Shown here: positions 1-64,000 of the stretch, piece after piece | How positions within the stretch are numbered: position 1 is the first letter of the stretch | How the letters are laid out: each line of letters opens with the position of its first letter | Position numbers and translations under genes: made by a program | From: Sphingomonas parva (ex Maeng et al. 2020) | GTDB taxonomy: Bacteria > Pseudomonadota > Alphaproteobacteria > Sphingomonadales > Sphingomonadaceae | Length of the DNA stretch: 64,000 bases | Assembly: GCF_004564275.1 (NCBI RefSeq) | Contig: NZ_SPDV01000001.1 | Location: forward strand, 62,001-126,000 | Direction: 5' to 3' | The notes under the pieces: generated by a model | What the model was told of the DNA's origin: nothing | What the model saw: only the letters and a program-made list of their open reading frames with translations | The model's database searches: none

Positions 1-1151
1 ATCAGAAACGGCAGAGTCGTGCCGTCGAAATGCTGGCCGATGACGAAGCCGATCAGCGCGCCCCCGATCGTGGTGATCACGCCCTGCAGCGACGATGCCA
101 TTCCCGCGATATGACCGAGGGGCTCCATCGCCAGCGCGCCGGCATTGGCGCCGATCAGCCCGAAGAAGATCATCGTCCCGGCCTGGAGCGCGACGAAGCT
201 CCACAGGCTTTCGCCGAACAGCTCACCGAGGGTGAGATGGGTAGCGGCCACCAGGGTGAAGGCGGAGAGCGCGACCAGCAGGATTCGACGCGAGCCGAGC
301 CGCATCACCAGTTTCGAATTGGCGTAGGAGCTGAGCGCCATCGGACCCGCGATCAGCGCGAAGACCAGCGCCATCATCTCGGGGCGGTGGAAGACGTCGA
401 AGACGATCTGCTGGATCGAGTTGATGAACGCGAACAGCGCACCCATCAGCAGCGTCTGGGCAAGAGTGTTGCCGATCGACTGGCGAGTCCGGAGGGTCGT
501 CCACGCCGCCTCGCCGATGCTGCCGAGCGAGAGCGGCCGCCGCTTCTCGGGCGCAAGCGTCTCGGGGAGCCGCATCAGCACCCAGGTCGCGAGAACCGCG
601 CCATAGACTCCGAGAGCGATGAAGATGTGGCGCCATTGCCCGACGGCGAGGATCGTCTGGCCGAGGCTCGGCGCGAGCACCGGCACGATCATGAAGACGA
701 TCATCGCCAGCGACATCACCTGCGCCATCGCCGGGCCCTGGTAGCGATCGCGGACGATCGCCACGACGAGCACGCGACTTGCCGCCGCGGCGATCCCCTG
801 CAGTACGCGGGCGGCGAGCAGCAGGGTGAAACTGGACGCCACGCCGGCGACCAGGCCGAAGATGCCGTAGAAGACGAGCGCAACCGCCAGCAGCCACTTG
901 CGCCCGAACCGGTCGGCGAGCGGCCCCCAGAGCAATTGCGCGACTCCGAAGCCGAGCAGATAGGCGGTAATGACGAGCTGGCGCCTGTTGTCTTCCACGA
1001 CCCCGAGGGCGTCGCCCATCGCCGGCAAAGCGGGGAGCATCGCGTCGATCGCCAGCGCGTTCGACGCCATCAGCGCGGCGACCAAGGCAATGAACTCGCG
1101 CATGCCGGGTCCGCTCTGCTGTGCCTGGGCGGACGTGGTGCGATCGGACAT
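1..1151 (-). CDS. MFS exporter, Bcr/CflA drug-resistance type (3' end outside window)
   Basis: Inner-membrane major facilitator, probably a proton-driven exporter of small toxic molecules. About 383 codons are visible and the gene runs off the left edge. From ATG at 1151 the protein begins MSDRTTSAQA; the segment IDAMLPALPAMG (about residues 35-46) is typical of the Bcr/CflA family, and WGPLADRFGRK (75-85) is the MFS loop signature between helices 2 and 3. Repeated hydrophobic segments follow to the edge. The start is supported by GAGGAAG eight bases ahead. It is divergent from the small gene at 1289. The substrate cannot be deduced. Confidence 0.88.
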   Translation of the reverse strand, partial: MSDRTTSAQAQQSGPGMREFIALVAALMASNALAIDAMLPALPAMGDALGVVEDNRRQLVITAYLLGFGVAQLLWGPLADRFGRKWLLAVALVFYGIFGLVAGVASSFTLLLAARVLQGIAAAASRVLVVAIVRDRYQGPAMAQVMSLAMIVFMIVPVLAPSLGQTILAVGQWRHIFIALGVYGAVLATWVLMRLPETLAPEKRRPLSLGSIGEAAWTTLRTRQSIGNTLAQTLLMGALFAFINSIQQIVFDVFHRPEMMALVFALIAGPMALSSYANSKLVMRLGSRRILLVALSAFTLVAATHLTLGELFGESLWSFVALQAGTMIFFGLIGANAGALAMEPLGHIAGMASSLQGVITTIGGALIGFVIGQHFDGTTLPFL

Positions 1152-1288
1152 GCGGGACTTCCTCGAAAGCTGGGCGGGTGCCGTGGCCGACGCGGGAGCT
1201 GGAGGCAAGTTCCAATGCGCGGGCAGCCGAGGTGCCGGGAACAAGCGCGCCGGTGCCGGATTGCCTGCAGCAGGAGAAGGAGGCGAAG

Positions 1289-1462
1289 ATGAGCGACGCG
1301 CGCCAGAACGATCAGGCCGGAAACAGGACCAGCGGACAGGACGACGGCGAGGAGCGGCCGCGGCAGCAAGGCGGCGATGAGCCGGCGAGCGCGCTCGGCG
1401 GCGGCACCGCGACCCGCTCCAGCACGGCCGAGGGACCGGATCCCGCCGAGGCGCAGGAATAA
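1289..1462 (+). CDS. Small hydrophilic protein of unknown function (57 aa)
   Basis: A short gene with an unusually strong ribosome-binding stretch (AGGAGAAGGAGG) just ahead of ATG 1289. The product starts MSDARQNDQAGNRTSGQ and is rich in D, E, Q, G, R and S, with no hydrophobic segment, no cysteine and low complexity; it is probably disordered and cytoplasmic. Such short polar proteins are common in stress regulons of sphingomonads, but I do not recognise this one and assign no function. An upstream in-frame start at 1121 would overlap the divergent MFS gene and has no comparable ribosome-binding site. Confidence 0.6.
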   Translation: MSDARQNDQAGNRTSGQDDGEERPRQQGGDEPASALGGGTATRSSTAEGPDPAEAQE

Positions 1463-1524
1463 GCGCGGCGACTGGCCACGCCGCCGGAAAGGCGGCGGGC
1501 GACCGTAAGGCCGCCCGCCGGTCG

Positions 1525-2082
1525 TCAGGCGAGGCGGCCGTTCATCTCGATCGGGCGAGCCATGTTGAAGTAATTGGGCGAGGTCGCCATCACCGCGCGG
1601 TGGATCTCCTCAAATTGCTCGCGGGTACCGTCGCCCTCAAGGGTGACGACGTAATCGAGACGGCGGTAGCCGGCAGGCATCTCCGGATCGAGGCCGAGGA
1701 AGCCGCGAAGGTCCAGTTCGCCGTCCATGTCGATGCGGCACGCATCGAGCGCGATGCCGCGGATCGCGGCCTGGGCGACGTAGCCGACCGTCATGCAGGC
1801 GTTCACCGCCGTCATCAGCAGTTCCTGCGGATTTGGCGCGGTGTTGGTGCCGAGCAGCTCCAGCGGCTCGTCTGCCTCGAGCGTGAAGCTGCGGGCGATC
1901 TTTTCTCCGCCGAGCCGGTAGCCCTCGACGGTCGAGGTCGACCGCGTCTGCCCTTGCCACGCCGTGCGGACGCGGAAGCCGACGATGGCGCGGCTCGGGT
2001 CCTGCTGGATGGCCTCGACGGTATTCTGCAGGGCCTCGAGGTCGAGGCCGTTGACCGGGGGATTGCTGGTCACGTCCAACAT
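1525..2082 (-). CDS. OsmC family protein
   Basis: A 185-aa OsmC/Ohr-fold protein. In this family thiol chemistry reduces organic hydroperoxides. Visible family traits are the central segment TAPNPQELLMTAVNACMTVGY (in part), carrying the N-terminal cysteine of the family, and a second cysteine (LDACRID) about 24 residues later. The start is ATG 2082, with AGGAG seven to eight bases ahead; a longer reading frame to 2163 would run into the upstream gene. It lies 28 bases downstream of the diiron oxygenase gene on the same strand and is probably cotranscribed with it. Substrate unknown. Confidence 0.85.
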   Translation of the reverse strand: MLDVTSNPPVNGLDLEALQNTVEAIQQDPSRAIVGFRVRTAWQGQTRSTSTVEGYRLGGEKIARSFTLEADEPLELLGTNTAPNPQELLMTAVNACMTVGYVAQAAIRGIALDACRIDMDGELDLRGFLGLDPEMPAGYRRLDYVVTLEGDGTREQFEEIHRAVMATSPNYFNMARPIEMNGRLA

Positions 2083-2110
2083 GTCGTGTCTCCTGTCTCT
2101 GGTGGGTCGC

Positions 2111-3025
2111 TCAGTAGAATGCCGGTGCGACCTGGTTGATGTGGGTCTGTGCTGCGCCCCCAAGGGCGGCGAGGGACGCCTGGAATTTCGGATGGGTCAT
2201 GCCGGAGCCGATGTAGCTCCACCGCAACGCCTGGTGCTGCTGCGCCTGCAGCGTGGCGCGGTGGTCCGGGTCGAGCGCTCGCCCGGTCGCGGCTTCGAAC
2301 GCGTCGAGGTTCAATCGGGTTTGCGAGGCAAGGCCGCCGTCGAGAAAGGCGCCCATCTCGAGATATTCGTCGACGGCGCGGGCGATGCTTTCGGCATTCC
2401 GGCCGGCGGCGAGCGCCTCGACCATCAAGGTGTCGAGCCTGGCGTGCTGGGCCTCCTCCATCCAATGGTGCTTGAGCAGGCTCTTGAACAGCGGATCGAC
2501 GCCGGCGTCGTCACGAATGCTCTCCAGATAGTGGCGCTGGCTCATCCACTCGATGTGGAGGATCAGCAGGGCGACGGCGAGGACGTCGTGGCGGAGGATC
2601 TCGGCCGCGATCGCCTGGGCCGGGCCGATCATCTCGCACGGCGTTCCGAAGCTTGCGGTGAACAAGGCGTGGAACTGCCGGAACAGCTGGATGTGCTTGG
2701 CCTCCTCGCCGGCAAAGCCGAGCAGGGCCCGCACGCGCAGATCGTCGCCGTCGAGCTGCGGCCGGGCGTGGTCGAGAACGAACGGCAGGATGAATTCCTC
2801 GACCAGGCCGAAGATGCTCAGATATTCGTGGCCGCGGATGTGGTTGAGGATCCGGCGCTCGTTGCTGTCGACGCCTGGGGCGGCGTCGGTGCGCGCCAGC
2901 GCCTCGGGCATGAAGTCGCAATTGAAATCGAGCTTCGCGCCGGGCGGCAGAATGTCTTCGATCCGCCATGCTGCGCGAGCCGATGCGTCGAGCACCGCGC
3001 CGTAGGTGAAATTGTGGTGATACAT
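2111..3025 (-). CDS. AurF-like diiron oxygenase family protein
   Basis: A 304-aa helical protein with the ligand pattern of a ferritin-like diiron oxygenase. EEAKH supplies an E-x2-H pair, IEW a further glutamate, and HHWMEEAQHARLD reproduces the H-x3-E-x2-H spacing known from the N-oxygenase AurF. From the family, a non-haem diiron centre that activates O2 is expected; the substrate is unknown. The start ATG 3025 is preceded by AAGGAG. It is followed by an OsmC gene and is divergent from an AraC-type regulator, suggesting a small regulated detoxification or tailoring unit. Family assignment is by motif only. Confidence 0.72.
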   Translation of the reverse strand: MYHHNFTYGAVLDASARAAWRIEDILPPGAKLDFNCDFMPEALARTDAAPGVDSNERRILNHIRGHEYLSIFGLVEEFILPFVLDHARPQLDGDDLRVRALLGFAGEEAKHIQLFRQFHALFTASFGTPCEMIGPAQAIAAEILRHDVLAVALLILHIEWMSQRHYLESIRDDAGVDPLFKSLLKHHWMEEAQHARLDTLMVEALAAGRNAESIARAVDEYLEMGAFLDGGLASQTRLNLDAFEAATGRALDPDHRATLQAQQHQALRWSYIGSGMTHPKFQASLAALGGAAQTHINQVAPAFY

Positions 3026-3346
3026 CTCGATCTCCTTCGGGGACGGCCGGAGCCGCGAGCTACGCAACGGGTCCGGCCGCGGCGGCCGAACGAAACGGCA
3101 GAGGCAGCCGGGACGCGCGGCGCCCCGCGCGGAGCCTCGCTCATTCTCGACATGCTCTGGTCTGGCGTGCAGGCTCGTTGGTCCCCGCTGCATCGCCGGT
3201 TGCGCGAGCCTGGAATGTAGGACATCCTCGAAGGCGTCCGGTCCGGCAGGCTCGCGCCCTTGATATTGGATCTCCGCGGCGCGGAGAATGGCCGAGATAC
3301 CGGGAAACTTGCTCCAGACGCCTCCGCGCGAGGCGGAGGCACAAGC
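3026..3346. promoter_or_regulatory. Divergent regulatory region with two related dyads
   Basis: This 321-base gap separates the diiron gene (leftward) from the AraC gene (rightward). It holds two perfect 7-bp inverted repeats sharing the arm core CTCCGC/GCGGAG: TCTCCGC-ggc-GCGGAGA at 3271-3287 and CCTCCGC-gcgag-GCGGAGG at 3321-3339, with centres 51 bases apart. The second includes the GGAGG ribosome-binding site of the AraC gene. No confident sigma-70 promoter stands out, and nothing else was recognised in the gap. Confidence 0.5.
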
Positions 3347-4309
3347 ATGGGCGTGCTGCAGGCCGTGGTCTCGGCAATGAAGCTCTCGGGGAGCGTGTTC
3401 CTCGAGGCGGAGTTCAGCTGCCCGTGGTGCGTGACCTCGCAGATCGGCCCGGAGGATTGCGCGCTCTTCTTCAGCGAGCCGGCGCACGTCATCTCTTATC
3501 ATTACGTCGTCGAGGGCGCGCTGCTCTGCGCCGTCGGAGACGCTCCGCCGGTCGAGGTCCGGGCCGGCCAGGTGATGCTGGTCCCCAGGAACGAGAAGCA
3601 CCGGCTCGGCAGTTGGATGGATGCGCATGCGCCGAACGCCCGCGACCTCATCCAGCCGCCTGACGAGCGCGGCCTCGTTCGCATCGCCTGGGGCGGCGGC
3701 GGCGACACGTGCCGGATGTTCTGCGGCTTTCTCGGCACGGTTGCGCCGATCAACGCTTTCCTCCTCGGCCTCCCCAGCCTGCTGGTGGTCGACCTCGACC
3801 CGGGGAGCGCCGGTTGGGTCGCGAGCTCGTTCGAGTTCGCCTCGACCGGCCTCAGCGCCCGCTCGCCCGAGCTGGTCGGGCGCCTGGCCGAATTGCTGTT
3901 CGCCGAGGCGGTGGAGCAATATGTCGACGCGCTGCCGGCGGGCCAGACGGGCTGGCTCGCGGGGCTCAAGGATCCCCATGTCAGCCGCGCCCTGGCGCTT
4001 CTCCACACGCGCTTTGCTGAACCGCTCACCACCGAGGTGCTGGCCCGGGAGGCCGGCCTCTCGCGGTCCGCGCTTGCCGAAAGGTTCACCATGCTGATCG
4101 GCGAGCCGCCGATGCGCTATCTCGGGCGGCACCGGATGAACGTCGCAGCGAACCTGCTGCAGGAATCCAGGCAGAACGCCTGCAACGTGGCCTATGCGGT
4201 CGGCTTCAACTCGGAAGCCGCCTTCAACCGCGCGTTCAAGAAGGAGTTCGGCGTCCCTCCCGGTGCGTGGCAGAAGGCGCGGTGCCAGCCCGCGGCCACG
4301 GCAGCCTGA
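3347..4309 (+). CDS. AraC-family transcriptional regulator with cupin-type sensor domain
   Basis: A 320-aa regulator. The N-terminal half resembles the cupin-like AraC_binding domain: ISYHYVVEGALLCAVG and AGQVMLVPRNEKHRLG are beta-rich effector-pocket motifs. The C-terminal 100 residues form the double helix-turn-helix: LTTEVLAREAGLSRSALAERF, then NVAYAVGFNSEAAFNRAFKKEFG and the usual end PPGAWQ. ATG 3347 is chosen because GGAGG lies seven bases ahead; a start at 3260 lacks one. It is divergent from the diiron/OsmC genes, which it probably controls, and the GGAGG sits in a hairpin arm, suggesting autoregulation. The effector is unknown. Confidence 0.88.
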   Translation: MGVLQAVVSAMKLSGSVFLEAEFSCPWCVTSQIGPEDCALFFSEPAHVISYHYVVEGALLCAVGDAPPVEVRAGQVMLVPRNEKHRLGSWMDAHAPNARDLIQPPDERGLVRIAWGGGGDTCRMFCGFLGTVAPINAFLLGLPSLLVVDLDPGSAGWVASSFEFASTGLSARSPELVGRLAELLFAEAVEQYVDALPAGQTGWLAGLKDPHVSRALALLHTRFAEPLTTEVLAREAGLSRSALAERFTMLIGEPPMRYLGRHRMNVAANLLQESRQNACNVAYAVGFNSEAAFNRAFKKEFGVPPGAWQKARCQPAATAA

Positions 4310-4310
4310 G

Positions 4311-4327
4311 ACGGGGCGCTGCCCCGT
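4311..4327 (+). terminator. Hairpin after the AraC gene
   Basis: ACGGGGC-gct-GCCCCGT, a perfect 7-bp stem two bases after the stop codon. There is no U-tract, so termination strength is uncertain. Confidence 0.45.
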
Positions 4328-4373
4328 GACCAGGTCGTTGGGAAAGGGGTGTCCCCTTCGCCCGAGTTGCGCA

Positions 4374-4391
4374 CCGTCACGAAGTCGTCAC
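4374..4391 (+). promoter_or_regulatory. Candidate Pho box (PhoB operator)
   Basis: CCGTCAC-GAAG-TCGTCAC: two 7-base half-sites spaced by four bases, the exact 7+4+7 layout of the PhoB box (consensus CTGTCAT-N4-CTGTCAT), with the GTCA core in both halves. It ends 55 bases ahead of the CYTH-CHAD start codon, where PhoB normally binds in place of a -35 element. Confidence 0.55.
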
Positions 4392-4446
4392 TTATGGCTG
4401 CTTGTCTCCGGAAGACGGATAGGGGCGACAGCATGCCGGCAGCAGC

Positions 4447-5898
4447 ATGAACGGGAGCGAGGAGATCGAGCTGAAGCTCGAGCTGCCCGTCGATGCGGTC
4501 GACCGGCTTCGCGGCCTGTCCCTGCTCGGCCCGCCGGACGAGGGGCCGAGGACGCAGGTCTCCACCTATTTCGACACGCCCGCCGGTCATGTCCGCAAGG
4601 CCGGCTATTCGCTGCGGGTGCGGCGAAAGGGGCGGTCGTTCGTGCAGACGGTGAAGGAGAAGGGCAAGGAGACGGGCGGCTTTTCGGCCCGGGGGGAATG
4701 GGAGCGGCGGATTGCCGGCCCGGGCCTCGATCTCGAGGCGCTGGGCGAGACGCCGGTGGCCAGGCTGGTCGCCAGGAAGAAGGTCCGCAACGCTCTCGCA
4801 ATCGCCTCCGAGACCGATGTGCAGCGCACCACGTGGCTGGTCAGGCGGGACGGTACGGCGATCGAGCTGATTCTCGACGTGGGCGAGGTACGCGCCGGGG
4901 CACGCCGCGACACGGTCTGCGAGATCGAGCTCGAGCTGAAAAGCGGCGAGCGCGGCATGCTGTTCGACCTGGCGCGTGAGATCGGCGCGGAGATCCCGCT
5001 ACGCCTCGGCGTGCTGAGCAAGTCCGAACGTGGCTTCGAGCTGACCAAGCGACGCCCGCGCATCCACAAGGCCGAGGCGCCGCAGATTGCTCCGGAGGCC
5101 TCGATTGCCGACGCTTTCGCCGCCGTGGTGCAATCCTGCCTGCGCCATTTCCGCCGCAACGAGAGCCTGGTGGCGGAGGCGCGCGACAGCGAGGCGGTGC
5201 ACCAGCTGCGCGTCGCGACGCGGCGCCTGCGCTCCGCTTTCTCGCTGTTCGAGCCCGTGCTGGCGGGGCCCGAGCAGGACGTGCTGAGAGGCGATCTGTC
5301 CCGTCTTTCCGACCTCATCGGACGCGCCCGTGATCTCGATGTCACGATCGCAGCGCTGCGGCGCCGGTCGGCGGGCAGCGTGCCGCGCGGCGAGCTGCCT
5401 CGCCTGAAGCGCGCGCGGACCGACGCTTGTGACGAGCTCCTCGCCTGCCTTCGTTCGGACGATCTCCCGAGGCTGTTCCTCGACGTGGCGGCGTGGGCGG
5501 AGGCGGGGCGATGGCGCGAGCATCCCCGCGCCAGCCGGAGCATCGAAGCCTTTGCCGAGGAGAGGCTGGGACGATTGTGGCGCAAGGTGCGCAGCAAGGG
5601 CCAGACGCCCGGCGACCTCTCTCCGGAGGAGCGGCATCGCCTCCGCATCCGCGCCAAGAAGCTGCGCTACGCGGCAGAGTTCTTCGGCGGCCTCAGCCTG
5701 GGGGGCGACCGCCGCCGCTGGAAGCATTTCCTCCACGCGCTCGAGGCGTTGCAGGAGAGCCTGGGCCGGCTCAATGACGCGGAGACGCTTCGGACGATCT
5801 CGCCCGCCGCGTCGGTGGAAGTGGATTCCCCGCGGCTGCTGCGCGAGGCCGACGAGTCGCTGGCCGCGCTCCGCAAGATCGGCCCTTATTGGCGCTGA
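4447..5898 (+). CDS. CYTH and CHAD domain protein (polyphosphate-linked)
   Basis: A 483-aa two-domain protein. Residues 1-205 form a CYTH (triphosphate tunnel) domain with the E-x-E-x-K signature as EIELK at residues 6-10, followed by the expected YFDTP and SLRVRRKG strands. Residues 220-480 form a CHAD domain: conserved histidine in EAVHQLRVATRRLRSAF (about 250) and basic helices such as HRLRIRAKKLRYAAEFF. CYTH domains cleave inorganic triphosphate or related substrates, and CHAD domains bind polyphosphate through histidines and arginines. The good Pho box just upstream supports a role in phosphate/polyphosphate homeostasis. The gene stands alone; a GST gene follows after 72 bases. Confidence 0.93.
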   Translation: MNGSEEIELKLELPVDAVDRLRGLSLLGPPDEGPRTQVSTYFDTPAGHVRKAGYSLRVRRKGRSFVQTVKEKGKETGGFSARGEWERRIAGPGLDLEALGETPVARLVARKKVRNALAIASETDVQRTTWLVRRDGTAIELILDVGEVRAGARRDTVCEIELELKSGERGMLFDLAREIGAEIPLRLGVLSKSERGFELTKRRPRIHKAEAPQIAPEASIADAFAAVVQSCLRHFRRNESLVAEARDSEAVHQLRVATRRLRSAFSLFEPVLAGPEQDVLRGDLSRLSDLIGRARDLDVTIAALRRRSAGSVPRGELPRLKRARTDACDELLACLRSDDLPRLFLDVAAWAEAGRWREHPRASRSIEAFAEERLGRLWRKVRSKGQTPGDLSPEERHRLRIRAKKLRYAAEFFGGLSLGGDRRRWKHFLHALEALQESLGRLNDAETLRTISPAASVEVDSPRLLREADESLAALRKIGPYWR

Positions 5899-5970
5899 TC
5901 CATGCTGCGAACCGGCGCTTGCGGCGGTGGCCCCGATGCGGGTAGCGGGCTGCTGAGCGGAGGGCGGCCG

Positions 5971-6594
5971 ATGATCGTTGTGCACCATCTCGAGAATTCG
6001 CGATCGCAGCGCATCCTGTGGCTGCTGGAGGAACTGGGCCTCGACTATCGGGTGCAGCGCTACGAGCGAAACCCCAGGACCTTGCTCGCCCCGGGGATGC
6101 TGCGCAGCGTCCATCCGCTCGGCAAGGCACCGGTGATCGACGACGAGGGCCAGGCGATCGCCGAGACCGGTGCCATCGTCGAATACCTTGTGGAGAAAGC
6201 GGGCGGACGTCTTGGCCCGCCGGCCCGGCGCGAGGACGTGCTGCGTTATCGCCACTTCCTCCATTATGCCGAAGGCTCGATGATGCCGCCGCTGTTCGCG
6301 ATGCTGGTGGTGAAGCGGCTCGGCCTGCTCGGCCGCCCCGCGCGCGCGCCGATCCAGAAGATGCTCGACGGCCATCTCGACTGGCTGGAGAGCGAGCTCG
6401 CCGCGCGCGACTGGTTCGCCGGCGATCGCTTCACGGCCGCCGACGTGATGATGAGCTTCCCCCTCGAGGCGGCCCGTTCGCGGGCCGGGCTCGACGAGCG
6501 GCGGCCCAACCTCACCGACTGGCTCGAGAGGATCCACGCCCGCCCTGCCTATGGGGCGGCGCTGCAGAAGGGCGGACCCTATGCTTATGCCTGA
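5971..6594 (+). CDS. Glutathione S-transferase family protein
   Basis: A 207-aa cytosolic GST-fold protein. The N-terminal thioredoxin-like domain begins IVVHHLENSRSQRILWLLEE, with serine at the position that activates glutathione in bacterial GSTs; HPLGKAPVIDDEG is the cis-proline loop and ETGAIVEYL the glutathione contact. The C-terminal helical domain has the capping motif GDRFTAADVMMSFPL. ATG 5971 is chosen over 5902 because CGGAGG lies seven bases ahead and the longer form adds a low-complexity leader. It overlaps the next gene by 14 bases, so the two are likely cotranscribed. Confidence 0.9.
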   Translation: MIVVHHLENSRSQRILWLLEELGLDYRVQRYERNPRTLLAPGMLRSVHPLGKAPVIDDEGQAIAETGAIVEYLVEKAGGRLGPPARREDVLRYRHFLHYAEGSMMPPLFAMLVVKRLGLLGRPARAPIQKMLDGHLDWLESELAARDWFAGDRFTAADVMMSFPLEAARSRAGLDERRPNLTDWLERIHARPAYGAALQKGGPYAYA

Positions 6595-7849
6595 TCTCAC
6601 CCGCCGCGGCTTCGCGCTCGCAAGTGTCGCGGGAGCGATGCTGGCCGGGCCGGGAAGGGTGCTCGCGCAGGCATTGCCGGGCGCCGACAGCGCGCTTGGT
6701 TCGATCACCGGTGACGCGGTGCCGATCGCGCCGGCGGAGAGGCTCGCGCGAATCGCCAAGGCGCAGCGGCTGATGCGCGAGCGCGGCATGGGCGCGATCC
6801 TGATCGAGCCGGGTGCTGCGCTCGATTATTTCACTGGCGTTAAATGGTGGCGGAGCGAGCGGCTGACCGCGGCCTTGCTCCCCGCTGAGGGCGATCCGGT
6901 GATCGTGACGCCGTATTTCGAGGAGCCGTCGGTCCGCGAGAGCCTCGCCATTCCGGCCGAGGTCCGAACCTGGAACGAGCATGAGGATCCGTTCGCACTG
7001 GTCGCCGGCGCGCTGCGCGATCGCAAGGCGAGCGGGCGACCGATCGGCTATGAGGAGACGGTGCGCTTCTTCGCCGTCGACGGCCTGCGCAAGGCGCTCG
7101 GCGGCGTCACCATCGAGAGCGCGGCGCCGATCGTCCGCGCCTGCCGCATGGTCAAGTCCGCGGCCGAGCTGGCGTTGATGCAGAAGGCCACCGATGTGAC
7201 CATCGCCGCATACCGCCACACCTGGCCGCGCATCGAGAAGGGGATGCGCCCCTCCGACATTGCCAGGATCATGAACGCTGCGACCACCCAGCTCGGCGGC
7301 AGCCCGGAATTCGCTTTGGTCCTGCTCGGCGAAGCAAGCGCCTATCCGCACGGCAGCGGCAAGCCGCAGGAAGTGCGCGAGGGCGAGGTGGTGCTGATGG
7401 ACTGCGGCTGCACCGTTCACGGTTATCAATCCGACGTCTCCCGCACCTTCGTGTTCGGCGAGCCTTCGGCCGAGCAGCGCAAGATCTGGATGCAGGTGCG
7501 TCGCGGCCAGGAGATCGCCTTCCGCTCGGCGCGCCTCGGGGCGACCGCCGGAAGCGTCGACGATGCCGTGCGCCGCCAGTATGAGGCCTGGGGCTATGGC
7601 CCCGGCTATCGCCTCCCGGGCCTGTCACACCGCACCGGCCACGGCATCGGCCTGGAAGGGCACGAGCCGGTGAACTTCGTACACGGCGAGGCGACGCCGC
7701 TCGCTCCGGGCATGTGCTTCTCGAACGAGCCCGGCCTCTATTTGCCCGGCAAGTTCGGCGTCCGGCTCGAGGACTGCCTCTACATGACCGAGGCGGGCCC
7801 GCGCTGGTTCAGCACGCCGCCGCCCTCGCTCGATCGTCCGCTCGGCTGA
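6581..7849 (+). CDS. Tat-exported M24 family metallopeptidase (Xaa-Pro peptidase-like)
   Basis: A 422-aa protein that begins with a twin-arginine signal (DLTRRGFALASVAGAMLAG, cleavage probably near VLAQA), so a periplasmic location is expected. The creatinase/aminopeptidase P fold follows, with the dinuclear metal ligands in order: MDCGCTVHGYQSDVSRTF (two aspartates), RTGHGIGLEGHE (histidine), FSNEPGLY (glutamate) and GVRLEDC (glutamate). Members cleave N-terminal X-Pro bonds or related dipeptides. ATG 6581 has AGAAGGG upstream; ATG 6587 is an equally plausible start two codons later. It is convergent with the symporter gene. Confidence 0.92.
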   Translation: MLMPDLTRRGFALASVAGAMLAGPGRVLAQALPGADSALGSITGDAVPIAPAERLARIAKAQRLMRERGMGAILIEPGAALDYFTGVKWWRSERLTAALLPAEGDPVIVTPYFEEPSVRESLAIPAEVRTWNEHEDPFALVAGALRDRKASGRPIGYEETVRFFAVDGLRKALGGVTIESAAPIVRACRMVKSAAELALMQKATDVTIAAYRHTWPRIEKGMRPSDIARIMNAATTQLGGSPEFALVLLGEASAYPHGSGKPQEVREGEVVLMDCGCTVHGYQSDVSRTFVFGEPSAEQRKIWMQVRRGQEIAFRSARLGATAGSVDDAVRRQYEAWGYGPGYRLPGLSHRTGHGIGLEGHEPVNFVHGEATPLAPGMCFSNEPGLYLPGKFGVRLEDCLYMTEAGPRWFSTPPPSLDRPLG

Positions 7850-7860
7850 CTGCCCACCTG

Positions 7861-7880
7861 CTCGCCGGCCGGCCGGCGAG
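7861..7880. terminator. 20-bp perfect palindrome between convergent genes
   Basis: CTCGCCGGCC followed directly by its reverse complement, 11 bases after the M24 stop and 10 before the symporter stop. It is a likely bidirectional transcription barrier; there is no U-tract. Confidence 0.5.
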
Positions 7881-7890
7881 AACCCCGGGG

Positions 7891-9207
7891 TCAGAAGGGC
7901 TCGTCTCCCGGCACGGGGGCGGGGCGGTGCGAAGGCGCGTGCGGAGGCTCGATGTCCACCGGCTCGAGAGGATCGAGCTGGCCCTCCCAGCGCGCGACCA
8001 CGGTGCTGGCGACGGCGTTGCCGACGACGTTGGTCGCCGAGCGGCCCATGTCGAGGAAATGGTCGATGGCGAGGATCAGCAGCAGGCCGGCCTCGGGGAT
8101 GTTGAACTGCGACAGGGTGGCGGTGATGACCACCAGGCTGGCGCGCGGCACGCCGGCGACGCCCTTCGAGGTGATCATCAGCGTCAGGAGCATCAATATC
8201 TCCTGACCCCAGGTCAGATCGATCCCGTAGGCCTGCGCGATGAAGATCGTCGCGAAGGTCATGTACATCATCGAGCCGTCGAGATTGAACGAATAGCCGA
8301 GCGGCAGGACGAAGCTGGCGATCCGCGGCGGCACCCCGAACCGATCGAGCGCCTCCAGCGTGCGCGGGAAGGCGGCCTCGGACGAAGCGGTCGAGAAAGC
8401 GAGCACGATCGGATCGCGGATGTAGCGGACCAGCAGGCCGGTGCGGCGGCCGACGATCAGGAAGCACATCCCGATCAGCAGCGCCCAGAGCAGCACCAGG
8501 CCGAGGTAGAAGGTGCTCATGAAATAGCCGTAGGTGCCGAGGATCGACGGACCGCGCTGCGCGATCGTTGCGGTCACCGCCGCGAACACGGCCACCGGCG
8601 CGAAGCGCATGACATAATCGGTGACCTGCAGCATCACCTTGACCAGGGCCTCGACCGCACGAACCAGCGGCCGGGCCGGCTCGCCCACCGCGGTGATCGC
8701 GACCCCGACGAACAATGAGAAGACGACGATCTGGAGGATGTCGTTGCTGGCCATCGCGCCGATCATCGATTCCGGGAAGATGTGCGCCACGAACTTGGCG
8801 AAGTCGAAGGCCGAGCGGTCGACGCCCGCCGAGGCGTCGGCCGGGGGCAAGGGCAGGCCGAGACCCGTGCCGGGTTCGAACACCGTCACGAGGAGCAGGC
8901 CGAGTGTCAGCGAGACGAGGCTGGCGCAGAGGAACCAGCCGATCGCCTTGACGCCGACCCTGCCGAGCGCCGCGGTATCGCCCATGTGCGCGATGCCGAC
9001 GACGAGCGTGGAGAAGACCAGCGGCGCGATGATCATCTTGATCAGGTGCAGGAAGATCGTCGTCGGGATGGAGATGTAGCCGGCGATCGTCTTGAGCTGC
9101 TCGTCGCCCGCGGGCGTGCCGCCGCCGAGCCCGAAGTTCAGGCCCCAGCCGACAATGATGCCGAGCACGAGGCCGGCGAGGATGAAATAGGTCAGGCGTT
9201 TCGCCAC
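7891..9207 (-). CDS. Dicarboxylate/amino acid:cation symporter (DAACS family)
   Basis: A 438-aa inner-membrane secondary transporter of the GltP/DctA family, taking up C4-dicarboxylates or acidic amino acids with Na+ or H+. Family signatures are present: the re-entrant loop TASSEAAFPRTLEAL, GYSFNLDGSMMYMT in helix 7, and SATNVVGNAVAS in helix 8. The TASSE form leans towards dicarboxylate transporters. The likely start is GTG 9207, with GGGGGAG six bases ahead, giving VAKRLTYFILAGLV; an ATG at 9255 would add 16 polar residues. It is convergent with the M24 gene across a 20-bp palindrome. Confidence 0.92.
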   Translation of the reverse strand: MAKRLTYFILAGLVLGIIVGWGLNFGLGGGTPAGDEQLKTIAGYISIPTTIFLHLIKMIIAPLVFSTLVVGIAHMGDTAALGRVGVKAIGWFLCASLVSLTLGLLLVTVFEPGTGLGLPLPPADASAGVDRSAFDFAKFVAHIFPESMIGAMASNDILQIVVFSLFVGVAITAVGEPARPLVRAVEALVKVMLQVTDYVMRFAPVAVFAAVTATIAQRGPSILGTYGYFMSTFYLGLVLLWALLIGMCFLIVGRRTGLLVRYIRDPIVLAFSTASSEAAFPRTLEALDRFGVPPRIASFVLPLGYSFNLDGSMMYMTFATIFIAQAYGIDLTWGQEILMLLTLMITSKGVAGVPRASLVVITATLSQFNIPEAGLLLILAIDHFLDMGRSATNVVGNAVASTVVARWEGQLDPLEPVDIEPPHAPSHRPAPVPGDEPF

Positions 9208-9389
9208 GAGCGGCTCCCCCCAGGATGTGCGGCCCGGCCTGCGCGGGCCGGGCATGTTGCAGCGATCCGTAGAGCAAGCAGCGGGGAAGGGGCAACGGGA
9301 TGTTGCCTTTCGCCGTCACACGCGCCGCCGAAGCGGCGTCTCGCCGATAAAGCGGCGGAGACGATCGCCTCCGCCGCTTCCCCCTTGGT

Positions 9390-11417
9390 TCAGGCGGGAA
9401 CGAGAACGTGCTGGACGACCTCGTCGGCGAGCTTGCCGTTGAGGTCTGCGAGATGATCGAACTCCGCCTGATAGGTCGCCAGACCCTGGCTCAGGGAGCG
9501 AAGCTCGGCGTCGAGGCCCTGCAGCTCCGCTTCCGGCAACAGCGCTTCGACCTTGTCCCAGCGCGACCAGCCCTCGCGCGTCGCCACTCCGAGCATCTGG
9601 CCCCGGCGGCTGGCGATGGCGGAGGTGATCCGTGACGTCGCGGTGGACGGAGAGAGGATCGTCACCCGGTGCACCGGCTCCAGCAGATGGGGCGAGGCGG
9701 CGGCGAGCGCCTCGGACATGGCGATCCGCCCGGCGGTTCGGAAGGCGATCTCCGAGCTGTCGACGCTGTGATAGCTGCCGTCGACCAAGGTGACCGCCAC
9801 GTCGACGACAGGGAAGCCGAGCGGCCCCTTCGCCATGGCATCGCGAACCCCCTGCTCGACCGCGGGGAACCACTGGCGCGGCACGACGCCGCCGCTGATC
9901 CGCTCGGAGAATTCGAAGCCCGAACCGCGGGGCAGGGGGTGCACCTCGATGACGACGTCGCCGAACTGCCCGTGCCCGCCGGACTGCTTCTTGTGGCGGC
10001 CGCGCTGCGTCACCGGCTTGCGGATCGACTCCTTGTAGCCGATCGCCGGCGGGCGCGAATCGACGGCGACGCCGTAGCGCCGCTTCAGCCGCGCCAGCGT
10101 CACCTTCAGATGCTCGTCGCTGATTCCGTGCAGCCGCGTCTCGTGCAGCGCCTCGTCCTGTTCCCAGCCGAGCGAAGGATCCTCCTCGCAGAGCTTGTGC
10201 AGCGCGGTGGAGAGCCGGACGTCGTCCTTACGGTCGGTGGTCGAGATCGCCAGCGCGTAGTTGGACGCGGCGCGATCGCCCGGCGAGGTCGCCGCGGGCG
10301 CGCGTCCGCGCCCCAGCCATTCGCCCGGGCCCACGCCTTCCGCCTTGGCGATGGCGACGACGTCGCCGGTCTCGCCACGCGCGAGCTTGGCCAGCTTTTC
10401 TCCCTGAACCGAGAAGAGGGTGCCGACGCGAACCGCAGTGCCGCCCGACGTGACCAGCTCAGTGCCCTCGGTGAGAGCGCCGCCGAAGACGCGGGCGAGG
10501 ACGAGCCGGCCCATCGACCCGGCGTGCGAGACCTTGAAGGCATAAGCGCAGTCGCCCGCTGCGCCGAGCCGCTCGGCGGCTGCTTCGGGCGCGGGCGCAT
10601 CGTGACGGAGCGCCTTCAGGAGGCGGCGCACGCCGAAACCGTTGAGCGCCGAGCCGAACAGTACGGGCACGACGAGATTCTCCCGCGTCTCGCGGGTGAG
10701 ATCGGCGAAGATCGTCTCGCGATCCGGCATCTCGTCCATGAGAAGCTGCTCGAGCAGGGAATCGTCATGGTCGGCGAGCTGTTCGAGCAGGTGATAGCGG
10801 TCCTGCGCCTCGCGATCAGCGAGATTGGCGGGGATGTCGACCGGCTCGGACGCCTTACCGAGCCGGTAGAGGAAGGCGCGTTCGAGCGCGAGATCGACGA
10901 AGCCGGTGATCTTCTCGCCGTCGCGGATAGGAATCTGGCGGGCGACGAGCGGCGACGAGCTCATCGGCTGCAGCGCCTCGAGCAGCTCGCGGATGCCGCC
11001 ACGGGCCTGATCGATCTTGTTGACGAAGATGAGGTGGGGAACCCGCATCGCCTCCAGCCGGCGGAGCGCCGGCTCGGCGAGATGGGCACGGGCGGCGTCT
11101 GGATCGATCACGACCACCGCGAGGTCCGCCGCGGCGATGGCGAGATCTCCGTCGGCCGCAAAGCCAACGGACCCGGGCGTGTCGACGATGGCGAAGCGAT
11201 CGCCGAGGAATTCCAGGTTCGTCAGGTTGATCTCGGTCGAGCCGCGGCGGGCCCGTGCCTCGGCGCTCGCATCGCCGACGCTGTTGCCGTTTTCGACGCT
11301 GCCCTGACGGTCGATCGCGCCGGCCGCGAACAGCAGAGCCTCGGCGAGGCTCGTCTTTCCCGCGCCGCCCGGTCCAACGAGCGCAATCGTCCTGGTGCCA
11401 ACCGATCTTTCGGGCAT
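9390..11417 (-). CDS. EF-G-like translational GTPase (FusA2 type)
   Basis: A 675-aa protein with the domain order of elongation factor G. P-loop GPGGAGKT is at 15-22, DTPG at 79-82 and NKID at 133-136; the domain IV/V remainder includes KKQSGGHGQFGDVVIEV. It differs from canonical EF-G: the residue after DTPG is serine (position 83), where EF-G and other translational GTPases have the catalytic histidine, and the following VDF is VGF. This places it with the EF-G-like paralogues of unknown role rather than the housekeeping fusA. ATG 11417 is preceded by GGAGG. The gene appears monocistronic. Confidence 0.88.
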   Translation of the reverse strand: MPERSVGTRTIALVGPGGAGKTSLAEALLFAAGAIDRQGSVENGNSVGDASAEARARRGSTEINLTNLEFLGDRFAIVDTPGSVGFAADGDLAIAAADLAVVVIDPDAARAHLAEPALRRLEAMRVPHLIFVNKIDQARGGIRELLEALQPMSSSPLVARQIPIRDGEKITGFVDLALERAFLYRLGKASEPVDIPANLADREAQDRYHLLEQLADHDDSLLEQLLMDEMPDRETIFADLTRETRENLVVPVLFGSALNGFGVRRLLKALRHDAPAPEAAAERLGAAGDCAYAFKVSHAGSMGRLVLARVFGGALTEGTELVTSGGTAVRVGTLFSVQGEKLAKLARGETGDVVAIAKAEGVGPGEWLGRGRAPAATSPGDRAASNYALAISTTDRKDDVRLSTALHKLCEEDPSLGWEQDEALHETRLHGISDEHLKVTLARLKRRYGVAVDSRPPAIGYKESIRKPVTQRGRHKKQSGGHGQFGDVVIEVHPLPRGSGFEFSERISGGVVPRQWFPAVEQGVRDAMAKGPLGFPVVDVAVTLVDGSYHSVDSSEIAFRTAGRIAMSEALAAASPHLLEPVHRVTILSPSTATSRITSAIASRRGQMLGVATREGWSRWDKVEALLPEAELQGLDAELRSLSQGLATYQAEFDHLADLNGKLADEVVQHVLVPA

Positions 11418-11452
11418 GAGCTTTCCTCCGTTCGCTGGCGCGACACGCGGAA

Positions 11453-11468
11453 AAGCGCATGCGCGCTT
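11453..11468. repeat. Short palindrome in the divergent region
   Basis: AAGCGC-ATGC-GCGCTT, perfect 6-bp arms, 36 bases upstream of the EF-G-like gene start. It could be an operator or part of its leader; nothing else identifies it. Confidence 0.3.
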
Positions 11469-11541
11469 GGACCGGCGGAGACTCCTCTTATTCGGCCGCA
11501 AGCGCAAGCGAGTCGCGCTGCCGGAGAACACGCGCCGCCTC

Positions 11542-11567
11542 GGAACGAGGCCGCCCTGTCGCGGGTT
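11542..11567 (+). promoter_or_regulatory. Candidate EcfG (general stress) promoter
   Basis: GGAAC at 11542-11546, 18 bases, then GTT at 11565-11567. This matches the alphaproteobacterial general-stress sigma factor consensus GGAAC-N16/18-GTT. The expected transcription start would be about 40 bases ahead of the gene at 11615. Confidence 0.5.
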
Positions 11568-11614
11568 TAGACGCGCAGCGGAATTGCCGCTCAGTGCTCC
11601 GGTGGAGATTGCTT

Positions 11615-12166
11615 ATGTCCCTCAAGACCCTGGCGACGCTGGCGTGCCTCTCGCTCGTCGGCACGGCCGGCGGCGTGTGGCTCGGCGGAGCGGCGGTCGG
11701 CGAGATCGACCCGTTCTTCTTCTCGGTGCCCGAAAGCAGCTTCGTCAGCGACCGAATGGCCTATCGCAGCCCGGATTGGACCGAGGTCCAGATCGGCGAG
11801 TACGAGCAGGAAGGCCTCAACGCCGGGATCGGCCAGGGCCCGATGCCGGGCGCCGTCTATGCGTCTCCCGCGGTCGCGACCTATGGTGAAAGCTGGGCGA
11901 GCGCTGCCGAGGACGCCGCCGCGGACAGGACGGCCCCGGCGACCGCATGGCGGCCCCGCGAGGAGCCCGCGCGCGCCTGGACGCCGCCAGAGGAGCCGGT
12001 GCGGGTCTGGCGCGCACGCGGGCAGTTGCCCGAGGATCGCGAGGCCGAGTGGCAGCAGGTCGAGCGCTATGCCAGCTACCGCATCGCCGATGAACCAGTG
12101 GCGGCGGAAGAGCCGGACCCCGAACCGGAAATCTATGCGGCCGCCCAGGAGATCGGCGCCGAATAA
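11615..12166 (+). CDS. Exported or membrane-anchored protein of unknown function
   Basis: A 183-aa product. Its N-terminus [28 protein letters not shown] is a signal peptide or membrane anchor. The remainder is acidic and rich in P, E, A and W, with a repeated pattern [11 protein letters not shown] / [11 protein letters not shown] around residues 112-130 that suggests an extended periplasmic tether. ATG 11615 is supported by GGTGGAG seven bases ahead. I do not recognise the family. A candidate EcfG promoter lies about 48 bases upstream, so a role in the cell-envelope stress response is possible but unproven. Confidence 0.7.
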
Positions 12167-12201
12167 GCCGACGCGCCTCGGCCGAGCACCGGACGCGGCG
12201 C

Positions 12202-12230
12202 TTGCCCGGGCGGGGCGCCTCCCTTACATC
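12202..12230 (+). promoter_or_regulatory. Candidate alaS promoter, possibly leaderless
   Basis: TTGCCC (12202-12207), 17 bases, then TACATC (12225-12230). The start would fall at or next to the ATG at 12238, and no Shine-Dalgarno sequence is present. Elements are only moderate matches to consensus. Confidence 0.3.
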
Positions 12231-12237
12231 GCGCGGC

Positions 12238-14901
12238 ATGACCTCGACCAACGACATCCGCCGCTCTTTCCTCGACTATTTCGGCCGCGAGGGGCATCAG
12301 ATCGTGCCTTCCGCGCCGCTGGTGCCGCAGAACGATCCGACGCTGATGTTCGTCAACGCGGGCATGGTTCCTTTCAAGAACGTGTTCACCGGCCTGGAGA
12401 AGCGTCCTTATTCGACCGCCACTTCGTCGCAGAAGTGCGTCCGCGCCGGCGGCAAGCACAATGATCTCGACAATGTCGGTTACACGGCGCGGCACCACAC
12501 CTTCTTCGAGATGCTCGGCAATTTCTCGTTCGGCGACTATTTCAAGGAGCAGGCGATCAGCCATGCCTGGACGCTGATCACCCGCGAATGGGGGATCTCG
12601 CCCGATCGGCTGACCGCGACCGTCTACCACACCGACGACGAGGCCTATGAGCTCTGGCGCAAGATCGCCGGGCTGCCGGAGAGCCGGATCATCCGCATTG
12701 CGACCAAGGACAATTTCTGGGCGATGGGCGACAGCGGCCCGTGCGGCCCCTGCTCGGAGATCTTCTTCGATCACGGCGATCACATCCCCGGCGGCCCTCC
12801 CGGAAGCCCGGACGAGGACGGGGACCGGTTCGTCGAGATCTGGAACCTGGTGTTCATGCAATATGAGCAGGAGGACAATCAGATCGTCCGCGACCTGCCG
12901 CGGCCATCGATCGACACCGGCATGGGCCTGGAGCGCGTCGCCGCCGTCCTGCAGGGCGTCCACGACAATTACGACACGGACACGTTCCGCGCGCTGATCC
13001 AGGCCTCCAGCGAGCTGACCCGCACCGAGACGACCGGCGTCCGCCAGGCGAGCCACCGCGTCATCGCCGACCATCTGCGCGCCTCCGGTTTCCTGATCGC
13101 CGACGGCGTTCTCCCGGCCAACGAGGGCCGCGGCTATGTCCTGCGCCGGATCATGCGCCGCGCCATGCGCCACGCCCACATCCTCGGCGCGAGCGAGCCC
13201 TTGATGTGGCGCCTTGTGCCGGCGCTGACTGCCGAGATGGGCGCGGCCTATCCCGAGCTGGTTCGCGCCCAGCCGCTGATCGAGGAGACGCTGAAGCTGG
13301 AGGAGACGCGGTTCCGCCAGACGCTCGACAAGGGCCTGCGCCTGCTCGATGAGGCGACGGCCGGCATGGCGGCGGGCGATACGCTCGCCGGCGACGTCGC
13401 CTTCCGCCTCTACGACACCTACGGCTTTCCCTACGACCTCACCGAGGATGCGCTTCGCGCCCAGGGCTTCGGCGTCGACCGCTCCGGCTTCGACGCCGCC
13501 ATGGCAGAGCAGAAGGCCGCGGCGCGCGCCGCGTGGAAGGGCTCGGGCGACAAGGCCTCGGACGATCTGTGGTTCGACATCGCCGAGGAGCATGGCGCCA
13601 CCGATTTCACCGGCTACTCCGGCCACGAGGGCGAGGGCCAGGTGATCGCCATCGTCAAGGACGGCGCGCGGGTCGACAGCGCCGCCGCCGGAGACAAGGT
13701 GGTGATCGTCACCAACCAGACGCCGTTTTACGGCGAGAGCGGCGGGCAGATGGGCGACGCCGGCACGATCGAGAACGACGCCGGCCTGAAGGCCCAGGTC
13801 TCCGACACGTCGAAGCCGCTCGGGCGGCTGCACGCCCACCACGCGACGATCGCCGAGGGATCGGTGAAGGTGGGCGATGCCGTGAAGCTGGTCGTCGATG
13901 CCGAGCGGCGCGGCCGCGTCCGCGCCAACCACAGCGCCACCCACCTGCTCCATGCGGCGCTGCGCCACCGGCTCGGCGGTCACGTCACGCAAAAGGGCTC
14001 GCTGGTGGCGCCGGATCGCTTCCGTTTCGACTTCTCCCACCCCAAGGCGCTGAGCGCCGAGGACATCGCCGCGATCGAGGCCGAAGTGAACGCGCACATC
14101 CGCGAGAACGACGCTGTCACCACCCGGCTGATGAGCCCGGACGAGGCGATTGCCGCCGGTGCCATGGCCCTGTTCGGCGAGAAATATGGCGACGAGGTCC
14201 GCGTGCTCTCGATGGGCCGGGGTGGCGAGGGCAGCTATTCGGTCGAGCTGTGCGGCGGCACCCACGTGTCGGCCCTCGGCGACATCGCCTTGTTCAAGAT
14301 CATCGGCGAGAGCGCGGTGGCGGCCGGCGTGCGCCGCATCGAGGCGCTGACCGGCGAGGCCGCGCGCCAGTGGCTGACCGAACGCGAGAACCGCCTGAAG
14401 GAAGCCGCTTCGGCGCTGAAGGCGGCGCCGGAGGAAGTGCCGGCCCGCGTCGCCAGCCTGATCGAGGAACGGCGCCGGCTGGAGCGCGAGCTCGCCGAGG
14501 CGAAGAAGGCGCTGGCGCTCGGCGGCGGCGCCGGCAAGGCCGAGGCACACGGTCCCGAGCAGATCGGCGGCCATGGCTTCATCGGCCAGGTGATCGATGG
14601 CATGGATCCGAAGGCGCTTCGCGGCCTGGTCGACGACGCCAAGAAGCGCGTCGGTTCGGGCGTGGTGGCGCTGGTCGCGGTCAATGACGGCCGCGCCAGC
14701 GTGGCGGTGGGCGTCACCGACGATCTCGCCGGGCAGCGCAACGCCGTCGATCTCGTCCGCCGCGCCGTCGAGGCGCTCGGCGGCCAGGGCGGCGGCGGTC
14801 GTCCGGACATGGCGCAAGGCGGCGGTCCGGACGGCAGCAAGGGCGCGGACGCGCTGCAGGCGGTGCGCGAAGCTTTGCAAGCCGAGGCGGTCGCCGCCTG
14901 A
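12238..14901 (+). CDS. alaS: Alanine--tRNA ligase
   Basis: An 887-aa class II synthetase that charges tRNA-Ala. The N-terminal catalytic core is recognised by [20 protein letters not shown] and [15 protein letters not shown]. The editing domain carries the zinc/hydrolysis motifs NHSATHLLH and CGGTHV, and the C-Ala domain follows a coiled linker rich in E, R and A. Length equals the family norm. The start at 12238 matches the conserved N-terminus; no ribosome-binding site is visible ahead of it, which together with the promoter-like elements suggests a leaderless mRNA. Confidence 0.98.
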
Positions 14902-14923
14902 ACGGCGTGCCCGCCATGATCTT

Positions 14924-14941
14924 TGTCGCCAAATGGCGACA
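14924..14941 (+). terminator. Hairpin after alaS
   Basis: TGTCGCC-aaat-GGCGACA, a 7-bp perfect stem starting 22 bases after the alaS stop. No U-tract follows. A second, bulged hairpin (GCGATC...GATCGC with inner CTCC/GGAG) lies at 14974-15001. Confidence 0.4.
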
Positions 14942-15065
14942 CCATCAGTGTGACTGCGGTGGTAACGCCGCGCGCGATCGCCTCCAGCTTGGAGGGATCG
15001 CGAGCGCGCGACCAAGTGCGGGCGAGTACAGGCGCCGCCTTCGTCTCCGGGCATCTTTGCGGCCG

Positions 15066-15094
15066 ATTGACCGCGGTTCTCGCGAGGCGTAATC
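15066..15094 (+). promoter_or_regulatory. Candidate sigma-70 promoter of the kinase/lyase operon
   Basis: TTGACC (15066-15071), 17 bases, TAATCT (15089-15094). The -35 matches five of six consensus bases and the -10 three. The predicted start near 15101 leaves a leader of about 90 bases with two alternative hairpins. Confidence 0.45.
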
Positions 15095-15129
15095 TGAAGG
15101 CTTGGGGACTATGCCGTTGCATTGCGCGA

Positions 15130-15154
15130 CCTGACGCCTGTCAGGCCGACAGGC
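15130..15154 (+). promoter_or_regulatory. Two mutually exclusive leader hairpins
   Basis: CCTGAC-gcct-GTCAGG (15130-15145) and GCCTGTC-aggcc-GACAGGC (15136-15154) share the bases GCCTGTCAGG, so only one can form at a time. They end 37 bases ahead of the first gene of the operon. Confidence 0.4.
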
Positions 15155-15191
15155 AGTCCCTGTGCACCGGCCGATGCGACGGGAGGTCGCT

Positions 15192-15776
15192 ATGCCGACA
15201 CGTTTCACCCGACATGATTTCCTGATCAAGGACCTCGCAGTCACGATCGCCAACGGCGGCGGCGGCGCCGGCACCTGGATGCCCGGACCCGATGACGAGA
15301 CTCCGCCCACGCCGATCTCGCCGATCGCCAGCGTGATCGCGAACATGGACCTGATCGAGATGGTGCGCGCCACCATGGCGGACGCGATCAAGGCGAAGAA
15401 GTTCGACGAGATCGGCCGCGCCTTCGCCAGCGACGATCCCGGCGGCAATCTGGCGATCCGCACGGCGATCCAGGAAGTGGGGCGGGCGGTCGTCGCCAGT
15501 GCGGCTTATGCCGGCCTGCGTGGCGGCTCGGCCGGCATGCCCAACCCCGATTGCGGCGGCACCTCGCTCGAGACGATCCCGCCCACTCTCACTCCCGTCG
15601 TCCATATCGGGCGGGCAATGCATCGCGTGACCGACCTGCCGCGGCTGCGCCGACAGCTCGAGCAGACGGTCGACTATCTCGACAAGACCGCGGCTGCGCA
15701 GGCGCCGCGCGGCGCCGAGGTCGCTGCGGTCAGAACCCAGCTCGAGGGCGCCCTCAAGGCGCTTCCGGTCCGCTAG
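15192..15776 (+). CDS. Unknown 194-aa protein, candidate substrate of the kinase/lyase pair
   Basis: First gene of a three-gene operon; ATG 15192 has GGGAGG five bases ahead. No family was recognised. What is visible: an N-terminal block TRHDFLIKDLAVTI, then GGGGAGTW and a proline-rich PTPISP stretch, a helical middle part, a Gly/Ser/Thr-rich stretch with the only cysteine (Cys121, in PNPDCGGTSLETIPPTLTP), and a helical, charged C-terminus. The leader-like N-terminus, the Ser/Thr-rich stretch with one cysteine and the downstream modifying enzymes make it a candidate precursor or substrate. It is longer than most RiPP precursors, so an accessory role is equally possible. Confidence 0.75.
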   Translation: MPTRFTRHDFLIKDLAVTIANGGGGAGTWMPGPDDETPPTPISPIASVIANMDLIEMVRATMADAIKAKKFDEIGRAFASDDPGGNLAIRTAIQEVGRAVVASAAYAGLRGGSAGMPNPDCGGTSLETIPPTLTPVVHIGRAMHRVTDLPRLRRQLEQTVDYLDKTAAAQAPRGAEVAAVRTQLEGALKALPVR

Positions 15777-15789
15777 GCGGGGCGGAGAC

Positions 15790-16521
15790 GTGACCGGCCG
15801 CCTGGCGGGACTGTCGCTGGCGGGTCTGCGGCTGGCTGCCGCAGGCCTGCCGGCGCCGTCGGAAACCCTCGCCAGGCGGCTCTACCGCTTCGGTACCTAT
15901 CCGCGCGGCCCGGCGATCGAGCGAGACTTCGGGCTCGACGACGAGCCGATGTCCGTGCTCGGCCTGGCGCGCGGCGGCAGCGCCCGGCGATGCCTGGAGG
16001 CGGCGTTCGAGGCGACGAGCTTCCCCGGCTGGTTCTCCTTCGCGCGCGGCGATGCGCCGCGCGTCGTGGCGACGTGCAAGCTCTACGTCAGCCCGCTGCC
16101 GCAGGCGCTTCCGGGAGCGTTCCCGGTGGTGGCGGAGGCGTTCGCGGGCGGCGGCGTGCGCTCGTTCAAGGTGGGCAGGGGCCTGGAAGGCCTGCTGCGG
16201 CCGGACAAGATCGTCGCCTATTTCGACGACCCAGGCCATCTCCGCGAGGTCGCCCGCACCCTGGGCGCGTTGCTGAGCGGCTGCCCGGCCCAGGGCACGC
16301 CCTTTACGGCAGACCTCGGCGGCGATGGACTGCTGTCGTGGGGCGCCGATCCTGCCGGCGGCGAGGGCGGCGTCAGCTGGCGAAGCTGGATCACGCGCCG
16401 GCTCGCGGCAGGGCTGACGCAGGCGGGGCCGGCGGACCCCGTCAGCGCTGCGCTTCGCGACATCGCGCAGGCCGGAGTCGATCCGGTGCGCTGGGCGCCG
16501 GCCGGGGGCTCGCTGCAATGA
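15790..16521 (+). CDS. HopA1-like phospho-lyase family protein (putative)
   Basis: A 243-aa protein starting at GTG 15790, 13 bases after the upstream stop. The central part resembles HopA1-type effectors and LanY-type lyases of class V lanthipeptide systems: ATCKLYVSPLPQALP (Lys97), GGVRSFKVGRG (Lys127), LLRPDKIVAYF (Arg137, Asp139, Lys140) and GTPFTADLGGDGLLSWGADP. In those relatives, lysines catalyse beta-elimination of phosphate from phospho-Ser/Thr, leaving dehydro amino acids. Its stop overlaps the kinase start (ATGA), which fits a kinase/lyase pair. The family call is from remembered motif similarity and needs a profile search. Confidence 0.6.
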   Translation: MTGRLAGLSLAGLRLAAAGLPAPSETLARRLYRFGTYPRGPAIERDFGLDDEPMSVLGLARGGSARRCLEAAFEATSFPGWFSFARGDAPRVVATCKLYVSPLPQALPGAFPVVAEAFAGGGVRSFKVGRGLEGLLRPDKIVAYFDDPGHLREVARTLGALLSGCPAQGTPFTADLGGDGLLSWGADPAGGEGGVSWRSWITRRLAAGLTQAGPADPVSAALRDIAQAGVDPVRWAPAGGSLQ

Positions 16522-18545
16522 ACGCGCCGAGCCAGCTCAGCGGCGCCGCGGACGTCACCGAGACGCTCTTCCTGCTCCCCCGGGACGTGAAGTGCCTGAA
16601 GGTGGCCGAGCTTACCGCCAGGCTCCGCGACAGGATCGGGCCGGTCGCGCCCGGGCAGACGGTGATCACGCGGCCGGGCTTTCGCCTTATCCCGCGGCTC
16701 GTTCCAGAGCCGCTGGCTGCTCTGGTCGAGGAGTTCCGGCAGCCCAGCCTGATCACCGATGCAATCCTCCGTTTCGGCCGGGAACATGGCGAGGATCCGG
16801 CGGTGATTCTGGAGCAGGCGTTCGACGCGCTGGCGACCTTGATCCAGGGGCGGATCCTCGTTCCTGCGGAGTCCGCCGCCGCCGACAGCATTGCGCCCAG
16901 CCTCGGCGCCGGCCAGGCCTTCGCCTGCTACGAGATCGACTTCCTCGTTCGCGCGCAGGACGACAGTGAGATCTACAAGGCACGCGATGCGGCGGGCGAG
17001 GCGGTCGCGCTGAAGATCGGCCGCGCCGACCGGCCCGAGATGCGCGCGGTGCTGCAGTACGAGGCGCGGGTGCTCGAATCGCTCGGTGGCGAGGTCTCGC
17101 CGCGCTTCCACGGCTGCGGCATGGACGGCGGGAGACCCTATGTCGCGATGGAATATTGCGAAGGCACCAGCATCGCGACCGCCGCGCAACAGGCACGCGC
17201 GGCCGGCGACCGCGACGCGCTCCATCATCTCGTCGGATCGCTCTTCGTGGCTTACGCGCGGCTGCACGGCGCAGGCGTCCTCCACGGCGACGTGCACACC
17301 GGCAATTGCATGGTGCGGGAGGACAAGAGCATCGTCATCCTCGACTTCGGGGCGGCGATCCGGATCGGGGAGGGCGCCGCCGCGTCGCGCGGCGGTATTC
17401 CGCACTTCCACGATCCCGACATGGCCGGAGCGATGTTGCGCGGGCGGATGCCGCCACCCGCTACGCCCGCCTCCGAGCAATATGCCCTGTGCGTGCTCGC
17501 CTATCTGCTCCTCACCGGCCTCCACCCGATGCAGAGCATTGCGGTGCAGGACGAGCTGCTCCGCCAGATCGTCCGCCGCCCACCTTTGCCATTCGCGGCG
17601 CGCGGCGTTGCCGCCTGGCCGAAGGCGGAGGCAGTGCTCGCCCGCGGGCTGGCCAAACGGTCTGAACGGCGCTTCGCCAGCGTCGCGGCGCTCGCCGCGG
17701 CCTGGCGCGCGATTTCCCTTCCGAAGGCGGCAGACCCGCGGCCGGCTCTCGATGCTGCGCTGGCCCCGCTCCGGGATACAGCTGCGTCGGCGCTGCCGCC
17801 GCTTGATCGCGCCTGGCTGGCGTTGCGGGCGGCGCTCGCCCTTGGCGACGGGGAGCTTCTCGCCGCCGCGGAGATGTGGATCGGCAAGGCCGAAGGCGGC
17901 TGGGCGGCGCAGGCGGTGGCGGCGCAGATCGCCCGGGCTCAGTCCGACCATCGTGCCGAGCAGCGCGCCATCGCAGCCTTCATCGCGGCCGCCGGCGCCG
18001 TGCGGGCCGGCGAGCGAAGGCCTGCCACGCTCGCCGCGGCGGAGGTGCTTGACGGCATCGGAGGGCGGCCCGTGGATGCCTCCGCGCTCGTCACCTGGGC
18101 GACTGTGCAGGTCGCGCGAAACGAGGTGGGCGTCGCTGACGCCAATGCGACGATAGGGCTCCGTGCCGCCCTCGCGCTCGGCCGCGCCAGAGCGTTGCCC
18201 TATCCCGAGGATCTCGGCCGCCGCCTCGGCCGTGCGGCAGCGGATGGGCGAGGCGATCCCTGGCTCTGGGCGGACGCGCATTTCGCCCTCGGCACGGCGC
18301 GCTTCCGCCGCCTGGCGCTCGCCGCGCCGCGCCCTGAGACGCGAACAGGCGCAGCGTTCGCTGCGTTGCGGCTCCACCAGCTGACCGGCAGCCCCCGCTG
18401 GATCGCGGCGGCGCGGGGAGCGCTCCTCGCTCCCGCAGAGGGAGCAGACCTGTTCGATGCCTTGCTCGCCGTTGAGCTGAAGGCGCCGGAGCGGGCGGTG
18501 CTTCCCGCTTTCCTGCTGCCGCGCGTGCTGGGCGGATCGGCTTAG
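16518..18545 (+). CDS. Protein kinase with N-terminal PqqD-like segment (LanK-type candidate)
   Basis: A 675-aa protein. Residues 45-115 read like a PqqD/RRE winged helix: VITRPGFRLIPRLV, then LITDAILRFGREHGEDPAVILEQAFDAL (in part) and GRILVP. Residues 135-395 form an active-looking kinase: VALK (Lys166), YEARVL (Glu182), HGDVHTGN (Asp258, Asn263) and DFG (Asp276). The last 270 residues are Ala/Leu-rich helices without the zinc ligands of LanC cyclases. The start overlaps the upstream stop as ATGA. The neighbour suggests it phosphorylates Ser/Thr of a substrate bound by the RRE-like domain. The convergent DUF763 gene overlaps its 3' end by 4 bases. Confidence 0.8.
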   Translation: MNAPSQLSGAADVTETLFLLPRDVKCLKVAELTARLRDRIGPVAPGQTVITRPGFRLIPRLVPEPLAALVEEFRQPSLITDAILRFGREHGEDPAVILEQAFDALATLIQGRILVPAESAAADSIAPSLGAGQAFACYEIDFLVRAQDDSEIYKARDAAGEAVALKIGRADRPEMRAVLQYEARVLESLGGEVSPRFHGCGMDGGRPYVAMEYCEGTSIATAAQQARAAGDRDALHHLVGSLFVAYARLHGAGVLHGDVHTGNCMVREDKSIVILDFGAAIRIGEGAAASRGGIPHFHDPDMAGAMLRGRMPPPATPASEQYALCVLAYLLLTGLHPMQSIAVQDELLRQIVRRPPLPFAARGVAAWPKAEAVLARGLAKRSERRFASVAALAAAWRAISLPKAADPRPALDAALAPLRDTAASALPPLDRAWLALRAALALGDGELLAAAEMWIGKAEGGWAAQAVAAQIARAQSDHRAEQRAIAAFIAAAGAVRAGERRPATLAAAEVLDGIGGRPVDASALVTWATVQVARNEVGVADANATIGLRAALALGRARALPYPEDLGRRLGRAAADGRGDPWLWADAHFALGTARFRRLALAAPRPETRTGAAFAALRLHQLTGSPRWIAAARGALLAPAEGADLFDALLAVELKAPERAVLPAFLLPRVLGGSA

Positions 18546-19810
18546 CCCGACGCGGCCTCCTTCCCCGGCGAGCCGGGCTTTGCCCAGCCGAAAACGGTGC
18601 GGCCGCCATATTCGTGGCTGCGCCGCCGTTCCTCGGCAGTGAACGTTTCGAGCGACGGGCCGGTGGCGTGACGCTCCAGGCGTCGCGCCTGCTCGTCGAG
18701 GCGGCGGGTTGCGCCGAGCTTCTCCTCCTCGCCGAGCCGGGCGGCGGCGACCGCGGTCTTCAGCACGCCGATCGTCTTGTCGTAGACCTTCAGCGGAACG
18801 GGGAAGGGATGGCCATCCTTGCCGCCATGGGCGAGGGAGAAGCGGCCGGGATCGGCGAAGCGGCAGGGCGCGCCGTGGATCACCTCGGCGACCATGGCGA
18901 GCGACGCGACGGTCCGCGCGCCCACACCCGGCACGAGCAGGAGATCGGCAAAGTCCTTGGGCCCGCGGTCGGCCGCCGCGGCGAGGCTGGCGTGGAGGCG
19001 GCGCACGATGACGTCGTCGGCGCGCAGATCGTGGTGATCGGGCAGGACGAGATGAGGCAGGATCGGCTCGGCGTCCGCGGCGGGCGAGGGCGGCACCGTG
19101 GCGCGGCGCAGCGCCGCGGCTTCGCGGGCGAGCCGATCCGGGCCGAGCGCGGCCAGCAGATCGAGCTGCGCGCGGCGCGAGGCTTCGGCGCGGCGATCGG
19201 CGAGGTTGACGATATTGCCCTGCTCGCGTCCTTCGATTGCGGCATGCGGCGAGTCGACGAAGCTCTCCAGGCCTTCGGACAGCCAGTGGTAGCGGCGCGC
19301 CGTTCGGCGTGCGCCGTTCATGCCCTGCTGCACGACCGTCCATTTGCCGTCGTCGGTGACGATGAAGCCGTGGAGGTAGAGATCGAAGCCGTCCTGGACG
19401 GCGGCGCTGTCGACCTTCGCCACCAGCCGGCTCGCGGTGGCGAGGCCGCTGCCGTCGAGACCGGCCCGCTCGCTGGCGGCGACCAGCTCCGCCGGCGTCT
19501 GGCGGGAATGGCGGCCGCGGCCGCCGCAGACGTGGATGCCGAGCTCGCCGGCGAGCGGGTTGAGGCCGCGCTTCAGCGCACCGATGACGCTGGTGGTGAT
19601 TCCGGAGGAATGCCAGTCCATTCCCATCACCGCCCCGAACGACTGGAACCAGAAAGGGTGGGCGAGCCGGCGCAGGAATTCGTCCCGGCCGTAATGATGG
19701 ACGATCGCCTGGGTCATCACCGCGCCGAGCCGGGTCATGCGCTCGCCGAGCCAGGCGGGAACCCGGCCCCCGTGCAGCGGCAGGACGGCGCTGCCCGATC
19801 TTTGCGCCAT
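18542..19810 (-). CDS. DUF763 domain-containing protein
   Basis: A 422-aa protein matching DUF763, known mostly from archaea and scattered bacteria, function not established. Hallmarks are RSGSAVLPLHGGRVPAWL at the N-terminus, HPFWFQSFGAVMGMDWHSSG (51-70) with TTSVIGALK, and a helix-hairpin-helix at 288-312 (LLLVPGVGARTVASLAM), a fold that usually binds DNA backbone. ATG 19810 fits the conserved N-terminus, with GGAG nine bases ahead; an ATG at 19858 is possible. The stop overlaps that of the convergent kinase gene by 4 bases. The HhH suggests a DNA-related role; nothing more can be said. Confidence 0.88.
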   Translation of the reverse strand: MAQRSGSAVLPLHGGRVPAWLGERMTRLGAVMTQAIVHHYGRDEFLRRLAHPFWFQSFGAVMGMDWHSSGITTSVIGALKRGLNPLAGELGIHVCGGRGRHSRQTPAELVAASERAGLDGSGLATASRLVAKVDSAAVQDGFDLYLHGFIVTDDGKWTVVQQGMNGARRTARRYHWLSEGLESFVDSPHAAIEGREQGNIVNLADRRAEASRRAQLDLLAALGPDRLAREAAALRRATVPPSPAADAEPILPHLVLPDHHDLRADDVIVRRLHASLAAAADRGPKDFADLLLVPGVGARTVASLAMVAEVIHGAPCRFADPGRFSLAHGGKDGHPFPVPLKVYDKTIGVLKTAVAAARLGEEEKLGATRRLDEQARRLERHATGPSLETFTAEERRRSHEYGGRTVFGWAKPGSPGKEAASG

Positions 19811-19900
19811 GTCGACGGACTCCAGGAACAGAGATGGAACGGATAGCAGGCCTTCCATCGGCCCGCCAGCCCGTTCGACCTCTGACGGAGCGGGAAAAGC

Positions 19901-21685
19901 TCAGTTCGGCTTGAGAGCGTCCCGCAAGCGGCGGCGGCCGAGCGGCGGCTCCTGCTGGAGCTCGCCCCGGTTCATGATGTCCTGACGCAGCTCGGCGCGT
20001 TTCTCGTGGATCGAGGCGATCACCGGGCCCATCGCGATGCCCAGCTCGACCAGCACGGCTTCCGAAAGCTGGAGCGAGGCCTCGAGCGTCTCCGGTACCG
20101 CATCGGTGGCACCCGCCCGGTAGAGCTCGGCGGCATGGCCGGCGTCGCGGGCGCGTGCCACGATGGTAAGACCGGGACACCAGGCGCGAACCTTCTTGGT
20201 GAGACGGACGGTCAGCACCGGATCGTCCATCGTCAGGATCAGCGCCGCAGCATGACCGAGGTTCAGCCGGTCCATCATCTCCGGCCGCGCGACATCGCCG
20301 AACACCACCGGTACGCCGCGGCGGCGCGCCTTGGCGACGTTGTCGATGTTGGAATCGACCGCGACGAAGGTGCGGCCGTGACGGGTCAGCATGTCGGCGA
20401 CGAGCCGTCCCACCCGGCCGTAGCCGATGATCACGACCCGCGGCTCCTTCAGGTCGCTGGTGACGGCCTCGCTTTCCGGATCGACATGGACGTCGACCCG
20501 GCGGGCCGCGTCGCGCCCGATCCGGGCGAGGAGCGGCGTGATGGTGAGGCCGAGCGCCGTCACGATCGTCCAGAAGGCGGCAGTGTCGGCGGCGATCAGA
20601 CCGGCGGCCGAGGCGGTGGCGAGAACGATCAGCGTCGTCTCGGAGGGCGAGGCCATCAGCAGGCCGGTCTCCGCCGCAACCGATTTCCGCGAGCCGGAGA
20701 AGCGAAGCAGGGCGCCGGTGACCGCCGCCTTCACCAGCACGACGGCGACGAGGGCAAGCAGCAGTTTCTCCCACGCCGCGGCGATGGCGCGCACGTCGAG
20801 GCTCATGCCGACGGTGATCAGGAAGACGCCGAGCGCGAGACCGCGAAACGGGGCGGTGATGACCTCGACCTCGCTCGAATAATCGGTCTCGGCGATCAGG
20901 ATGCCCGCCACGATCGCGCCGACGATCGGCGACAGGCCGACGGCGGTGGACGCGAGGCTCGACGCGATCACGACGAGCAGGCTGATCGACAGGAACAGCT
21001 CGGGACTCTTGGTGCGGGCGGCCTGGCCGAACAGACGCGGCAGCAGCACCCGGCCGAGGACGAGCATCGCGCCGATCAGTAGCGCGCCGAGCACGATCGT
21101 GCGGACGAGACCCGCCCATCCCGCATCCGACGCCTGCGGGGCGAGCGCGCCGAGGAAGAAGATGATCGGGACGATCGCGAGATCCTCGAACAGCAGCATC
21201 GCGAAGGCCGGACGCCCGATCGGGCCAGTCGTCCCTACCATCGGCAGCACCAGCGCCGTCGAGGAGAGGGCAAGCGCGAGGCCGAGCGCCGCCGCTCCGC
21301 CGCTGCTGTGGCCGAACAGGTAGAGCGCGCCGCCGATCAGCAGGGCGGAGAGGATCAGCTCGCCCGCGCCGAGGCCGAAGACCAGCCGGCGCATGCCCCA
21401 CAGACGGCGGAAGCTGAGCTCCAGGCCGATCGAGAAGAGAAGGAGGATGAGTCCGAACTCGGCGAACGGCTCGATCGCGTGCGGATTGCTGATCGTGAGG
21501 TAGCCGAGCCAGGGCTGGTCGGCGACGAGCGAGCCGAGCCCCTTGGGACCGGCGAGGATGCCGACGAGGATGAACCCGATGACGGGGCTGACCCGGACCC
21601 GGGCGAAAGCGGGAATGACGATGCCGGCGGCGCCGAGGATGACGAGGGCGTCGCTGAGCGGAGTGGTCTGGAATTGTGCGGCCAT
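19901..21685 (-). CDS. Kef-type cation:proton antiporter (CPA2) with RCK domain
   Basis: A protein of about 594 aa. The first two thirds hold a dozen or so membrane helices of the Na+/H+ exchanger fold (PVIGFILVGILAGP, FAEFGLILLLFSIGLEL, GLALALSSTALVLP). After about residue 410 comes a cytosolic RCK/TrkA-N nucleotide-binding domain, VVIIGYGRVGRLVADML, with the acidic end AVDSN. This architecture is that of KefB/KefC K+ efflux systems and their YbaL-like relatives. ATG 21685 follows AAAGG; ATG 21700 is an alternative. The divergent monooxygenase gene begins only 38 bases away, so one promoter must lie inside the other gene. Confidence 0.92.
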   Translation of the reverse strand: MAAQFQTTPLSDALVILGAAGIVIPAFARVRVSPVIGFILVGILAGPKGLGSLVADQPWLGYLTISNPHAIEPFAEFGLILLLFSIGLELSFRRLWGMRRLVFGLGAGELILSALLIGGALYLFGHSSGGAAALGLALALSSTALVLPMVGTTGPIGRPAFAMLLFEDLAIVPIIFFLGALAPQASDAGWAGLVRTIVLGALLIGAMLVLGRVLLPRLFGQAARTKSPELFLSISLLVVIASSLASTAVGLSPIVGAIVAGILIAETDYSSEVEVITAPFRGLALGVFLITVGMSLDVRAIAAAWEKLLLALVAVVLVKAAVTGALLRFSGSRKSVAAETGLLMASPSETTLIVLATASAAGLIAADTAAFWTIVTALGLTITPLLARIGRDAARRVDVHVDPESEAVTSDLKEPRVVIIGYGRVGRLVADMLTRHGRTFVAVDSNIDNVAKARRRGVPVVFGDVARPEMMDRLNLGHAAALILTMDDPVLTVRLTKKVRAWCPGLTIVARARDAGHAAELYRAGATDAVPETLEASLQLSEAVLVELGIAMGPVIASIHEKRAELRQDIMNRGELQQEPPLGRRRLRDALKPN

Positions 21686-21723
21686 CTTGCCTTTATGCAT
21701 CCTCTCACGCGATTGTCAGCCTC

Positions 21724-22941
21724 ATGGCGGCCGAGGTCGATCTTTGCATCGTGGGCGGCGGCCCGGCCGGCATGGTGGCGGGGCTGCTGTTCGCGCGCGC
21801 CGGCCTGCGCGTCACCGTTCTCGAGAAGCATGCGGACTTCCTGCGCGATTTCCGGGGCGACACCGTCCATCCCTCAACGCTCCGGATCTTTTCCGATCTC
21901 GGCCTGCTGGACCGCCTGCTCGCCCGTCCGCACGACAAGGTGCGCACGATCGGCGCCACTGTCGGCGGCCGCCAGCTCGCCTTCGCGGACCTCTCGGCCT
22001 TCGATCCGCGGTGGAACTTCATCGCGATGATGCCGCAATGGGAGTTTCTCGATTTCGTCGCCGAGGAGGCGCGTCGCTTCCCCGGGTTCGAGCTGATCAT
22101 GGAAGCGGAGGCGACCGGCCTGGTCATGGCCGCCGACCGCGTCGCCGGCGTGCGCTACCGCGACTGCGCCGGCATAGAGCATGCGCTCACCGCGCGCCTG
22201 GTGATCGCGTCCGACGGCAGGCGCTCGGTGCTGCGCGGCGCGGCGGCGCTCCGCGTTCGCGACCTCGGTGCACCGATCGACGTTTTCTGGTTCCGTATCC
22301 CCAAGGTCCGCACCGGCGACAATCGCAGCGGCGGCATCTTCGAGCCGGGTCGGATCATCGCGATGATCGACCGCGGCGACTATTGGCAGTGCGCCTAGGT
22401 GTTTCCGAAAGGGGAAGCGGAGCGGGTGCAGGAAGAGGGGATCGAGGCCTTTCGCGCCGACGTCGCCCGCGCGGCGCCGACGCTCGGCGAGGGCGCCGAT
22501 GCCCTGCGAAGCTGGGACGACGTCAAGCTGCTGACCGTTACGCTCGACCGGCTCGAGCGCTGGCACAGACCGGGCCTGCTCGTGATCGGCGATGCGGCGC
22601 ACGCCATGTCCCCGATCGGCGGCGTGGGGATCAACGTCGCCATCCAGGATGCGGTCGCGGCGGCGAACATCCTGGCCGCGCCGATGGCGCGCGGCATCGA
22701 TCAGGATCCGTTGCTCGCGAAGATCGAGAAGCGCCGGCTGCCCGCGGTCCGAGTGATCCAGGGGTTGCAGGCGGCCGCGCAGCGCCGGATCATCTCGCCC
22801 CTGCTGCAACGAAAAGCGGGAGCGATGAAACCACCGCTCCCGCTTCGTCTGCTCGATCGACTCCCGGTCCTGCGCCGCCTGCCTGCTGCCCTTATCGGCT
22901 TCGGCTACAGGGCGGAACGAGTCCGGTCACCCAAGGCTTAG
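21724..22941 (+). pseudogene. FAD-dependent monooxygenase interrupted by one amber codon
   Basis: The first part (codons 1-224) has the FAD-binding motif CIVGGGPAGMVAGLLFARAG and EKHADFLRDFRGDTVHP. The second part carries the conserved GDAAHAMSPIGGVGINVAIQDA, which contacts FAD in the UbiH/PHBH hydroxylase family. Both are in the same frame, separated only by TAG at codon 225 (22396-22398), in the context YWQCA-stop-VFPKG, where relatives usually have an aromatic residue. One base change from a tyrosine codon explains it. No frameshift is needed, so it is either a recent nonsense mutation or a base-call error. The 3' end overlaps icd by 4 bases. Confidence 0.8.
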
Positions 22942-24158
22942 GCGCTGGCGCCCATCTTCTTCTCGAGGTTGACGCGGATCGCCTCGAAGAACTGCTCGGT
23001 GGTCATCCACGCCTGATCCGGACCGATCAGGATGGCGAGATCCTTGGTCATCTGGCCCTGCTCGACCGTCTCGATGCAGACCCGCTCCAGCGTCTCGGCG
23101 AACTCGGTGACCTCGGGCGTTCCGTCGAACTTGCCGCGGTACTTGAGGCCGCCGGTCCAGGCGAAGATCGAGGCGATCGGGTTGGTCGAGGTCGCCTTGC
23201 CCTGCTGGTGCATGCGATAGTGGCGGGTGACCGTGCCGTGCGCCGCCTCGGCCTCCACCGTCTTGCCGTCGGGAGTCATCAGGATCGAAGTCATCAGGCC
23301 CAGCGAGCCGAAGCCCTGGGCGACCTGGTCCGACTGGACGTCACCGTCATAATTCTTGCACGCCCAGACGAACTTGCCGGACCATTTCAGGGCGGAGGCG
23401 ACCATGTCGTCGATCAGGCGGTGCTGATATTCGATGCCGGCGGCGTCGAACTGCTCCTTGAACTCGGCCTCGAACGTCTCCTGGAAGATGTCCTTGAAGC
23501 GGCCGTCATAGGCCTTGAGGATCGTGTTCTTGGTCGAGAGATAGACCGGCCAGTTGCGGTTCAGGCCGTAGTTGAAGCTGGCGCGGGCGAAATCGCGGAT
23601 CGACTCGTCGAGATTGTACATGCCCATGGCGACGCCGGCGGCGGGGAAGTCGAACACCTCCTCCTCGATCCGCTGGCCATCCTCGCCTTCCCAGATCATC
23701 TTCAATTTGCCCGCGCCGGGCACCTTGAAGTCGGTCGCCTTGTACTGGTCGCCGAAGGCGTGGCGGCCGACGACGATCGGGTCGGTCCAGCCCGGGATCA
23801 GGCGCGGGACGTTCTGGATGACGATCGGCTCGCGGAAGACGACGCCGCCGAGGATGTTGCGGATCGTGCCGTTGGGCGACTTCCACATCTTCTTGAGCTT
23901 GAACTCCTCGACACGCGCCTCGTCGGGGGTGATCGTCGCGCACTTCACGCCGACGCCGTACTTCTTGATCGCGTTGGCGGATTCGACCGTGATCTTGTCC
24001 TCGGTCTCGTCGCGCTTCTCCACTCCGAGATCGAAGTAGATGAGATCGACGTCGAGATAGGGGAGGATCAGCCGCTCGCGGATCCACTGCCAGATGATCC
24101 GGGTCATCTCGTCGCCGTCGAGCTCGACGACCGGGTTCTTCACTTTGATCTTGGCCAT
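22938..24158 (-). CDS. icd: NADP-dependent isocitrate dehydrogenase
   Basis: A 406-aa homodimeric enzyme of the eukaryote-like (class II) group, converting isocitrate to 2-oxoglutarate in the TCA cycle with production of NADPH. Recognised by the N-terminus [21 protein letters not shown], substrate-binding [12 protein letters not shown], metal site [19 protein letters not shown] and [12 protein letters not shown] with [12 protein letters not shown] near the NADP pocket. Length is typical. It stands alone, with its 3' end overlapping the stop of the broken monooxygenase gene. Confidence 0.98.
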
Positions 24159-24284
24159 GCGGGGTGCGCTTTCCTTGGCTCGTGCTGGAGTTGCGGCGCC
24201 GTGTAGGCCGTGGCGCGCGCCCGATCAACCGGAAGGGAATCGCTTGCGGTTGTCACCCGCGGAACGCGCTTGTAGAGGCGGGCC

Positions 24285-25022
24285 ATGACCTCGCTCGAAA
24301 AGCCGGACCTCGTCACGACGAACGTCCGCTACCGCATGCCGAACGTCCACCCGGAAGGGCGCAAGTTCGTCGTCATCGCCGCAGCGATCGCGCTCGTCTT
24401 CTTCTGGCTGATCGACTGGGACTGGATCGGCTGGATCATGACCGGCATCACTCTGTGGGTCGCCGCCTTCTTCCGCGATCCGATCCGCACCACGCCGAAA
24501 GGGGAGGGACTGGTGATCGCGCCTGCCGACGGCATGGTGACGATGATCGCGACGGTGCCGCCGCCCCCGGAAATGCGTGGTCCCGACATGCTCGGCGACG
24601 ATCCCCTGACCCGGGTCTCGATCTTCATGAGCGTGTTCGACGTGCACATCAATCGCGCGCCGATCAGCGGCGAGATCAAGCGGGTGATCTATGTCGCCGG
24701 CAAGTTCCTCAACGCCGATCTCGACAAGGCCAGCGAGGACAATGAGCGCAACCACTTCCTGGTCGAGGGAGCCGACGGAACGCGGATCGGCTTCACCCAG
24801 ATCGCCGGCCTCGTCGCGCGGCGGATCGTGCCCTGGTCGCGGGTCGGTGATCATGTCGTCGCCGGGCAAAGGGTGGGCCTGATCCGCTTCGGCAGCCGCG
24901 TCGATGTCTATCTTCCGGCCGGCACCTCGTCCCAGGTCCTGCTCGGCCAGCGCACCATCGCCGGTGAGACGGTGATCGCCAAAATCGGCGTCGCCCAGGC
25001 GCTGGAGGGCGTCGCTCAGTGA
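24285..25022 (+). CDS. psd: Phosphatidylserine decarboxylase (short type)
   Basis: A 245-aa pyruvoyl enzyme that converts phosphatidylserine to phosphatidylethanolamine. Two hydrophobic helices near residues 25-62 anchor it to the inner membrane. The catalytic parts are [13 protein letters not shown], with the conserved His-x-Asn, and the self-cleavage site [10 protein letters not shown] (Gly-Ser), where the serine becomes the pyruvoyl group. It overlaps pssA as GTGA, the usual pairing of the two steps of PE synthesis. A promoter-like pair TTGTCA-N17-TAGAGG (24250-24278) sits close to the ATG. Confidence 0.96.
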
Positions 25023-25810
25023 TCGGGCCCGCGCGCGAGCGGCGGGGCATCCCGCTCCGCGCCGTCGTCCCCAACGCCGTGACGGCGCTGGCGCTCTGCT
25101 CGGGCCTCAGCGGCGTCCGCTTCGCCATCGCCGAGGATTGGGAGAAGGCGATCGCCGCGATCCTGATCGCCGCGGTGCTCGACGGCATGGACGGCCGGAT
25201 CGCGCGGATGCTGAAGGGGCAGAGCCGCTTCGGAGCCGAGCTCGATTCCCTGTCCGACGTGATCGCGTTCGGCGTCTCGCCGGCGATCATCGTCCATCTC
25301 TGGGCGCTGCAATATCTGCCGCGCTTCGGCTGGCTGTTCGCCCTTGCTTATGCGGTGTGCGCAGCGCTGCGCCTGGCGCGCTTCAACGCCAATATCGACG
25401 TGGAGGAGCAGCCGCACAAATCGGCCGGCTTCCTCACCGGCGTGCCGGCGCCGGCCGGCGCCGCGCTTCTCCTGCTTCCGACCTATCTGTGGATCGCGAG
25501 CGGGCGCGAATGGGACTGGCTTCATGACCGCTACGGCATCGCGGCCTGGGCTGCGATCTGCGCCTTCCTGATGATCTCGAGCGTCGCCACCTTTTCCTGG
25601 GGATCGATCCGGTTGCGGCGAAACGTCCGCTTCACGGCGATCGTCGTGATCGCTCTGGTGGCCGGCGCGCTGGTGACGGCGCCCTGGGAGACGCTGAGCG
25701 TCGCCTCGTTCCTCTATCTGGCCTCGATCCCGTTCAGCATCGCCAGCTACGCGCGGGTCAAGAAACAGCGTGCCGCCGCGGCGTCGCCGAGGCCGCTCGC
25801 CGAGGGCTGA
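25019..25810 (+). CDS. pssA: CDP-diacylglycerol--serine O-phosphatidyltransferase
   Basis: A 263-aa integral membrane enzyme producing phosphatidylserine from CDP-diacylglycerol and serine. The CDP-alcohol phosphotransferase signature is complete: [20 protein letters not shown] followed by LDSLSD, giving D-G-x2-D-G-x2-A-R-x8-G-x3-D-x3-D. Several membrane helices follow. The start GTG 25019 overlaps the psd stop by 4 bases, so translation is probably coupled. Its last 53 bases overlap the 3' end of the small gene on the opposite strand. Confidence 0.96.
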
Positions 25811-25940
25811 ACTCGCGGCCGAGCTCGCCGCGAAGCGCCGCCACGATCTCGCTCCAGGAGAGCTGCACCACGACGTGAAGCGTGGTGAGGGCGGCGAGCA
25901 GAGCGAGCGTGAAGAACAATGCGGACGCGAGGTGAATCAC
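25758..25940 (-). CDS. Small membrane protein under a LexA-type promoter (SOS candidate)
   Basis: A 60-aa product from GTG 25940: IHLASALFFTLALLAALTTLHVVVQL is one transmembrane helix, followed by [21 protein letters not shown] and a basic tail, so an N-out/C-in or reverse single-pass protein. AAGGGGA lies seven bases before the GTG. The promoter upstream has a consensus -35 and a LexA box in its spacer. From established knowledge, Caulobacter SidA is a short SOS-induced membrane protein that blocks division; by analogy this could be a division or envelope regulator, but no sequence homology is claimed. The tail overlaps pssA. Confidence 0.65.
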   Translation of the reverse strand: MIHLASALFFTLALLAALTTLHVVVQLSWSEIVAALRGELGREFSPRRAASATPRRHAVS

Positions 25941-25955
25941 AGCTTTTCCCCTTAC

Positions 25956-25964
25956 TTATCCACA
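25956..25964 (+). promoter_or_regulatory. Perfect DnaA box
   Basis: TTATCCACA, the strict consensus. It falls in the predicted 5' untranslated region of the leftward small membrane gene. It is single, so it is not evidence of an origin. Confidence 0.4.
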
Positions 25965-26017
25965 GCGCCCCAACGTCCGGCGCTGCCATTTTGATCCGTT
26001 TCCCGGATTGTGCGGCG

Positions 26018-26046
26018 ATGATGTTCCTTATCCGTTCCGCTGTCAA
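26018..26046 (-). promoter_or_regulatory. LexA-regulated sigma-70 promoter (leftward)
   Basis: Read leftward: TTGACA (26046-26041), 17 bases, CATCAT (26023-26018). The spacer contains the direct repeat GAAC-N7-GAAC (26037-26023), the alphaproteobacterial LexA box. LexA bound here would block RNA polymerase. The predicted start is near 26011, about 70 bases ahead of GTG 25940. Confidence 0.65.
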
Positions 26047-26064
26047 CCGTGTCGCGAACGGAAT

Positions 26065-26079
26065 GTTCTCGTCACGTTC
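26065..26079 (+). promoter_or_regulatory. Second LexA box (GTTC-N7-GTTC)
   Basis: GTTC at 26065-26068 and 26076-26079 with exactly seven bases between, 42 bases from the first box and upstream of the leftward -35. A pair of boxes at this distance is unlikely by chance. Confidence 0.6.
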
Positions 26080-26150
26080 CACTCTACGGGTGCGGCCGCA
26101 GCCGCTTGATTTCTCAGCGATAAGCCCGTAAGTGCGCGCGCATTCCACAT

Positions 26151-26209
26151 GCAGGGCCATCATACCGGTGGCTGGAGAGCCTGATCGGCTCCCGGTCTTC
26201 CGGCCCTGC
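26151..26209 (+). promoter_or_regulatory. Structured rpsB leader RNA
   Basis: A nested stem: GCAGGGCC/GGCCCTGC (26151-26158 with 26202-26209), ACCGG/CCGGT (26164-26168 with 26192-26196) and an apical GGAG-a-GCC/GGCTCC. It ends 27 bases ahead of the rpsB ATG. Ribosomal protein S2 operons are autoregulated through leader structures in other bacteria; this is a candidate for that role. Confidence 0.5.
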
Positions 26210-26236
26210 AGAGGTACAACCGGAAGGAGAAAGACC

Positions 26237-26995
26237 ATGGCGTCCACCGACGTCACCATGCAGCAATTGCTCGAGGCCGGAGCGCATTTCGGCCACCAGA
26301 CCCACCGCTGGAACCCGAAGATGAAGCCCTACATCTTCGGCGAGCGCAACGGCGTTCACATCATCGATCTGTCGCAGACCGTGCCGCTGTTCGCGCGCGC
26401 GCTCGATTTCGTGCGTCAGACCGTCGCCCACGGCGGCAAGGTGCTGTTCGTCGGCACCAAGCGCCAGGCGCAGGATCCGATCGCCGAAGCCGCCCGCCGG
26501 TCGGGCCAGCATTTCGTCAACCATCGCTGGCTGGGCGGCATGCTCACCAACTGGAAGACGATCTCGGGGTCGATCAAGCGCTTCAAGAGCCTCGAGGAGC
26601 AGCTGTCGGGCGACACCGCCGGCCTCACCAAGAAGGAAGTGCTCCAGCTCACCCGCGAGCGCGACAAGTTCGAGCTCTCGCTCGGCGGCATTCGCGACAT
26701 GGGCGGTCTTCCGGACGTGATCTTCGTGATCGACGCCAACAAGGAAGAGCTGGCGATCAAGGAAGCCAACGTGCTCGGCATTCCCGTGGTGGCGATCCTC
26801 GATTCGAACGTGAGCCCGAACGGCATTGCCTTCCCGGTTCCGGGCAATGACGACGCCAGCCGCGCGATCCGCCTCTATTGCGACGCGGTCGCGGACGCGG
26901 TCCTCGCCGGCAAGTCGGGTGGCGCCGCCAACCGCGGCGTCGACATCGGGGCGATGGCCGAGCCGCCGGCGGAAGCCGCGCTGGCCGACGCCTAA
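26237..26995 (+). CDS. rpsB: 30S ribosomal protein S2
   Basis: A 252-aa small-subunit protein. Recognised by [23 protein letters not shown], the central [16 protein letters not shown] and the C-terminal [27 protein letters not shown] 26237 has AAGGAGA ahead and matches the conserved N-terminus; a start at 26132 would cover the leader stem. It is the first gene of the rpsB-tsf pair, and its leader is highly structured. Confidence 0.98.
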
Positions 26996-27006
26996 GACGT
27001 CTGGAC

Positions 27007-27131
27007 GGGGAGGGGCCTCGCCTCTCCCCGATCCACAAATCGGGGCCTTTCGGCCCGGACCCGCCCGAGCGGGCCTTGGCTGAACGGCGGGAGCGACTAT
27101 CTCCCGCGAGGCCGGCCCGAACGGGCCTTTT
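27007..27131 (+). terminator. Series of hairpins between rpsB and tsf, ending in an attenuator-like terminator
   Basis: At 27007-27033, CGGGGAG pairs with CTCCCCG. At about 27045-27058, GGGCC-tttc-GGCCC. A further GCCCG/CGGGC stem follows, then GGGAG/CTCCC, and finally GGCCCG-aa-CGGGCC with TTTT (27114-27131), which has the form of an intrinsic terminator. It probably lowers tsf transcription relative to rpsB. Confidence 0.5.
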
Positions 27132-27175
27132 CGGCATTCGCGCAGCATTGCGCCGACATACAGGGGATTAGAGAC

Positions 27176-28105
27176 ATGGCGGAAATCACGGCCGCAACCG
27201 TCAAGGAACTGCGCGAGCGCACCGGCGCCGGCATGATGGACTGCAAGAAGGCGCTGGGCGAAACGCAGGGCGACATGGAAGCGGCCATCGACTGGCTGCG
27301 CACCAAGGGCCTTGCCGCGGCCGCCAAGAAGGCCGGCCGCACCGCGGCCGAGGGCCTGGTCGGCGTCGCCGTCTCCGGCACGCGCGGCTCGGTGGTCGAG
27401 GTCAATTCCGAGACCGACTTCGTCGCGAAGAACGAGCAGTTCCAGGAGTTCGTCCGCACCGTGGCCGAGCTGGCGCTGACCGCCAACCCGACCGTCGAGG
27501 GTCTGCTCGCCGCCAGCTGGCCGGCCGGCGGCACCGTCGAGGAGAAGCTGACGGGTAACATCGCCACGATCGGCGAGAACCAGTCGCTTCGCCGCGCCGC
27601 CGTCCTGCAGGTGAACGAGGGCGTCGTGGTGTCCTACGTCCACAATGCTGCGGCGCCCGGCCTCGGCAAGATCGGCGTGCTCGTCGCGCTCGAGAGCAGC
27701 GGCGACAAGGCCGCGCTCGAGACGCTCGGCAAGCAGCTCGCCATGCACATTGCCGCGGCGAACCCGCAGGCGCTGCGCGGTGAGGACCTCGATCCGGCGA
27801 CTGTGGAGCGCGAGCGTGCCATCGCGACCGAGAAGGCGAGCGAGTCCGGCAAGCCGGCCGATATCGTCGCCAAGATGGTCGACGGTGCGATCGCCAAGTT
27901 CCGCAAGGAGAACGCCCTGCTCTCGCAGCTCTTCGTCATGGACAACAAGACGAAGGTCGAGGACGTGGTGAAGGCCGAGGCGAAGAACGCCGGCGCAGCC
28001 ATCGAGCTGAAGGCCTACGTCCGCTTCCAGCTCGGCGAAGGCATCGAGAAGCAGGAGAGCGACTTCGCTGCCGAAGTCGCCGCGGCTGCCGGCAAGGCCG
28101 CCTGA
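27176..28105 (+). CDS. tsf: Elongation factor Ts
   Basis: A 309-aa nucleotide exchange factor for EF-Tu. The N-terminal UBA-like domain is [24 protein letters not shown], followed by [23 protein letters not shown]. The core signature [17 protein letters not shown] and the C-terminal coiled coil complete it. Length is as expected. It follows rpsB after 180 bases of hairpins and is closed by a long terminator. Confidence 0.98.
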
Positions 28106-28143
28106 CCGATCCCCTTCCGCTTTCGGGCGGGAGGGCACTTGAG

Positions 28144-28192
28144 AAGGGTGGGCCGGATGCAGGAGCGGTGCTCCGCATCCGCCCACCCTTTT
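28144..28192 (+). terminator. Long rho-independent terminator of rpsB-tsf
   Basis: AAGGGTGGGC pairs with GCCCACCCTT, extended by GGATGC/GCATCC and an inner GGAGC-ggt-GCTCC, then TTTT. It is the strongest terminator structure in this part of the window. Confidence 0.8.
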
Positions 28193-28254
28193 CCTTGCCC
28201 GCATGCACCGCCGCGGGTGCCCGCGACTTGCGCAAATTGCGTCGGGGAACATGC

Positions 28255-28283
28255 TTGGCACCGCGAGCTCGCCTGACTAAGGT
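28255..28283 (+). promoter_or_regulatory. Candidate pyrH operon promoter
   Basis: TTGGCA (28255-28260), 17 bases, TAAGGT (28278-28283); predicted start about 37 bases ahead of pyrH. It lies directly after the tsf terminator, where a new promoter is required. Confidence 0.4.
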
Positions 28284-28326
28284 GCGCGCCGCCTCCACCC
28301 TTATCCAGATCGGACCTCGCCCACCC

Positions 28327-29049
28327 ATGACGCGCCCGCGCTTCAACCGCATTCTCCTGAAGCTTTCCGGCGAGGCCTTGATGGGGGAGGGGCAGTTCGG
28401 AATCGACCCCGAGACCACCTCGCGAATGGCGCGCGAGATCGCCCAGGCCAAGGAAGCGGGGCACGAGCTCTGCATCGTCGTCGGCGGCGGCAACATCTTC
28501 CGCGGGCTCGCCGGCGCCGCCAAGGGCTTCGATCGCGCCAATGCCGATTACATGGGCATGCTGGCGACCGTCATGAACGCGCTCGCGATGCAGAACGCGC
28601 TGGAGAAGATCGGCGTCGACACGCGGGTCCAGTCGGCCATTCCGATGGCCAGCATCTCCGAGCCGTACATCCGCCGGCGCGCCGCGCGCCACATGGAGAA
28701 GGGCCGGGTGGTGATCTTCGCCGCCGGCACCGGCAATCCCTATTTCACCACCGATACCGCCGCAGCGCTGCGTGCGGCCGAGATGGGCTGCGACGCTTTG
28801 TTCAAGGGCACCAGCGTCGACGGCGTCTACGATGCCGATCCCAAGAAGCAGCCGGACGCGCACCGCTACGAGCATATCGGCTTCAACCGTGTGCTCGCCG
28901 ACGATCTTCGCGTCATGGATGCGAGCGCGGTGGCTTTGTGCCGAGACAACAATATCCCGATCGTCGTCTTCAACATCCGCGAGCAGGGCAATCTCGCCCG
29001 CGTGCTCGCCGGTGAGGGGACTGCGACGATCGTTCAGAACGAGGAGTGA
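28327..29049 (+). CDS. pyrH: UMP kinase
   Basis: A 240-aa hexameric kinase making UDP from UMP. The amino acid kinase fold is seen in [14 protein letters not shown] (phosphate loop), [27 protein letters not shown] and [17 protein letters not shown], with [15 protein letters not shown] in the ATP site. ATG 28327 is the conserved start although no clear Shine-Dalgarno precedes it. It is first in the pyrH-frr-uppS-cdsA-dxr-rseP run. Confidence 0.98.
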
Positions 29050-29052
29050 GAG

Positions 29053-29610
29053 ATGCCCGCTTATGACAAGGCCGATATCCAGCGGCGCATGCACGGCGCC
29101 GTCGAGGCGCTGAAGCACGATCTCGGCGGTCTCAGGACCGGCCGCGCGTCGACCAGCCTGCTCGAGCCGGTCACGGTCGAGGTCTATGGCGCCCACATGC
29201 CGCTCAACCAGGTCGCGACCATCTCGGCACCGGAGCCGCGCATGCTGTCCGTGCAGGTCTGGGACCGCTCGAACGTCAGCTCGGTCGAGAAGGCGATCCG
29301 CTCGTCCGGCCTGGGCCTCAACCCGATCTCGGAAGGCCAGACGCTGCGCCTGCCGATCCCGGACCTCACCGAGGAGCGCCGCAAGGAGCTCGCCAAGCTC
29401 GCCAGCCAATATGCGGAGAAGGCGCGCATCGCCGTCCGCAACGTTCGTCGCGACGGCATGGACGTGCTGAAGCAGGACGAGAAGAAGCACGAGATCAGCG
29501 AGGACGAGCGCAAGCGGCTCGAGACCGAGGTCCAGAAGCTGACTGACGATACGATCAAGGAGATCGACGGCGCCATGGCGGCCAAGGAAAAGGAAATCCT
29601 TCAGCGGTGA
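29053..29610 (+). CDS. frr: Ribosome recycling factor
   Basis: A 185-aa factor that splits post-termination ribosomes together with EF-G. The tRNA-like protein is recognised by [34 protein letters not shown] and the helical C-terminus [19 protein letters not shown]. It follows pyrH after 3 bases and overlaps uppS by 4. Confidence 0.98.
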
Positions 29611-30377
29611 TCGGAAAAGCGGCCAGCGCGTCGCAGCGGCCCGAGGCGGAAGGCGCGGAGGCCCAGGGGCCGGCCGGCGGGGGCGTGCCCCGCCACGTTG
29701 CCATCATCATGGACGGCAACGGGCGCTGGGCCAAGGCCCGCGGGCTGCCCCGCGCCGCCGGCCACCGACAGGGCGCCGAGGCCGCGCGCAAGGTGCTCCG
29801 CGCCGCGGGCGAGGCCGGGGTCGAGTGCCTGACGCTCTACGCCTTCTCGTCGGAGAACTGGCGCCGCCCGGAAGATGAGATCAACGATCTCATGGGCCTG
29901 CTGCGCCTCTACATCGCCCGCGAGCTCGGCGCCCTCCACAAGGAGGGAATCCGGATCAAGATCCTCGGCGATCACGGCGTCTTTTCTCCGGAAACGGCGC
30001 GGATGGTCGACGAGGCGGTCGCCAAGACCGCCAACAACCAGCGGATGACCCTCGCCATCGCGCTCAACTACGGCTCGCGTCTCGAGCTGGTGAAGGCGGC
30101 CCAGACGCTCGCGGCCCGCGCCGCGACAGGCGAGATCGCGCCCTCGGACATCGACGAGGCGGCGCTGGAAGCTTCGCTCGACACGGCGGACCTGCCGCCG
30201 CTCGACCTGCTCATTCGCACCTCGGGCGAGCATCGCCTGTCCAATTTCCTGCTCTGGCAGGCGGCTTATGCCGAGCTGCTGTTCGTCGACACTCTCTGGC
30301 CCGATTTCGACGGCGACGCCCTCCGGGCGGCGCTGCGGGCCTTCGCCGGCCGCGAACGCCGCTTCGGTGGCCGATGA
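29607..30377 (+). CDS. uppS: Isoprenyl (undecaprenyl) diphosphate synthase
   Basis: A 256-aa cis-prenyltransferase that makes the lipid carrier for peptidoglycan and glycan export. Signatures are [20 protein letters not shown] with the catalytic aspartate, [29 protein letters not shown] and [18 protein letters not shown]. The GTG start at 29607 overlaps the frr stop as GTGA. An N-terminal extension of about 25 Ala/Gly/Glu-rich residues precedes the conserved domain. Confidence 0.97.
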
Positions 30378-31216
30378 GCGAGCCGGCGGCGAAAGCGGCA
30401 TCGGACCTCACTACCCGCTTCGCGGCGGGCGTCGTGATGATCGCCGTGGCCTGCACCGCCATCTATTTCGGGGGTTGGCTGTTCAGGCTGCTGGTCGCGG
30501 CGGCCGCGGCGGTGATGCTGATCGAATGGGGCGACATGCACCGCGTCCGCAGAGGCTGGAGCTGGGCGGGGTGCGCATTGCTCGTCGCAGCCCTGCTCGG
30601 GCTCGGCGAGTGGCTCTATCCGGTCGGTGAGATCGACCTGATCGACGGGGTCGAGGCGATCAGCCTCGAGAGCTTCGACCAGATCTGGGCCGGCTTTGCG
30701 GTCCTGGCGGGCATCGCCGCGCTCTACACCGTGTTCACCCGGCGGCTGTCGATGGGCTGGGGCTTTCTCTACGTCGCCATTCCGTCGTTCGCGCTGCTGG
30801 TGCTGCAATGGGCGCGCTACGACATCGTCTTCTGGCTGATGCTGGTCACCTGGTCGACCGACATCTTCGCCTATTTCGCCGGCCGCAGCATCGGCGGACC
30901 GAAGCTCGCGCCGCGGATCAGCCCCAACAAGACCTGGTCGGGCCTGCTGGGCGGCATGGCAGGGGCGGGCGTGATCGGCGCAGTGGCCGCCATCCTGTGC
31001 GGCCTCGGCCCGGTGTTCGCGATCGCCGGCGCCCCGCTCGGGCTGCTCGCGCAGCTCGGCGATCTCTACGAGAGCAAGGTGAAGCGCCGCCTCGGCGTCA
31101 AGGACAGCGGCAGCCTGCTTCCCGGGCACGGCGGCGTTCTCGATCGCGTCGACGGGCTGCTCCCGGTAGTGTTGGCGACCCTGGGGCTTCTGCTTCTCGT
31201 CCTGGCGATGCCGTGA
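30374..31216 (+). CDS. cdsA: Phosphatidate cytidylyltransferase
   Basis: A 280-aa polytopic membrane enzyme producing CDP-diacylglycerol, the precursor used by PssA elsewhere in this window. The C-terminal signature is complete: DIFAYFAGRSIGGPKLAPRISPNKTWSG (in part), GDLYESKVKRRLGVKDSG and LPGHGGVLDRVDGL. It overlaps uppS by ATGA at the start and dxr by GTGA at the end. Confidence 0.97.
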   Translation: MSEPAAKAASDLTTRFAAGVVMIAVACTAIYFGGWLFRLLVAAAAAVMLIEWGDMHRVRRGWSWAGCALLVAALLGLGEWLYPVGEIDLIDGVEAISLESFDQIWAGFAVLAGIAALYTVFTRRLSMGWGFLYVAIPSFALLVLQWARYDIVFWLMLVTWSTDIFAYFAGRSIGGPKLAPRISPNKTWSGLLGGMAGAGVIGAVAAILCGLGPVFAIAGAPLGLLAQLGDLYESKVKRRLGVKDSGSLLPGHGGVLDRVDGLLPVVLATLGLLLLVLAMP

Positions 31217-32379
31217 CCGCGCCGCGCAGCGTCACGATCCTCGGGGCGACCGGCTCGGTCGGCCGCTCGACGCTCGACCTCATCGCGCGCCATCCCGAGG
31301 CTTATCGCGTGATCGCCTTGACGGCGAACCGCGACGTTGCGGGTCTTGCCGAGGCGGCCCGTCGGGTCGGCGCGTCCCGCGCCGTAGTCGCCGACTCCGC
31401 GGCGCTCCCGGCCCTGCGCGAGGCGCTGCAGGGCAGCGGCATCGCGGCCGAGGGCGGCGAGGAGGCGGTGCTCGCCGCCGCGGGGTCGGGCGCGGACTGG
31501 ACGATGGCAGCGATCGTCGGCACGGCCGGTCTTCGGCCGACCATGGCTGCCCTCCGCGGCGGCCGCACCGTCGCCCTCGCCAACAAGGAATCGCTCGTCT
31601 CCGCCGGCGCCCTGATGACCGAGGCGGCAAAGGCGAGCGGCGCAACGCTGCTTCCGGTCGATTCCGAGCACAATGCGGTGTTCCAGTGCTTCGAAGCGGA
31701 GCGGCCGCAGGCGGTACGCCGCATCATCCTCACCGCCAGCGGTGGCCCGTTCCGCACGCGCAGCCTCGAAGAGATGCGCGGGATGACCCCGGCCCAGGCG
31801 GTCGCGCATCCCAATTGGTCGATGGGCGCGAAGATCTCGGTCGATTCCGCGACGCTGATGAACAAGGGGCTCGAGCTGATCGAGGCCTATCATCTGTTCC
31901 CGCTGGAGGCGGACGCGTTCGACGTCGTCATCCACCCCCAGTCGGTCATCCACAGCCTCGTCGAATATGTCGACGGATCGGTGCTGGCGCAGCTCGGCGC
32001 CCCCGACATGCGCATCCCGATCGCTTATACTCTCGCCTGGCCGGAGCGGATGGCGACACCCTGTGAGCGTCTGGACCTGGTCCGGATCGGCAGCCTTGCC
32101 TTCGAGGCGCCGGATCTCACCCGCTTCCCGGCCCTCGGACTGGCCCGCGATGCGCTGCGCGAAGGCGGTGCCGCGCCGGCGATACTCAATGCCGCCAACG
32201 AGATAGCCGTCGCCTCCTTCCTTGAAGGATCGATCGGCTTTCTCGATATTGCTTCTATCTCGGCCGAAACTTTGCGATGTTGCACGCCACCATCGCCGGC
32301 CTCGGTCGAGGAAGTGCTCGAGATCGACCGAGAGGCGCGCGCCGTGGCGGACGGCGTCAAACGAAGGTACATGCGTTGA
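31213..32379 (+). CDS. dxr: 1-deoxy-D-xylulose 5-phosphate reductoisomerase
   Basis: A 388-aa enzyme for the second step of the non-mevalonate isoprenoid pathway, feeding UppS. The NADPH fold begins VTILGATGSVGRSTLDLI. ANKESLVSAG, LPVDSEHNAVFQ and SVDSATLMNKGLELIEA hold the metal and substrate ligands, and VIHPQSVIHSLVEY follows. The start GTG 31213 overlaps cdsA by 4 bases; the stop overlaps the TTG start of rseP. Confidence 0.97.
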   Translation: MTAPRSVTILGATGSVGRSTLDLIARHPEAYRVIALTANRDVAGLAEAARRVGASRAVVADSAALPALREALQGSGIAAEGGEEAVLAAAGSGADWTMAAIVGTAGLRPTMAALRGGRTVALANKESLVSAGALMTEAAKASGATLLPVDSEHNAVFQCFEAERPQAVRRIILTASGGPFRTRSLEEMRGMTPAQAVAHPNWSMGAKISVDSATLMNKGLELIEAYHLFPLEADAFDVVIHPQSVIHSLVEYVDGSVLAQLGAPDMRIPIAYTLAWPERMATPCERLDLVRIGSLAFEAPDLTRFPALGLARDALREGGAAPAILNAANEIAVASFLEGSIGFLDIASISAETLRCCTPPSPASVEEVLEIDREARAVADGVKRRYMR

Positions 32380-33512
32380 ACAGCGGCAACCCCGGCTTCC
32401 TCTGGACCGTGCTGAGCTTCCTGCTCGTCATCGGTCCGCTGATCTTCATCCACGAGCTCGGCCATTATCTCGTCGGCCGGTGGTTCGGGGTGAAGGCGGA
32501 AGTGTTCTCGATCGGCTTCGGACGCGAGCTCGCCGGCTGGACCGATCGGCGCGGCACCCGCTGGAAGCTGTGCTGGCTCCCGCTCGGCGGCTATGTGAAG
32601 TTCGCCGGCGACATGAACCCGGCCAGTCAGCCGAGCGCCGAGTGGCTCGCATTGCCTCCGGAAGAGCGAGCGCGGACCTTCCAGGCCAAACCGGTTTGGC
32701 AGCGCTTCCTGATCGTCGCGGCCGGGCCGGTGACCAATTTCCTGCTCGCCATCCTGATCTTCTGCGGCTTCCTGATGGCCTATGGCGAGCCGCGGACGCC
32801 GGCGGTAATCGCCGCCATCGAGCCGGGATCCGCCGCCGCTGCCGCCGGCCTGCGCCCGGGAGATCGCATTACCGCGATCGACGGGAGCGCGATCGGCCGC
32901 TTCGAGGACATCGCCAACTACGTCGTCCTGCGGCCGGGGGAGAGGCTTCGCATCTCTTACCAGCGTGATGGACGGGCCGGCGAGACGGTGGCGGTGGCGA
33001 AGGCGGCCGTGGAACGCGACAATTTCGGCAATCAGTTCAAGCGCGGCAAGCTCGGCGTGGGCCCCGGTGCACGGGTTCTCGAGCCGGTGTCGATCGGCGG
33101 CGCCCTGTCCGGCGGCGTGCGGATGACCGGTCAGATCGTCTCCACCACGGTCGAGGGGCTGGAGCAGATCATCACCGGGCGGCGCTCGGTGAAGGAGCTG
33201 GGCGGACCGCTGAAGATCGCCAAATTCTCGGGTGAGCAGGCCAGCCTGGGCATCCTGGCGTTCCTGTGGTTCGTGGCCGTGATCTCCATTAATCTCGGCT
33301 TCATCAACCTCTTGCCAATCCCGATGCTCGATGGTGGCCATCTGCTCCTTTACGCAATCGAGGGCGTGCGCCGGAAACCGCTCCGTCCGGAGGCTCAGGA
33401 ATGGGCGTTCCGCACGGGTCTTGCGGCTCTTCTCGCGCTGATGGTCTTCGTCACGTTGAACGACCTGGCGTCTTTTGGACTGCTCACCAAGCTTGGCGGC
33501 TTGATCGACTGA
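32376..33512 (+). CDS. rseP: Site-2 intramembrane metalloprotease RseP
   Basis: A 378-aa inner-membrane protease that releases stress regulators by intramembrane cleavage. The zinc site FIHELGHYLVG lies in the first helix, a PDZ domain around residues 115-200 includes GSAAAAAGLRPGDRITAIDG, and NLLPIPMLDGGHLL supplies the third ligand. The best start is TTG at 32376, overlapping the dxr stop as TTGA; no ATG or GTG start gives the conserved N-terminus without a long foreign leader. Downstream bamA and ompH are typical neighbours. Confidence 0.95.
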   Translation: MNSGNPGFLWTVLSFLLVIGPLIFIHELGHYLVGRWFGVKAEVFSIGFGRELAGWTDRRGTRWKLCWLPLGGYVKFAGDMNPASQPSAEWLALPPEERARTFQAKPVWQRFLIVAAGPVTNFLLAILIFCGFLMAYGEPRTPAVIAAIEPGSAAAAAGLRPGDRITAIDGSAIGRFEDIANYVVLRPGERLRISYQRDGRAGETVAVAKAAVERDNFGNQFKRGKLGVGPGARVLEPVSIGGALSGGVRMTGQIVSTTVEGLEQIITGRRSVKELGGPLKIAKFSGEQASLGILAFLWFVAVISINLGFINLLPIPMLDGGHLLLYAIEGVRRKPLRPEAQEWAFRTGLAALLALMVFVTLNDLASFGLLTKLGGLID

Positions 33513-33591
33513 GCGTGATCGGGCAGGGCTTGAGGCGACAGGGAAACGGGCTGGCCGTGAGGGCCGGCTCCATCTTTTAGGGCGGGGACCC

Positions 33592-36228
33592 GTGACAGCG
33601 ATTACAGCATCAAACCATCGTCGGCGCCTGTGCTCCGCGCTTCTCGTCGGCACGTTCCTCTCCGGGATCGCCCTGCCGGCCTACGCGCAGCAGGCTACGG
33701 CGCCCGCGGCCGCCGCGCCGACCGCGCCGACCGCACCGACCGTGGCCCCGCAGCCGGAATCGGTGATCCGCTCTCTCGCCGTGTCCGGCAACCAGCGTCT
33801 CGAGCCCGAGACGGTGATCTCCTACATGAAGCTCCGCGTGGGCGAGACCTATACGCGCGAGCGGCTCGACGAGGCACTGCGCGATCTCTACGCGACCGAG
33901 CTTTTCGCGGACGTCCAGATCCTCGGCGGCGACACCGGAAACCTGGTCATCCAGGTGCGCGAGAATCCGGTGATCAACCGGATCATCCTCGAGGGCAACA
34001 AGCGCATCAAGGACGACAAGATCAACCCGGAGATCAGGCTCGCCCCGCGCCAGATCTTCACCCGCACCAAGGCCCGCGCCGACGTCGCCCGCATCATCGA
34101 ACTCTATCGCCGCCAGGGCCGGTTCGCCGCGCAGGTCGAGCCCAAGATCGTGCAGCTCGAGCAGAACCGCGTCGACGTGGTGTTCGAGATCAGCGAGGGG
34201 CCGAAGTCCAAGGTCCGCCAGATCAACATCCTCGGCAACGAGAAATTCTCGGACAACGAGCTTCGCTCGCACATGGCGACGAAGCGCACCAACTTCCTCA
34301 GCTTCCTGAGCTCAGGCTCGGTCTATGATCCAGATCGCCTGGCCTACGACCAGCAGCAGCTGCGCCTGTTCTATCTCACCGAAGGCTATGCCGATTTCCG
34401 CGTCGTTTCCGCGGTGGCCGAGCTCACGCCGGACCGTCAGGACTTCATCATCACCTACGTGGTCGAGGAAGGCGAGCGCTATAAGTTCGGCGACGTCAAG
34501 GTCGAGAGCGAGATCCGCGACTTCAAGGGCGAGAACCTCACCCGTCTGCTGCCGATGAAGAAGGGCGATTGGTACAATGCCAAGCAGATGGAAGACACGG
34601 TCACCTCGCTGACCGAGAGCGCCGGCCTGTTCGGCTACGCCTTTGCCGACGTCAATCCGCAGATCGAGCGCGACAAGGAAACGAAGACGATGGCGGTGAC
34701 CTTCCAGGTCGCCGAGAGCCCACGCGTCTACGTCGATCGCATCGACATCAACGGCAACACGGCCACCCGCGACAAGGTTATCCGCCGCGAGTTCCGCCTG
34801 GCCGAGGGCGATCCGTTCAACAGCGTGCGGGTCAAGCGCTCCAAGGACCGCATCGAATCCCTGGGATATTTCCAGGAAGACCTCGAGATCACCCAGACCC
34901 AGGGCGCGACGCCGGACCGAGTGGTGCTCGGCCTCGACGTCGAGGAGAAGGCGACCGGCGAGCTGCAGGTCTCGGCCGGTTTCTCGAGCCTCGAGCGATT
35001 CCTGGTCAACCTCTCGATCCGCCAGCGCAACTTCATGGGCAAGGGCCAGGAAGTTCGCGCCGCGGTGAATTATTCGAGCTACTCCAAGTCGATCGAGCTC
35101 GGCTTCACCGAGCCGTATCTGTTCGACCGCAACATCGCGGTCGGCGTCGACGTCTTCCGGCGCGACTACAACAGCTTCAACTATATCGGTAACGAGCGGA
35201 ACAACACCTACGAGCAGCTGTCGACCGGCTTCCAGCTGCGCAGCGGCATCCCGCTCACCGAATATATGCAGCTGGCGGCGCGCTACGGCCTCAGCCAGGA
35301 CAAGGTGACGCTCGACGAGAGCCTCTATTTCACCGATCCGGACGGCTCGGGGCCGCTTCCCGCCTTCTGCGATCCGCTGCGTGTCGGCCGTTATCTGTGC
35401 CAGGCGATCGGTGAGCGGACAACGTCGTCGATCGGCTATTCTTTTGCCTATGACGACACCAACAACCGGCTCCGCCCGACCAATGGCCAGCGCTTCGTCC
35501 TGAGCCAGGATTTCGCCGGTCTCGGCGGCAGCGTCCGCTACCTGCGGACCAAGGCCAATGCGGCGAAATACTGGCAGCCGTTCGGCAGCTTCGTCTTCTC
35601 GGCCTCGCTCGAGGGCGGTTACATCCACAGCTTCCAGAAGGCGCCGAGCGCCGACGAGGATCCGCTGCGCCTGATCGACCGCTTCTTCCTCGGCGAGCCG
35701 CAGATCCGCGGCTTCGACATCCGTGGCGTCGGTCCGCGCGTCGTCCGCGAATTCTTCGACGAGAACGGCCCGATCGTCGACGACAGCAACCGCCAGATCG
35801 ACGACGCGCTCGGCGGACGGGCCTATTATCTCGCCCGCGCCGAGCTCGAGATTCCGGTCAGTTCCGGCCTGCGCGAGCTGGGCCTGCGCCCGTCGCTGTT
35901 CGTCGATGCCGGCGCGCTCTTCGGCCTCAGGGATCCTGCGACCACGACGGTCAGGAACTGCGTCGACGATCCCGACGTCACAGGCACCGTGGAGGGATCG
36001 CAGGTCATCGGCGACAGCGCCAGCTGCCCGACCGGCACCATCGTCGGCGCGAATTCGTTCCGCGAAGTCTTCCGGGGCGACACGCCCAAGCCGCGCGTGT
36101 CGGTCGGCTTCGGCGTCAACTGGAACTCGCCGTTCGGCCCGTTCAGGATCGATATAGCCAAGGCGCTTATCAAGGCCGAAGGCGACGATACCAAGCTCAT
36201 CACCTTCAACGTAGGGACCGCATTCTAA
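33592..36228 (+). CDS. bamA: Outer membrane protein assembly factor BamA
   Basis: An 878-aa Omp85 protein, core of the machine that inserts beta-barrels into the outer membrane. It starts at GTG 33592 with GGGGA ahead, has a signal peptide (RRRLCSALLVGTFLSGIALPAYA), five POTRA repeats to about residue 440, and a C-terminal barrel beginning SAGFSSLERFLVNLS. The lid-lock motif is present as FFLGEPQIRGFDIRGVGPR, and the last residue is Phe after NVGTA, the usual barrel end. It shares one base with ompH (TAATG). Confidence 0.97.
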   Translation: MTAITASNHRRRLCSALLVGTFLSGIALPAYAQQATAPAAAAPTAPTAPTVAPQPESVIRSLAVSGNQRLEPETVISYMKLRVGETYTRERLDEALRDLYATELFADVQILGGDTGNLVIQVRENPVINRIILEGNKRIKDDKINPEIRLAPRQIFTRTKARADVARIIELYRRQGRFAAQVEPKIVQLEQNRVDVVFEISEGPKSKVRQINILGNEKFSDNELRSHMATKRTNFLSFLSSGSVYDPDRLAYDQQQLRLFYLTEGYADFRVVSAVAELTPDRQDFIITYVVEEGERYKFGDVKVESEIRDFKGENLTRLLPMKKGDWYNAKQMEDTVTSLTESAGLFGYAFADVNPQIERDKETKTMAVTFQVAESPRVYVDRIDINGNTATRDKVIRREFRLAEGDPFNSVRVKRSKDRIESLGYFQEDLEITQTQGATPDRVVLGLDVEEKATGELQVSAGFSSLERFLVNLSIRQRNFMGKGQEVRAAVNYSSYSKSIELGFTEPYLFDRNIAVGVDVFRRDYNSFNYIGNERNNTYEQLSTGFQLRSGIPLTEYMQLAARYGLSQDKVTLDESLYFTDPDGSGPLPAFCDPLRVGRYLCQAIGERTTSSIGYSFAYDDTNNRLRPTNGQRFVLSQDFAGLGGSVRYLRTKANAAKYWQPFGSFVFSASLEGGYIHSFQKAPSADEDPLRLIDRFFLGEPQIRGFDIRGVGPRVVREFFDENGPIVDDSNRQIDDALGGRAYYLARAELEIPVSSGLRELGLRPSLFVDAGALFGLRDPATTTVRNCVDDPDVTGTVEGSQVIGDSASCPTGTIVGANSFREVFRGDTPKPRVSVGFGVNWNSPFGPFRIDIAKALIKAEGDDTKLITFNVGTAF

Positions 36229-36860
36229 TGAATAAATTCGCTCTCGGCGCTGCTGCAGCGGCGCTTTCCCTCGGCATGTCGGGCGCCGCTCTCGCGCAGC
36301 GCAACAACAACAATGCCCCCCAGATCCTGATCGTGGACATCGCCCGCGTGTCGAGCGAGTGCACGGCCTGCCGCGCCGCATCCACCCAGCTGCAGACCCA
36401 GGCCACCGCCCTTCAGCAGCGCCAGCAGACGCTCGGCCAGCAGCTCCAGACCGCCCAGGCGCCGCTCGAGACCGCGATCAACGCGCTCAACGGCAAGCAG
36501 CCCGACGCGGCGCTGCAGTCCCGCATCACCGCGTTCGAGACCCAGCGCAACACGGCGGCGCAGGAGATCCAGCGCACGAGCCAGCAGCTGCAGTCCACCG
36601 AGATCCATGTGAACCAGCAGATCTCGACCCGCCTGCGCACCGTGCTCGAGCAGATTCGTGCTCAGCGCAACGCGACGGTGGTCGTCGCGGCCGGCACCAC
36701 CTGGGCGTTCAATCCGTCGGCCGACGTGACCAATGACGCGCTCAACCTGCTGAACCAGCAGCTGCCGTCGGTCAGCGTGACCCCGCTGCCGCAGCAGCAG
36801 CAGCCGGCGCCCGCCGCCAATCCGGCGCAGCCGCAGCCGCAGCGTCCGCAGGGCCGGTGA
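36228..36860 (+). CDS. OmpH/Skp family periplasmic chaperone
   Basis: A 210-aa exported protein: signal peptide [22 protein letters not shown], a short strand ILIVDIARV typical of OmpH, then a long Gln/Thr-rich coiled coil (about residues 45-140), and a Pro/Gln-rich C-terminal tail unusual in length. Skp-like chaperones carry unfolded outer-membrane proteins to BamA, encoded immediately upstream with overlapping TAATG. It contains two cysteines in ECTACRA, close together and possibly disulphide-linked. Confidence 0.92.
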
Positions 36861-37336
36861 GCACCGACGACTCCGGCAGCACCGCCATCGGCCCGCTGGA
36901 CATCCGGCGGGTGATGGCGGCACTGCCGCATCGCTATCCGATGCTCCTGATCGACCGGGTCGAGGAGCTGGTCCCGAGGAAGCGGATCGTCGCCATCAAG
37001 GCGGTGACGATCAACGAGCCGTTCTTCCAGGGGCATTTCCCGACCCGGCCGATCATGCCGGGCGTGCTCCTCGTCGAGGCGATGGCGCAGGCCTCCGGCG
37101 TGCTGGCGGTCGAATCCCTCGGGCTCGCCGGTTCGGGCAAGCTGGTCTATTTCATGGCGATCGACGGCGCGAAGTTCCGCCGGCCGGTCGAGCCCGGCGT
37201 GCTGCTCCGCATCGAGGTCGATCTCGTCCAGGACCGGGGCTCGGTCTGCAAGTTCGCCGGCCGGGTGCTGATCGACGGCAAGCTCGCAGCGGAAACCAGC
37301 TTCACCGCGATGATCGCGGATCCGCCGGCGGACTAA
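36857..37336 (+). CDS. fabZ: 3-hydroxyacyl-ACP dehydratase FabZ
   Basis: A 159-aa hot-dog fold enzyme that dehydrates 3-hydroxyacyl-ACP in fatty-acid elongation. Signatures are [13 protein letters not shown], then the catalytic histidine in [20 protein letters not shown] with the conserved glutamate. The start GTG 36857 overlaps ompH. In enterobacteria this position is flanked by lpxD and lpxA; here no lpx gene precedes or follows, and the next genes are B12 transport genes on the other strand, whose last stop overlaps the fabZ stop. Confidence 0.97.
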
Positions 37337-38037
37337 GCCGGGCGCCAGCCCTCGCGGGTCCTTTGAATACCGAAGACGGCCGGAATGCACGGGCCGGCGA
37401 TCACCTCCGCGGGGTCGCCGTCCGCGGCAATCCGGCCGTTCTTCATGATGATCAGCCGATCGGCATGGCGCGCCGCCAGATCGAGATCGTGCAACGCGAC
37501 GATCGCGCCCTGGCCGCCGGCGGAGACGCTGCGGCGCAGGATGTCCATCAGCCGCAGCTGCCAGAGCGGATCGAGGTTGGCGATCGGCTCGTCGAGCAGC
37601 AGCAGCGCCGAACGCGCAGCGAAGGCGCGGGCGAGCAGCACGCGGCTGCGCTCTCCGGTGGACAGGCGGTCCACCCGCCGATCCGCCCAGCCGGTCAATT
37701 CGAACGTCTCGAGCGCGGCGTCGATCTCGTTCTCGAGCGCGGCCAGGCCGAGACGGGCAACGTCGCGTACGGTGAGGGGCCACAGCAGCTCGCGATTGGC
37801 CGGCAGATAGGAAAACAGCCGGTGGCGCACGCTGGGGGACGCAGTTCGCGCGTCGGCCCCGCCGATCCGCACCGTGCCGGAGGCGGATCCGATTCCGGCA
37901 AGCGCGTGAAGCAGGCTCGTCTTGCCGCTGCCGTTCGGTCCGACGAGGCAGACGAGCTGCGGCCCGATGATGGCGAGATCCGTCGCCGCGAGACGCCCGG
38001 CGATCTCGAGACCTTGCGCGTCGAGGAGGCGCGTCAT
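37333..38037 (-). CDS. btuD: Vitamin B12 ABC transporter, ATP-binding protein
   Basis: A 234-aa ABC ATPase, last gene of the B12 uptake operon. Walker A is GPNGSGKTS, the signature loop is [14 protein letters not shown], Walker B is [13 protein letters not shown] and the switch histidine is in [19 protein letters not shown] 38037 overlaps the btuC stop (ATGA). The B12 assignment comes from the operon and riboswitch; by sequence alone it could serve another FecCD-type permease. Confidence 0.92.
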
Positions 38038-39002
38038 CGTCCGAGACTCCACCGCATGTGGGCGACCAGCCACAGGAAGAACGGAGCCCCGAGCAGCGCG
38101 GTGACCACGCCGATCGGGAGCACGCGGCCGAGCGGCGCCGCTCGCGTCACGAGATCGGCCGCGAGCAGCAGGGTCCCGCCGAGCAGCGCGGCCGGGAGGA
38201 TGGCCTGGCCCGGATGGCCGCGGCTGAGGCGCCGTGCGAAGATCGGGGCCACCAAGCCGACGAAGCCGATCGCGCCGCAGATCGCGACGCAGGCGCCGAC
38301 GCCGATGGCGGTGAGCGCCACGATCTCGACCCTGAGGCGCCGAAGATCATGACCGAGCGACTCGGCGACATCCTCGCCGAGGGTAAGGAGGTCGAGCGGC
38401 GCCCGCAGGCGAAGCAGCAGCAGCATGGCGACGAGTGCGGGCGCTCCGGCGAACGCCGCCTGGGCGAGACTGCGGTCGACCAGCGAGCCCATCAGCCAGT
38501 CGTAGGCGTCGTAGAAGGCGAACGGGGAGGGCGCGAGGGCGAGCGCCAGGGTGGTGAGCGCGCCGGCAAGGGCGCTGATCGCGAGCCCGGAGAGCAGCAG
38601 CGTCGCCGTCTCGGCGCGGGAGCCCGCCAGCACGAGCAGGAGGAGCAGCGCGGCAAGCGCGCCGAGGATCGCGCCGATCGACAGCGCCAGCGGCGAGGCG
38701 AGGCCGATCAGATACGCTGTCACCACCGCGCCGAGCGCCGCCCCGCTGGTCGTGCCGGTCAGATCCGGGGAGGCGAGAGGGTTGGCGAACAGCGCCTGGA
38801 TCGCTGCGCCGGCCGCGCCGAGCATTGCGCCATAGATCAGCGCGAGCAGGGCCCGCGGTAGCCGAAGCTCCTGCAGCACGGCGATGGCGAGTCCCCGATC
38901 CTCGGCCATCAGGGCGGCGATGCTCGACCAGGGCGTGAGGAGCGAGAGCAGGAACAGGACGCCGGCGAGCGTCGCGAGAAGGAGCGTCATCCTGGCCGTC
39001 AT
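38034..39002 (-). CDS. btuC: Vitamin B12 ABC transporter, permease
   Basis: A 322-aa FecCD/BtuC-family permease with about ten membrane helices. Typical segments are LRLPRALLALIYGAMLGAAGAA, LFANPLASPDLTGTTSGAALG, LTLGEDVAESLGHDL (the coupling helix region), CGAIGFVGLVAPIFAR and the end RVLPIGVVTALLGAPFFLWL. ATG 39002 overlaps the btuF stop; ATG 38990 is a possible internal start. It is probably controlled by the cobalamin riboswitch ahead of btuB. Confidence 0.93.
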   Translation of the reverse strand: MTARMTLLLATLAGVLFLLSLLTPWSSIAALMAEDRGLAIAVLQELRLPRALLALIYGAMLGAAGAAIQALFANPLASPDLTGTTSGAALGAVVTAYLIGLASPLALSIGAILGALAALLLLLVLAGSRAETATLLLSGLAISALAGALTTLALALAPSPFAFYDAYDWLMGSLVDRSLAQAAFAGAPALVAMLLLLRLRAPLDLLTLGEDVAESLGHDLRRLRVEIVALTAIGVGACVAICGAIGFVGLVAPIFARRLSRGHPGQAILPAALLGGTLLLAADLVTRAAPLGRVLPIGVVTALLGAPFFLWLVAHMRWSLGR

Positions 39003-39799
39003 CGGCGAGCGCCCGGCACGCGAATGCCTTTCAGGCGCTCGATCTCGCCGACGAGCAGCGGGCCCATGCACGTCCAGGGGCGGCCGTCGGTCATGATCGT
39101 GCGCGTGCTGCGGACCTTGGCCAGCGGATGCGACAGCCATCTTTGCTCGCCGGAATATTGGCCGCTTCGATAGTCGCTGCGCAGCAGGACCGAGGGTGGG
39201 CGAACGAGCAATTGCTCGAGCGTGGCACGATCTCCGGGCAGCGCCCGCTGGCGGAAGCCGGCAAGCGCCATCCACGCTCCGGCGAGGCTCGCGGGACCCA
39301 CGCTGCGTCCGCCCCCGGCGAGCCAGATCGTGTCTACGCTCCGTGCCGGAGTCCCTGTCCTCAGCCGCGCAATCCGCGCGAGGAGCGGTCGCGCGCGTTG
39401 GGCCTGGCCCAATGCGCCCGCGACGCGGGCTATGGCGGCCTCGACGTCGCCGATCGACTGCGGATAGGGTAGGTCGATCACCGCGATGCCGAGCCGCTCG
39501 GCGATCCTGATCCGATCGCGTCCGCCGCCGCCCATGGTGAGCACGAGATCCGGCTTCATCGCCGCCACCGAGACCAGGCTGCCGTCGTTGGCGCGGTGGC
39601 GGCGGGCCTCGCGCCACAGGCTCGTCTCCTCGGGCTTCTGCGCGAGATGGGTGACCGAGGCGATCTGCCGAGTATCGGCGAGCATCAGCAGCAGCTCGTC
39701 GGTGCAGAGGTTGAGCGACGCCGCCCGGCGCGGGGCCGCATCGCCTGCACCCGCGAGCGCGAGCAGACTAATGGCCGAGGCGAAAGCGAAAACCCGCAT
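38999..39799 (-). CDS. btuF: Vitamin B12 ABC transporter, periplasmic binding protein
   Basis: A 266-aa substrate-binding protein with signal peptide [38 protein letters not shown] opens the first lobe, and PDLVLTMGGG and ERLGIAVIDLPYPQSIGDVEAAI follow the BtuF/FhuD type III pattern with a connecting helix. Its start lies 32 bases inside the end of btuB, and its stop overlaps btuC, so the order btuB-btuF-btuC-btuD is one transcription unit. Confidence 0.9.
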   Translation of the reverse strand: MRVFAFASAISLLALAGAGDAAPRRAASLNLCTDELLLMLADTRQIASVTHLAQKPEETSLWREARRHRANDGSLVSVAAMKPDLVLTMGGGGRDRIRIAERLGIAVIDLPYPQSIGDVEAAIARVAGALGQAQRARPLLARIARLRTGTPARSVDTIWLAGGGRSVGPASLAGAWMALAGFRQRALPGDRATLEQLLVRPPSVLLRSDYRSGQYSGEQRWLSHPLAKVRSTRTIMTDGRPWTCMGPLLVGEIERLKGIRVPGARR

Positions 39800-41645
39800 A
39801 AACCGCTCTTCCCGGCGTGTTGTAGCCGATCACGTCCTGATAATCGGAGTCGAAGCCGTTCTCCACGCGTCCATAGGCCTCGAGGCCGTCGCTGAGCGTC
39901 CAGGAGAGCCGAAGGGAGGCGAGGAGATAATCGTCCAGCCTGAAGTCGCGGGCCGGAAACGGATCGAAATCGGTATCGTGGCGCGCGCCGATATACGCCG
40001 CGGAGCCGCCCCAGCTCAACCGGCCTCGCGTGCCGCTCGCCACCAGATTGACGCTGTGCCGCGGCCGCCGGATCTCGCGAACGGCCAGATCGCCCGCGTC
40101 CTGCCGCTCCTCGGCGTCGAGCCAGCTATAGTTCAGCGCGAGGCCGAACGCGTCCGAAGGACGCCAGGCCGCCTCCGCCTCGATGCCGCGCCGCCGGCTC
40201 CTGCCCTCCGCATTGGCGGTGCTCGACTGGAAGGTCAGGGGATCGAACGTGTCGACGATCTCGTCGCGCAGGCGGTTGGAGAAGCCGGTGACCCCGAGGG
40301 TCAGCGTGCGCTTCTCCCAGCGTATGCCTGCCTCCCAACCGCGCGAGCTCTCCGGCCGCAGCGCCGGATTCCCGAGGAAGGAGCCGGGGAAGAAGCCGTA
40401 GAGATCGTAGAAGGTCGGCTGTGCGATGCCCTCGCCATAAGCGGCGTGGAGACGCCAGCCCTGCGCCGGCATCACGACGGCAGCGGCGCGAAAGGTCGTT
40501 GCGTCGGCAAAGGCGCTGAACGCATCGTGGCGAACGGCAAGGTCGGTTGAGACGAGGCCGCTCCAGCGGGCGTGCCATTCGCCGACCAAGGCGGTGAGAT
40601 GGCGGCCGCGATTCTGGTCGGTTCCGCCGAGATAAACCTGGTCGCGCGCGCGGAAGTCTTCCGCCTCGTGCTCGACGGCGGCGGTCATTCGGTGTCCGCC
40701 CAAGGTGCGCGAAAGCTGGGCGCCGGCGCTGAGGCGCTCGCCGAACGTGCTGTTCAGCCGTTCGTCGTCCAGGCGGTTGCGATTGGCGCTGTCCAGCCAG
40801 CCGAGCTCGGCGAGGAGCGACCAGCCCGCCGCTTCGGCCCTGGCCCAGCCGCGCGCTGCACGGATGCGGTTGGCGGTCTCGTCGAGCGTGTCGGCCCGGC
40901 GGAAGGTGATCGGGTCGAAGCCGTCATATTCGCTCTCGCCCTCCATCCAGTGGCCGACCAGGCCGATCTCGGTGTCGGCAGAGGGATGGACGGCGCCCTT
41001 GAGGCTCGCATTCACGGTCTCGAACCCGTCACGCTCGCCGCCCGCTCCGAAGCTGTCGATGCCGTCGCTGCCGATCCAGGAGGCGGAGCCGGACAGGCCG
41101 GCCGTCTCTCCGCCCGAGGCGAATTGGAGCGCGGCGCGGCCGCTGTCGAAGCTGCCGTATTCGCCGAGGGCGCTGAGCCGCCTCGGGCCCAGTGGATCGG
41201 CGGTCTCGAGCGCAACGACGCCGCCAAGCGCCTCGGAACCCCAGAGCGCCGATTGCGGCCCCCGGACGATCTCGACCCGGGAGAGTGCGTCCGTCGTGAG
41301 CAGCTCGAAACGGGCTTCGTTGCCGGCCGCGGGATCGTTGAAGCGAATACCGTCGACGAACAGCAGGCTGTGGTTCGCCTCGGCACCCCGGATCCGCAAT
41401 TGGGTCTGGGTGCCGCGCGGCCCGGTGGTGGCGACGGAGACACCCGCCGACAGGCGGAGCAGATCGGCACCGCCGGCCAGCCCCAGCCTGTCGATCGTCT
41501 CGCTGTCGAAGGTGGTAACGGAGGCCGGCGCCTCCTCCTCGGCGAGCGGTTCGCGCGCGGCGGTGACCACGATGGACTGGGTTTCATCCGTCGGTGCGGC
41601 GGCGATCGGAGCGGCGAGTGCGGAGAGCAACAGGAACGGTGACAT
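39768..41645 (-). CDS. btuB: TonB-dependent cobalamin receptor BtuB
   Basis: A 625-aa outer-membrane receptor. The signal peptide [16 protein letters not shown] is followed by a TonB box-like [14 protein letters not shown], the plug domain ([20 protein letters not shown], then [21 protein letters not shown]) and a 22-strand barrel ending AGFRFRLGH, with aromatic-rich strands. ATG 41645 has GGAGG immediately ahead. The cobalamin riboswitch in its leader identifies the substrate class as corrinoids. Confidence 0.95.
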
Positions 41646-41744
41646 GGATCCTCCATCGAACGACATGGCTGTCGTCTCGGAGGCCATTCGCCGGCATGGC
41701 GAAGTGCCGCGCAGCACGCTGGTCCCGGCGCGTTGCGGACGACA

Positions 41745-41893
41745 TGCGAAGGCAGGTCTCCTGGCTCGCGGGTCCTTGCCTGATCTCACCCTTTGCGGGG
41801 GAGGGGCTCTCCGCTTACAGTTGCGGGCACAGCGCCGGTATCGCACCGGCTTCCCATTTTCACTGCGCCGTCGCCGGCGCAGCACCTTCGCTG
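41745..41893 (-). ncRNA. Cobalamin (B12) riboswitch
   Basis: Read leftward: GGTGCTGCGCCG, GTGAAAATGGGAA, GCCGGTGCGATACCGGC, GTGCCCGCAACTGTAAGCGG and then the B12 box GCCAGGAGACCTGCC (41765-41751). These are the conserved core elements in the standard order. It ends about 100 bases ahead of btuB and should reduce expression of btuBFCD when cobalamin is abundant. Confidence 0.95.
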
Positions 41894-41899
41894 GCGGCG

Positions 41900-41929
41900 T
41901 GGCTAGGCGCCCCGGCGGCACCTTGTCAA
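41900..41929 (-). promoter_or_regulatory. Promoter of the riboswitch-btuBFCD unit
   Basis: Leftward TTGACA (41929-41924), 18 bases, TAGCCA (41905-41900). The predicted start near 41893 coincides with the 5' end of the riboswitch fold. The -35 overlaps that of the rightward rpmE promoter. Confidence 0.5.
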
Positions 41930-41951
41930 TTCGGCCGGTTGCGGCTACATG
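41923..41951 (+). promoter_or_regulatory. Candidate rpmE promoter
   Basis: TTGTCA (41923-41928), 17 bases, TACATG (41946-41951). The -35 shares five bases with the leftward btuB -35, so the two polymerases cannot bind at once. A 7-bp hairpin GGCTGGT-cgga-ACCAGCC (41970-41987) lies in the leader. Confidence 0.4.
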
Positions 41952-42010
41952 CCGCCACGCCTTCCATGAGGCTGGTCGGAACCAGCCAAAGCCCAAGGAA
42001 AATCAAAGCG

Positions 42011-42241
42011 ATGAAAGCCGATACCCATCCCGATTACCACATGATCAAGGTGCAGATGACCGACGGCACCGTGTTCGAGACCCGCTCCACCTGGGGCAAG
42101 GAAGGCGATACGCTCCAGCTCGACATCGATCCGAAGGTGCACCCGGCCTGGACCGGCGGCACGACCCGCATGCTCGATCAGGGCGGCCAGGTCGCGCGCT
42201 TCAACAAGCGCTTCGGCGGCCTTACGCTCGGCAAGAAGTAA
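42011..42241 (+). CDS. rpmE: 50S ribosomal protein L31
   Basis: A 76-aa large-subunit protein: [21 protein letters not shown], then [22 protein letters not shown] and the C-terminal [10 protein letters not shown]. It is the zinc-free form: none of the four cysteines of the zinc-binding type is present. AAGGA lies about ten bases before ATG 42011. A short hairpin precedes the ribosome-binding site and could be the S-curve for autoregulation, but this is unproven. Confidence 0.97.
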
Positions 42242-42256
42242 GACGGCGGCAGCCGC

Positions 42257-42776
42257 GTGGTCCCGATCGTCGAGACCGCGCGGCTGCGCCTCAGGGCGCT
42301 CCGAGAGCGATCTGGTCGTCCAGGCAGAGATGCTGGGCGATCCCGACTACATGCGCCATCTCGGCGGCCACGCGCTGAGCCGCGAGGAAGCGTGGCGCAA
42401 GATCCTTTGCGGCGTCGGGCTCTGGCCGCTCTTCGGCTTCGGCTATTGGTCCGTCGAGCGGCGCGAGGACGGCGCCTATATCGGCCAGGTCGGCTTCGCC
42501 GACTTCAAGCGTGACATGACTCCCTCGATCGAGGGGCTTCCGGAGATGGGGTGGGTGCTCGCGCCCTCGGCGCACGGCCAGGGCTATGCGTCCGAAGCCG
42601 TGGCCGGCGCGCTCGATTGGGCCGAGGCGGCCCTCGCCGGGCGCGAGATCGTCGCGATCATCGATGCCGACAATGCGGCTTCGATCAGGGTCGCGGAGAA
42701 AGCCGGCTTCTCGATCCGAGAGCCCGCTACGTATCGCGACGAATCGATCCTGCTGTTCCGGCGCCCGCCGGTCTGA
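42257..42776 (+). pseudogene. GNAT-family N-acetyltransferase with a frameshift near the N-terminus
   Basis: The start (GTG 42257) reads IVETARLRLRALRE in one frame. The domain then continues in another frame as SDLVVQAEMLGDPDYMRHLGG and on to the acetyl-CoA site GWVLAPSAHGQGYASEAV and IIDADNAASIRVAEKAGF. The shift falls at a CGAGAGCGA run near 42303: restoring one AG gives RESDLVV, the usual GNAT sequence, so loss of one dinucleotide explains it. An internal ATG at 42330 opens 148 codons and could still give a shortened protein, lacking the first strand. It could also be a sequencing error. Confidence 0.75.
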
Positions 42777-42779
42777 GTC

Positions 42780-43625
42780 TCAGTTGCCCGGCCGCCGCGC
42801 CATGAACGCCAGCCGCTCGAACAGCATCACGTCCTGCTCGTTCTTGAGCAGGGCGCCGTGCAGCGGCGGGATCGCCTTGGCGGGATCGCGCGACTGCAGC
42901 ACCTCGAGCGGCATGTCTTCGTGCAGCAGGAGCTTCAGCCAGTCGATCAGCTCGCTGGTCGACGGTTTCTTCTTGAGGCCGGGCACGTCGCGGACCTGGT
43001 AGAAGATCTCGAGCGCCTTCGAGACGAGAATTTTCTGGATGCCGGGAAAGTGGACGTCGACGATCGCCTGCATCGTCTCGCGGTCGGGGAACTTGATGTA
43101 GTGGAAGAAGCAGCGGCGCAGGAAAGCGTCGGGCAGCTCCTTTTCATTGTTCGAGGTGATGACCACGATCGGCCGCTCCACCGCCTTCACCGTCTCGCCG
43201 GTCTCGTAGACGTGGAACTCCATTCGATCGAGCTCCTGGAGGAGATCGTTCGGGAATTCGATATCCGCCTTGTCGATCTCGTCGATCAGCAGAACCGGAA
43301 GCTGGGGGCTGGTGAACGCCTCCCATAATTTGCCGCGCCGGATGTAGTTCGAGATGTCGTGAACGCGGGGATCGCCGAGCTGGCCGTCGCGCAGGCGGGC
43401 GACCGCGTCATATTCGTAGAGCCCCTGGTGCGCCTTGGTGGTGGATTTGACGTGCCACTCGATCAGCGGCGCGCCGACGGCGCCGGCGATCTCATGGGCG
43501 AGCACCGTCTTGCCGGTTCCCGGCTCGCCCTTGACCAGCAGCGGCCGGCGGAGCGTCACCGCGGCGTTGACCGCGACCTTCAGATCCTCGGTCGCGACGT
43601 AGTTGCTGGTGCCTTCGAAGCGCAT
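42780..43625 (-). CDS. MoxR-family AAA+ ATPase
   Basis: A 281-aa AAA+ protein. Walker A is GEPGTGKTVLAHEI, Walker B is LLIDEIDKADIEF, sensor 1 is VITSNNEKELPDAFLRRC with the arginine finger region after it, and the C-terminal helices include PSTSELIDWLKLLLHEDM. MoxR ATPases act with von Willebrand factor A proteins as chaperones for metal or cofactor insertion. No VWA gene is adjacent here, so the partner must be elsewhere. ATG 43625 has AAAGGA ahead; the longer frame to 43670 lacks one. Confidence 0.92.
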   Translation of the reverse strand: MRFEGTSNYVATEDLKVAVNAAVTLRRPLLVKGEPGTGKTVLAHEIAGAVGAPLIEWHVKSTTKAHQGLYEYDAVARLRDGQLGDPRVHDISNYIRRGKLWEAFTSPQLPVLLIDEIDKADIEFPNDLLQELDRMEFHVYETGETVKAVERPIVVITSNNEKELPDAFLRRCFFHYIKFPDRETMQAIVDVHFPGIQKILVSKALEIFYQVRDVPGLKKKPSTSELIDWLKLLLHEDMPLEVLQSRDPAKAIPPLHGALLKNEQDVMLFERLAFMARRPGN

Positions 43626-43694
43626 TCCCGTCCTTTCGCTCGACAGCGCGAGCGATAGGGGAGGGGCCATCGCAGGGCAAGCTGCCCAGGGCGC

Positions 43695-44366
43695 TCAGCC
43701 CTGGGCGCGCGCCTGGTGCCGGGCCTCGAGCAGGTCCCACAGGCCGTGGTGCTGATGAAGGATTTGCTCGGCGCCGAACAGCAAGGCGCGCTGGACGGCC
43801 GGCGAGCCGGCGTAGGCGTCGGCGAGATCGGCGATCGGGCCGGGTTCGGCGATCGTGTACGGCGGAGGCTCCACGCCGAAGCGGCGTGCACCGGCGTCGA
43901 GCACCTCGCGCAGGTGCGCCCAGTCGAGAACCAGGGCGAGGGACGCGCCGAGCGCGCAGCCGTTGCGCTCCGATTGGGCCAGCATGTCCAGAGCATGGCG
44001 CTGCGCGAGCACGGTCGAATCGGTGCCGGCGGCGCCCGGCGTGCTGGGCACGGGACCGGCAGCGACGGCAAGGCGCGCCAGATAAGCCCGCTCGCCCGCA
44101 AAGGCGTAGGTGGCTTGGGCGAACCAGCCGCGCGACGCGGGGTCGACAGCGCGCAGCGAGGCGTGATCGATCACCCCCGGATAGCGGCCGTGCAGAGTGC
44201 AGAGATAATGGATGAGATCGGCAAGGCTTCGGGCGCAATGCTCGCCGCGCAGAAGCTCCGGGTGGCGGGGCCAGGGATGAGCCGCGCTGCCCCGGTCGGC
44301 GACGCACGTCAGCAGGGTCTGCCCCGTCGGGGCGGCCCGTGCCATGCCGAGCGGAGCTGATGCCAT
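43695..44366 (-). CDS. Conserved hypothetical protein (helical, sphingomonad type)
   Basis: A 223-aa, mainly helical, Ala/Leu-rich cytoplasmic protein without membrane segment. Distinct stretches are ELLRGEHCARSLADLIHYLCTLHGRYPGVI, where an early His/Cys pair stands, and TIAEPGPIADLADAYAGSPAVQRALLFG, with HQHHGLWDLLEARHQA at the end. I do not recognise a characterised family. ATG 44366 is chosen because the upstream codons (MRVM) have no proper ribosome-binding spacing, though ATG 44375 is possible. It lies 69 bases upstream of moxR on the same strand. Confidence 0.7.
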   Translation of the reverse strand: MASAPLGMARAAPTGQTLLTCVADRGSAAHPWPRHPELLRGEHCARSLADLIHYLCTLHGRYPGVIDHASLRAVDPASRGWFAQATYAFAGERAYLARLAVAAGPVPSTPGAAGTDSTVLAQRHALDMLAQSERNGCALGASLALVLDWAHLREVLDAGARRFGVEPPPYTIAEPGPIADLADAYAGSPAVQRALLFGAEQILHQHHGLWDLLEARHQARAQG

Positions 44367-44442
44367 AACCCTCATTCTCCCAAGCGTTCTCGAAGAACGG
44401 CTTACCAGCTTCACCTATATCAATGCCGTAAAAAGGAGGTTT

Positions 44443-44454
44443 ATGGCGTGTTAG
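44443..44454 (+). other. Three-codon micro-ORF behind a perfect Shine-Dalgarno
   Basis: AAAAAGGAGGT ends at 44440, followed by ATG GCG TGT TAG (M-A-C). A second micro-ORF (ATG CGG GGA CCT CGG TGA, 44460-44477) follows at once. Neither is long enough for a functional protein; together with the terminator at 44501-44522 they suggest a short transcript of regulatory kind. Confidence 0.35.
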
Positions 44455-44500
44455 GCACAATGCGGGGACCTCGGTGAAGCGCTTCCAGGCCCCGTCCCAA

Positions 44501-44522
44501 GCCGTTCGAAAACGGCTCTTTT
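44501..44522 (+). terminator. Rightward intrinsic terminator
   Basis: GCCGTT-cgaa-AACGGC followed by TCTTTT. It points rightward, where no annotated gene precedes it, so it may end a small RNA starting between 44370 and 44440. Confidence 0.5.
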
Positions 44523-44557
44523 CCGGAGCGGTGCAGCGGCGCGTTGGATCACCGTCC

Positions 44558-44587
44558 AAAAAAAGGCCCTCCGGAGGGAGGGCCTTT
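44558..44587 (-). terminator. Rho-independent terminator of the dnaG-rpoD operon
   Basis: Leftward: AAAGGCCCTCC-loop-GGAGGGCCTTT with a run of seven T. It starts 4 bases after the rpoD stop. Confidence 0.9.
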
Positions 44588-44590
44588 CGT

Positions 44591-46621
44591 TCACTGATCG
44601 AGGAAGCTGCGCATCTTCCGTGAGCGGGAGGGGTGCTTCAGCTTCCTGAGCGCCTTGGCCTCGATCTGGCGGATTCGCTCGCGGGTCACCGAGAATTGCT
44701 GGCCGACCTCCTCGAGCGTGTGATCGGTGTTCATGCCGATGCCGAAGCGCATGCGCAGCACGCGCTCCTCGCGCGGCGTCAGCGAGGCGAGCACCCGGGT
44801 CACCGTCTCCTTGAGGTTCGCCTGGATCGCGGCGTCGACCGGGATCACGGCATTCTTGTCCTCGATGAAATCGCCGAGGTGCGAATCCTCCTCGTCGCCG
44901 ATCGGGGTCTCGAGGCTGATCGGCTCCTTGGCGATCTTCATCACCTTGCGGACCTTCTCGAGCGGCATCGACAGGCGCTCGGCGAGCTCTTCCGGAGTCG
45001 GCTCGCGGCCGATCTCGTGAAGGATCTGGCGCGAGGTCCGGACCAGCTTGTTGATCGTCTCGATCATATGGACCGGAATGCGGATCGTGCGCGCTTGATC
45101 GGCGATCGAGCGCGTGATCGCCTGCCGGATCCACCAGGTAGCGTAGGTCGAGAACTTGTAGCCGCGGCGATACTCGAACTTGTCGACCGCCTTCATCAGA
45201 CCGATGTTGCCCTCCTGGATGAGATCCAGGAACTGCAGGCCGCGGTTCGTGTACTTCTTGGCGATCGAGATCACGAGGCGGAGATTGGCCTCGACCATTT
45301 CCTTCTTCGCGATGCGCGCCTCGCGCTCGGCCTTCTGGACCTGGTTCACGATGCGGCGGAACTCGGCGAGGCTCATGCCGGTCGCCTGGGCGATCTCCGA
45401 GATCTCGGTGCGGATGCGCTCGATCGCGGACGATTCCTGCGAGCAGAAAGCGTTCCACTTCTTGTCGAGGTTGCAGACGCGGTCCGACCAGCCCTCGTCG
45501 AGCTCATGACCCATATAAGCGTCGAGGAACGCCTTGCGCGGCACCTTGTGGCGCTCGGCGAGGCGCAGCATCTGCCCACCCAGCGCGGTCAGGCGGCGGT
45601 TGTAGCTGTAGAGCTGATCGACGAGATATTCGATCTTGGCGTTGTGGAACTGGACGCTCTCCACCTCGGCGGTGAGCTGCTCGCGCAGGTCCTGATACTT
45701 GCTCTCCTGCCCGGCCGGGAAGGCCTGGCCGGCGCTCATCGCCTCCATGCGGGCGCTCTGCAGCGCCGAGAACTTCTTGTAGAGATCGGTGATGCGGGCG
45801 AAGCGCTCCAGCGCCTGCGGCTTCAGCGTCTCTTCCATCTGGGCAAGGGAGAGGGTGTTGTCCTCATCCTCTTCCTCGAACTGGTTGCGCCGGGTGACCG
45901 GGTTGCCGTCCTCATCCTCTTCCTCGACGACTTCCTCGACGTCCTCTTCCTCCTTGAAGGAGGGACCGGCCGCCGCCTCGCTGATCTCCCCGTCGGTATT
46001 CTCCTCCGCGCCGGCGACCTGTTCCGGCGTCGGACCCTTGGAGAGCATGGCGTCGAGATCGAGGATCTCGCGCAGCTGCATGTGGCCCTCGTTGAGGGCG
46101 TTCGACCACTCGATGATCGCGTTGAACGTGATCGGGCTCTCGCAGAGGCCCCAGATCATCGTGTCGCGGCCGGCCTCGATGCGCTTGGCAATGGCGATCT
46201 CGCCCTCGCGGGAGAGCAGTTCGACGGCGCCCATCTCGCGCAGGTACATGCGGACGGGATCGTCGGTGCGATCGACCGTCTCCTTCTTCTTCTCGATGAC
46301 GAAGCGCTCGCCGTCGCTGCCGTCCTGCTCGTCGAGGCCGCCGTCCGAATCGGTCTCCGACGACGAATCCTCCTCGTCGCGATCGTCGTTCTCGACGATG
46401 TTGACGCCCATGTCGTTGAGCGCGGACATAATATCCTCGATCTGCTCGGACGACATCTGGTCCTGCGGGAGGGCCTCGTTGAGCTCGTCATAGGTGATGA
46501 CGCCGCGCTTCTTGGCGCGGGCGAGCATCTTCTTGATCGAGGCTTCGTTGAGGTCGATCAGCGGCGCATCGCCCCCGTCCTGCTTGTCTTCCGCATCGAT
46601 CGCCGTGTTCGTCTTCGCCAT
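44591..46621 (-). CDS. rpoD: RNA polymerase sigma factor RpoD (sigma-70)
   Basis: A 676-aa housekeeping sigma factor. Region 1.1 begins [16 protein letters not shown]; an acidic insert follows ([16 protein letters not shown], about 225-245). Regions 2.3-2.4 read [20 protein letters not shown], region 3 [16 protein letters not shown], and region 4.2 [20 protein letters not shown] to the end [13 protein letters not shown] 46621 directly follows the dnaG stop with no spacing. It is the last gene of the macromolecular synthesis operon, ended by a strong terminator. Confidence 0.98.
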
Positions 46622-48523
46622 CTAAACGCCTTGTTCCTGTCTGGATCCCGCATCCCCTTCGATCAGGGCCGCGAGCTGCTTTTCCGCCTCATCCCGCGCT
46701 TTCCGGAGCCGCTGCTGCTCCTGGAAGGCGGCTTCGTCTCCCGTCTCCTTCAGCCGTTCGGTCGCGGCCTCAAGCGCGGAACATAGTCCCGGCTGGGCCG
46801 CTAATGTGTCGATCACCAGAACGAGATCGCGGTGGGCGCGTTCCGGATCGGCATCACGGCGGGTGAAGGAAAAGGCCAGTCCTCTCTCCTGGCGAAGCGC
46901 CTCCGCGAGAGGCGCCGCACCTTCCTCGGTCAATATGGTATTTAGACGCTCGTGATCAAGTTCGCCGTGGATCAGCGCCGCCGATAGCAAAATATCGCGG
47001 AGCCGCAACGAAGCCGGATCGCCGATCGGCAAAGCGGCGACCGCTTCCGCATGTCCGGCAATGACTTGAGGGTGGCGAACGAGACCGGCGAGCACGGCGC
47101 GCAACCAGCGTGGATCGAGGCCGGCGCTGGCCACGGCCTTCGCCTGTTCCGAAACGGGGCGCGGGATCTGGAAACGTCCGTTCTGGAAACGTCCGGGAGC
47201 GAAGCGGCCGCCGCCCTGGAAAGCGCCCCGCTGGAAGGCTGGGCGCTCGCCTCCCTGGCGCTGCGGCCGGGTGAGCGCGTCGAAGCGCTGCAGCAGCTCC
47301 ATCCGATATTGCTCGCGCACGTCGGAATCCGCGATCGTCGCGGCCAGCTCGAACAGGCGGCGCTTGAGGCCGGCACGCGCCTCCGGCGTGTCGAGCGGCT
47401 CCGCGCTGGATTCGTGGCGCCAGAGGCGGTCGACCAGCGGCTCGGGCGCCTCGAGCAGGGCCTCGAAGGCGGCGCGGCCCTGGCTGCGAACGAGATCGTC
47501 GGGATCCTGGCCCGCGGGAAGGGTGACGAAGCCGAGCGAGCGTCCCGGGCCGACATGGGGAAGTGCACGATGCGCAGCGCGCACGGCGGCCTTCTGGCCG
47601 GCCGCATCGCCGTCGAAGCAGAGGATCGGGGCAGGGGCGAGGCGCCAGAGGCGCTCGAGCTGGCCCTCGGTCAGTGCCGTGCCGAGCGGCGCCACCGCCT
47701 CGCCGATCCCGGCCTGATCGAGCGCGATGACGTCGAGATAGCCTTCGACCACGACCACCCTGCGGCTGTTGCGGCTGGCGGGGGCGGCCCGGTCGAGATT
47801 GTAGAGGGTCCGGCCCTTGTCGAAGAGCGGTGTCTCCGGCGAGTTCAGATATTTCGGCTCGCCGTCGCCCAGGATGCGGCCGCCGAAGGCGATCACCCGC
47901 CCGCGCTGGTCGCGGATCGGGATCATCAACCGGCCGCGGAAGCGGTCATAGGGCTCGCGCTCGCCCTCCGGATCGATCAGCAGGCCGGTCTCGATCAACC
48001 TCTCGATGCCGCAGTCTTGGAGCGCGGACTTGAGCTTGCCACGGCTGTCGGGCGCGAAGCCGAAGCCGAAGCGGGCGATCGTCGCGTCCTTGATCCCGCG
48101 GCGCTTCAGATACTCCCGCGCCGCTGCGCCCTCGATCGAGCCGAGCTGCTCGACGAACCAGCGCTGCGCGGCCTCGGTGACGTCGTACAGCCCGGCTGCC
48201 CGCTCGGCCTTCTGTTGCGCGCGGGGATCCGGCGCGGGAACCTCGAGCCCGACCGCATCCGCGAGCTCCTTCACGGCCTCCATGAACGGCAGTCCGCGCG
48301 CATCGGTGAGGTAGCGGATCGCATCGCCGTGCGCACCGCAGCCGAAGCAGTGGTAGAAGCCCTTTTCGTCGTTGATCGTGAAGCTCGGCGTCTTCTCCTT
48401 GTGAAACGGGCAGCACGCCTTCCACTCGCGCCCCGCCTTTTGCAGCTTCACGCTCCGCCCGATCAGCGTCGACAACGAGGTGCGGGCTCGGACCTCGTCC
48501 AGGAATTGCGGGGAAAGGGTCAA
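46622..48523 (-). CDS. dnaG: DNA primase
   Basis: A 633-aa primase that lays RNA primers at the replication fork. The CHC2 zinc finger CCPFHKEKTPSF...YHCFGCGAHGD (about 35-65), the TOPRIM metal-binding motif VVVEGYLDVIAL and the GTALTEGQLERL segment are clear; the last 150 residues are the helicase-binding domain. The start is TTG at 48523, overlapping the DUF559 stop as TTGA; GAGGGGGGA ahead of it belongs to an intergenic repeat. A rare start codon supplied by a repeat is unusual for an essential gene. Confidence 0.96.
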   Translation of the reverse strand: MTLSPQFLDEVRARTSLSTLIGRSVKLQKAGREWKACCPFHKEKTPSFTINDEKGFYHCFGCGAHGDAIRYLTDARGLPFMEAVKELADAVGLEVPAPDPRAQQKAERAAGLYDVTEAAQRWFVEQLGSIEGAAAREYLKRRGIKDATIARFGFGFAPDSRGKLKSALQDCGIERLIETGLLIDPEGEREPYDRFRGRLMIPIRDQRGRVIAFGGRILGDGEPKYLNSPETPLFDKGRTLYNLDRAAPASRNSRRVVVVEGYLDVIALDQAGIGEAVAPLGTALTEGQLERLWRLAPAPILCFDGDAAGQKAAVRAAHRALPHVGPGRSLGFVTLPAGQDPDDLVRSQGRAAFEALLEAPEPLVDRLWRHESSAEPLDTPEARAGLKRRLFELAATIADSDVREQYRMELLQRFDALTRPQRQGGERPAFQRGAFQGGGRFAPGRFQNGRFQIPRPVSEQAKAVASAGLDPRWLRAVLAGLVRHPQVIAGHAEAVAALPIGDPASLRLRDILLSAALIHGELDHERLNTILTEEGAAPLAEALRQERGLAFSFTRRDADPERAHRDLVLVIDTLAAQPGLCSALEAATERLKETGDEAAFQEQQRLRKARDEAEKQLAALIEGDAGSRQEQGV

Positions 48524-48909
48524 AGTCCCCCCTCGCCGTCGGGGAGGGGGTTAGGGGGTGGGCAGGCGCCGAGCGCGACCCCGATCCTGTCCAAGACTCC
48601 CTCCAGAGTGTCGGTCACTTCGTTGTTCCAGAACCTGATCACACGGTAGCCGGCATGCTCGAGAAAGCGCGTTCGCTCCCGATCGGCTTCCGCATTGGCA
48701 GAGTGCTGTCCGCCGTCGAGTTCAATCACGAGCATGGCTCGTCGGCAGACAAAATCGCAAATGAACGGTCCCACAGGTATTTGGCGGCTGAACTTGAAGC
48801 CGTTCAGGCGCCGCTGCCGAAGCTGGAGCCATAGCAGACGCTCACAATCGGTGGCATTGTTGCGGAGGTTCTGAGCTCTTTTTGTCGGCCTTCGCGGCGC
48901 GTCGGGCAT
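48520..48909 (-). CDS. DUF559 domain endonuclease-like protein
   Basis: A 129-aa protein of the DUF559 (Vsr/MTES-like nuclease) family. TDCERLLWLQLRQRRLNGFKFSRQ, then PVGPFICDFVCRRAMLVIELDGGQH and RTRFLEHAGYRVIRFWNNEV give the E...D-x...E-x-D pattern of a restriction-like fold. Its C-terminus CPPPNPLPDGEGG is encoded by an intergenic repeat, and the ribosome-binding site (AGGGGGTGGG) by an inverted copy of the same repeat. It sits inside the gatB/YqeY-dnaG-rpoD operon, which normally lacks it, so it is probably an inserted unit. Confidence 0.88.
   Translation of the reverse strand: MPDAPRRPTKRAQNLRNNATDCERLLWLQLRQRRLNGFKFSRQIPVGPFICDFVCRRAMLVIELDGGQHSANAEADRERTRFLEHAGYRVIRFWNNEVTDTLEGVLDRIGVALGACPPPNPLPDGEGGL
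48526..48564 (-). repeat. Intergenic repeat, copy A (inverted)
   Basis: Leftward TGCCCACCCCCTAACCCC, then CTCCCCGACGGCGAGGGGGG. It forms the last DUF559 codons and the dnaG ribosome-binding site. It matches copy B at 48909-48947 except in the loop arm. Confidence 0.8.
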
Positions 48910-48947
48910 GCCCACCCCCTAACCCCCTCCCCGGTGGGGAGGGGGAA
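48909..48947 (+). repeat. Intergenic repeat, copy B
   Basis: TGCCCACCCCCTAACCCC, then CTCCCCGGTGGGGAGGGGGA, containing a perfect 10-bp stem CCCCCTCCCC/GGGGAGGGGG. Together with copy A it brackets the DUF559 gene as an inverted pair. Confidence 0.85.
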
Positions 48948-48952
48948 TCTTC

Positions 48953-49408
48953 TTACCCCAGCCGCGCCTTCACCAGGCCGCTCGCCTTGCTCATGTCGAG
49001 GTTCGCCGCGTGGCGTTCCTTGAGGACGGCCATGACGCGGCCCATGTCCTTGACCGAGCTCGCGCCGGTCTCGGCGACGATGGCGTCGATCGCGGCCTTC
49101 GTCTCGTCCTCGCTCATCTGGCGGGGCAGGAAGGTCTCGATCACGGAGACCTCGGCCTTCTCGGCGTCGGCGAGCTCCTGGCGGCCGCCCTGCTCGTAGA
49201 GGGCGATCGATTCGCGGCGCTGCTTGATCATCTTCTGCAGCACCTCGGTGACCAAGACGTCGTCGTCGCTCGGCGCGCTGGCGGCGCCGCGCAGCTCGAT
49301 GTCACGGTTCTTGAGGGTCGACTGGATCAGCCGGATGGCGGCGGTGCGCGGCTTGTCGCCCCCCTTCATCGCCGTGACCAGGGCAGCCTTGATGTCGTCG
49401 CGAATCAT
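48953..49408 (-). CDS. GatB/YqeY domain-containing protein
   Basis: A 151-aa helical protein like the C-terminal domain of GatB, free-standing as YqeY. Recognised by IRDDIKAALVTAMKGGDKPRT, TEVLQKMIKQRRESIALYEQGGRQELA and ETFLPRQMSEDE with GRVMAVLKERH. Free-standing YqeY is commonly encoded next to dnaG and rpoD (or rpsU), and probably binds tRNA or RNA; the exact role is unknown. It is divergent from carA. Confidence 0.93.
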   Translation of the reverse strand: MIRDDIKAALVTAMKGGDKPRTAAIRLIQSTLKNRDIELRGAASAPSDDDVLVTEVLQKMIKQRRESIALYEQGGRQELADAEKAEVSVIETFLPRQMSEDETKAAIDAIVAETGASSVKDMGRVMAVLKERHAANLDMSKASGLVKARLG

Positions 49409-49473
49409 GATCTCTCGTCGCCAAACGTGGGGGAAAGGCGCGAAGATAGCGGCAGGCTCCGGGTTTTAATAGA

Positions 49474-49502
49474 TTGACGCTGCGGCCCGGTCCGCCTAGC
49501 GG
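49474..49502 (+). promoter_or_regulatory. Candidate carA promoter
   Basis: TTGACG (49474-49479), 17 bases, TAGCGG (49497-49502). The -35 matches five of six; the -10 is weak. Confidence 0.35.
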
Positions 49503-49552
49503 CTGAGCCTTAGCGACATCGCCAGAACCATCCTCAAGGAGTGCCCGCCGAC

Positions 49553-50719
49553 ATGGCTCACGCCCAGCAATCGCCTGCGCCGAACGGAGCGACGGGCGTA
49601 TTGGTCCTGGCCGACGGAACGATCGTCTGGGGGCGCGGCTTCGGCGCCGAAGGGGAGGCGGTCGGCGAAATCTGCTTCAACACGGCGATGACCGGCTACC
49701 AGGAGGTGATGACCGATCCCTCCTACGCCTCGCAGATCGTCACCTTCACCTTCCCGCACATCGGCAACGTCGGCGCCAATTACGAGGATCTCGAGGCGGA
49801 CAATCCCTGGGCGCTCGGCTGCATCGTTCGCCAGGACGTCAGCGCGCCGAGCAACTTCCGGGCGATCCAGGGCTTCGACGCCTGGATGAAGGCGAACGGA
49901 CGGATCGGCCTCTCCGGCGTCGATACGCGGGCGCTGACCCGCAGGATCCGCGAGAAGGGGGCGCCGAACGGAGTCATCGCCCATAACGCGAAGGGCGAGT
50001 TCGACCTCGACGCGCTGCTCGAGAAGGCGCGCGCCTGGCCCGGCCTCGAAGGCATGGACCTGGCAAAGGAGGTCTCCTGCGCGCAGATGTTTCGCTGGTC
50101 GGGCGGGCGCTGGACGCTCGGCCGGGGCTATGGCGAGCATGAGGAGGACGCGAGCCGGCCGCATGTCGTCGCGATCGACTATGGCTCGAAGCGCAACATT
50201 TTCCGCAATCTCGCCGACGCCGGCGCCCGGGTCACCGTGCTGCCCGCCACCGCGACCTACGACGAGGTGATGGCGCACCGGCCCGACGGCATCTTCCTCT
50301 CGAACGGTCCCGGCGATCCGGCGGCGACCGGCGAATATGCCGTGCCGGTCATCCGGCAGCTGCTCGAGACCAGGAAGCCGTTGTTCGGCATCTGCCTCGG
50401 TCATCAGTTGCTCGGCCTCGCGGTCGGCGCGAAGACGGCGAAGATGCACCAGGGCCATCGCGGCGCGAACCATCCGGTGAAGCGGCTGGAGGACGGCCGC
50501 GTCGAGATCACCAGCATGAACCACGGCTTCGCGGTCGAGGCCGAGAGCCTGCCGGACAATGCGCGCCCGACCCACATCTCGCTGTTCGACGGGAGCCTCG
50601 CCGGCCTCGAACTCACCGACCGGCCCGCCTTCTCCGTACAATATCATCCCGAGGCGAGTCCCGGCCCTCAGGACAGCACCTATCTGTTCGAGAAGTTCGT
50701 GGACCAGCTCCAGAAGTAA
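49553..50719 (+). CDS. carA: Carbamoyl-phosphate synthase small subunit
   Basis: A 388-aa glutamine amidotransferase subunit delivering ammonia to CarB for arginine and pyrimidine synthesis. The N-terminal domain has [19 protein letters not shown] and [17 protein letters not shown]. The class I glutaminase domain carries the catalytic cysteine in [14 protein letters not shown] and the His/Glu pair in [16 protein letters not shown] 49553 is taken as start, with AAGGAG 12 bases ahead; GTG 49541 would sit on that site. Confidence 0.98.
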
Positions 50720-50799
50720 GCGCGGCGGGTGACCCGCCGAACGATTGCCATTTCCACCGAGCCCCTCGGGGCGAGGACATCGAAGGTCAGATCCAGCCT

Positions 50800-54138
<3,339 letters not shown>

Positions 54139-54218
54139 ACCTTCACACAATCGAAATTAGTCGGGCCGTCGTCAGCGTGGAGGCGGTCGAAAGCAGATTT
54201 TTGACGAAAGGCTGTATT

Positions 54219-54698
54219 ATGGCGACGGTAGACAAGATGCCGATGCTGGCTGAGGGCTATGAGAAGCTCCAGAACGAAGTGCGGCACCTGAAAACCGTCG
54301 AGCGTCCGGCGATCATCGACGCGATCGAAGAGGCGCGCGGTCACGGTGATCTTTCCGAGAACGCCGAATATCATGCCGCCAAGGAACGCCAGGGCCAGGT
54401 CGAGGCGCAGATCGCCGACATCGAGGACCGGCTCAGCCGCGCGATGGTCATCGATCCGACGACGCTGTCGGGCGACAAGGTCGTGTTCGGCGCCACCGTC
54501 CATCTGCTCGACGAAAACGACAAGCCGGTGACCTATCAGATCGTCGGCCAGACCGAGGCGGATGCGAAGGTCGGCCGGATCTCGTATAATTCGCCGCTCG
54601 GCCGCGCCCTGATCGGCCGCAACGTCGGCGACGAGGTCGAGGTCTCGACGCCCTCGGGCGATCGCTATTACGCGATCGAGAAGATCGAGTTCATCTAA
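54219..54698 (+). CDS. greA: Transcription elongation factor GreA
   Basis: A 159-aa factor that rescues backtracked RNA polymerase by stimulating transcript cleavage. The N-terminal coiled coil has [21 protein letters not shown] and the tip motif [17 protein letters not shown] with the acidic pair; the C-terminal domain has [25 protein letters not shown] 54219 matches the conserved start, with AAAGG ahead; the frame is open back to a GTG at 54135. Confidence 0.98.
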
Positions 54699-54713
54699 GG
54701 GCCTGGCGCGAGC

Positions 54714-55355
54714 GTGCGTCCGCCAGCCAGCTGGAACAATGCCAGGGTCACGCTCGGCATCGCCGCGGTGACGGCATTGGCGTGGCTCCTGGTCACGACC
54801 GTCGGCGCCGAGCTCGCCGCGACCTATTGGGGCGGGTTCATCCCGGCACGCGTTTCGGGAACGCTCGCGGGCGGGCCGCTCGCGCCGGTGTGGCTGACGC
54901 CGCTCACCGCGACGCTGGTCCATGCGGACATCCTTCACCTGGCCTTCAACCTGCTGATGCTGCTCTTCTGCGGCCGCGCGATCGAGCCGATCCTCGGCGC
55001 CAAAGGCGTGCTGATCCTCTATCTGGTCGGCGCCTATGCGGCCGCGGCGGCGCAGTTCGGCTGGTCTCCGGGCGAGCGCGCGCCGATGATCGGCGCGAGC
55101 GGCGCCGTCTCGGCCCTGCTCGGCGCCTATGCGATGTTCTTCGGCCGCCACCGGATCAAGGTCGCGAACAATGCGGCGGCGGTGGCGATCAACGCCCTCT
55201 GGCTGGCCGCGGCATGGATCGGCCTCCAGCTGCTGATCGGGTTCGCCAGCGCCGGAAGCGGCATCATGATCGCGATCGCCGCCCATATCGGCGGCTTCCT
55301 TGCCGGGCTGCTGCTCGCGCGGCCCCTGCTCATGCTTCGCTGGCGCGGCGCCTGA
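54714..55355 (+). CDS. Rhomboid family intramembrane serine protease
   Basis: A 213-aa polytopic protein with six hydrophobic helices. The catalytic serine lies in MIGASGAVSALLGAYAMF, the histidine in AAHIGGFLAGLLLA, and ATLVHADILHLAFNLLMLL is the conserved helix 2 His/Asn segment. Rhomboids cleave membrane substrates within the bilayer; the substrate is not known. GTG 54714 starts 15 bases after greA, so cotranscription is likely. Confidence 0.93.
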   Translation: MRPPASWNNARVTLGIAAVTALAWLLVTTVGAELAATYWGGFIPARVSGTLAGGPLAPVWLTPLTATLVHADILHLAFNLLMLLFCGRAIEPILGAKGVLILYLVGAYAAAAAQFGWSPGERAPMIGASGAVSALLGAYAMFFGRHRIKVANNAAAVAINALWLAAAWIGLQLLIGFASAGSGIMIAIAAHIGGFLAGLLLARPLLMLRWRGA

Positions 55356-55421
55356 CGAGCCCGGCCGCGCTCGCCCTCCGGCGGCGCGGGTTCAGGCGTT
55401 CAGACTGAAGGCGCGCGCCTC

Positions 55422-55640
55422 TCAGGCGCTGCCGAGCTCCGGCTCGAGCAGGCGGTGGAGGTGGACGACGACATATTTCATCTCGGCGTCGTCGACCGTG
55501 CGCTGGGCAGCGCTCCGCCAGGCGTCGAGCGCGGTGGCATAGTTCGGGAACACGCCGACGATGTCGATCGTCGCCAGATCGAAGTCGAGGCCCTGCGGGT
55601 CGCTGACCCGGCCTCCGAACACGAGATGCATCTTGCTCAT
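55422..55640 (-). CDS. DUF4170 domain-containing protein
   Basis: A 72-aa protein of unknown function, common in alphaproteobacteria. It has MHLVFGGRVSDPQGLDFDLATID, then VGVFPNYATALDAWRSAAQRTVDDAEMKY (in part) and VHLHRLLEPE. ATG 55640 matches the usual N-terminus; the reading frame continues upstream through the 33-bp repeats, which would add repeated FSKDCPxSGRL units and is not believed to be translated. The hairpin of repeat unit 1 starts six bases ahead of the ATG. Confidence 0.85.
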   Translation of the reverse strand: MSKMHLVFGGRVSDPQGLDFDLATIDIVGVFPNYATALDAWRSAAQRTVDDAEMKYVVVHLHRLLEPELGSA

Positions 55641-55645
55641 GGCCC

Positions 55646-55777
55646 GTCCGCTTAGCGGACAATCCTTAGAAAACAAGCGTCCGCTTGGCGGACAATCCTT
55701 GGAGAACAACCGTTGGCTTGGCGGAAACTCCCCGGAAAACAGGCGGCCGCCTTGCGGACACGCCCCGGAAGAAGAGT
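55646..55777. repeat. Four tandem 33-bp palindromic repeats
   Basis: Units at 55646, 55679, 55712 and 55745. Unit 1 begins GTCCGCTTAGCGGAC and continues AATCCTTAGAAAACAAGC. Units 1 and 2 are nearly identical; units 3 and 4 have decayed. Each has a stem GTCCGC/GCGGAC or a degraded form. The period of 33 equals 11 codons, but no translated product is supported. Confidence 0.8.
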
Positions 55778-55788
55778 GCTTCCGGGGC
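55762..55788 (-). terminator. 10-bp perfect hairpin ending the stress operon
   Basis: GCCCCGGAAG-aagagtg-CTTCCGGGGC, starting 16 bases beyond the last stop of the leftward operon and overlapping repeat unit 4. No U-tract. Confidence 0.55.
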
Positions 55789-55803
55789 GGTCCTGGGCCT
55801 GCG

Positions 55804-56331
55804 TCAAGCAGCGCCGCTGCTGACGCTGCCGGCGGCTGCGCCGGCCGACGTCTTCACTGCGCCGACCGCGCGATCGGTGAACTCGCCGAGCCGGCGCTGC
55901 ACCGCGTCGCGGCTGAGCCCGAGCTCGTCGATCTGCTCGCGTCCCGCGTCCTTGGCGGCGCGGACCGCCTCGCGGGCGGTGTCGTGGATCTTGCGGCCTG
56001 CGCTGCCGAGCAGGGCCTGCTCCCGCTTTGTTTTCGGCAGGACCGCGCCGGCGACGAGGCCGATCGCGAGGCCGCCGACGACCGCCGCCATCGGGTTGGT
56101 CTCGATCCCGGCGGCGGTGCGCTGGCCGGCGCTGCGCGCGGTCTCGCGGGCGCCCTGCAGCGCCGAGCCGGCACGCTCGCGCGCCGACTGGTACGCGGCG
56201 CTGGTCCGCTCGCGGGTGCTTTCATAGGCGTCGGCCGCGCTCTGACGGACTCCGGCGAGGCGGCCGCTGCCGCTCTGCTCGGTTCCGGTGCCGCCGTTGG
56301 TGCTGCTCTCGGTCGCGCGATTGTCGCTCAT
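55804..56331 (-). CDS. YqjD/ElaB-like helical membrane-anchored protein
   Basis: A 175-aa protein: polar Gly/Ser/Thr-rich start, an amphipathic helix ADAYESTRERTSAAYQSARE with 11-residue-like spacing, one hydrophobic stretch NPMAAVVGGLAIGLVAGAVLP, and a helical C-terminal part. The layout resembles YqjD/ElaB ribosome-associated membrane proteins and DUF883 relatives, but the resemblance may be only compositional. The start ATG 56331 overlaps the DUF3618 stop. It is the last gene of a four-gene operon with an EcfG-like promoter. Confidence 0.75.
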   Translation of the reverse strand: MSDNRATESSTNGGTGTEQSGSGRLAGVRQSAADAYESTRERTSAAYQSARERAGSALQGARETARSAGQRTAAGIETNPMAAVVGGLAIGLVAGAVLPKTKREQALLGSAGRKIHDTAREAVRAAKDAGREQIDELGLSRDAVQRRLGEFTDRAVGAVKTSAGAAAGSVSSGAA

Positions 56332-56711
56332 GCAGTAACTCCTTCGTCCTGATGCCTGGCGACGACGGGCGTCGTCAGGTCGTAATTGTCGCTCTTGGTG
56401 TCGAGACGGGTGGTGACCAGATCCTCATCGGGCTTCCTGGAGAACAGCCAGGACGCCGCGGACTTGAGGGGCGATCGCGCGAGGAACAGGGTGACGGCGC
56501 CGAGCGCCGCCGAGGCGACGACGGGCCGCGCCTTCACCGCTTGCACGGCATCGTCGGCAAGCCCGGTCGACCGGTCCTTGACGCCTTCCCAGGCATTGTT
56601 GGCGAGCGTCCCCGGCTTGAGCCGTTCCTGGAGCTCGCCCACCGTGCCCATCAGGCGCCGGCGCGACAGCTCCGCTTCGCGCCTGGCGCGGGTGATCTCG
56701 GCGGGGGTCAC
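56328..56711 (-). CDS. DUF3618 domain-containing protein
   Basis: A 127-aa protein opening with the DUF3618 pattern TPAEITRARREAELSRRRLMGTVGELQERL, then a hydrophobic helix ARPVVASAALGAVTLFLA and a polar tail. The function of the domain is unknown; it commonly accompanies holin-like genes in alphaproteobacteria. GTG 56711 overlaps the upstream stop (GTGA) and its own stop overlaps the next ATG, so translation of the operon is coupled. Confidence 0.85.
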   Translation of the reverse strand: MTPAEITRARREAELSRRRLMGTVGELQERLKPGTLANNAWEGVKDRSTGLADDAVQAVKARPVVASAALGAVTLFLARSPLKSAASWLFSRKPDEDLVTTRLDTKSDNYDLTTPVVARHQDEGVTA

Positions 56712-57091
56712 GAAAGATGCTCCCCGGCGGCAAGCGCTGCGCGTTCTTCCGCATCGCCCGACAGGGCTGCCATCTTCCCGATGCCGAAGCGGACCAGGAA
56801 GAAGCCGAGGATCCCCACCGCCACGAAGACGGCGAGACCGGCGAGGAGGGGGCCGATATGGAGCGCCAGCGCCATCGCGATGCAGACCAGCAAAGTGATC
56901 AGCGCCGCATTCACCAGGAACAAGGCCGCGACCAGAGCGATCGCGCCGTTTCTGGCCTTGGACACGCGATAGCTCGCGATCGCCTTGTAAAGCCCAATCT
57001 CGCTCCTGGCGAAATCCTTCGCCTGCTCGGTGGCGCGGCCGAACAGCTCGCCTATGGAGCTCTCGCCCACGTTCCCCACGCGCGCGTCCAC
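56708..57091 (-). CDS. Phage-holin-like (PF07332 type) membrane protein
   Basis: A 127-aa protein: amphipathic helix SSIGELFGRATEQAKDFARSE, then two membrane helices, NGAIALVAALFLVNAALITLL and HIGPLLAGLAVFVAVGILGFF. This is the layout of the Phage_holin_3_6 family, which despite the name is a chromosomal stress-associated membrane protein in many bacteria. GTG 57091 with GGAG eight bases ahead. There is no phage gene nearby. Confidence 0.82.
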   Translation of the reverse strand: MDARVGNVGESSIGELFGRATEQAKDFARSEIGLYKAIASYRVSKARNGAIALVAALFLVNAALITLLVCIAMALALHIGPLLAGLAVFVAVGILGFFLVRFGIGKMAALSGDAEERAALAAGEHLS

Positions 57092-57093
57092 GG

Positions 57094-57717
57094 TCAGGCT
57101 CCGTTGCCGGAGCCGGAGCCGCTCTTGCCGCCGCTGCCACTCTGACCGCCGGTCGCGTCATCGAACCCGGCCTTCACCACCCGGGCCAGCGCGAAGCCGA
57201 CGACAGCGGCGACGCCGATCGCGACGCCGGGGCTCTTGCGTACCGCATCGCGGACGTTGCCGTAGATCTCGTCGACGTCCTTGCTGCGCAGCGTGTCGGC
57301 GAAGCCGGAGACCGCGTCGGACGCCTTGCGCGCATATTCCGCATAGTCGCCGCCCAGCCGGTCGTTGATCGAGTCGGCCGTGTCGGCGAACACCCGGGAG
57401 AGCTCCTCGAGCGCGTCGCTGGCGCGGGTCTTGCCGCTGTCGGCGAACTCGCGAACCCGGCCGCCTGCCTGATCGCGCAGCGCATAGGCCTGCCCGCGGA
57501 GCTGCTCGACGACGGTGCCGCCATCGGACGCGGTCGTGCCGCCGGTGCCGTCCCCGCCGCCGGCGATGAAGCCGCCGCCATCGCCCGCGCCGCTGCTCGT
57601 CGAGGCCGCGCCGCTGCCGCTACCGCCGCCGACGTCGCTTCCCGTTCCGTTGGTTTCCATGGCGCCGTTGATGATGTGGTCGGTCCCTTCGGGAAGCTCG
57701 TTTTCGCGAGGAGGCAT
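57094..57717 (-). CDS. Glycine-rich membrane-anchored protein of unknown function
   Basis: A 207-aa product, first gene of the stress operon. The N-terminal 80 residues are a Gly/Ser/Asp-rich low-complexity region. Next comes an amphipathic helical part VVEQLRGQAYALRDQAGGRVREF and DALEELSRVFADTADSINDRLGG, a single membrane helix SPGVAIGVAAVVGFALARVV and a Gly/Ser tail. ATG 57717 has AGGA ahead and matches the predicted promoter distance. The helical part resembles apolipoprotein-like stress proteins only in composition. Confidence 0.7.
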   Translation of the reverse strand: MPPRENELPEGTDHIINGAMETNGTGSDVGGGSGSGAASTSSGAGDGGGFIAGGGDGTGGTTASDGGTVVEQLRGQAYALRDQAGGRVREFADSGKTRASDALEELSRVFADTADSINDRLGGDYAEYARKASDAVSGFADTLRSKDVDEIYGNVRDAVRKSPGVAIGVAAVVGFALARVVKAGFDDATGGQSGSGGKSGSGSGNGA

Positions 57718-57740
57718 GGTCCTGTTCTCCGCTCTGTTGA

Positions 57741-59159
<1,419 letters not shown>

Positions 59160-59172
59160 CCCCTGTTTCGCG

Positions 59173-59199
59173 CTGCGGGCCCGTCGGTCGGGCCCGCAG
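59173..59199 (+). terminator. Hairpin after eno
   Basis: CTGCGGGCCCG-tcggt-CGGGCCCGCAG, an 11-bp perfect stem 14 bases after the stop. No U-tract. Confidence 0.6.
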
Positions 59200-59289
59200 G
59201 CGGCGTCGGCGGCCGCAAACCGTCGGTATTTTCCCGTAGAGGACAGCAAAAAGCTTGATTCGCAGGCCTTTTCCTGATTCTGTGAAGCC

Positions 59290-59607
59290 ATGAAGTCGGT
59301 GGGGCGAAATACGTTCGAAACGATCAGGCGTGCAGCGCTTCCGGCGCTGGCGATCCTTATCATCGCCAACTTCCTCGGCTACGCCGTCATCGGCGCCAAC
59401 GGCATCCTCAGCTGGGGCGATTATCGCCGGCTGAAGCAGGAGCGCCAGGTCGAGCTCGCGCAGCTCCAGGTCGAGCGGGAGCGGCTCCAGCACCGTTCCG
59501 AGCTGCTCAATCCGCGCAGCGCCGATCCCGATCTGGTTGACGAGATGGTTCGCGGCCAGCTCGGCGTGATCCGCCCCGACGAAGTCATCATCCCCATCGA
59601 GCAGTGA
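59290..59607 (+). CDS. ftsB: Cell division protein FtsB/DivIC (septum formation initiator)
   Basis: A 105-aa bitopic protein: short cytoplasmic part, one helix ALPALAILIIANFLGYAVIGA, then a periplasmic coiled coil KQERQVELAQLQVERERLQ and the conserved end DPDLVDEMVRGQLGVIRPDE. It works with FtsL and FtsQ at the division site. The position between eno and pdhA is the normal alphaproteobacterial order. ATG 59290 has only a weak GTGAAG ahead. Confidence 0.93.
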   Translation: MKSVGRNTFETIRRAALPALAILIIANFLGYAVIGANGILSWGDYRRLKQERQVELAQLQVERERLQHRSELLNPRSADPDLVDEMVRGQLGVIRPDEVIIPIEQ

Positions 59608-59714
59608 GACCCGCCCTCTGCCGCTCGGCAGGGGGCCCGCGATCGTGCTTTTGTTGCCCGGCCGAGCCGGCGCGCGCCGTCGCCGTAGCGGAAGCGGGCG
59701 GCACAAGTTGCGCG

Positions 59715-59732
59715 GCGGCACGTTTGCCGCCA
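59715..59732 (+). promoter_or_regulatory. Leader hairpin ahead of pdhA
   Basis: GGCGGCA-cgtt-TGCCGCC, 7-bp perfect stem, 47 bases ahead of GTG 59780. It may belong to the promoter region; a CTGCCG/CGGCAG stem just after ftsB (near 59620) could be the ftsB terminator. Confidence 0.3.
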
Positions 59733-59779
59733 TAGAGCCCGCACCAGAGTGACCCCCCGAAGCACAGGATAGCTCCACA

Positions 59780-60841
59780 GTGGCCAAGGCAGCAAAGCGC
59801 GCCAGCGAAGAGATCGGTTCACCACCCCCGCCCACCCACAACCGCGAACGCCCGCCAGAGCCGCAGCGCCACCAGGCGTCGCGCGAGGAACTGCTCGAAT
59901 ATTATCGGCAGATGCTGCTCATCCGCCGGTTCGAGGAGCGCGCCGGCCAGCTCTACGGGCTCGGCCTGATCGGGGGCTTCTGCCACCTCTACATCGGCCA
60001 GGAGGCGGTCGCCGTCGGCCTGCAGTCGGCGATGGAGCCGGGCAAGGATTCGGTGATCACCGGCTACCGCGACCACGGCCACATGCTCGCTTACGGTATC
60101 GATCCGCGGGTGATCATGGCCGAGCTCACCGGCCGCGCCGCCGGCATCTCGCGCGGCAAGGGCGGCTCGATGCACATGTTCAGCGTCGAGCATAAGTTCT
60201 ACGGCGGCCACGGCATCGTCGGCGCCCAGGTCAGCCTCGGCACCGGTCTTGCGTTCAAGCACAAATATTCCGGCGACGGCGGCGTCTGCCTCGCCTATTT
60301 CGGCGACGGCGCGGCCAACCAGGGCCAGGTCTACGAGAGCTTCAACATGGCGGAGCTCTGGAAGCTGCCGATGATCTACGTCATCGAGAACAACCAATAC
60401 GCCATGGGCACCAGCGTCAACCGCGCCTCGGCCGAGGATCAGCTCTATCGCCGCGGCGAGAGCTTCCGCATCCCCGGGATCCAGGTCGACGGCATGGACG
60501 TCCTCGCCGTGCGCGGCGCCGCGACCACCGCGCTCGACTGGGTGCGCAGCGGCAAGGGCCCGATCCTGCTCGAGCTCAAGACCTATCGCTACCGCGGCCA
60601 CTCGATGTCCGATCCGGCCAAGTACCGCTCGCGCGAGGAGGTCCAGTCGGTCCGCGAGAAATCCGATCCGATCGAGGCGGTGAAGCGCGAGCTCGCCGCT
60701 GCCGGGGTCTCGGAGGACGAGCTCAAGAAGATCGATACCGAAATCAAGCGGATCGTCACCGAATCCGCGGACTTCGCCGAGCAGAGCCCGGAGCCGGACG
60801 CTGCCGAACTCTACACCGACGTACTGGTAGAGACCTACTGA
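59780..60841 (+). CDS. pdhA: Pyruvate dehydrogenase E1 component, alpha subunit
   Basis: A 353-aa thiamine diphosphate enzyme of the pyruvate dehydrogenase complex. The alpha-subunit motifs are [19 protein letters not shown], then [12 protein letters not shown] and the ThDP/Mg site [22 protein letters not shown], and the phosphorylation-loop-like [16 protein letters not shown]. About 40 N-terminal residues are Pro/Arg-rich linker. GTG 59780 with AGGAT ahead. The stop overlaps the pdhB ATG by one base. Confidence 0.97.
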
Positions 60842-62241
60842 TGCCGATCGAATTGAAGATGCCCGCCCTCTCCCCGACGATGGAGGAGGGCACGCTCGCC
60901 AAATGGCTGGTGAAGGAGGGCGACACCGTCACCTCCGGAACCATCCTCGCCGAGATCGAAACCGACAAGGCGACGATGGAGTTCGAGGCGGTGGACGAAG
61001 GCGTCGTCGCCAAGATCCTGGTCGCCGAAGGCACGGACGAGGTGAAGGTCGGAACCGTGATCGCGGTGCTCGCCGGCGAAGGCGAGGATGCTGCCGGAGT
61101 CGCCGGCGCCGCCCATGACGGTGCGGGCGCGGCCGAGGCGATCGCGGCGTCGCCGGCCGAGGAGGCGCAGGCCCAGCAGGCGACCGTCGCCGCACGGCCC
61201 AAGCAGGAGGCCGCGCCGGCGAGCCTCCGCGTCGAGCCGGAAGTGCCGGAAGGGACCGAAATGATCCGGCAGACCGTCCGCGAGGCGCTTCGCGACGCCA
61301 TGGCCGAGGAGATGCGCTCCGACGACCGCGTCTTCGTGATGGGCGAGGAAGTCGCCGAATATCAGGGCGCGTACAAGGTCACCCAGGGGCTGCTCGACGA
61401 GTTCGGGGCGCGCCGCGTGATCGACACGCCGATCACCGAATATGGCTTCGCCGGCGTCGGCACGGGCGCGGCGATGGGCGGCCTTCGCCCGATCATCGAG
61501 TTCATGACGTTCAACTTCGCCATGCAGGCGATCGATCACATCATCAACTCGGCGGCCAAGACCAACTACATGTCGGGCGGACAGATGCGCTGCCCGATCG
61601 TGTTCCGCGGCCCGAACGGCGCCGCGGCGCGGGTCGGCGCGCAGCACAGCCAGAATTACGGACCCTGGTACGCCAGTGTCCCGGGGCTGATCGTGATCGC
61701 GCCCTACACCGCGGCTGACGCCAAGGGCCTGCTCAAGGCGGCGATCCGCTCCGAAGACCCGGTTGTCTTCCTCGAGAACGAACTGCTCTACGGCCAGAGC
61801 TTCGACGTTCCCAAGCTCGACGATTACGTCCTCCCGATCGGCAAGGCGCGAGTCGCGCGCGAGGGTAAGGACGTGACCCTGGTCAGCTATTCTATCGGCG
61901 TCGGGGTCGCGCTCGACGCGGCGACCAAGCTCGCGGAGCAGGGCATCGAGGCGGAGGTCATCGACCTTCGCACCCTGCGTCCGCTCGACAAGGAGACGGT
62001 GCTTCGCTCGCTCGCCAAGACCAACCGGATGGTCTGCGTCGAGGAGGGCTGGCCGGTCTGCTCGATCTCCTCGGAGATCATGGCGACCGCCATGGAGGAA
62101 GGGTTCGACGATCTCGATGCCCCGGTGCTCCGCGTCACCGACGAGGACGTCCCGCTTCCTTACGCGGCCAATCTCGAGCGCATGGCGCTGATCGACGTCG
62201 ACAAGGTCGTCGCGGCGGCGCGGAAGGTCTGCTACCGCTGA
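60841..62241 (+). CDS. pdhB: Pyruvate dehydrogenase E1 component, beta subunit, with N-terminal lipoyl domain
   Basis: A 466-aa fusion typical of alphaproteobacteria. Residues 1-80 form a lipoyl domain with the lipoylated lysine in [14 protein letters not shown] 60-residue Ala/Pro/Glu linker follows, and from about 138 the E1 beta subunit: [38 protein letters not shown] and [18 protein letters not shown]. It pairs with PdhA to decarboxylate pyruvate; E2 and E3 genes are not in the window. Confidence 0.97.
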
Positions 62242-62245
62242 GAAT

Positions 62246-62267
62246 GCCCGTTCGAAGCTGAACGGGC
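62246..62267 (+). terminator. Hairpin after pdhB
   Basis: GCCCGTTC-gaagct-GAACGGGC, 8-bp perfect stem starting 5 bases after the pdhB stop. No clear U-tract. Confidence 0.5.
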
Positions 62268-62329
62268 TTACCGGACGAAGGGGCGGCGCGATGCGTCGCC
62301 CCGACGTCTTTCTGGCGTCGGAACGGACC

Positions 62330-62986
62330 ATGGCTGACCTCGACCGCGACCGGCTGCTTGCGCTGAGCTACATCGCCCTGCCGGAGCGGCTGGCGGTCGA
62401 GGCGCTGTGGCGGCTCGATCTGGCCCTGGGCGCTGTGCTGGCTGGCGGCCGCGATGCGATGCTGAGCCGGATCAAGCTCGCCTGGTGGCGGGAATCGCTC
62501 GAAAGGCTCGACCGCGAGCCTCCACCGGCCGAGCCGGCGCTCCAGGCTGCCGCGGAGCATCTCCTCCCGCGCGGCCTCAGCGGCGCCGAGCTCTCCGCGA
62601 TGGAGGGCGGGTGGGCTGCGCTGCTCGACCCGGAGGTGCTGGGGGACGAGGAGATCGAACTTTATGCCGCCGAGCGCGGCGGACGGCTGTTCGGCTACAG
62701 CGCCCGCCTGCTCGGCGTCGGGGATTGGCAGGCCGCCCAGATTGCGGGCGAAGCCTGGGCGCTGGTCGATCTCGCGCGGCACAGCGCCAATCAGCCGGAC
62801 GCCGAGACCGCGCTCGCCGCCGCCAGAACGCGGTTCACCGCCGAGCGCTGGCCATCGCGCCTGCGCCCGCTCGGAATGCTTGCTGCGCTCGCCCGCCGCG
62901 ACGCGGAGGCGGAGCGGCGCTGGGAAGAGCCGGGCGCGCCGCGCCGGATGATGCGCATGCTGCGCCATCGCCTCACCGGGCGCTGA
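62330..62986 (+). CDS. Squalene/phytoene synthase family protein
   Basis: A 218-aa, all-helical protein of the trans-isoprenyl synthase family. YIALPERLAVEALWRLDLALGAVL and IKLAWWRESLERLDREPP, with YAAERGGRLFGYSARLLG, correspond to core helices. The two aspartate-rich DxxxD metal motifs of true phytoene synthases are not intact, so it is likely one of the shortened NDUFAF6-like relatives rather than an active carotenoid enzyme. The start is uncertain: ATG 62330 fits the fold, ATG 62291 adds 13 residues and has the better GAAGGGG ribosome-binding site. Confidence 0.8.
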   Translation: MADLDRDRLLALSYIALPERLAVEALWRLDLALGAVLAGGRDAMLSRIKLAWWRESLERLDREPPPAEPALQAAAEHLLPRGLSGAELSAMEGGWAALLDPEVLGDEEIELYAAERGGRLFGYSARLLGVGDWQAAQIAGEAWALVDLARHSANQPDAETALAAARTRFTAERWPSRLRPLGMLAALARRDAEAERRWEEPGAPRRMMRMLRHRLTGR

Positions 62987-63112
62987 GCCGCGCACGAAGA
63001 CGTGCGACCGAAATTGGTTTATCCTCGCGACTGAAGACGGACCTTTCGGGGTCCCATGCCGCTGCGGACGGGCGCCCGAGCCCTCCGATGCGGCCTCGGG
63101 CGGGAGAAATCC

Positions 63113-63571
63113 ATGCTTCGCTTCGTCGTCGTTGCCGCGTCCGCACTTCTCTTCGTCCTCGCCGGCTTCTTTCTGTGGAAGGGCCGTGCGCAAGGTGACG
63201 ATCCGATCCCCCGGCCGCCCGAAGCCGCCGCCGCCGCCGCGGCGTCTCCAGCCAAGGACGAGGAAGCGGCGCCATCCGGCAGCCCGCCGGCCGCGGCGGA
63301 GAAGAGCAGGGAGGAGAAGAGGTTCGGCCGTGCCGACAAGGACAAGAACGGCCGCATCACGCTCGAGGAATTGTATCAGCCGCGCCGCAAGGCGTTCGCG
63401 AAGCTCGACGCCAACCGCGACGGGCGGCTGAGCTTCGAGGAATGGGCGACGAGCACGTCGGAGAAATTTGCCAAGGCGGATTCGGATCGCTCCGCCTGGC
63501 TCAGCCCTGCCGAATTCGCCTCCACCAAGCCGAAGACCAAGGCGCGGCCGAAGCCGGCCTGCAGCTGCTGA
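63113..63571 (+). CDS. Membrane-anchored EF-hand protein
   Basis: A 152-aa protein. The N-terminal LRFVVVAASALLFVLAGFFLW is a membrane anchor or signal; an Ala/Pro-rich linker follows. Then come EF-hand loops DKDKNGRITLEE and DANRDGRLSFEE, both with canonical calcium-ligand positions, and a third, degenerate DSDRSAWLSPAE lacking the glycine. The tail is basic and ends with PACSC. GGGAGA lies five bases before ATG 63113. It probably binds calcium in the periplasm; its target is unknown. Confidence 0.85.
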   Translation: MLRFVVVAASALLFVLAGFFLWKGRAQGDDPIPRPPEAAAAAAASPAKDEEAAPSGSPPAAAEKSREEKRFGRADKDKNGRITLEELYQPRRKAFAKLDANRDGRLSFEEWATSTSEKFAKADSDRSAWLSPAEFASTKPKTKARPKPACSC

Positions 63572-63589
63572 AGGCGCAGCCTCCAGCAG

Positions 63590-64000
63590 TCATTCCGGTG
63601 GGTCGGTGCCGTCCAGGCCGCGCGTATCCGGGCGGAAGCGATCGTGCCGCGGCAAATCGTCGCCGGGATCGAACCAGCCGATCCGGCTGGCCCAGAAGAT
63701 GTGGAAGCCGGGCGCTACCGCCTCGGGCCGATCGAGAGTGGCGACGCTGAAATCGACCGTCTCGGGTTGATGGTCGACCTCCATGGTGAACGGGGTGCCG
63801 CACGCGCCGCAGAAACGGCGATAGCCGAAGCTGCTCGAGGCGAAGCGGCGCACGTTGTCTGCGCCCTGGGTGAAGACGAAATCCCCGTGCGGTACGCTGG
63901 CGAAGACCATGGCCGGCGCCCCGGAGTTCAGCTGGCAGGTGCGGCAATGGCACCAGCCCGTGTCGAATGGTGCGCTGGTCAGTTGGTATCGCACGGCGCC
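63590..64000 (-). CDS. GFA family protein (5' end outside window)
   Basis: A glutathione-dependent formaldehyde-activating (GFA) fold protein cut by the right edge: the visible part begins GAVRYQLTSAPFDTGWCHCRTCQLNSGAPAM (in part), and relatives have a short CxC-containing strand before it. Zinc-binding motifs CHCRTC and FCGACGTPF are present. Members include CENP-V/Gfa enzymes, but most have no proven activity. An internal GTG at 63994 is unlikely to be the true start. Confidence 0.88.
   Translation of the reverse strand, partial: GAVRYQLTSAPFDTGWCHCRTCQLNSGAPAMVFASVPHGDFVFTQGADNVRRFASSSFGYRRFCGACGTPFTMEVDHQPETVDFSVATLDRPEAVAPGFHIFWASRIGWFDPGDDLPRHDRFRPDTRGLDGTDPPE

What the first reader, a model, noticed from the sequence alone, without database searches (positions are those of the whole stretch)
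15060..18545. Three-gene operon resembling a split kinase/lyase dehydration system with an unknown substrate protein
Seen: three genes spaced by 13 bases and a 4-base overlap, behind one promoter-like element. The third has a full kinase motif set; the second shares a HopA1/LanY-like set (CKLYV, FKVG, RPDKIVAYF, PFT..LSWG.DP). Known: in class V lanthipeptide biosynthesis separate kinase (LanK) and HopA1-like lyase (LanY) proteins phosphorylate and then dehydrate Ser/Thr. Inference: this is a related dehydration system in a sphingomonad, with the 194-aa first gene as precursor or partner. Its size and single cysteine (Cys121) differ from known precursors.
Basis: partly seen in the sequence, partly recalled or inferred. 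Interest (0 to 1): 0.85.

Follow-up and report, generated by a model that had tools for sequence, protein, structure and literature searches.

The report
Split lanthipeptide-type operon, conserved substrate
Three neighbouring bacterial genes appear to encode a protein and the two enzymes that would phosphorylate and then dehydrate it, a rare offshoot of the machinery that makes ring-shaped lanthipeptides, here apparently aimed at one strongly conserved protein.

Summary
The triplet is real: ORF1 15192-15776 (194 aa), ORF2 15790-16521 (243 aa), ORF3 16518-18545 (675 aa). ORF2's AlphaFold model (pLDDT 89) matches the class V lanthipeptide lyase LxmY and HopA1 best and keeps the lyase Lys/Arg/Tyr spacing, though no HopA1 sequence model recognises it. 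ORF3 has an unassigned N-terminal domain, an intact kinase closest to class IV LanL, and a LanC-like domain without zinc ligands. I examined 15 such loci. Six (window, one congener, three Nitrosomonadaceae, one Phenylobacterium) carry ORF1. Nine carry a zinc-type LanC domain; in seven of these a Cys-bearing small gene precedes the lyase, and most share a terminal motif with ORF1. Best reading: a split lanthionine-synthetase architecture whose window branch lost its zinc cyclase and dehydrates a conserved core of ORF1 (about residues 112-140, Cys121). ORF1 is the most constrained of the three genes (dN/dS 0.18 against 0.29 and 0.33), unlike a variable antibiotic core. In 19 of 25 genomes of the genus alaS is followed by DUF763 or the antiporter with no ORF1 between. 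Eight literature searches found no description. No biochemistry was possible.

The parts
15067..15095 (+). weak promoter-like element TTGACC-17-TAATCT
   Evidence: read by eye, 8 of 12 consensus bases; not found by the scan
15192..15776 (+). ORF1, 194 aa, proposed substrate
15219..15248 (+). ORF1 residues 10-19 FLIKDLAVTI, N-terminal motif shared with precursors of sister loci
   Evidence: motif in the first 25 residues of 6 of 7 precursors; 5 of 776 ORFs of these loci, 4 of them precursors
15525..15611 (+). ORF1 residues 112-140, proposed core with Cys121, Thr124, Ser125, Thr128, Thr132, Thr134
   Evidence: 121-130 is the most conserved block of ten; role inferred
15711..15761 (+). ORF1 residues 174-190, C-terminal helix, proposed recognition element
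   Evidence: model of residues 144-194 ranks the L004 and L005 precursors first and second of 776 ORFs, E 4e-4 and 3.7e-3; helix in a low-confidence model
15790..16521 (+). ORF2, 243 aa, stand-alone phospho-Ser/Thr lyase of the HopA1/LanY fold
16078..16221 (+). ORF2 stretch holding the proposed catalytic residues Lys97, Lys127, Arg137, Tyr144
   Evidence: Lys97, Lys127, Arg137 invariant in 13 of 13, Tyr144 in 12 of 13; roles from CaoY and SpvC
16518..18545 (+). ORF3, 675 aa: N-terminal domain, kinase, LanC-like remnant
16518..16892 (+). ORF3 N-terminal domain, possibly an RRE (inconclusive)
   Evidence: same domain on a 2OG-Fe(II) oxygenase in L026
16929..17717 (+). ORF3 protein kinase domain
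   Evidence: Pkinase 55 bits, cut-off 31.7; LanL 72.5 bits, cut-off 650
17676..18542 (+). ORF3 LanC-like domain without the WCNG, CCG and AHGW motifs
   Evidence: hhalign to the zinc-type LanC profile, probability 99.5, E 6.9e-23; motifs 9 of 9 in zinc type, absent in the six of the ORF1 type
12241..14901 (+). flank: alaS
   Evidence: tRNA-synt_2c E 1.9e-212
18542..19858 (-). flank: DUF763 gene, convergent, overlapping the ORF3 stop
   Evidence: DUF763 E 5.6e-120

Best explanation
A lanthipeptide-type dehydration operon in split form. ORF3's kinase phosphorylates Ser/Thr of ORF1; ORF2, a free lyase of the HopA1/LanY fold, removes the phosphate and leaves Dha/Dhb. ORF1 is the substrate: an N-terminal motif and a C-terminal helix serve as recognition elements around a conserved core near residues 112-140. 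Cys121 may then add to a nearby Dha/Dhb to give one thioether ring, spontaneously or templated by ORF3's LanC-like domain, which has lost its zinc ligands; or the product stays an uncyclised dehydro-protein. Shown by computation: gene order, conservation, predicted lyase fold and residues, intact kinase motifs, homology of ORF3's C-terminus to zinc-type LanC domains, shared terminal features of ORF1 and Cys-rich precursors. Inferred: phosphorylation, elimination, the modified residues, ring formation, the role of the N-terminal domain.
For: ORF2 model pLDDT 89.1, pTM 0.88; Foldseek: LxmY 9dk3_B E 3.9e-7, 4rsx E 5.2e-7, SpvC/OspF, CuvL, ThurKC, SalKC; VIA: 4rsx Z 17.3 (rmsd 3.9, 223 aligned), 8car Z 15.0 (3.1, 157), 9dk3_B Z 14.9 (3.8, 216). 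Lys127-Arg137-Tyr144 have the spacing (10, 7) of CaoY Lys219-Arg229-Tyr236. Kinase motifs invariant in A6; best NCBIfam match LanL. C-terminus homologous to zinc-type LanC, E 6.9e-23. Lyase and kinase genes together in 15 of 15 loci. Precursor tests. dN/dS lowest in ORF1.
Against: No activity is shown. ORF2 hits no HopA1 model and a profile comparison with HopA1 and RamC_N loci stayed within shuffles. The whole-ORF1 model reaches the L004/L005 precursors only at E 0.18 and 0.82, and the N-terminal model does not rank them. ORF1 is long (194 aa), has one Cys and is strongly conserved, unlike the usual precursor; its model is unusable. The LanC-like domain lacks zinc ligands. The N-terminal domain test is weak. 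No exporter was recognised in the flanking genes tested.
Confidence: 0.7

Rival explanations
1. ORF1 is a partner (adaptor, chaperone, regulator) and not the substrate; ORF2 and ORF3 dehydrate a peptide or protein encoded elsewhere.
For: ORF1 is long, has one Cys, and is the most conserved gene, as expected of a functional protein rather than a core; conserved Ser43 and Thr61 lie outside the proposed core.
Against: In 7 of 9 sister loci the gene in ORF1's place is a Cys-bearing small gene, several with repeated cores, and ORF1 shares a C-terminal helix and N-terminal motif with most of them.
Confidence: 0.15
2. A signalling pair: the kinase phosphorylates and the lyase irreversibly dephosphorylates a cellular protein as a switch, as OspF-type lyases do to host kinases.
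For: The fold is shared with phosphothreonine lyases; no exporter recognised in the flanks tested.
Against: Sister loci pair the same two genes with Cys-bearing precursor-like genes and an intact LanC domain, which points to peptide modification.
Confidence: 0.08
3. A kinase-based defence cassette.
For: ORF3 matches PD-T4-6 kinase models, 107.4 bits; patchy, inserted distribution.
Against: These matches fall mostly on the generic kinase domain; ORF1 and ORF2 match nothing in PADLOC; no hit in 50,697 phage records.
Confidence: 0.03
4. A decaying lanthipeptide cluster: the cyclase is dead and the rest is on its way out.
For: Loss of zinc ligands in all six ORF1-type proteins (and translations).
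Against: Open frames in all six, dN/dS 0.18-0.33 between two congeners, and ORF1 conserved 48-75%.
Confidence: 0.04

Closest known systems
Class V lanthipeptide and thioamitide dehydratases (CaoK/CaoY, LxmK/LxmY, TsaC/TsaD)
   Same: Kinase and HopA1-fold lyase as separate genes; lyase fold and Lys/Arg/Tyr spacing
   Different: Their kinase is APH-type (PF01636) and lyase PF17914 (papers seen); here Pkinase-type with LanC-like domain fused, lyase outside PF17914, Lys97 where CaoY has Arg187, long conserved substrate
Class IV LanL and class III LanKC
   Same: Kinase followed by LanC-like domain; kinase closest to LanL; zinc-less cyclase of the window branch recalls LanKC
   Different: Lyase is a separate gene; an unrelated N-terminal domain stands where the lyase domain would be
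HopA1-LanC families of the TsaD census (PMC8153245, passages)
   Same: HopA1-type lyase with phosphotransferase and LanC in one locus
   Different: There LanC is encoded near or fused to the lyase; here it is fused to the kinase
Class VI LanKCb and LanMbC (passages)
   Same: Dehydratase or kinase joined to a truncated or zinc-less cyclase domain
   Different: Single polypeptides with other substrates

Membership tests
Class V lanthipeptide system (LanK + LanY) | Lyase belongs to HopA1 PF17914 by sequence | tested here: not met
   P0002: no Pfam hit at E <= 5; 2 of 13 members at best E 0.16; own profile comparison within shuffles
Class V lanthipeptide system (LanK + LanY) | Lyase has the HopA1/LanY fold | tested here: met
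Class V lanthipeptide system (LanK + LanY) | Kinase is of the APH family PF01636 | tested here: not met
   window ORF3 has no APH hit at E <= 1; four relatives tested do pass the APH cut-off (30.1-45.7 bits, cut-off 23.2), each beside Pkinase
Class V lanthipeptide system (LanK + LanY) | Kinase and lyase are separate genes | tested here: met
Class III/IV synthetase (LanKC, LanL) | Lyase, kinase and cyclase in one polypeptide | tested here: not met
   lyase is ORF2, kinase and LanC-like domain ORF3
Class III/IV synthetase (LanKC, LanL) | Score over the curated cut-off of NF038150 or NF038151 | tested here: not met
   72.5 of 650 and 59 of 575 bits
Class IV LanL | Zinc-binding LanC domain | tested here: not met
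   motifs absent in the window and its five ORF1-type relatives, present in 9 of 9 sister proteins
Lanthipeptide | Lanthionine or methyllanthionine in the product | not testable with these tools
   needs mass spectrometry
RiPP recognition element (ORF3 N-terminus) | PqqD-like fold or profile match | tested here: inconclusive
   PqqD in 1 of 15 members, E 0.01; hhalign 13.4 against best of 50 shuffles 6.1, but 0.5 and 0.3 with two narrower sets; not modelled
Class VI LanKCb | One polypeptide with truncated lyase and cyclase domains, in streptococci | tested here: not met
   separate lyase gene; definition from passages

The most novel reading that the evidence does not exclude
A separate lanthionine-synthetase architecture outside classes I-VI: a free LanY-fold lyase plus a fusion of a recognition-type domain, a LanL-type kinase and LanC, acting on precursors that carry handles at both ends. 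From it a zinc-less branch arose that no longer makes a variable peptide but installs dehydro-residues (perhaps one thioether) in a single conserved 194-aa protein kept in alpha- and betaproteobacteria: a lanthipeptide pathway turned into a dedicated protein-modification system.
Probability: 0.45. Interest if true: 0.85.

Novelty: new variant of a known kind. Interest (0 to 1): 0.72.

Why it matters
If true it widens the ways bacteria assemble lanthionine synthetases, shows a HopA1-fold lyase that current sequence models miss, and gives a natural test of what such a pathway does once its zinc cyclase is lost: close a ring anyway, or make a dehydrated protein. The zinc-type sister loci, with repeated Cys cores, are candidate lanthipeptide clusters in their own right.

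Tried and rejected
HopA1 membership by sequence: Pfam scans and a profile comparison with 3 of the 4 fetched HopA1 loci (L090 left out) and 2 RamC_N loci: probabilities 0.3 and 1.1, below the best of 100 shuffles each (2.3 and 4.3). Rejected as sequence-level support, although the aligned stretch is the Lys/Lys/Arg/Tyr region. RamC_N reached E 6.5e-4 in 1 of 13 members, under its cut-off in that protein (18.4 of 27 bits).

ORF1 fold: AlphaFold with 6 sequences gave pLDDT 41.7, pTM 0.31; not searched further. Its low-confidence stretches (1-52, 96-149) fit a flexible leader and core, but six similar sequences prove no disorder.

Defence reading: PADLOC kinase matches only. Phages: no match in 50,697 records. 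ORF1 in plasmids: no match in 72,556 records.

RRE: suggestive, not established. PqqD sequences were picked by eye, 14 taken from 30 loci. DUF7782 matched 2 of 15 members at a similar E (0.0099).

The first motif scan for precursors found only ORF1-type genes because of its position limits; redone. There the L025 row failed the motif because the reference used begins upstream of the likely start, and the conservation table prints gapped labels beside ungapped positions. The motif was written after looking at the sequences.

Full report
WHAT IS THERE. Three + strand genes: ORF1 15192-15776 (194 aa), ORF2 15790-16521 (243 aa, GTG start), ORF3 16518-18545 (675 aa), with a 13-base gap and a 4-base overlap. 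They lie between alaS (12241-14901, +) and a convergent DUF763 gene (18542-19858, -), followed by a Na/H-exchanger plus TrkA_N protein (called CPA2 antiporter here from recall). The promoter-like element matches 8 of 12 consensus bases and was not found by the scan.

ORF2. No Pfam hit; one NCBIfam match at E 0.11; no PDB sequence hit with the single protein, and with the profile only unrelated chains at E 0.45 or worse. With 13 sequences (A5) AlphaFold gave mean pLDDT 89.1, pTM 0.88. Foldseek put the lexapeptide lyase LxmY first (9dk3_B, E 3.9e-7), then the Pseudomonas syringae effector entries 4rsx and 4rsw (4RSW is named HopA1 in PMC10604976), SpvC/OspF-type lyases and class III/IV synthetases. 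VIA-align: 4rsx Z 17.3 (rmsd 3.9, 223 aligned), 8car Z 15.0 (3.1, 157), 9dk3_B Z 14.9 (3.8, 216). In CaoY (PMC9486802, parts 1 and 2 of 5 read) Lys219, Arg229 and Tyr236 correspond to residues of SpvC; Lys127, Arg137 and Tyr144 of ORF2 have the same spacing, and Lys97 stands where CaoY has Arg187 and SpvC Lys104. The general-acid His of SpvC is Tyr in 12 and Phe in 1 of 13 sequences; it is missing in CaoY too. Lys97, Lys127 and Arg137 are invariant in 13 of 13, Tyr144 in 12 of 13. These equivalences are read from alignment and spacing, not from a superposition that I inspected.

ORF3. Pkinase 55 bits (cut-off 31.7), intact motifs. Best NCBIfam match LanL (72.5 bits, cut-off 650), then StpK7 (60.4) and LanKC (59.0). 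Neither ORF3 nor its L003 relative hits LANC_like at E <= 1. Nine relatives carry a LanC domain after the kinase: LANC_like E 1.3e-22, 8.2e-22 and 2.8e-33 in the three tested, AHGW, WCNG and LCCG motifs in 9 of 9. The C-terminus of the six ORF1-type proteins is homologous to these (hhalign probability 99.5, E 6.9e-23) but shorter and without the motifs (L025 compared). The first 125 residues or so form a further domain; in the Cupriavidus plasmid it also occurs on a 2OG-Fe(II) oxygenase. An RRE is possible but unproven.

ORF1. No family hit of weight. Five orthologues, 48-75% identical to the window protein. Window against G015: dN/dS 0.18 (ORF1), 0.29 (ORF2), 0.33 (ORF3), dS 0.92-1.25. Residues 121-130 are the most conserved block of ten; Ser43, Thr61, Cys121, Ser125, Thr128 and Thr134 are the same in 6 of 6. 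The structure prediction was not usable.

RELATIVES. One scan of GTDB contigs: 6 relatives among 120 candidate stretches; 6 of 6 have the kinase gene after the lyase gene, 3 of 6 have ORF1. Other searches: 2 of 148 relatives, 1 of 398 of the phylum, the window itself (at most 6 candidates scored per genome), 3 of 125 in the family of L001, 2 of 199 in the family of L004, both already known (13 scored at most), 2 of 26 of the genus, 4 of 297 in the phylum of L006 (9 scored at most), 2 of 72,556 plasmid records. Counts include the centre genomes. I examined 15 loci. ORF1 type (6): window, L009, L001, L002, L025, L003, of which three are close Nitrosomonadaceae-family genomes. Zinc-LanC type (9): L004, L005, L006, L011 (Paenibacillus peoriae plasmid), L010/L026 (Cupriavidus oxalaticus plasmid), L027, L028, L029, L030. 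Lyase and kinase genes occur together in 15 of 15, as neighbours in 14; in Cupriavidus the kinase gene is convergent with the oxygenase gene between. Unrooted trees of the lyase, the kinase and both show the ORF1 type as one clade (support 1.0), with Nitrosomonas closer to the window than Phenylobacterium is, which suggests horizontal transfer.

PRECURSORS IN SISTER LOCI. In 7 of 9 zinc-type loci the gene before the lyase is 99-263 aa with 3-25 Cys: L029 has repeats like CTDCTTQQFSICGTSP, L027 CYASGG repeats, L011 three DCGITCLASCG-type cores. I saw none near L006, and in L030 only 962 bases lie before the lyase. A model of ORF1 residues 144-194, run on 776 ORFs of these loci, ranks the L004 and L005 precursors first and second (E 4e-4, 3.7e-3); the whole-ORF1 model does so only at E 0.18 and 0.82, and the N-terminal model did not rank them. 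A short N-terminal motif taken from ORF1 lies in the first 25 residues of 6 of 7 precursors and of 5 of 776 ORFs, 4 of which are precursors; it was written after looking at the sequences, so this is descriptive.

SITE. 25 of 26 genomes of the genus (window included) have an alaS match. In the flank held, the next match after alaS is ORF1 in 2 (window, G015), DUF763 in 5 and the antiporter in 14; 4 could not be judged. The operon is thus an accessory insertion in a stable neighbourhood; one gain or many losses cannot be told apart. Flanking genes tested by Pfam hold no exporter; an M20-family peptidase lies upstream on the other strand in L001.

MECHANISM. The simplest account is kinase-then-lyase dehydration of ORF1, as in CaoK/CaoY and LxmK/LxmY. 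Ring closure is open: the class III cyclase of ThurKC is metal-independent (PMC10604976, passages) and some class V systems need no LanC (PMC12328550, passages). The ThurKC leader helix binds between lyase and kinase domains, which is why I propose the ORF1 C-terminal helix as a handle; this is inference.

KNOWN OR NEW. Eight searches of open papers listed no paper that I recognised as describing a free LanY-fold lyase with a kinase-LanC fusion, or ORF1; subscription papers are mostly not held. The nearest is the HopA1 census of PMC8153245 (passages): 1,340 HopA1-domain proteins, 96% beside a phosphotransferase, 20% near or fused to LanC. Its supplement was not read, so overlap is not excluded. 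Classes III, IV, V and VI each failed at least one tested feature, so I file it in none; it works like class V dehydration with class IV relatives.

LIMITS.

Noticed in passing
L026:5214-6122 (Cupriavidus oxalaticus plasmid NZ_CP038636.1): The ORF3 N-terminal domain also occurs fused to a 2OG-Fe(II) oxygenase (E 3.2e-12) in the same cluster, suggesting a substrate-binding module and a hydroxylated product.
   Followed up: partly
L011:10582-15127 (Paenibacillus peoriae plasmid NZ_CP011513.1): A zinc-type member whose precursor has three tandem core-helix units; annotated only as hypothetical proteins and a LanC family protein.
   Followed up: partly
L029:6256-7047 and L027:8713-9240 (- strand): Precursor-like genes with many near-identical Cys cores (25 and 18 Cys) in genomes of the phylum of L006.
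   Followed up: partly
G541 (loci L006, L089, L091, L092): One MAG holds this system, two HopA1-type lyase loci, one in a 784-aa frame with a LanC-like end, and a RamC_N-type synthetase.
   Followed up: no
window 18542-19858; loci L064-L084: The DUF763 gene beside alaS is itself present in some genomes of the genus and not seen next to alaS in others.
   Followed up: no
L001:10947-11393 and L025:10625-11101: A PsiE-family membrane protein gene follows the triplet on the same strand in Nitrosomonadaceae-family genomes (E 1.6e-7 in L001); whether it belongs to the operon is unknown.
   Followed up: no
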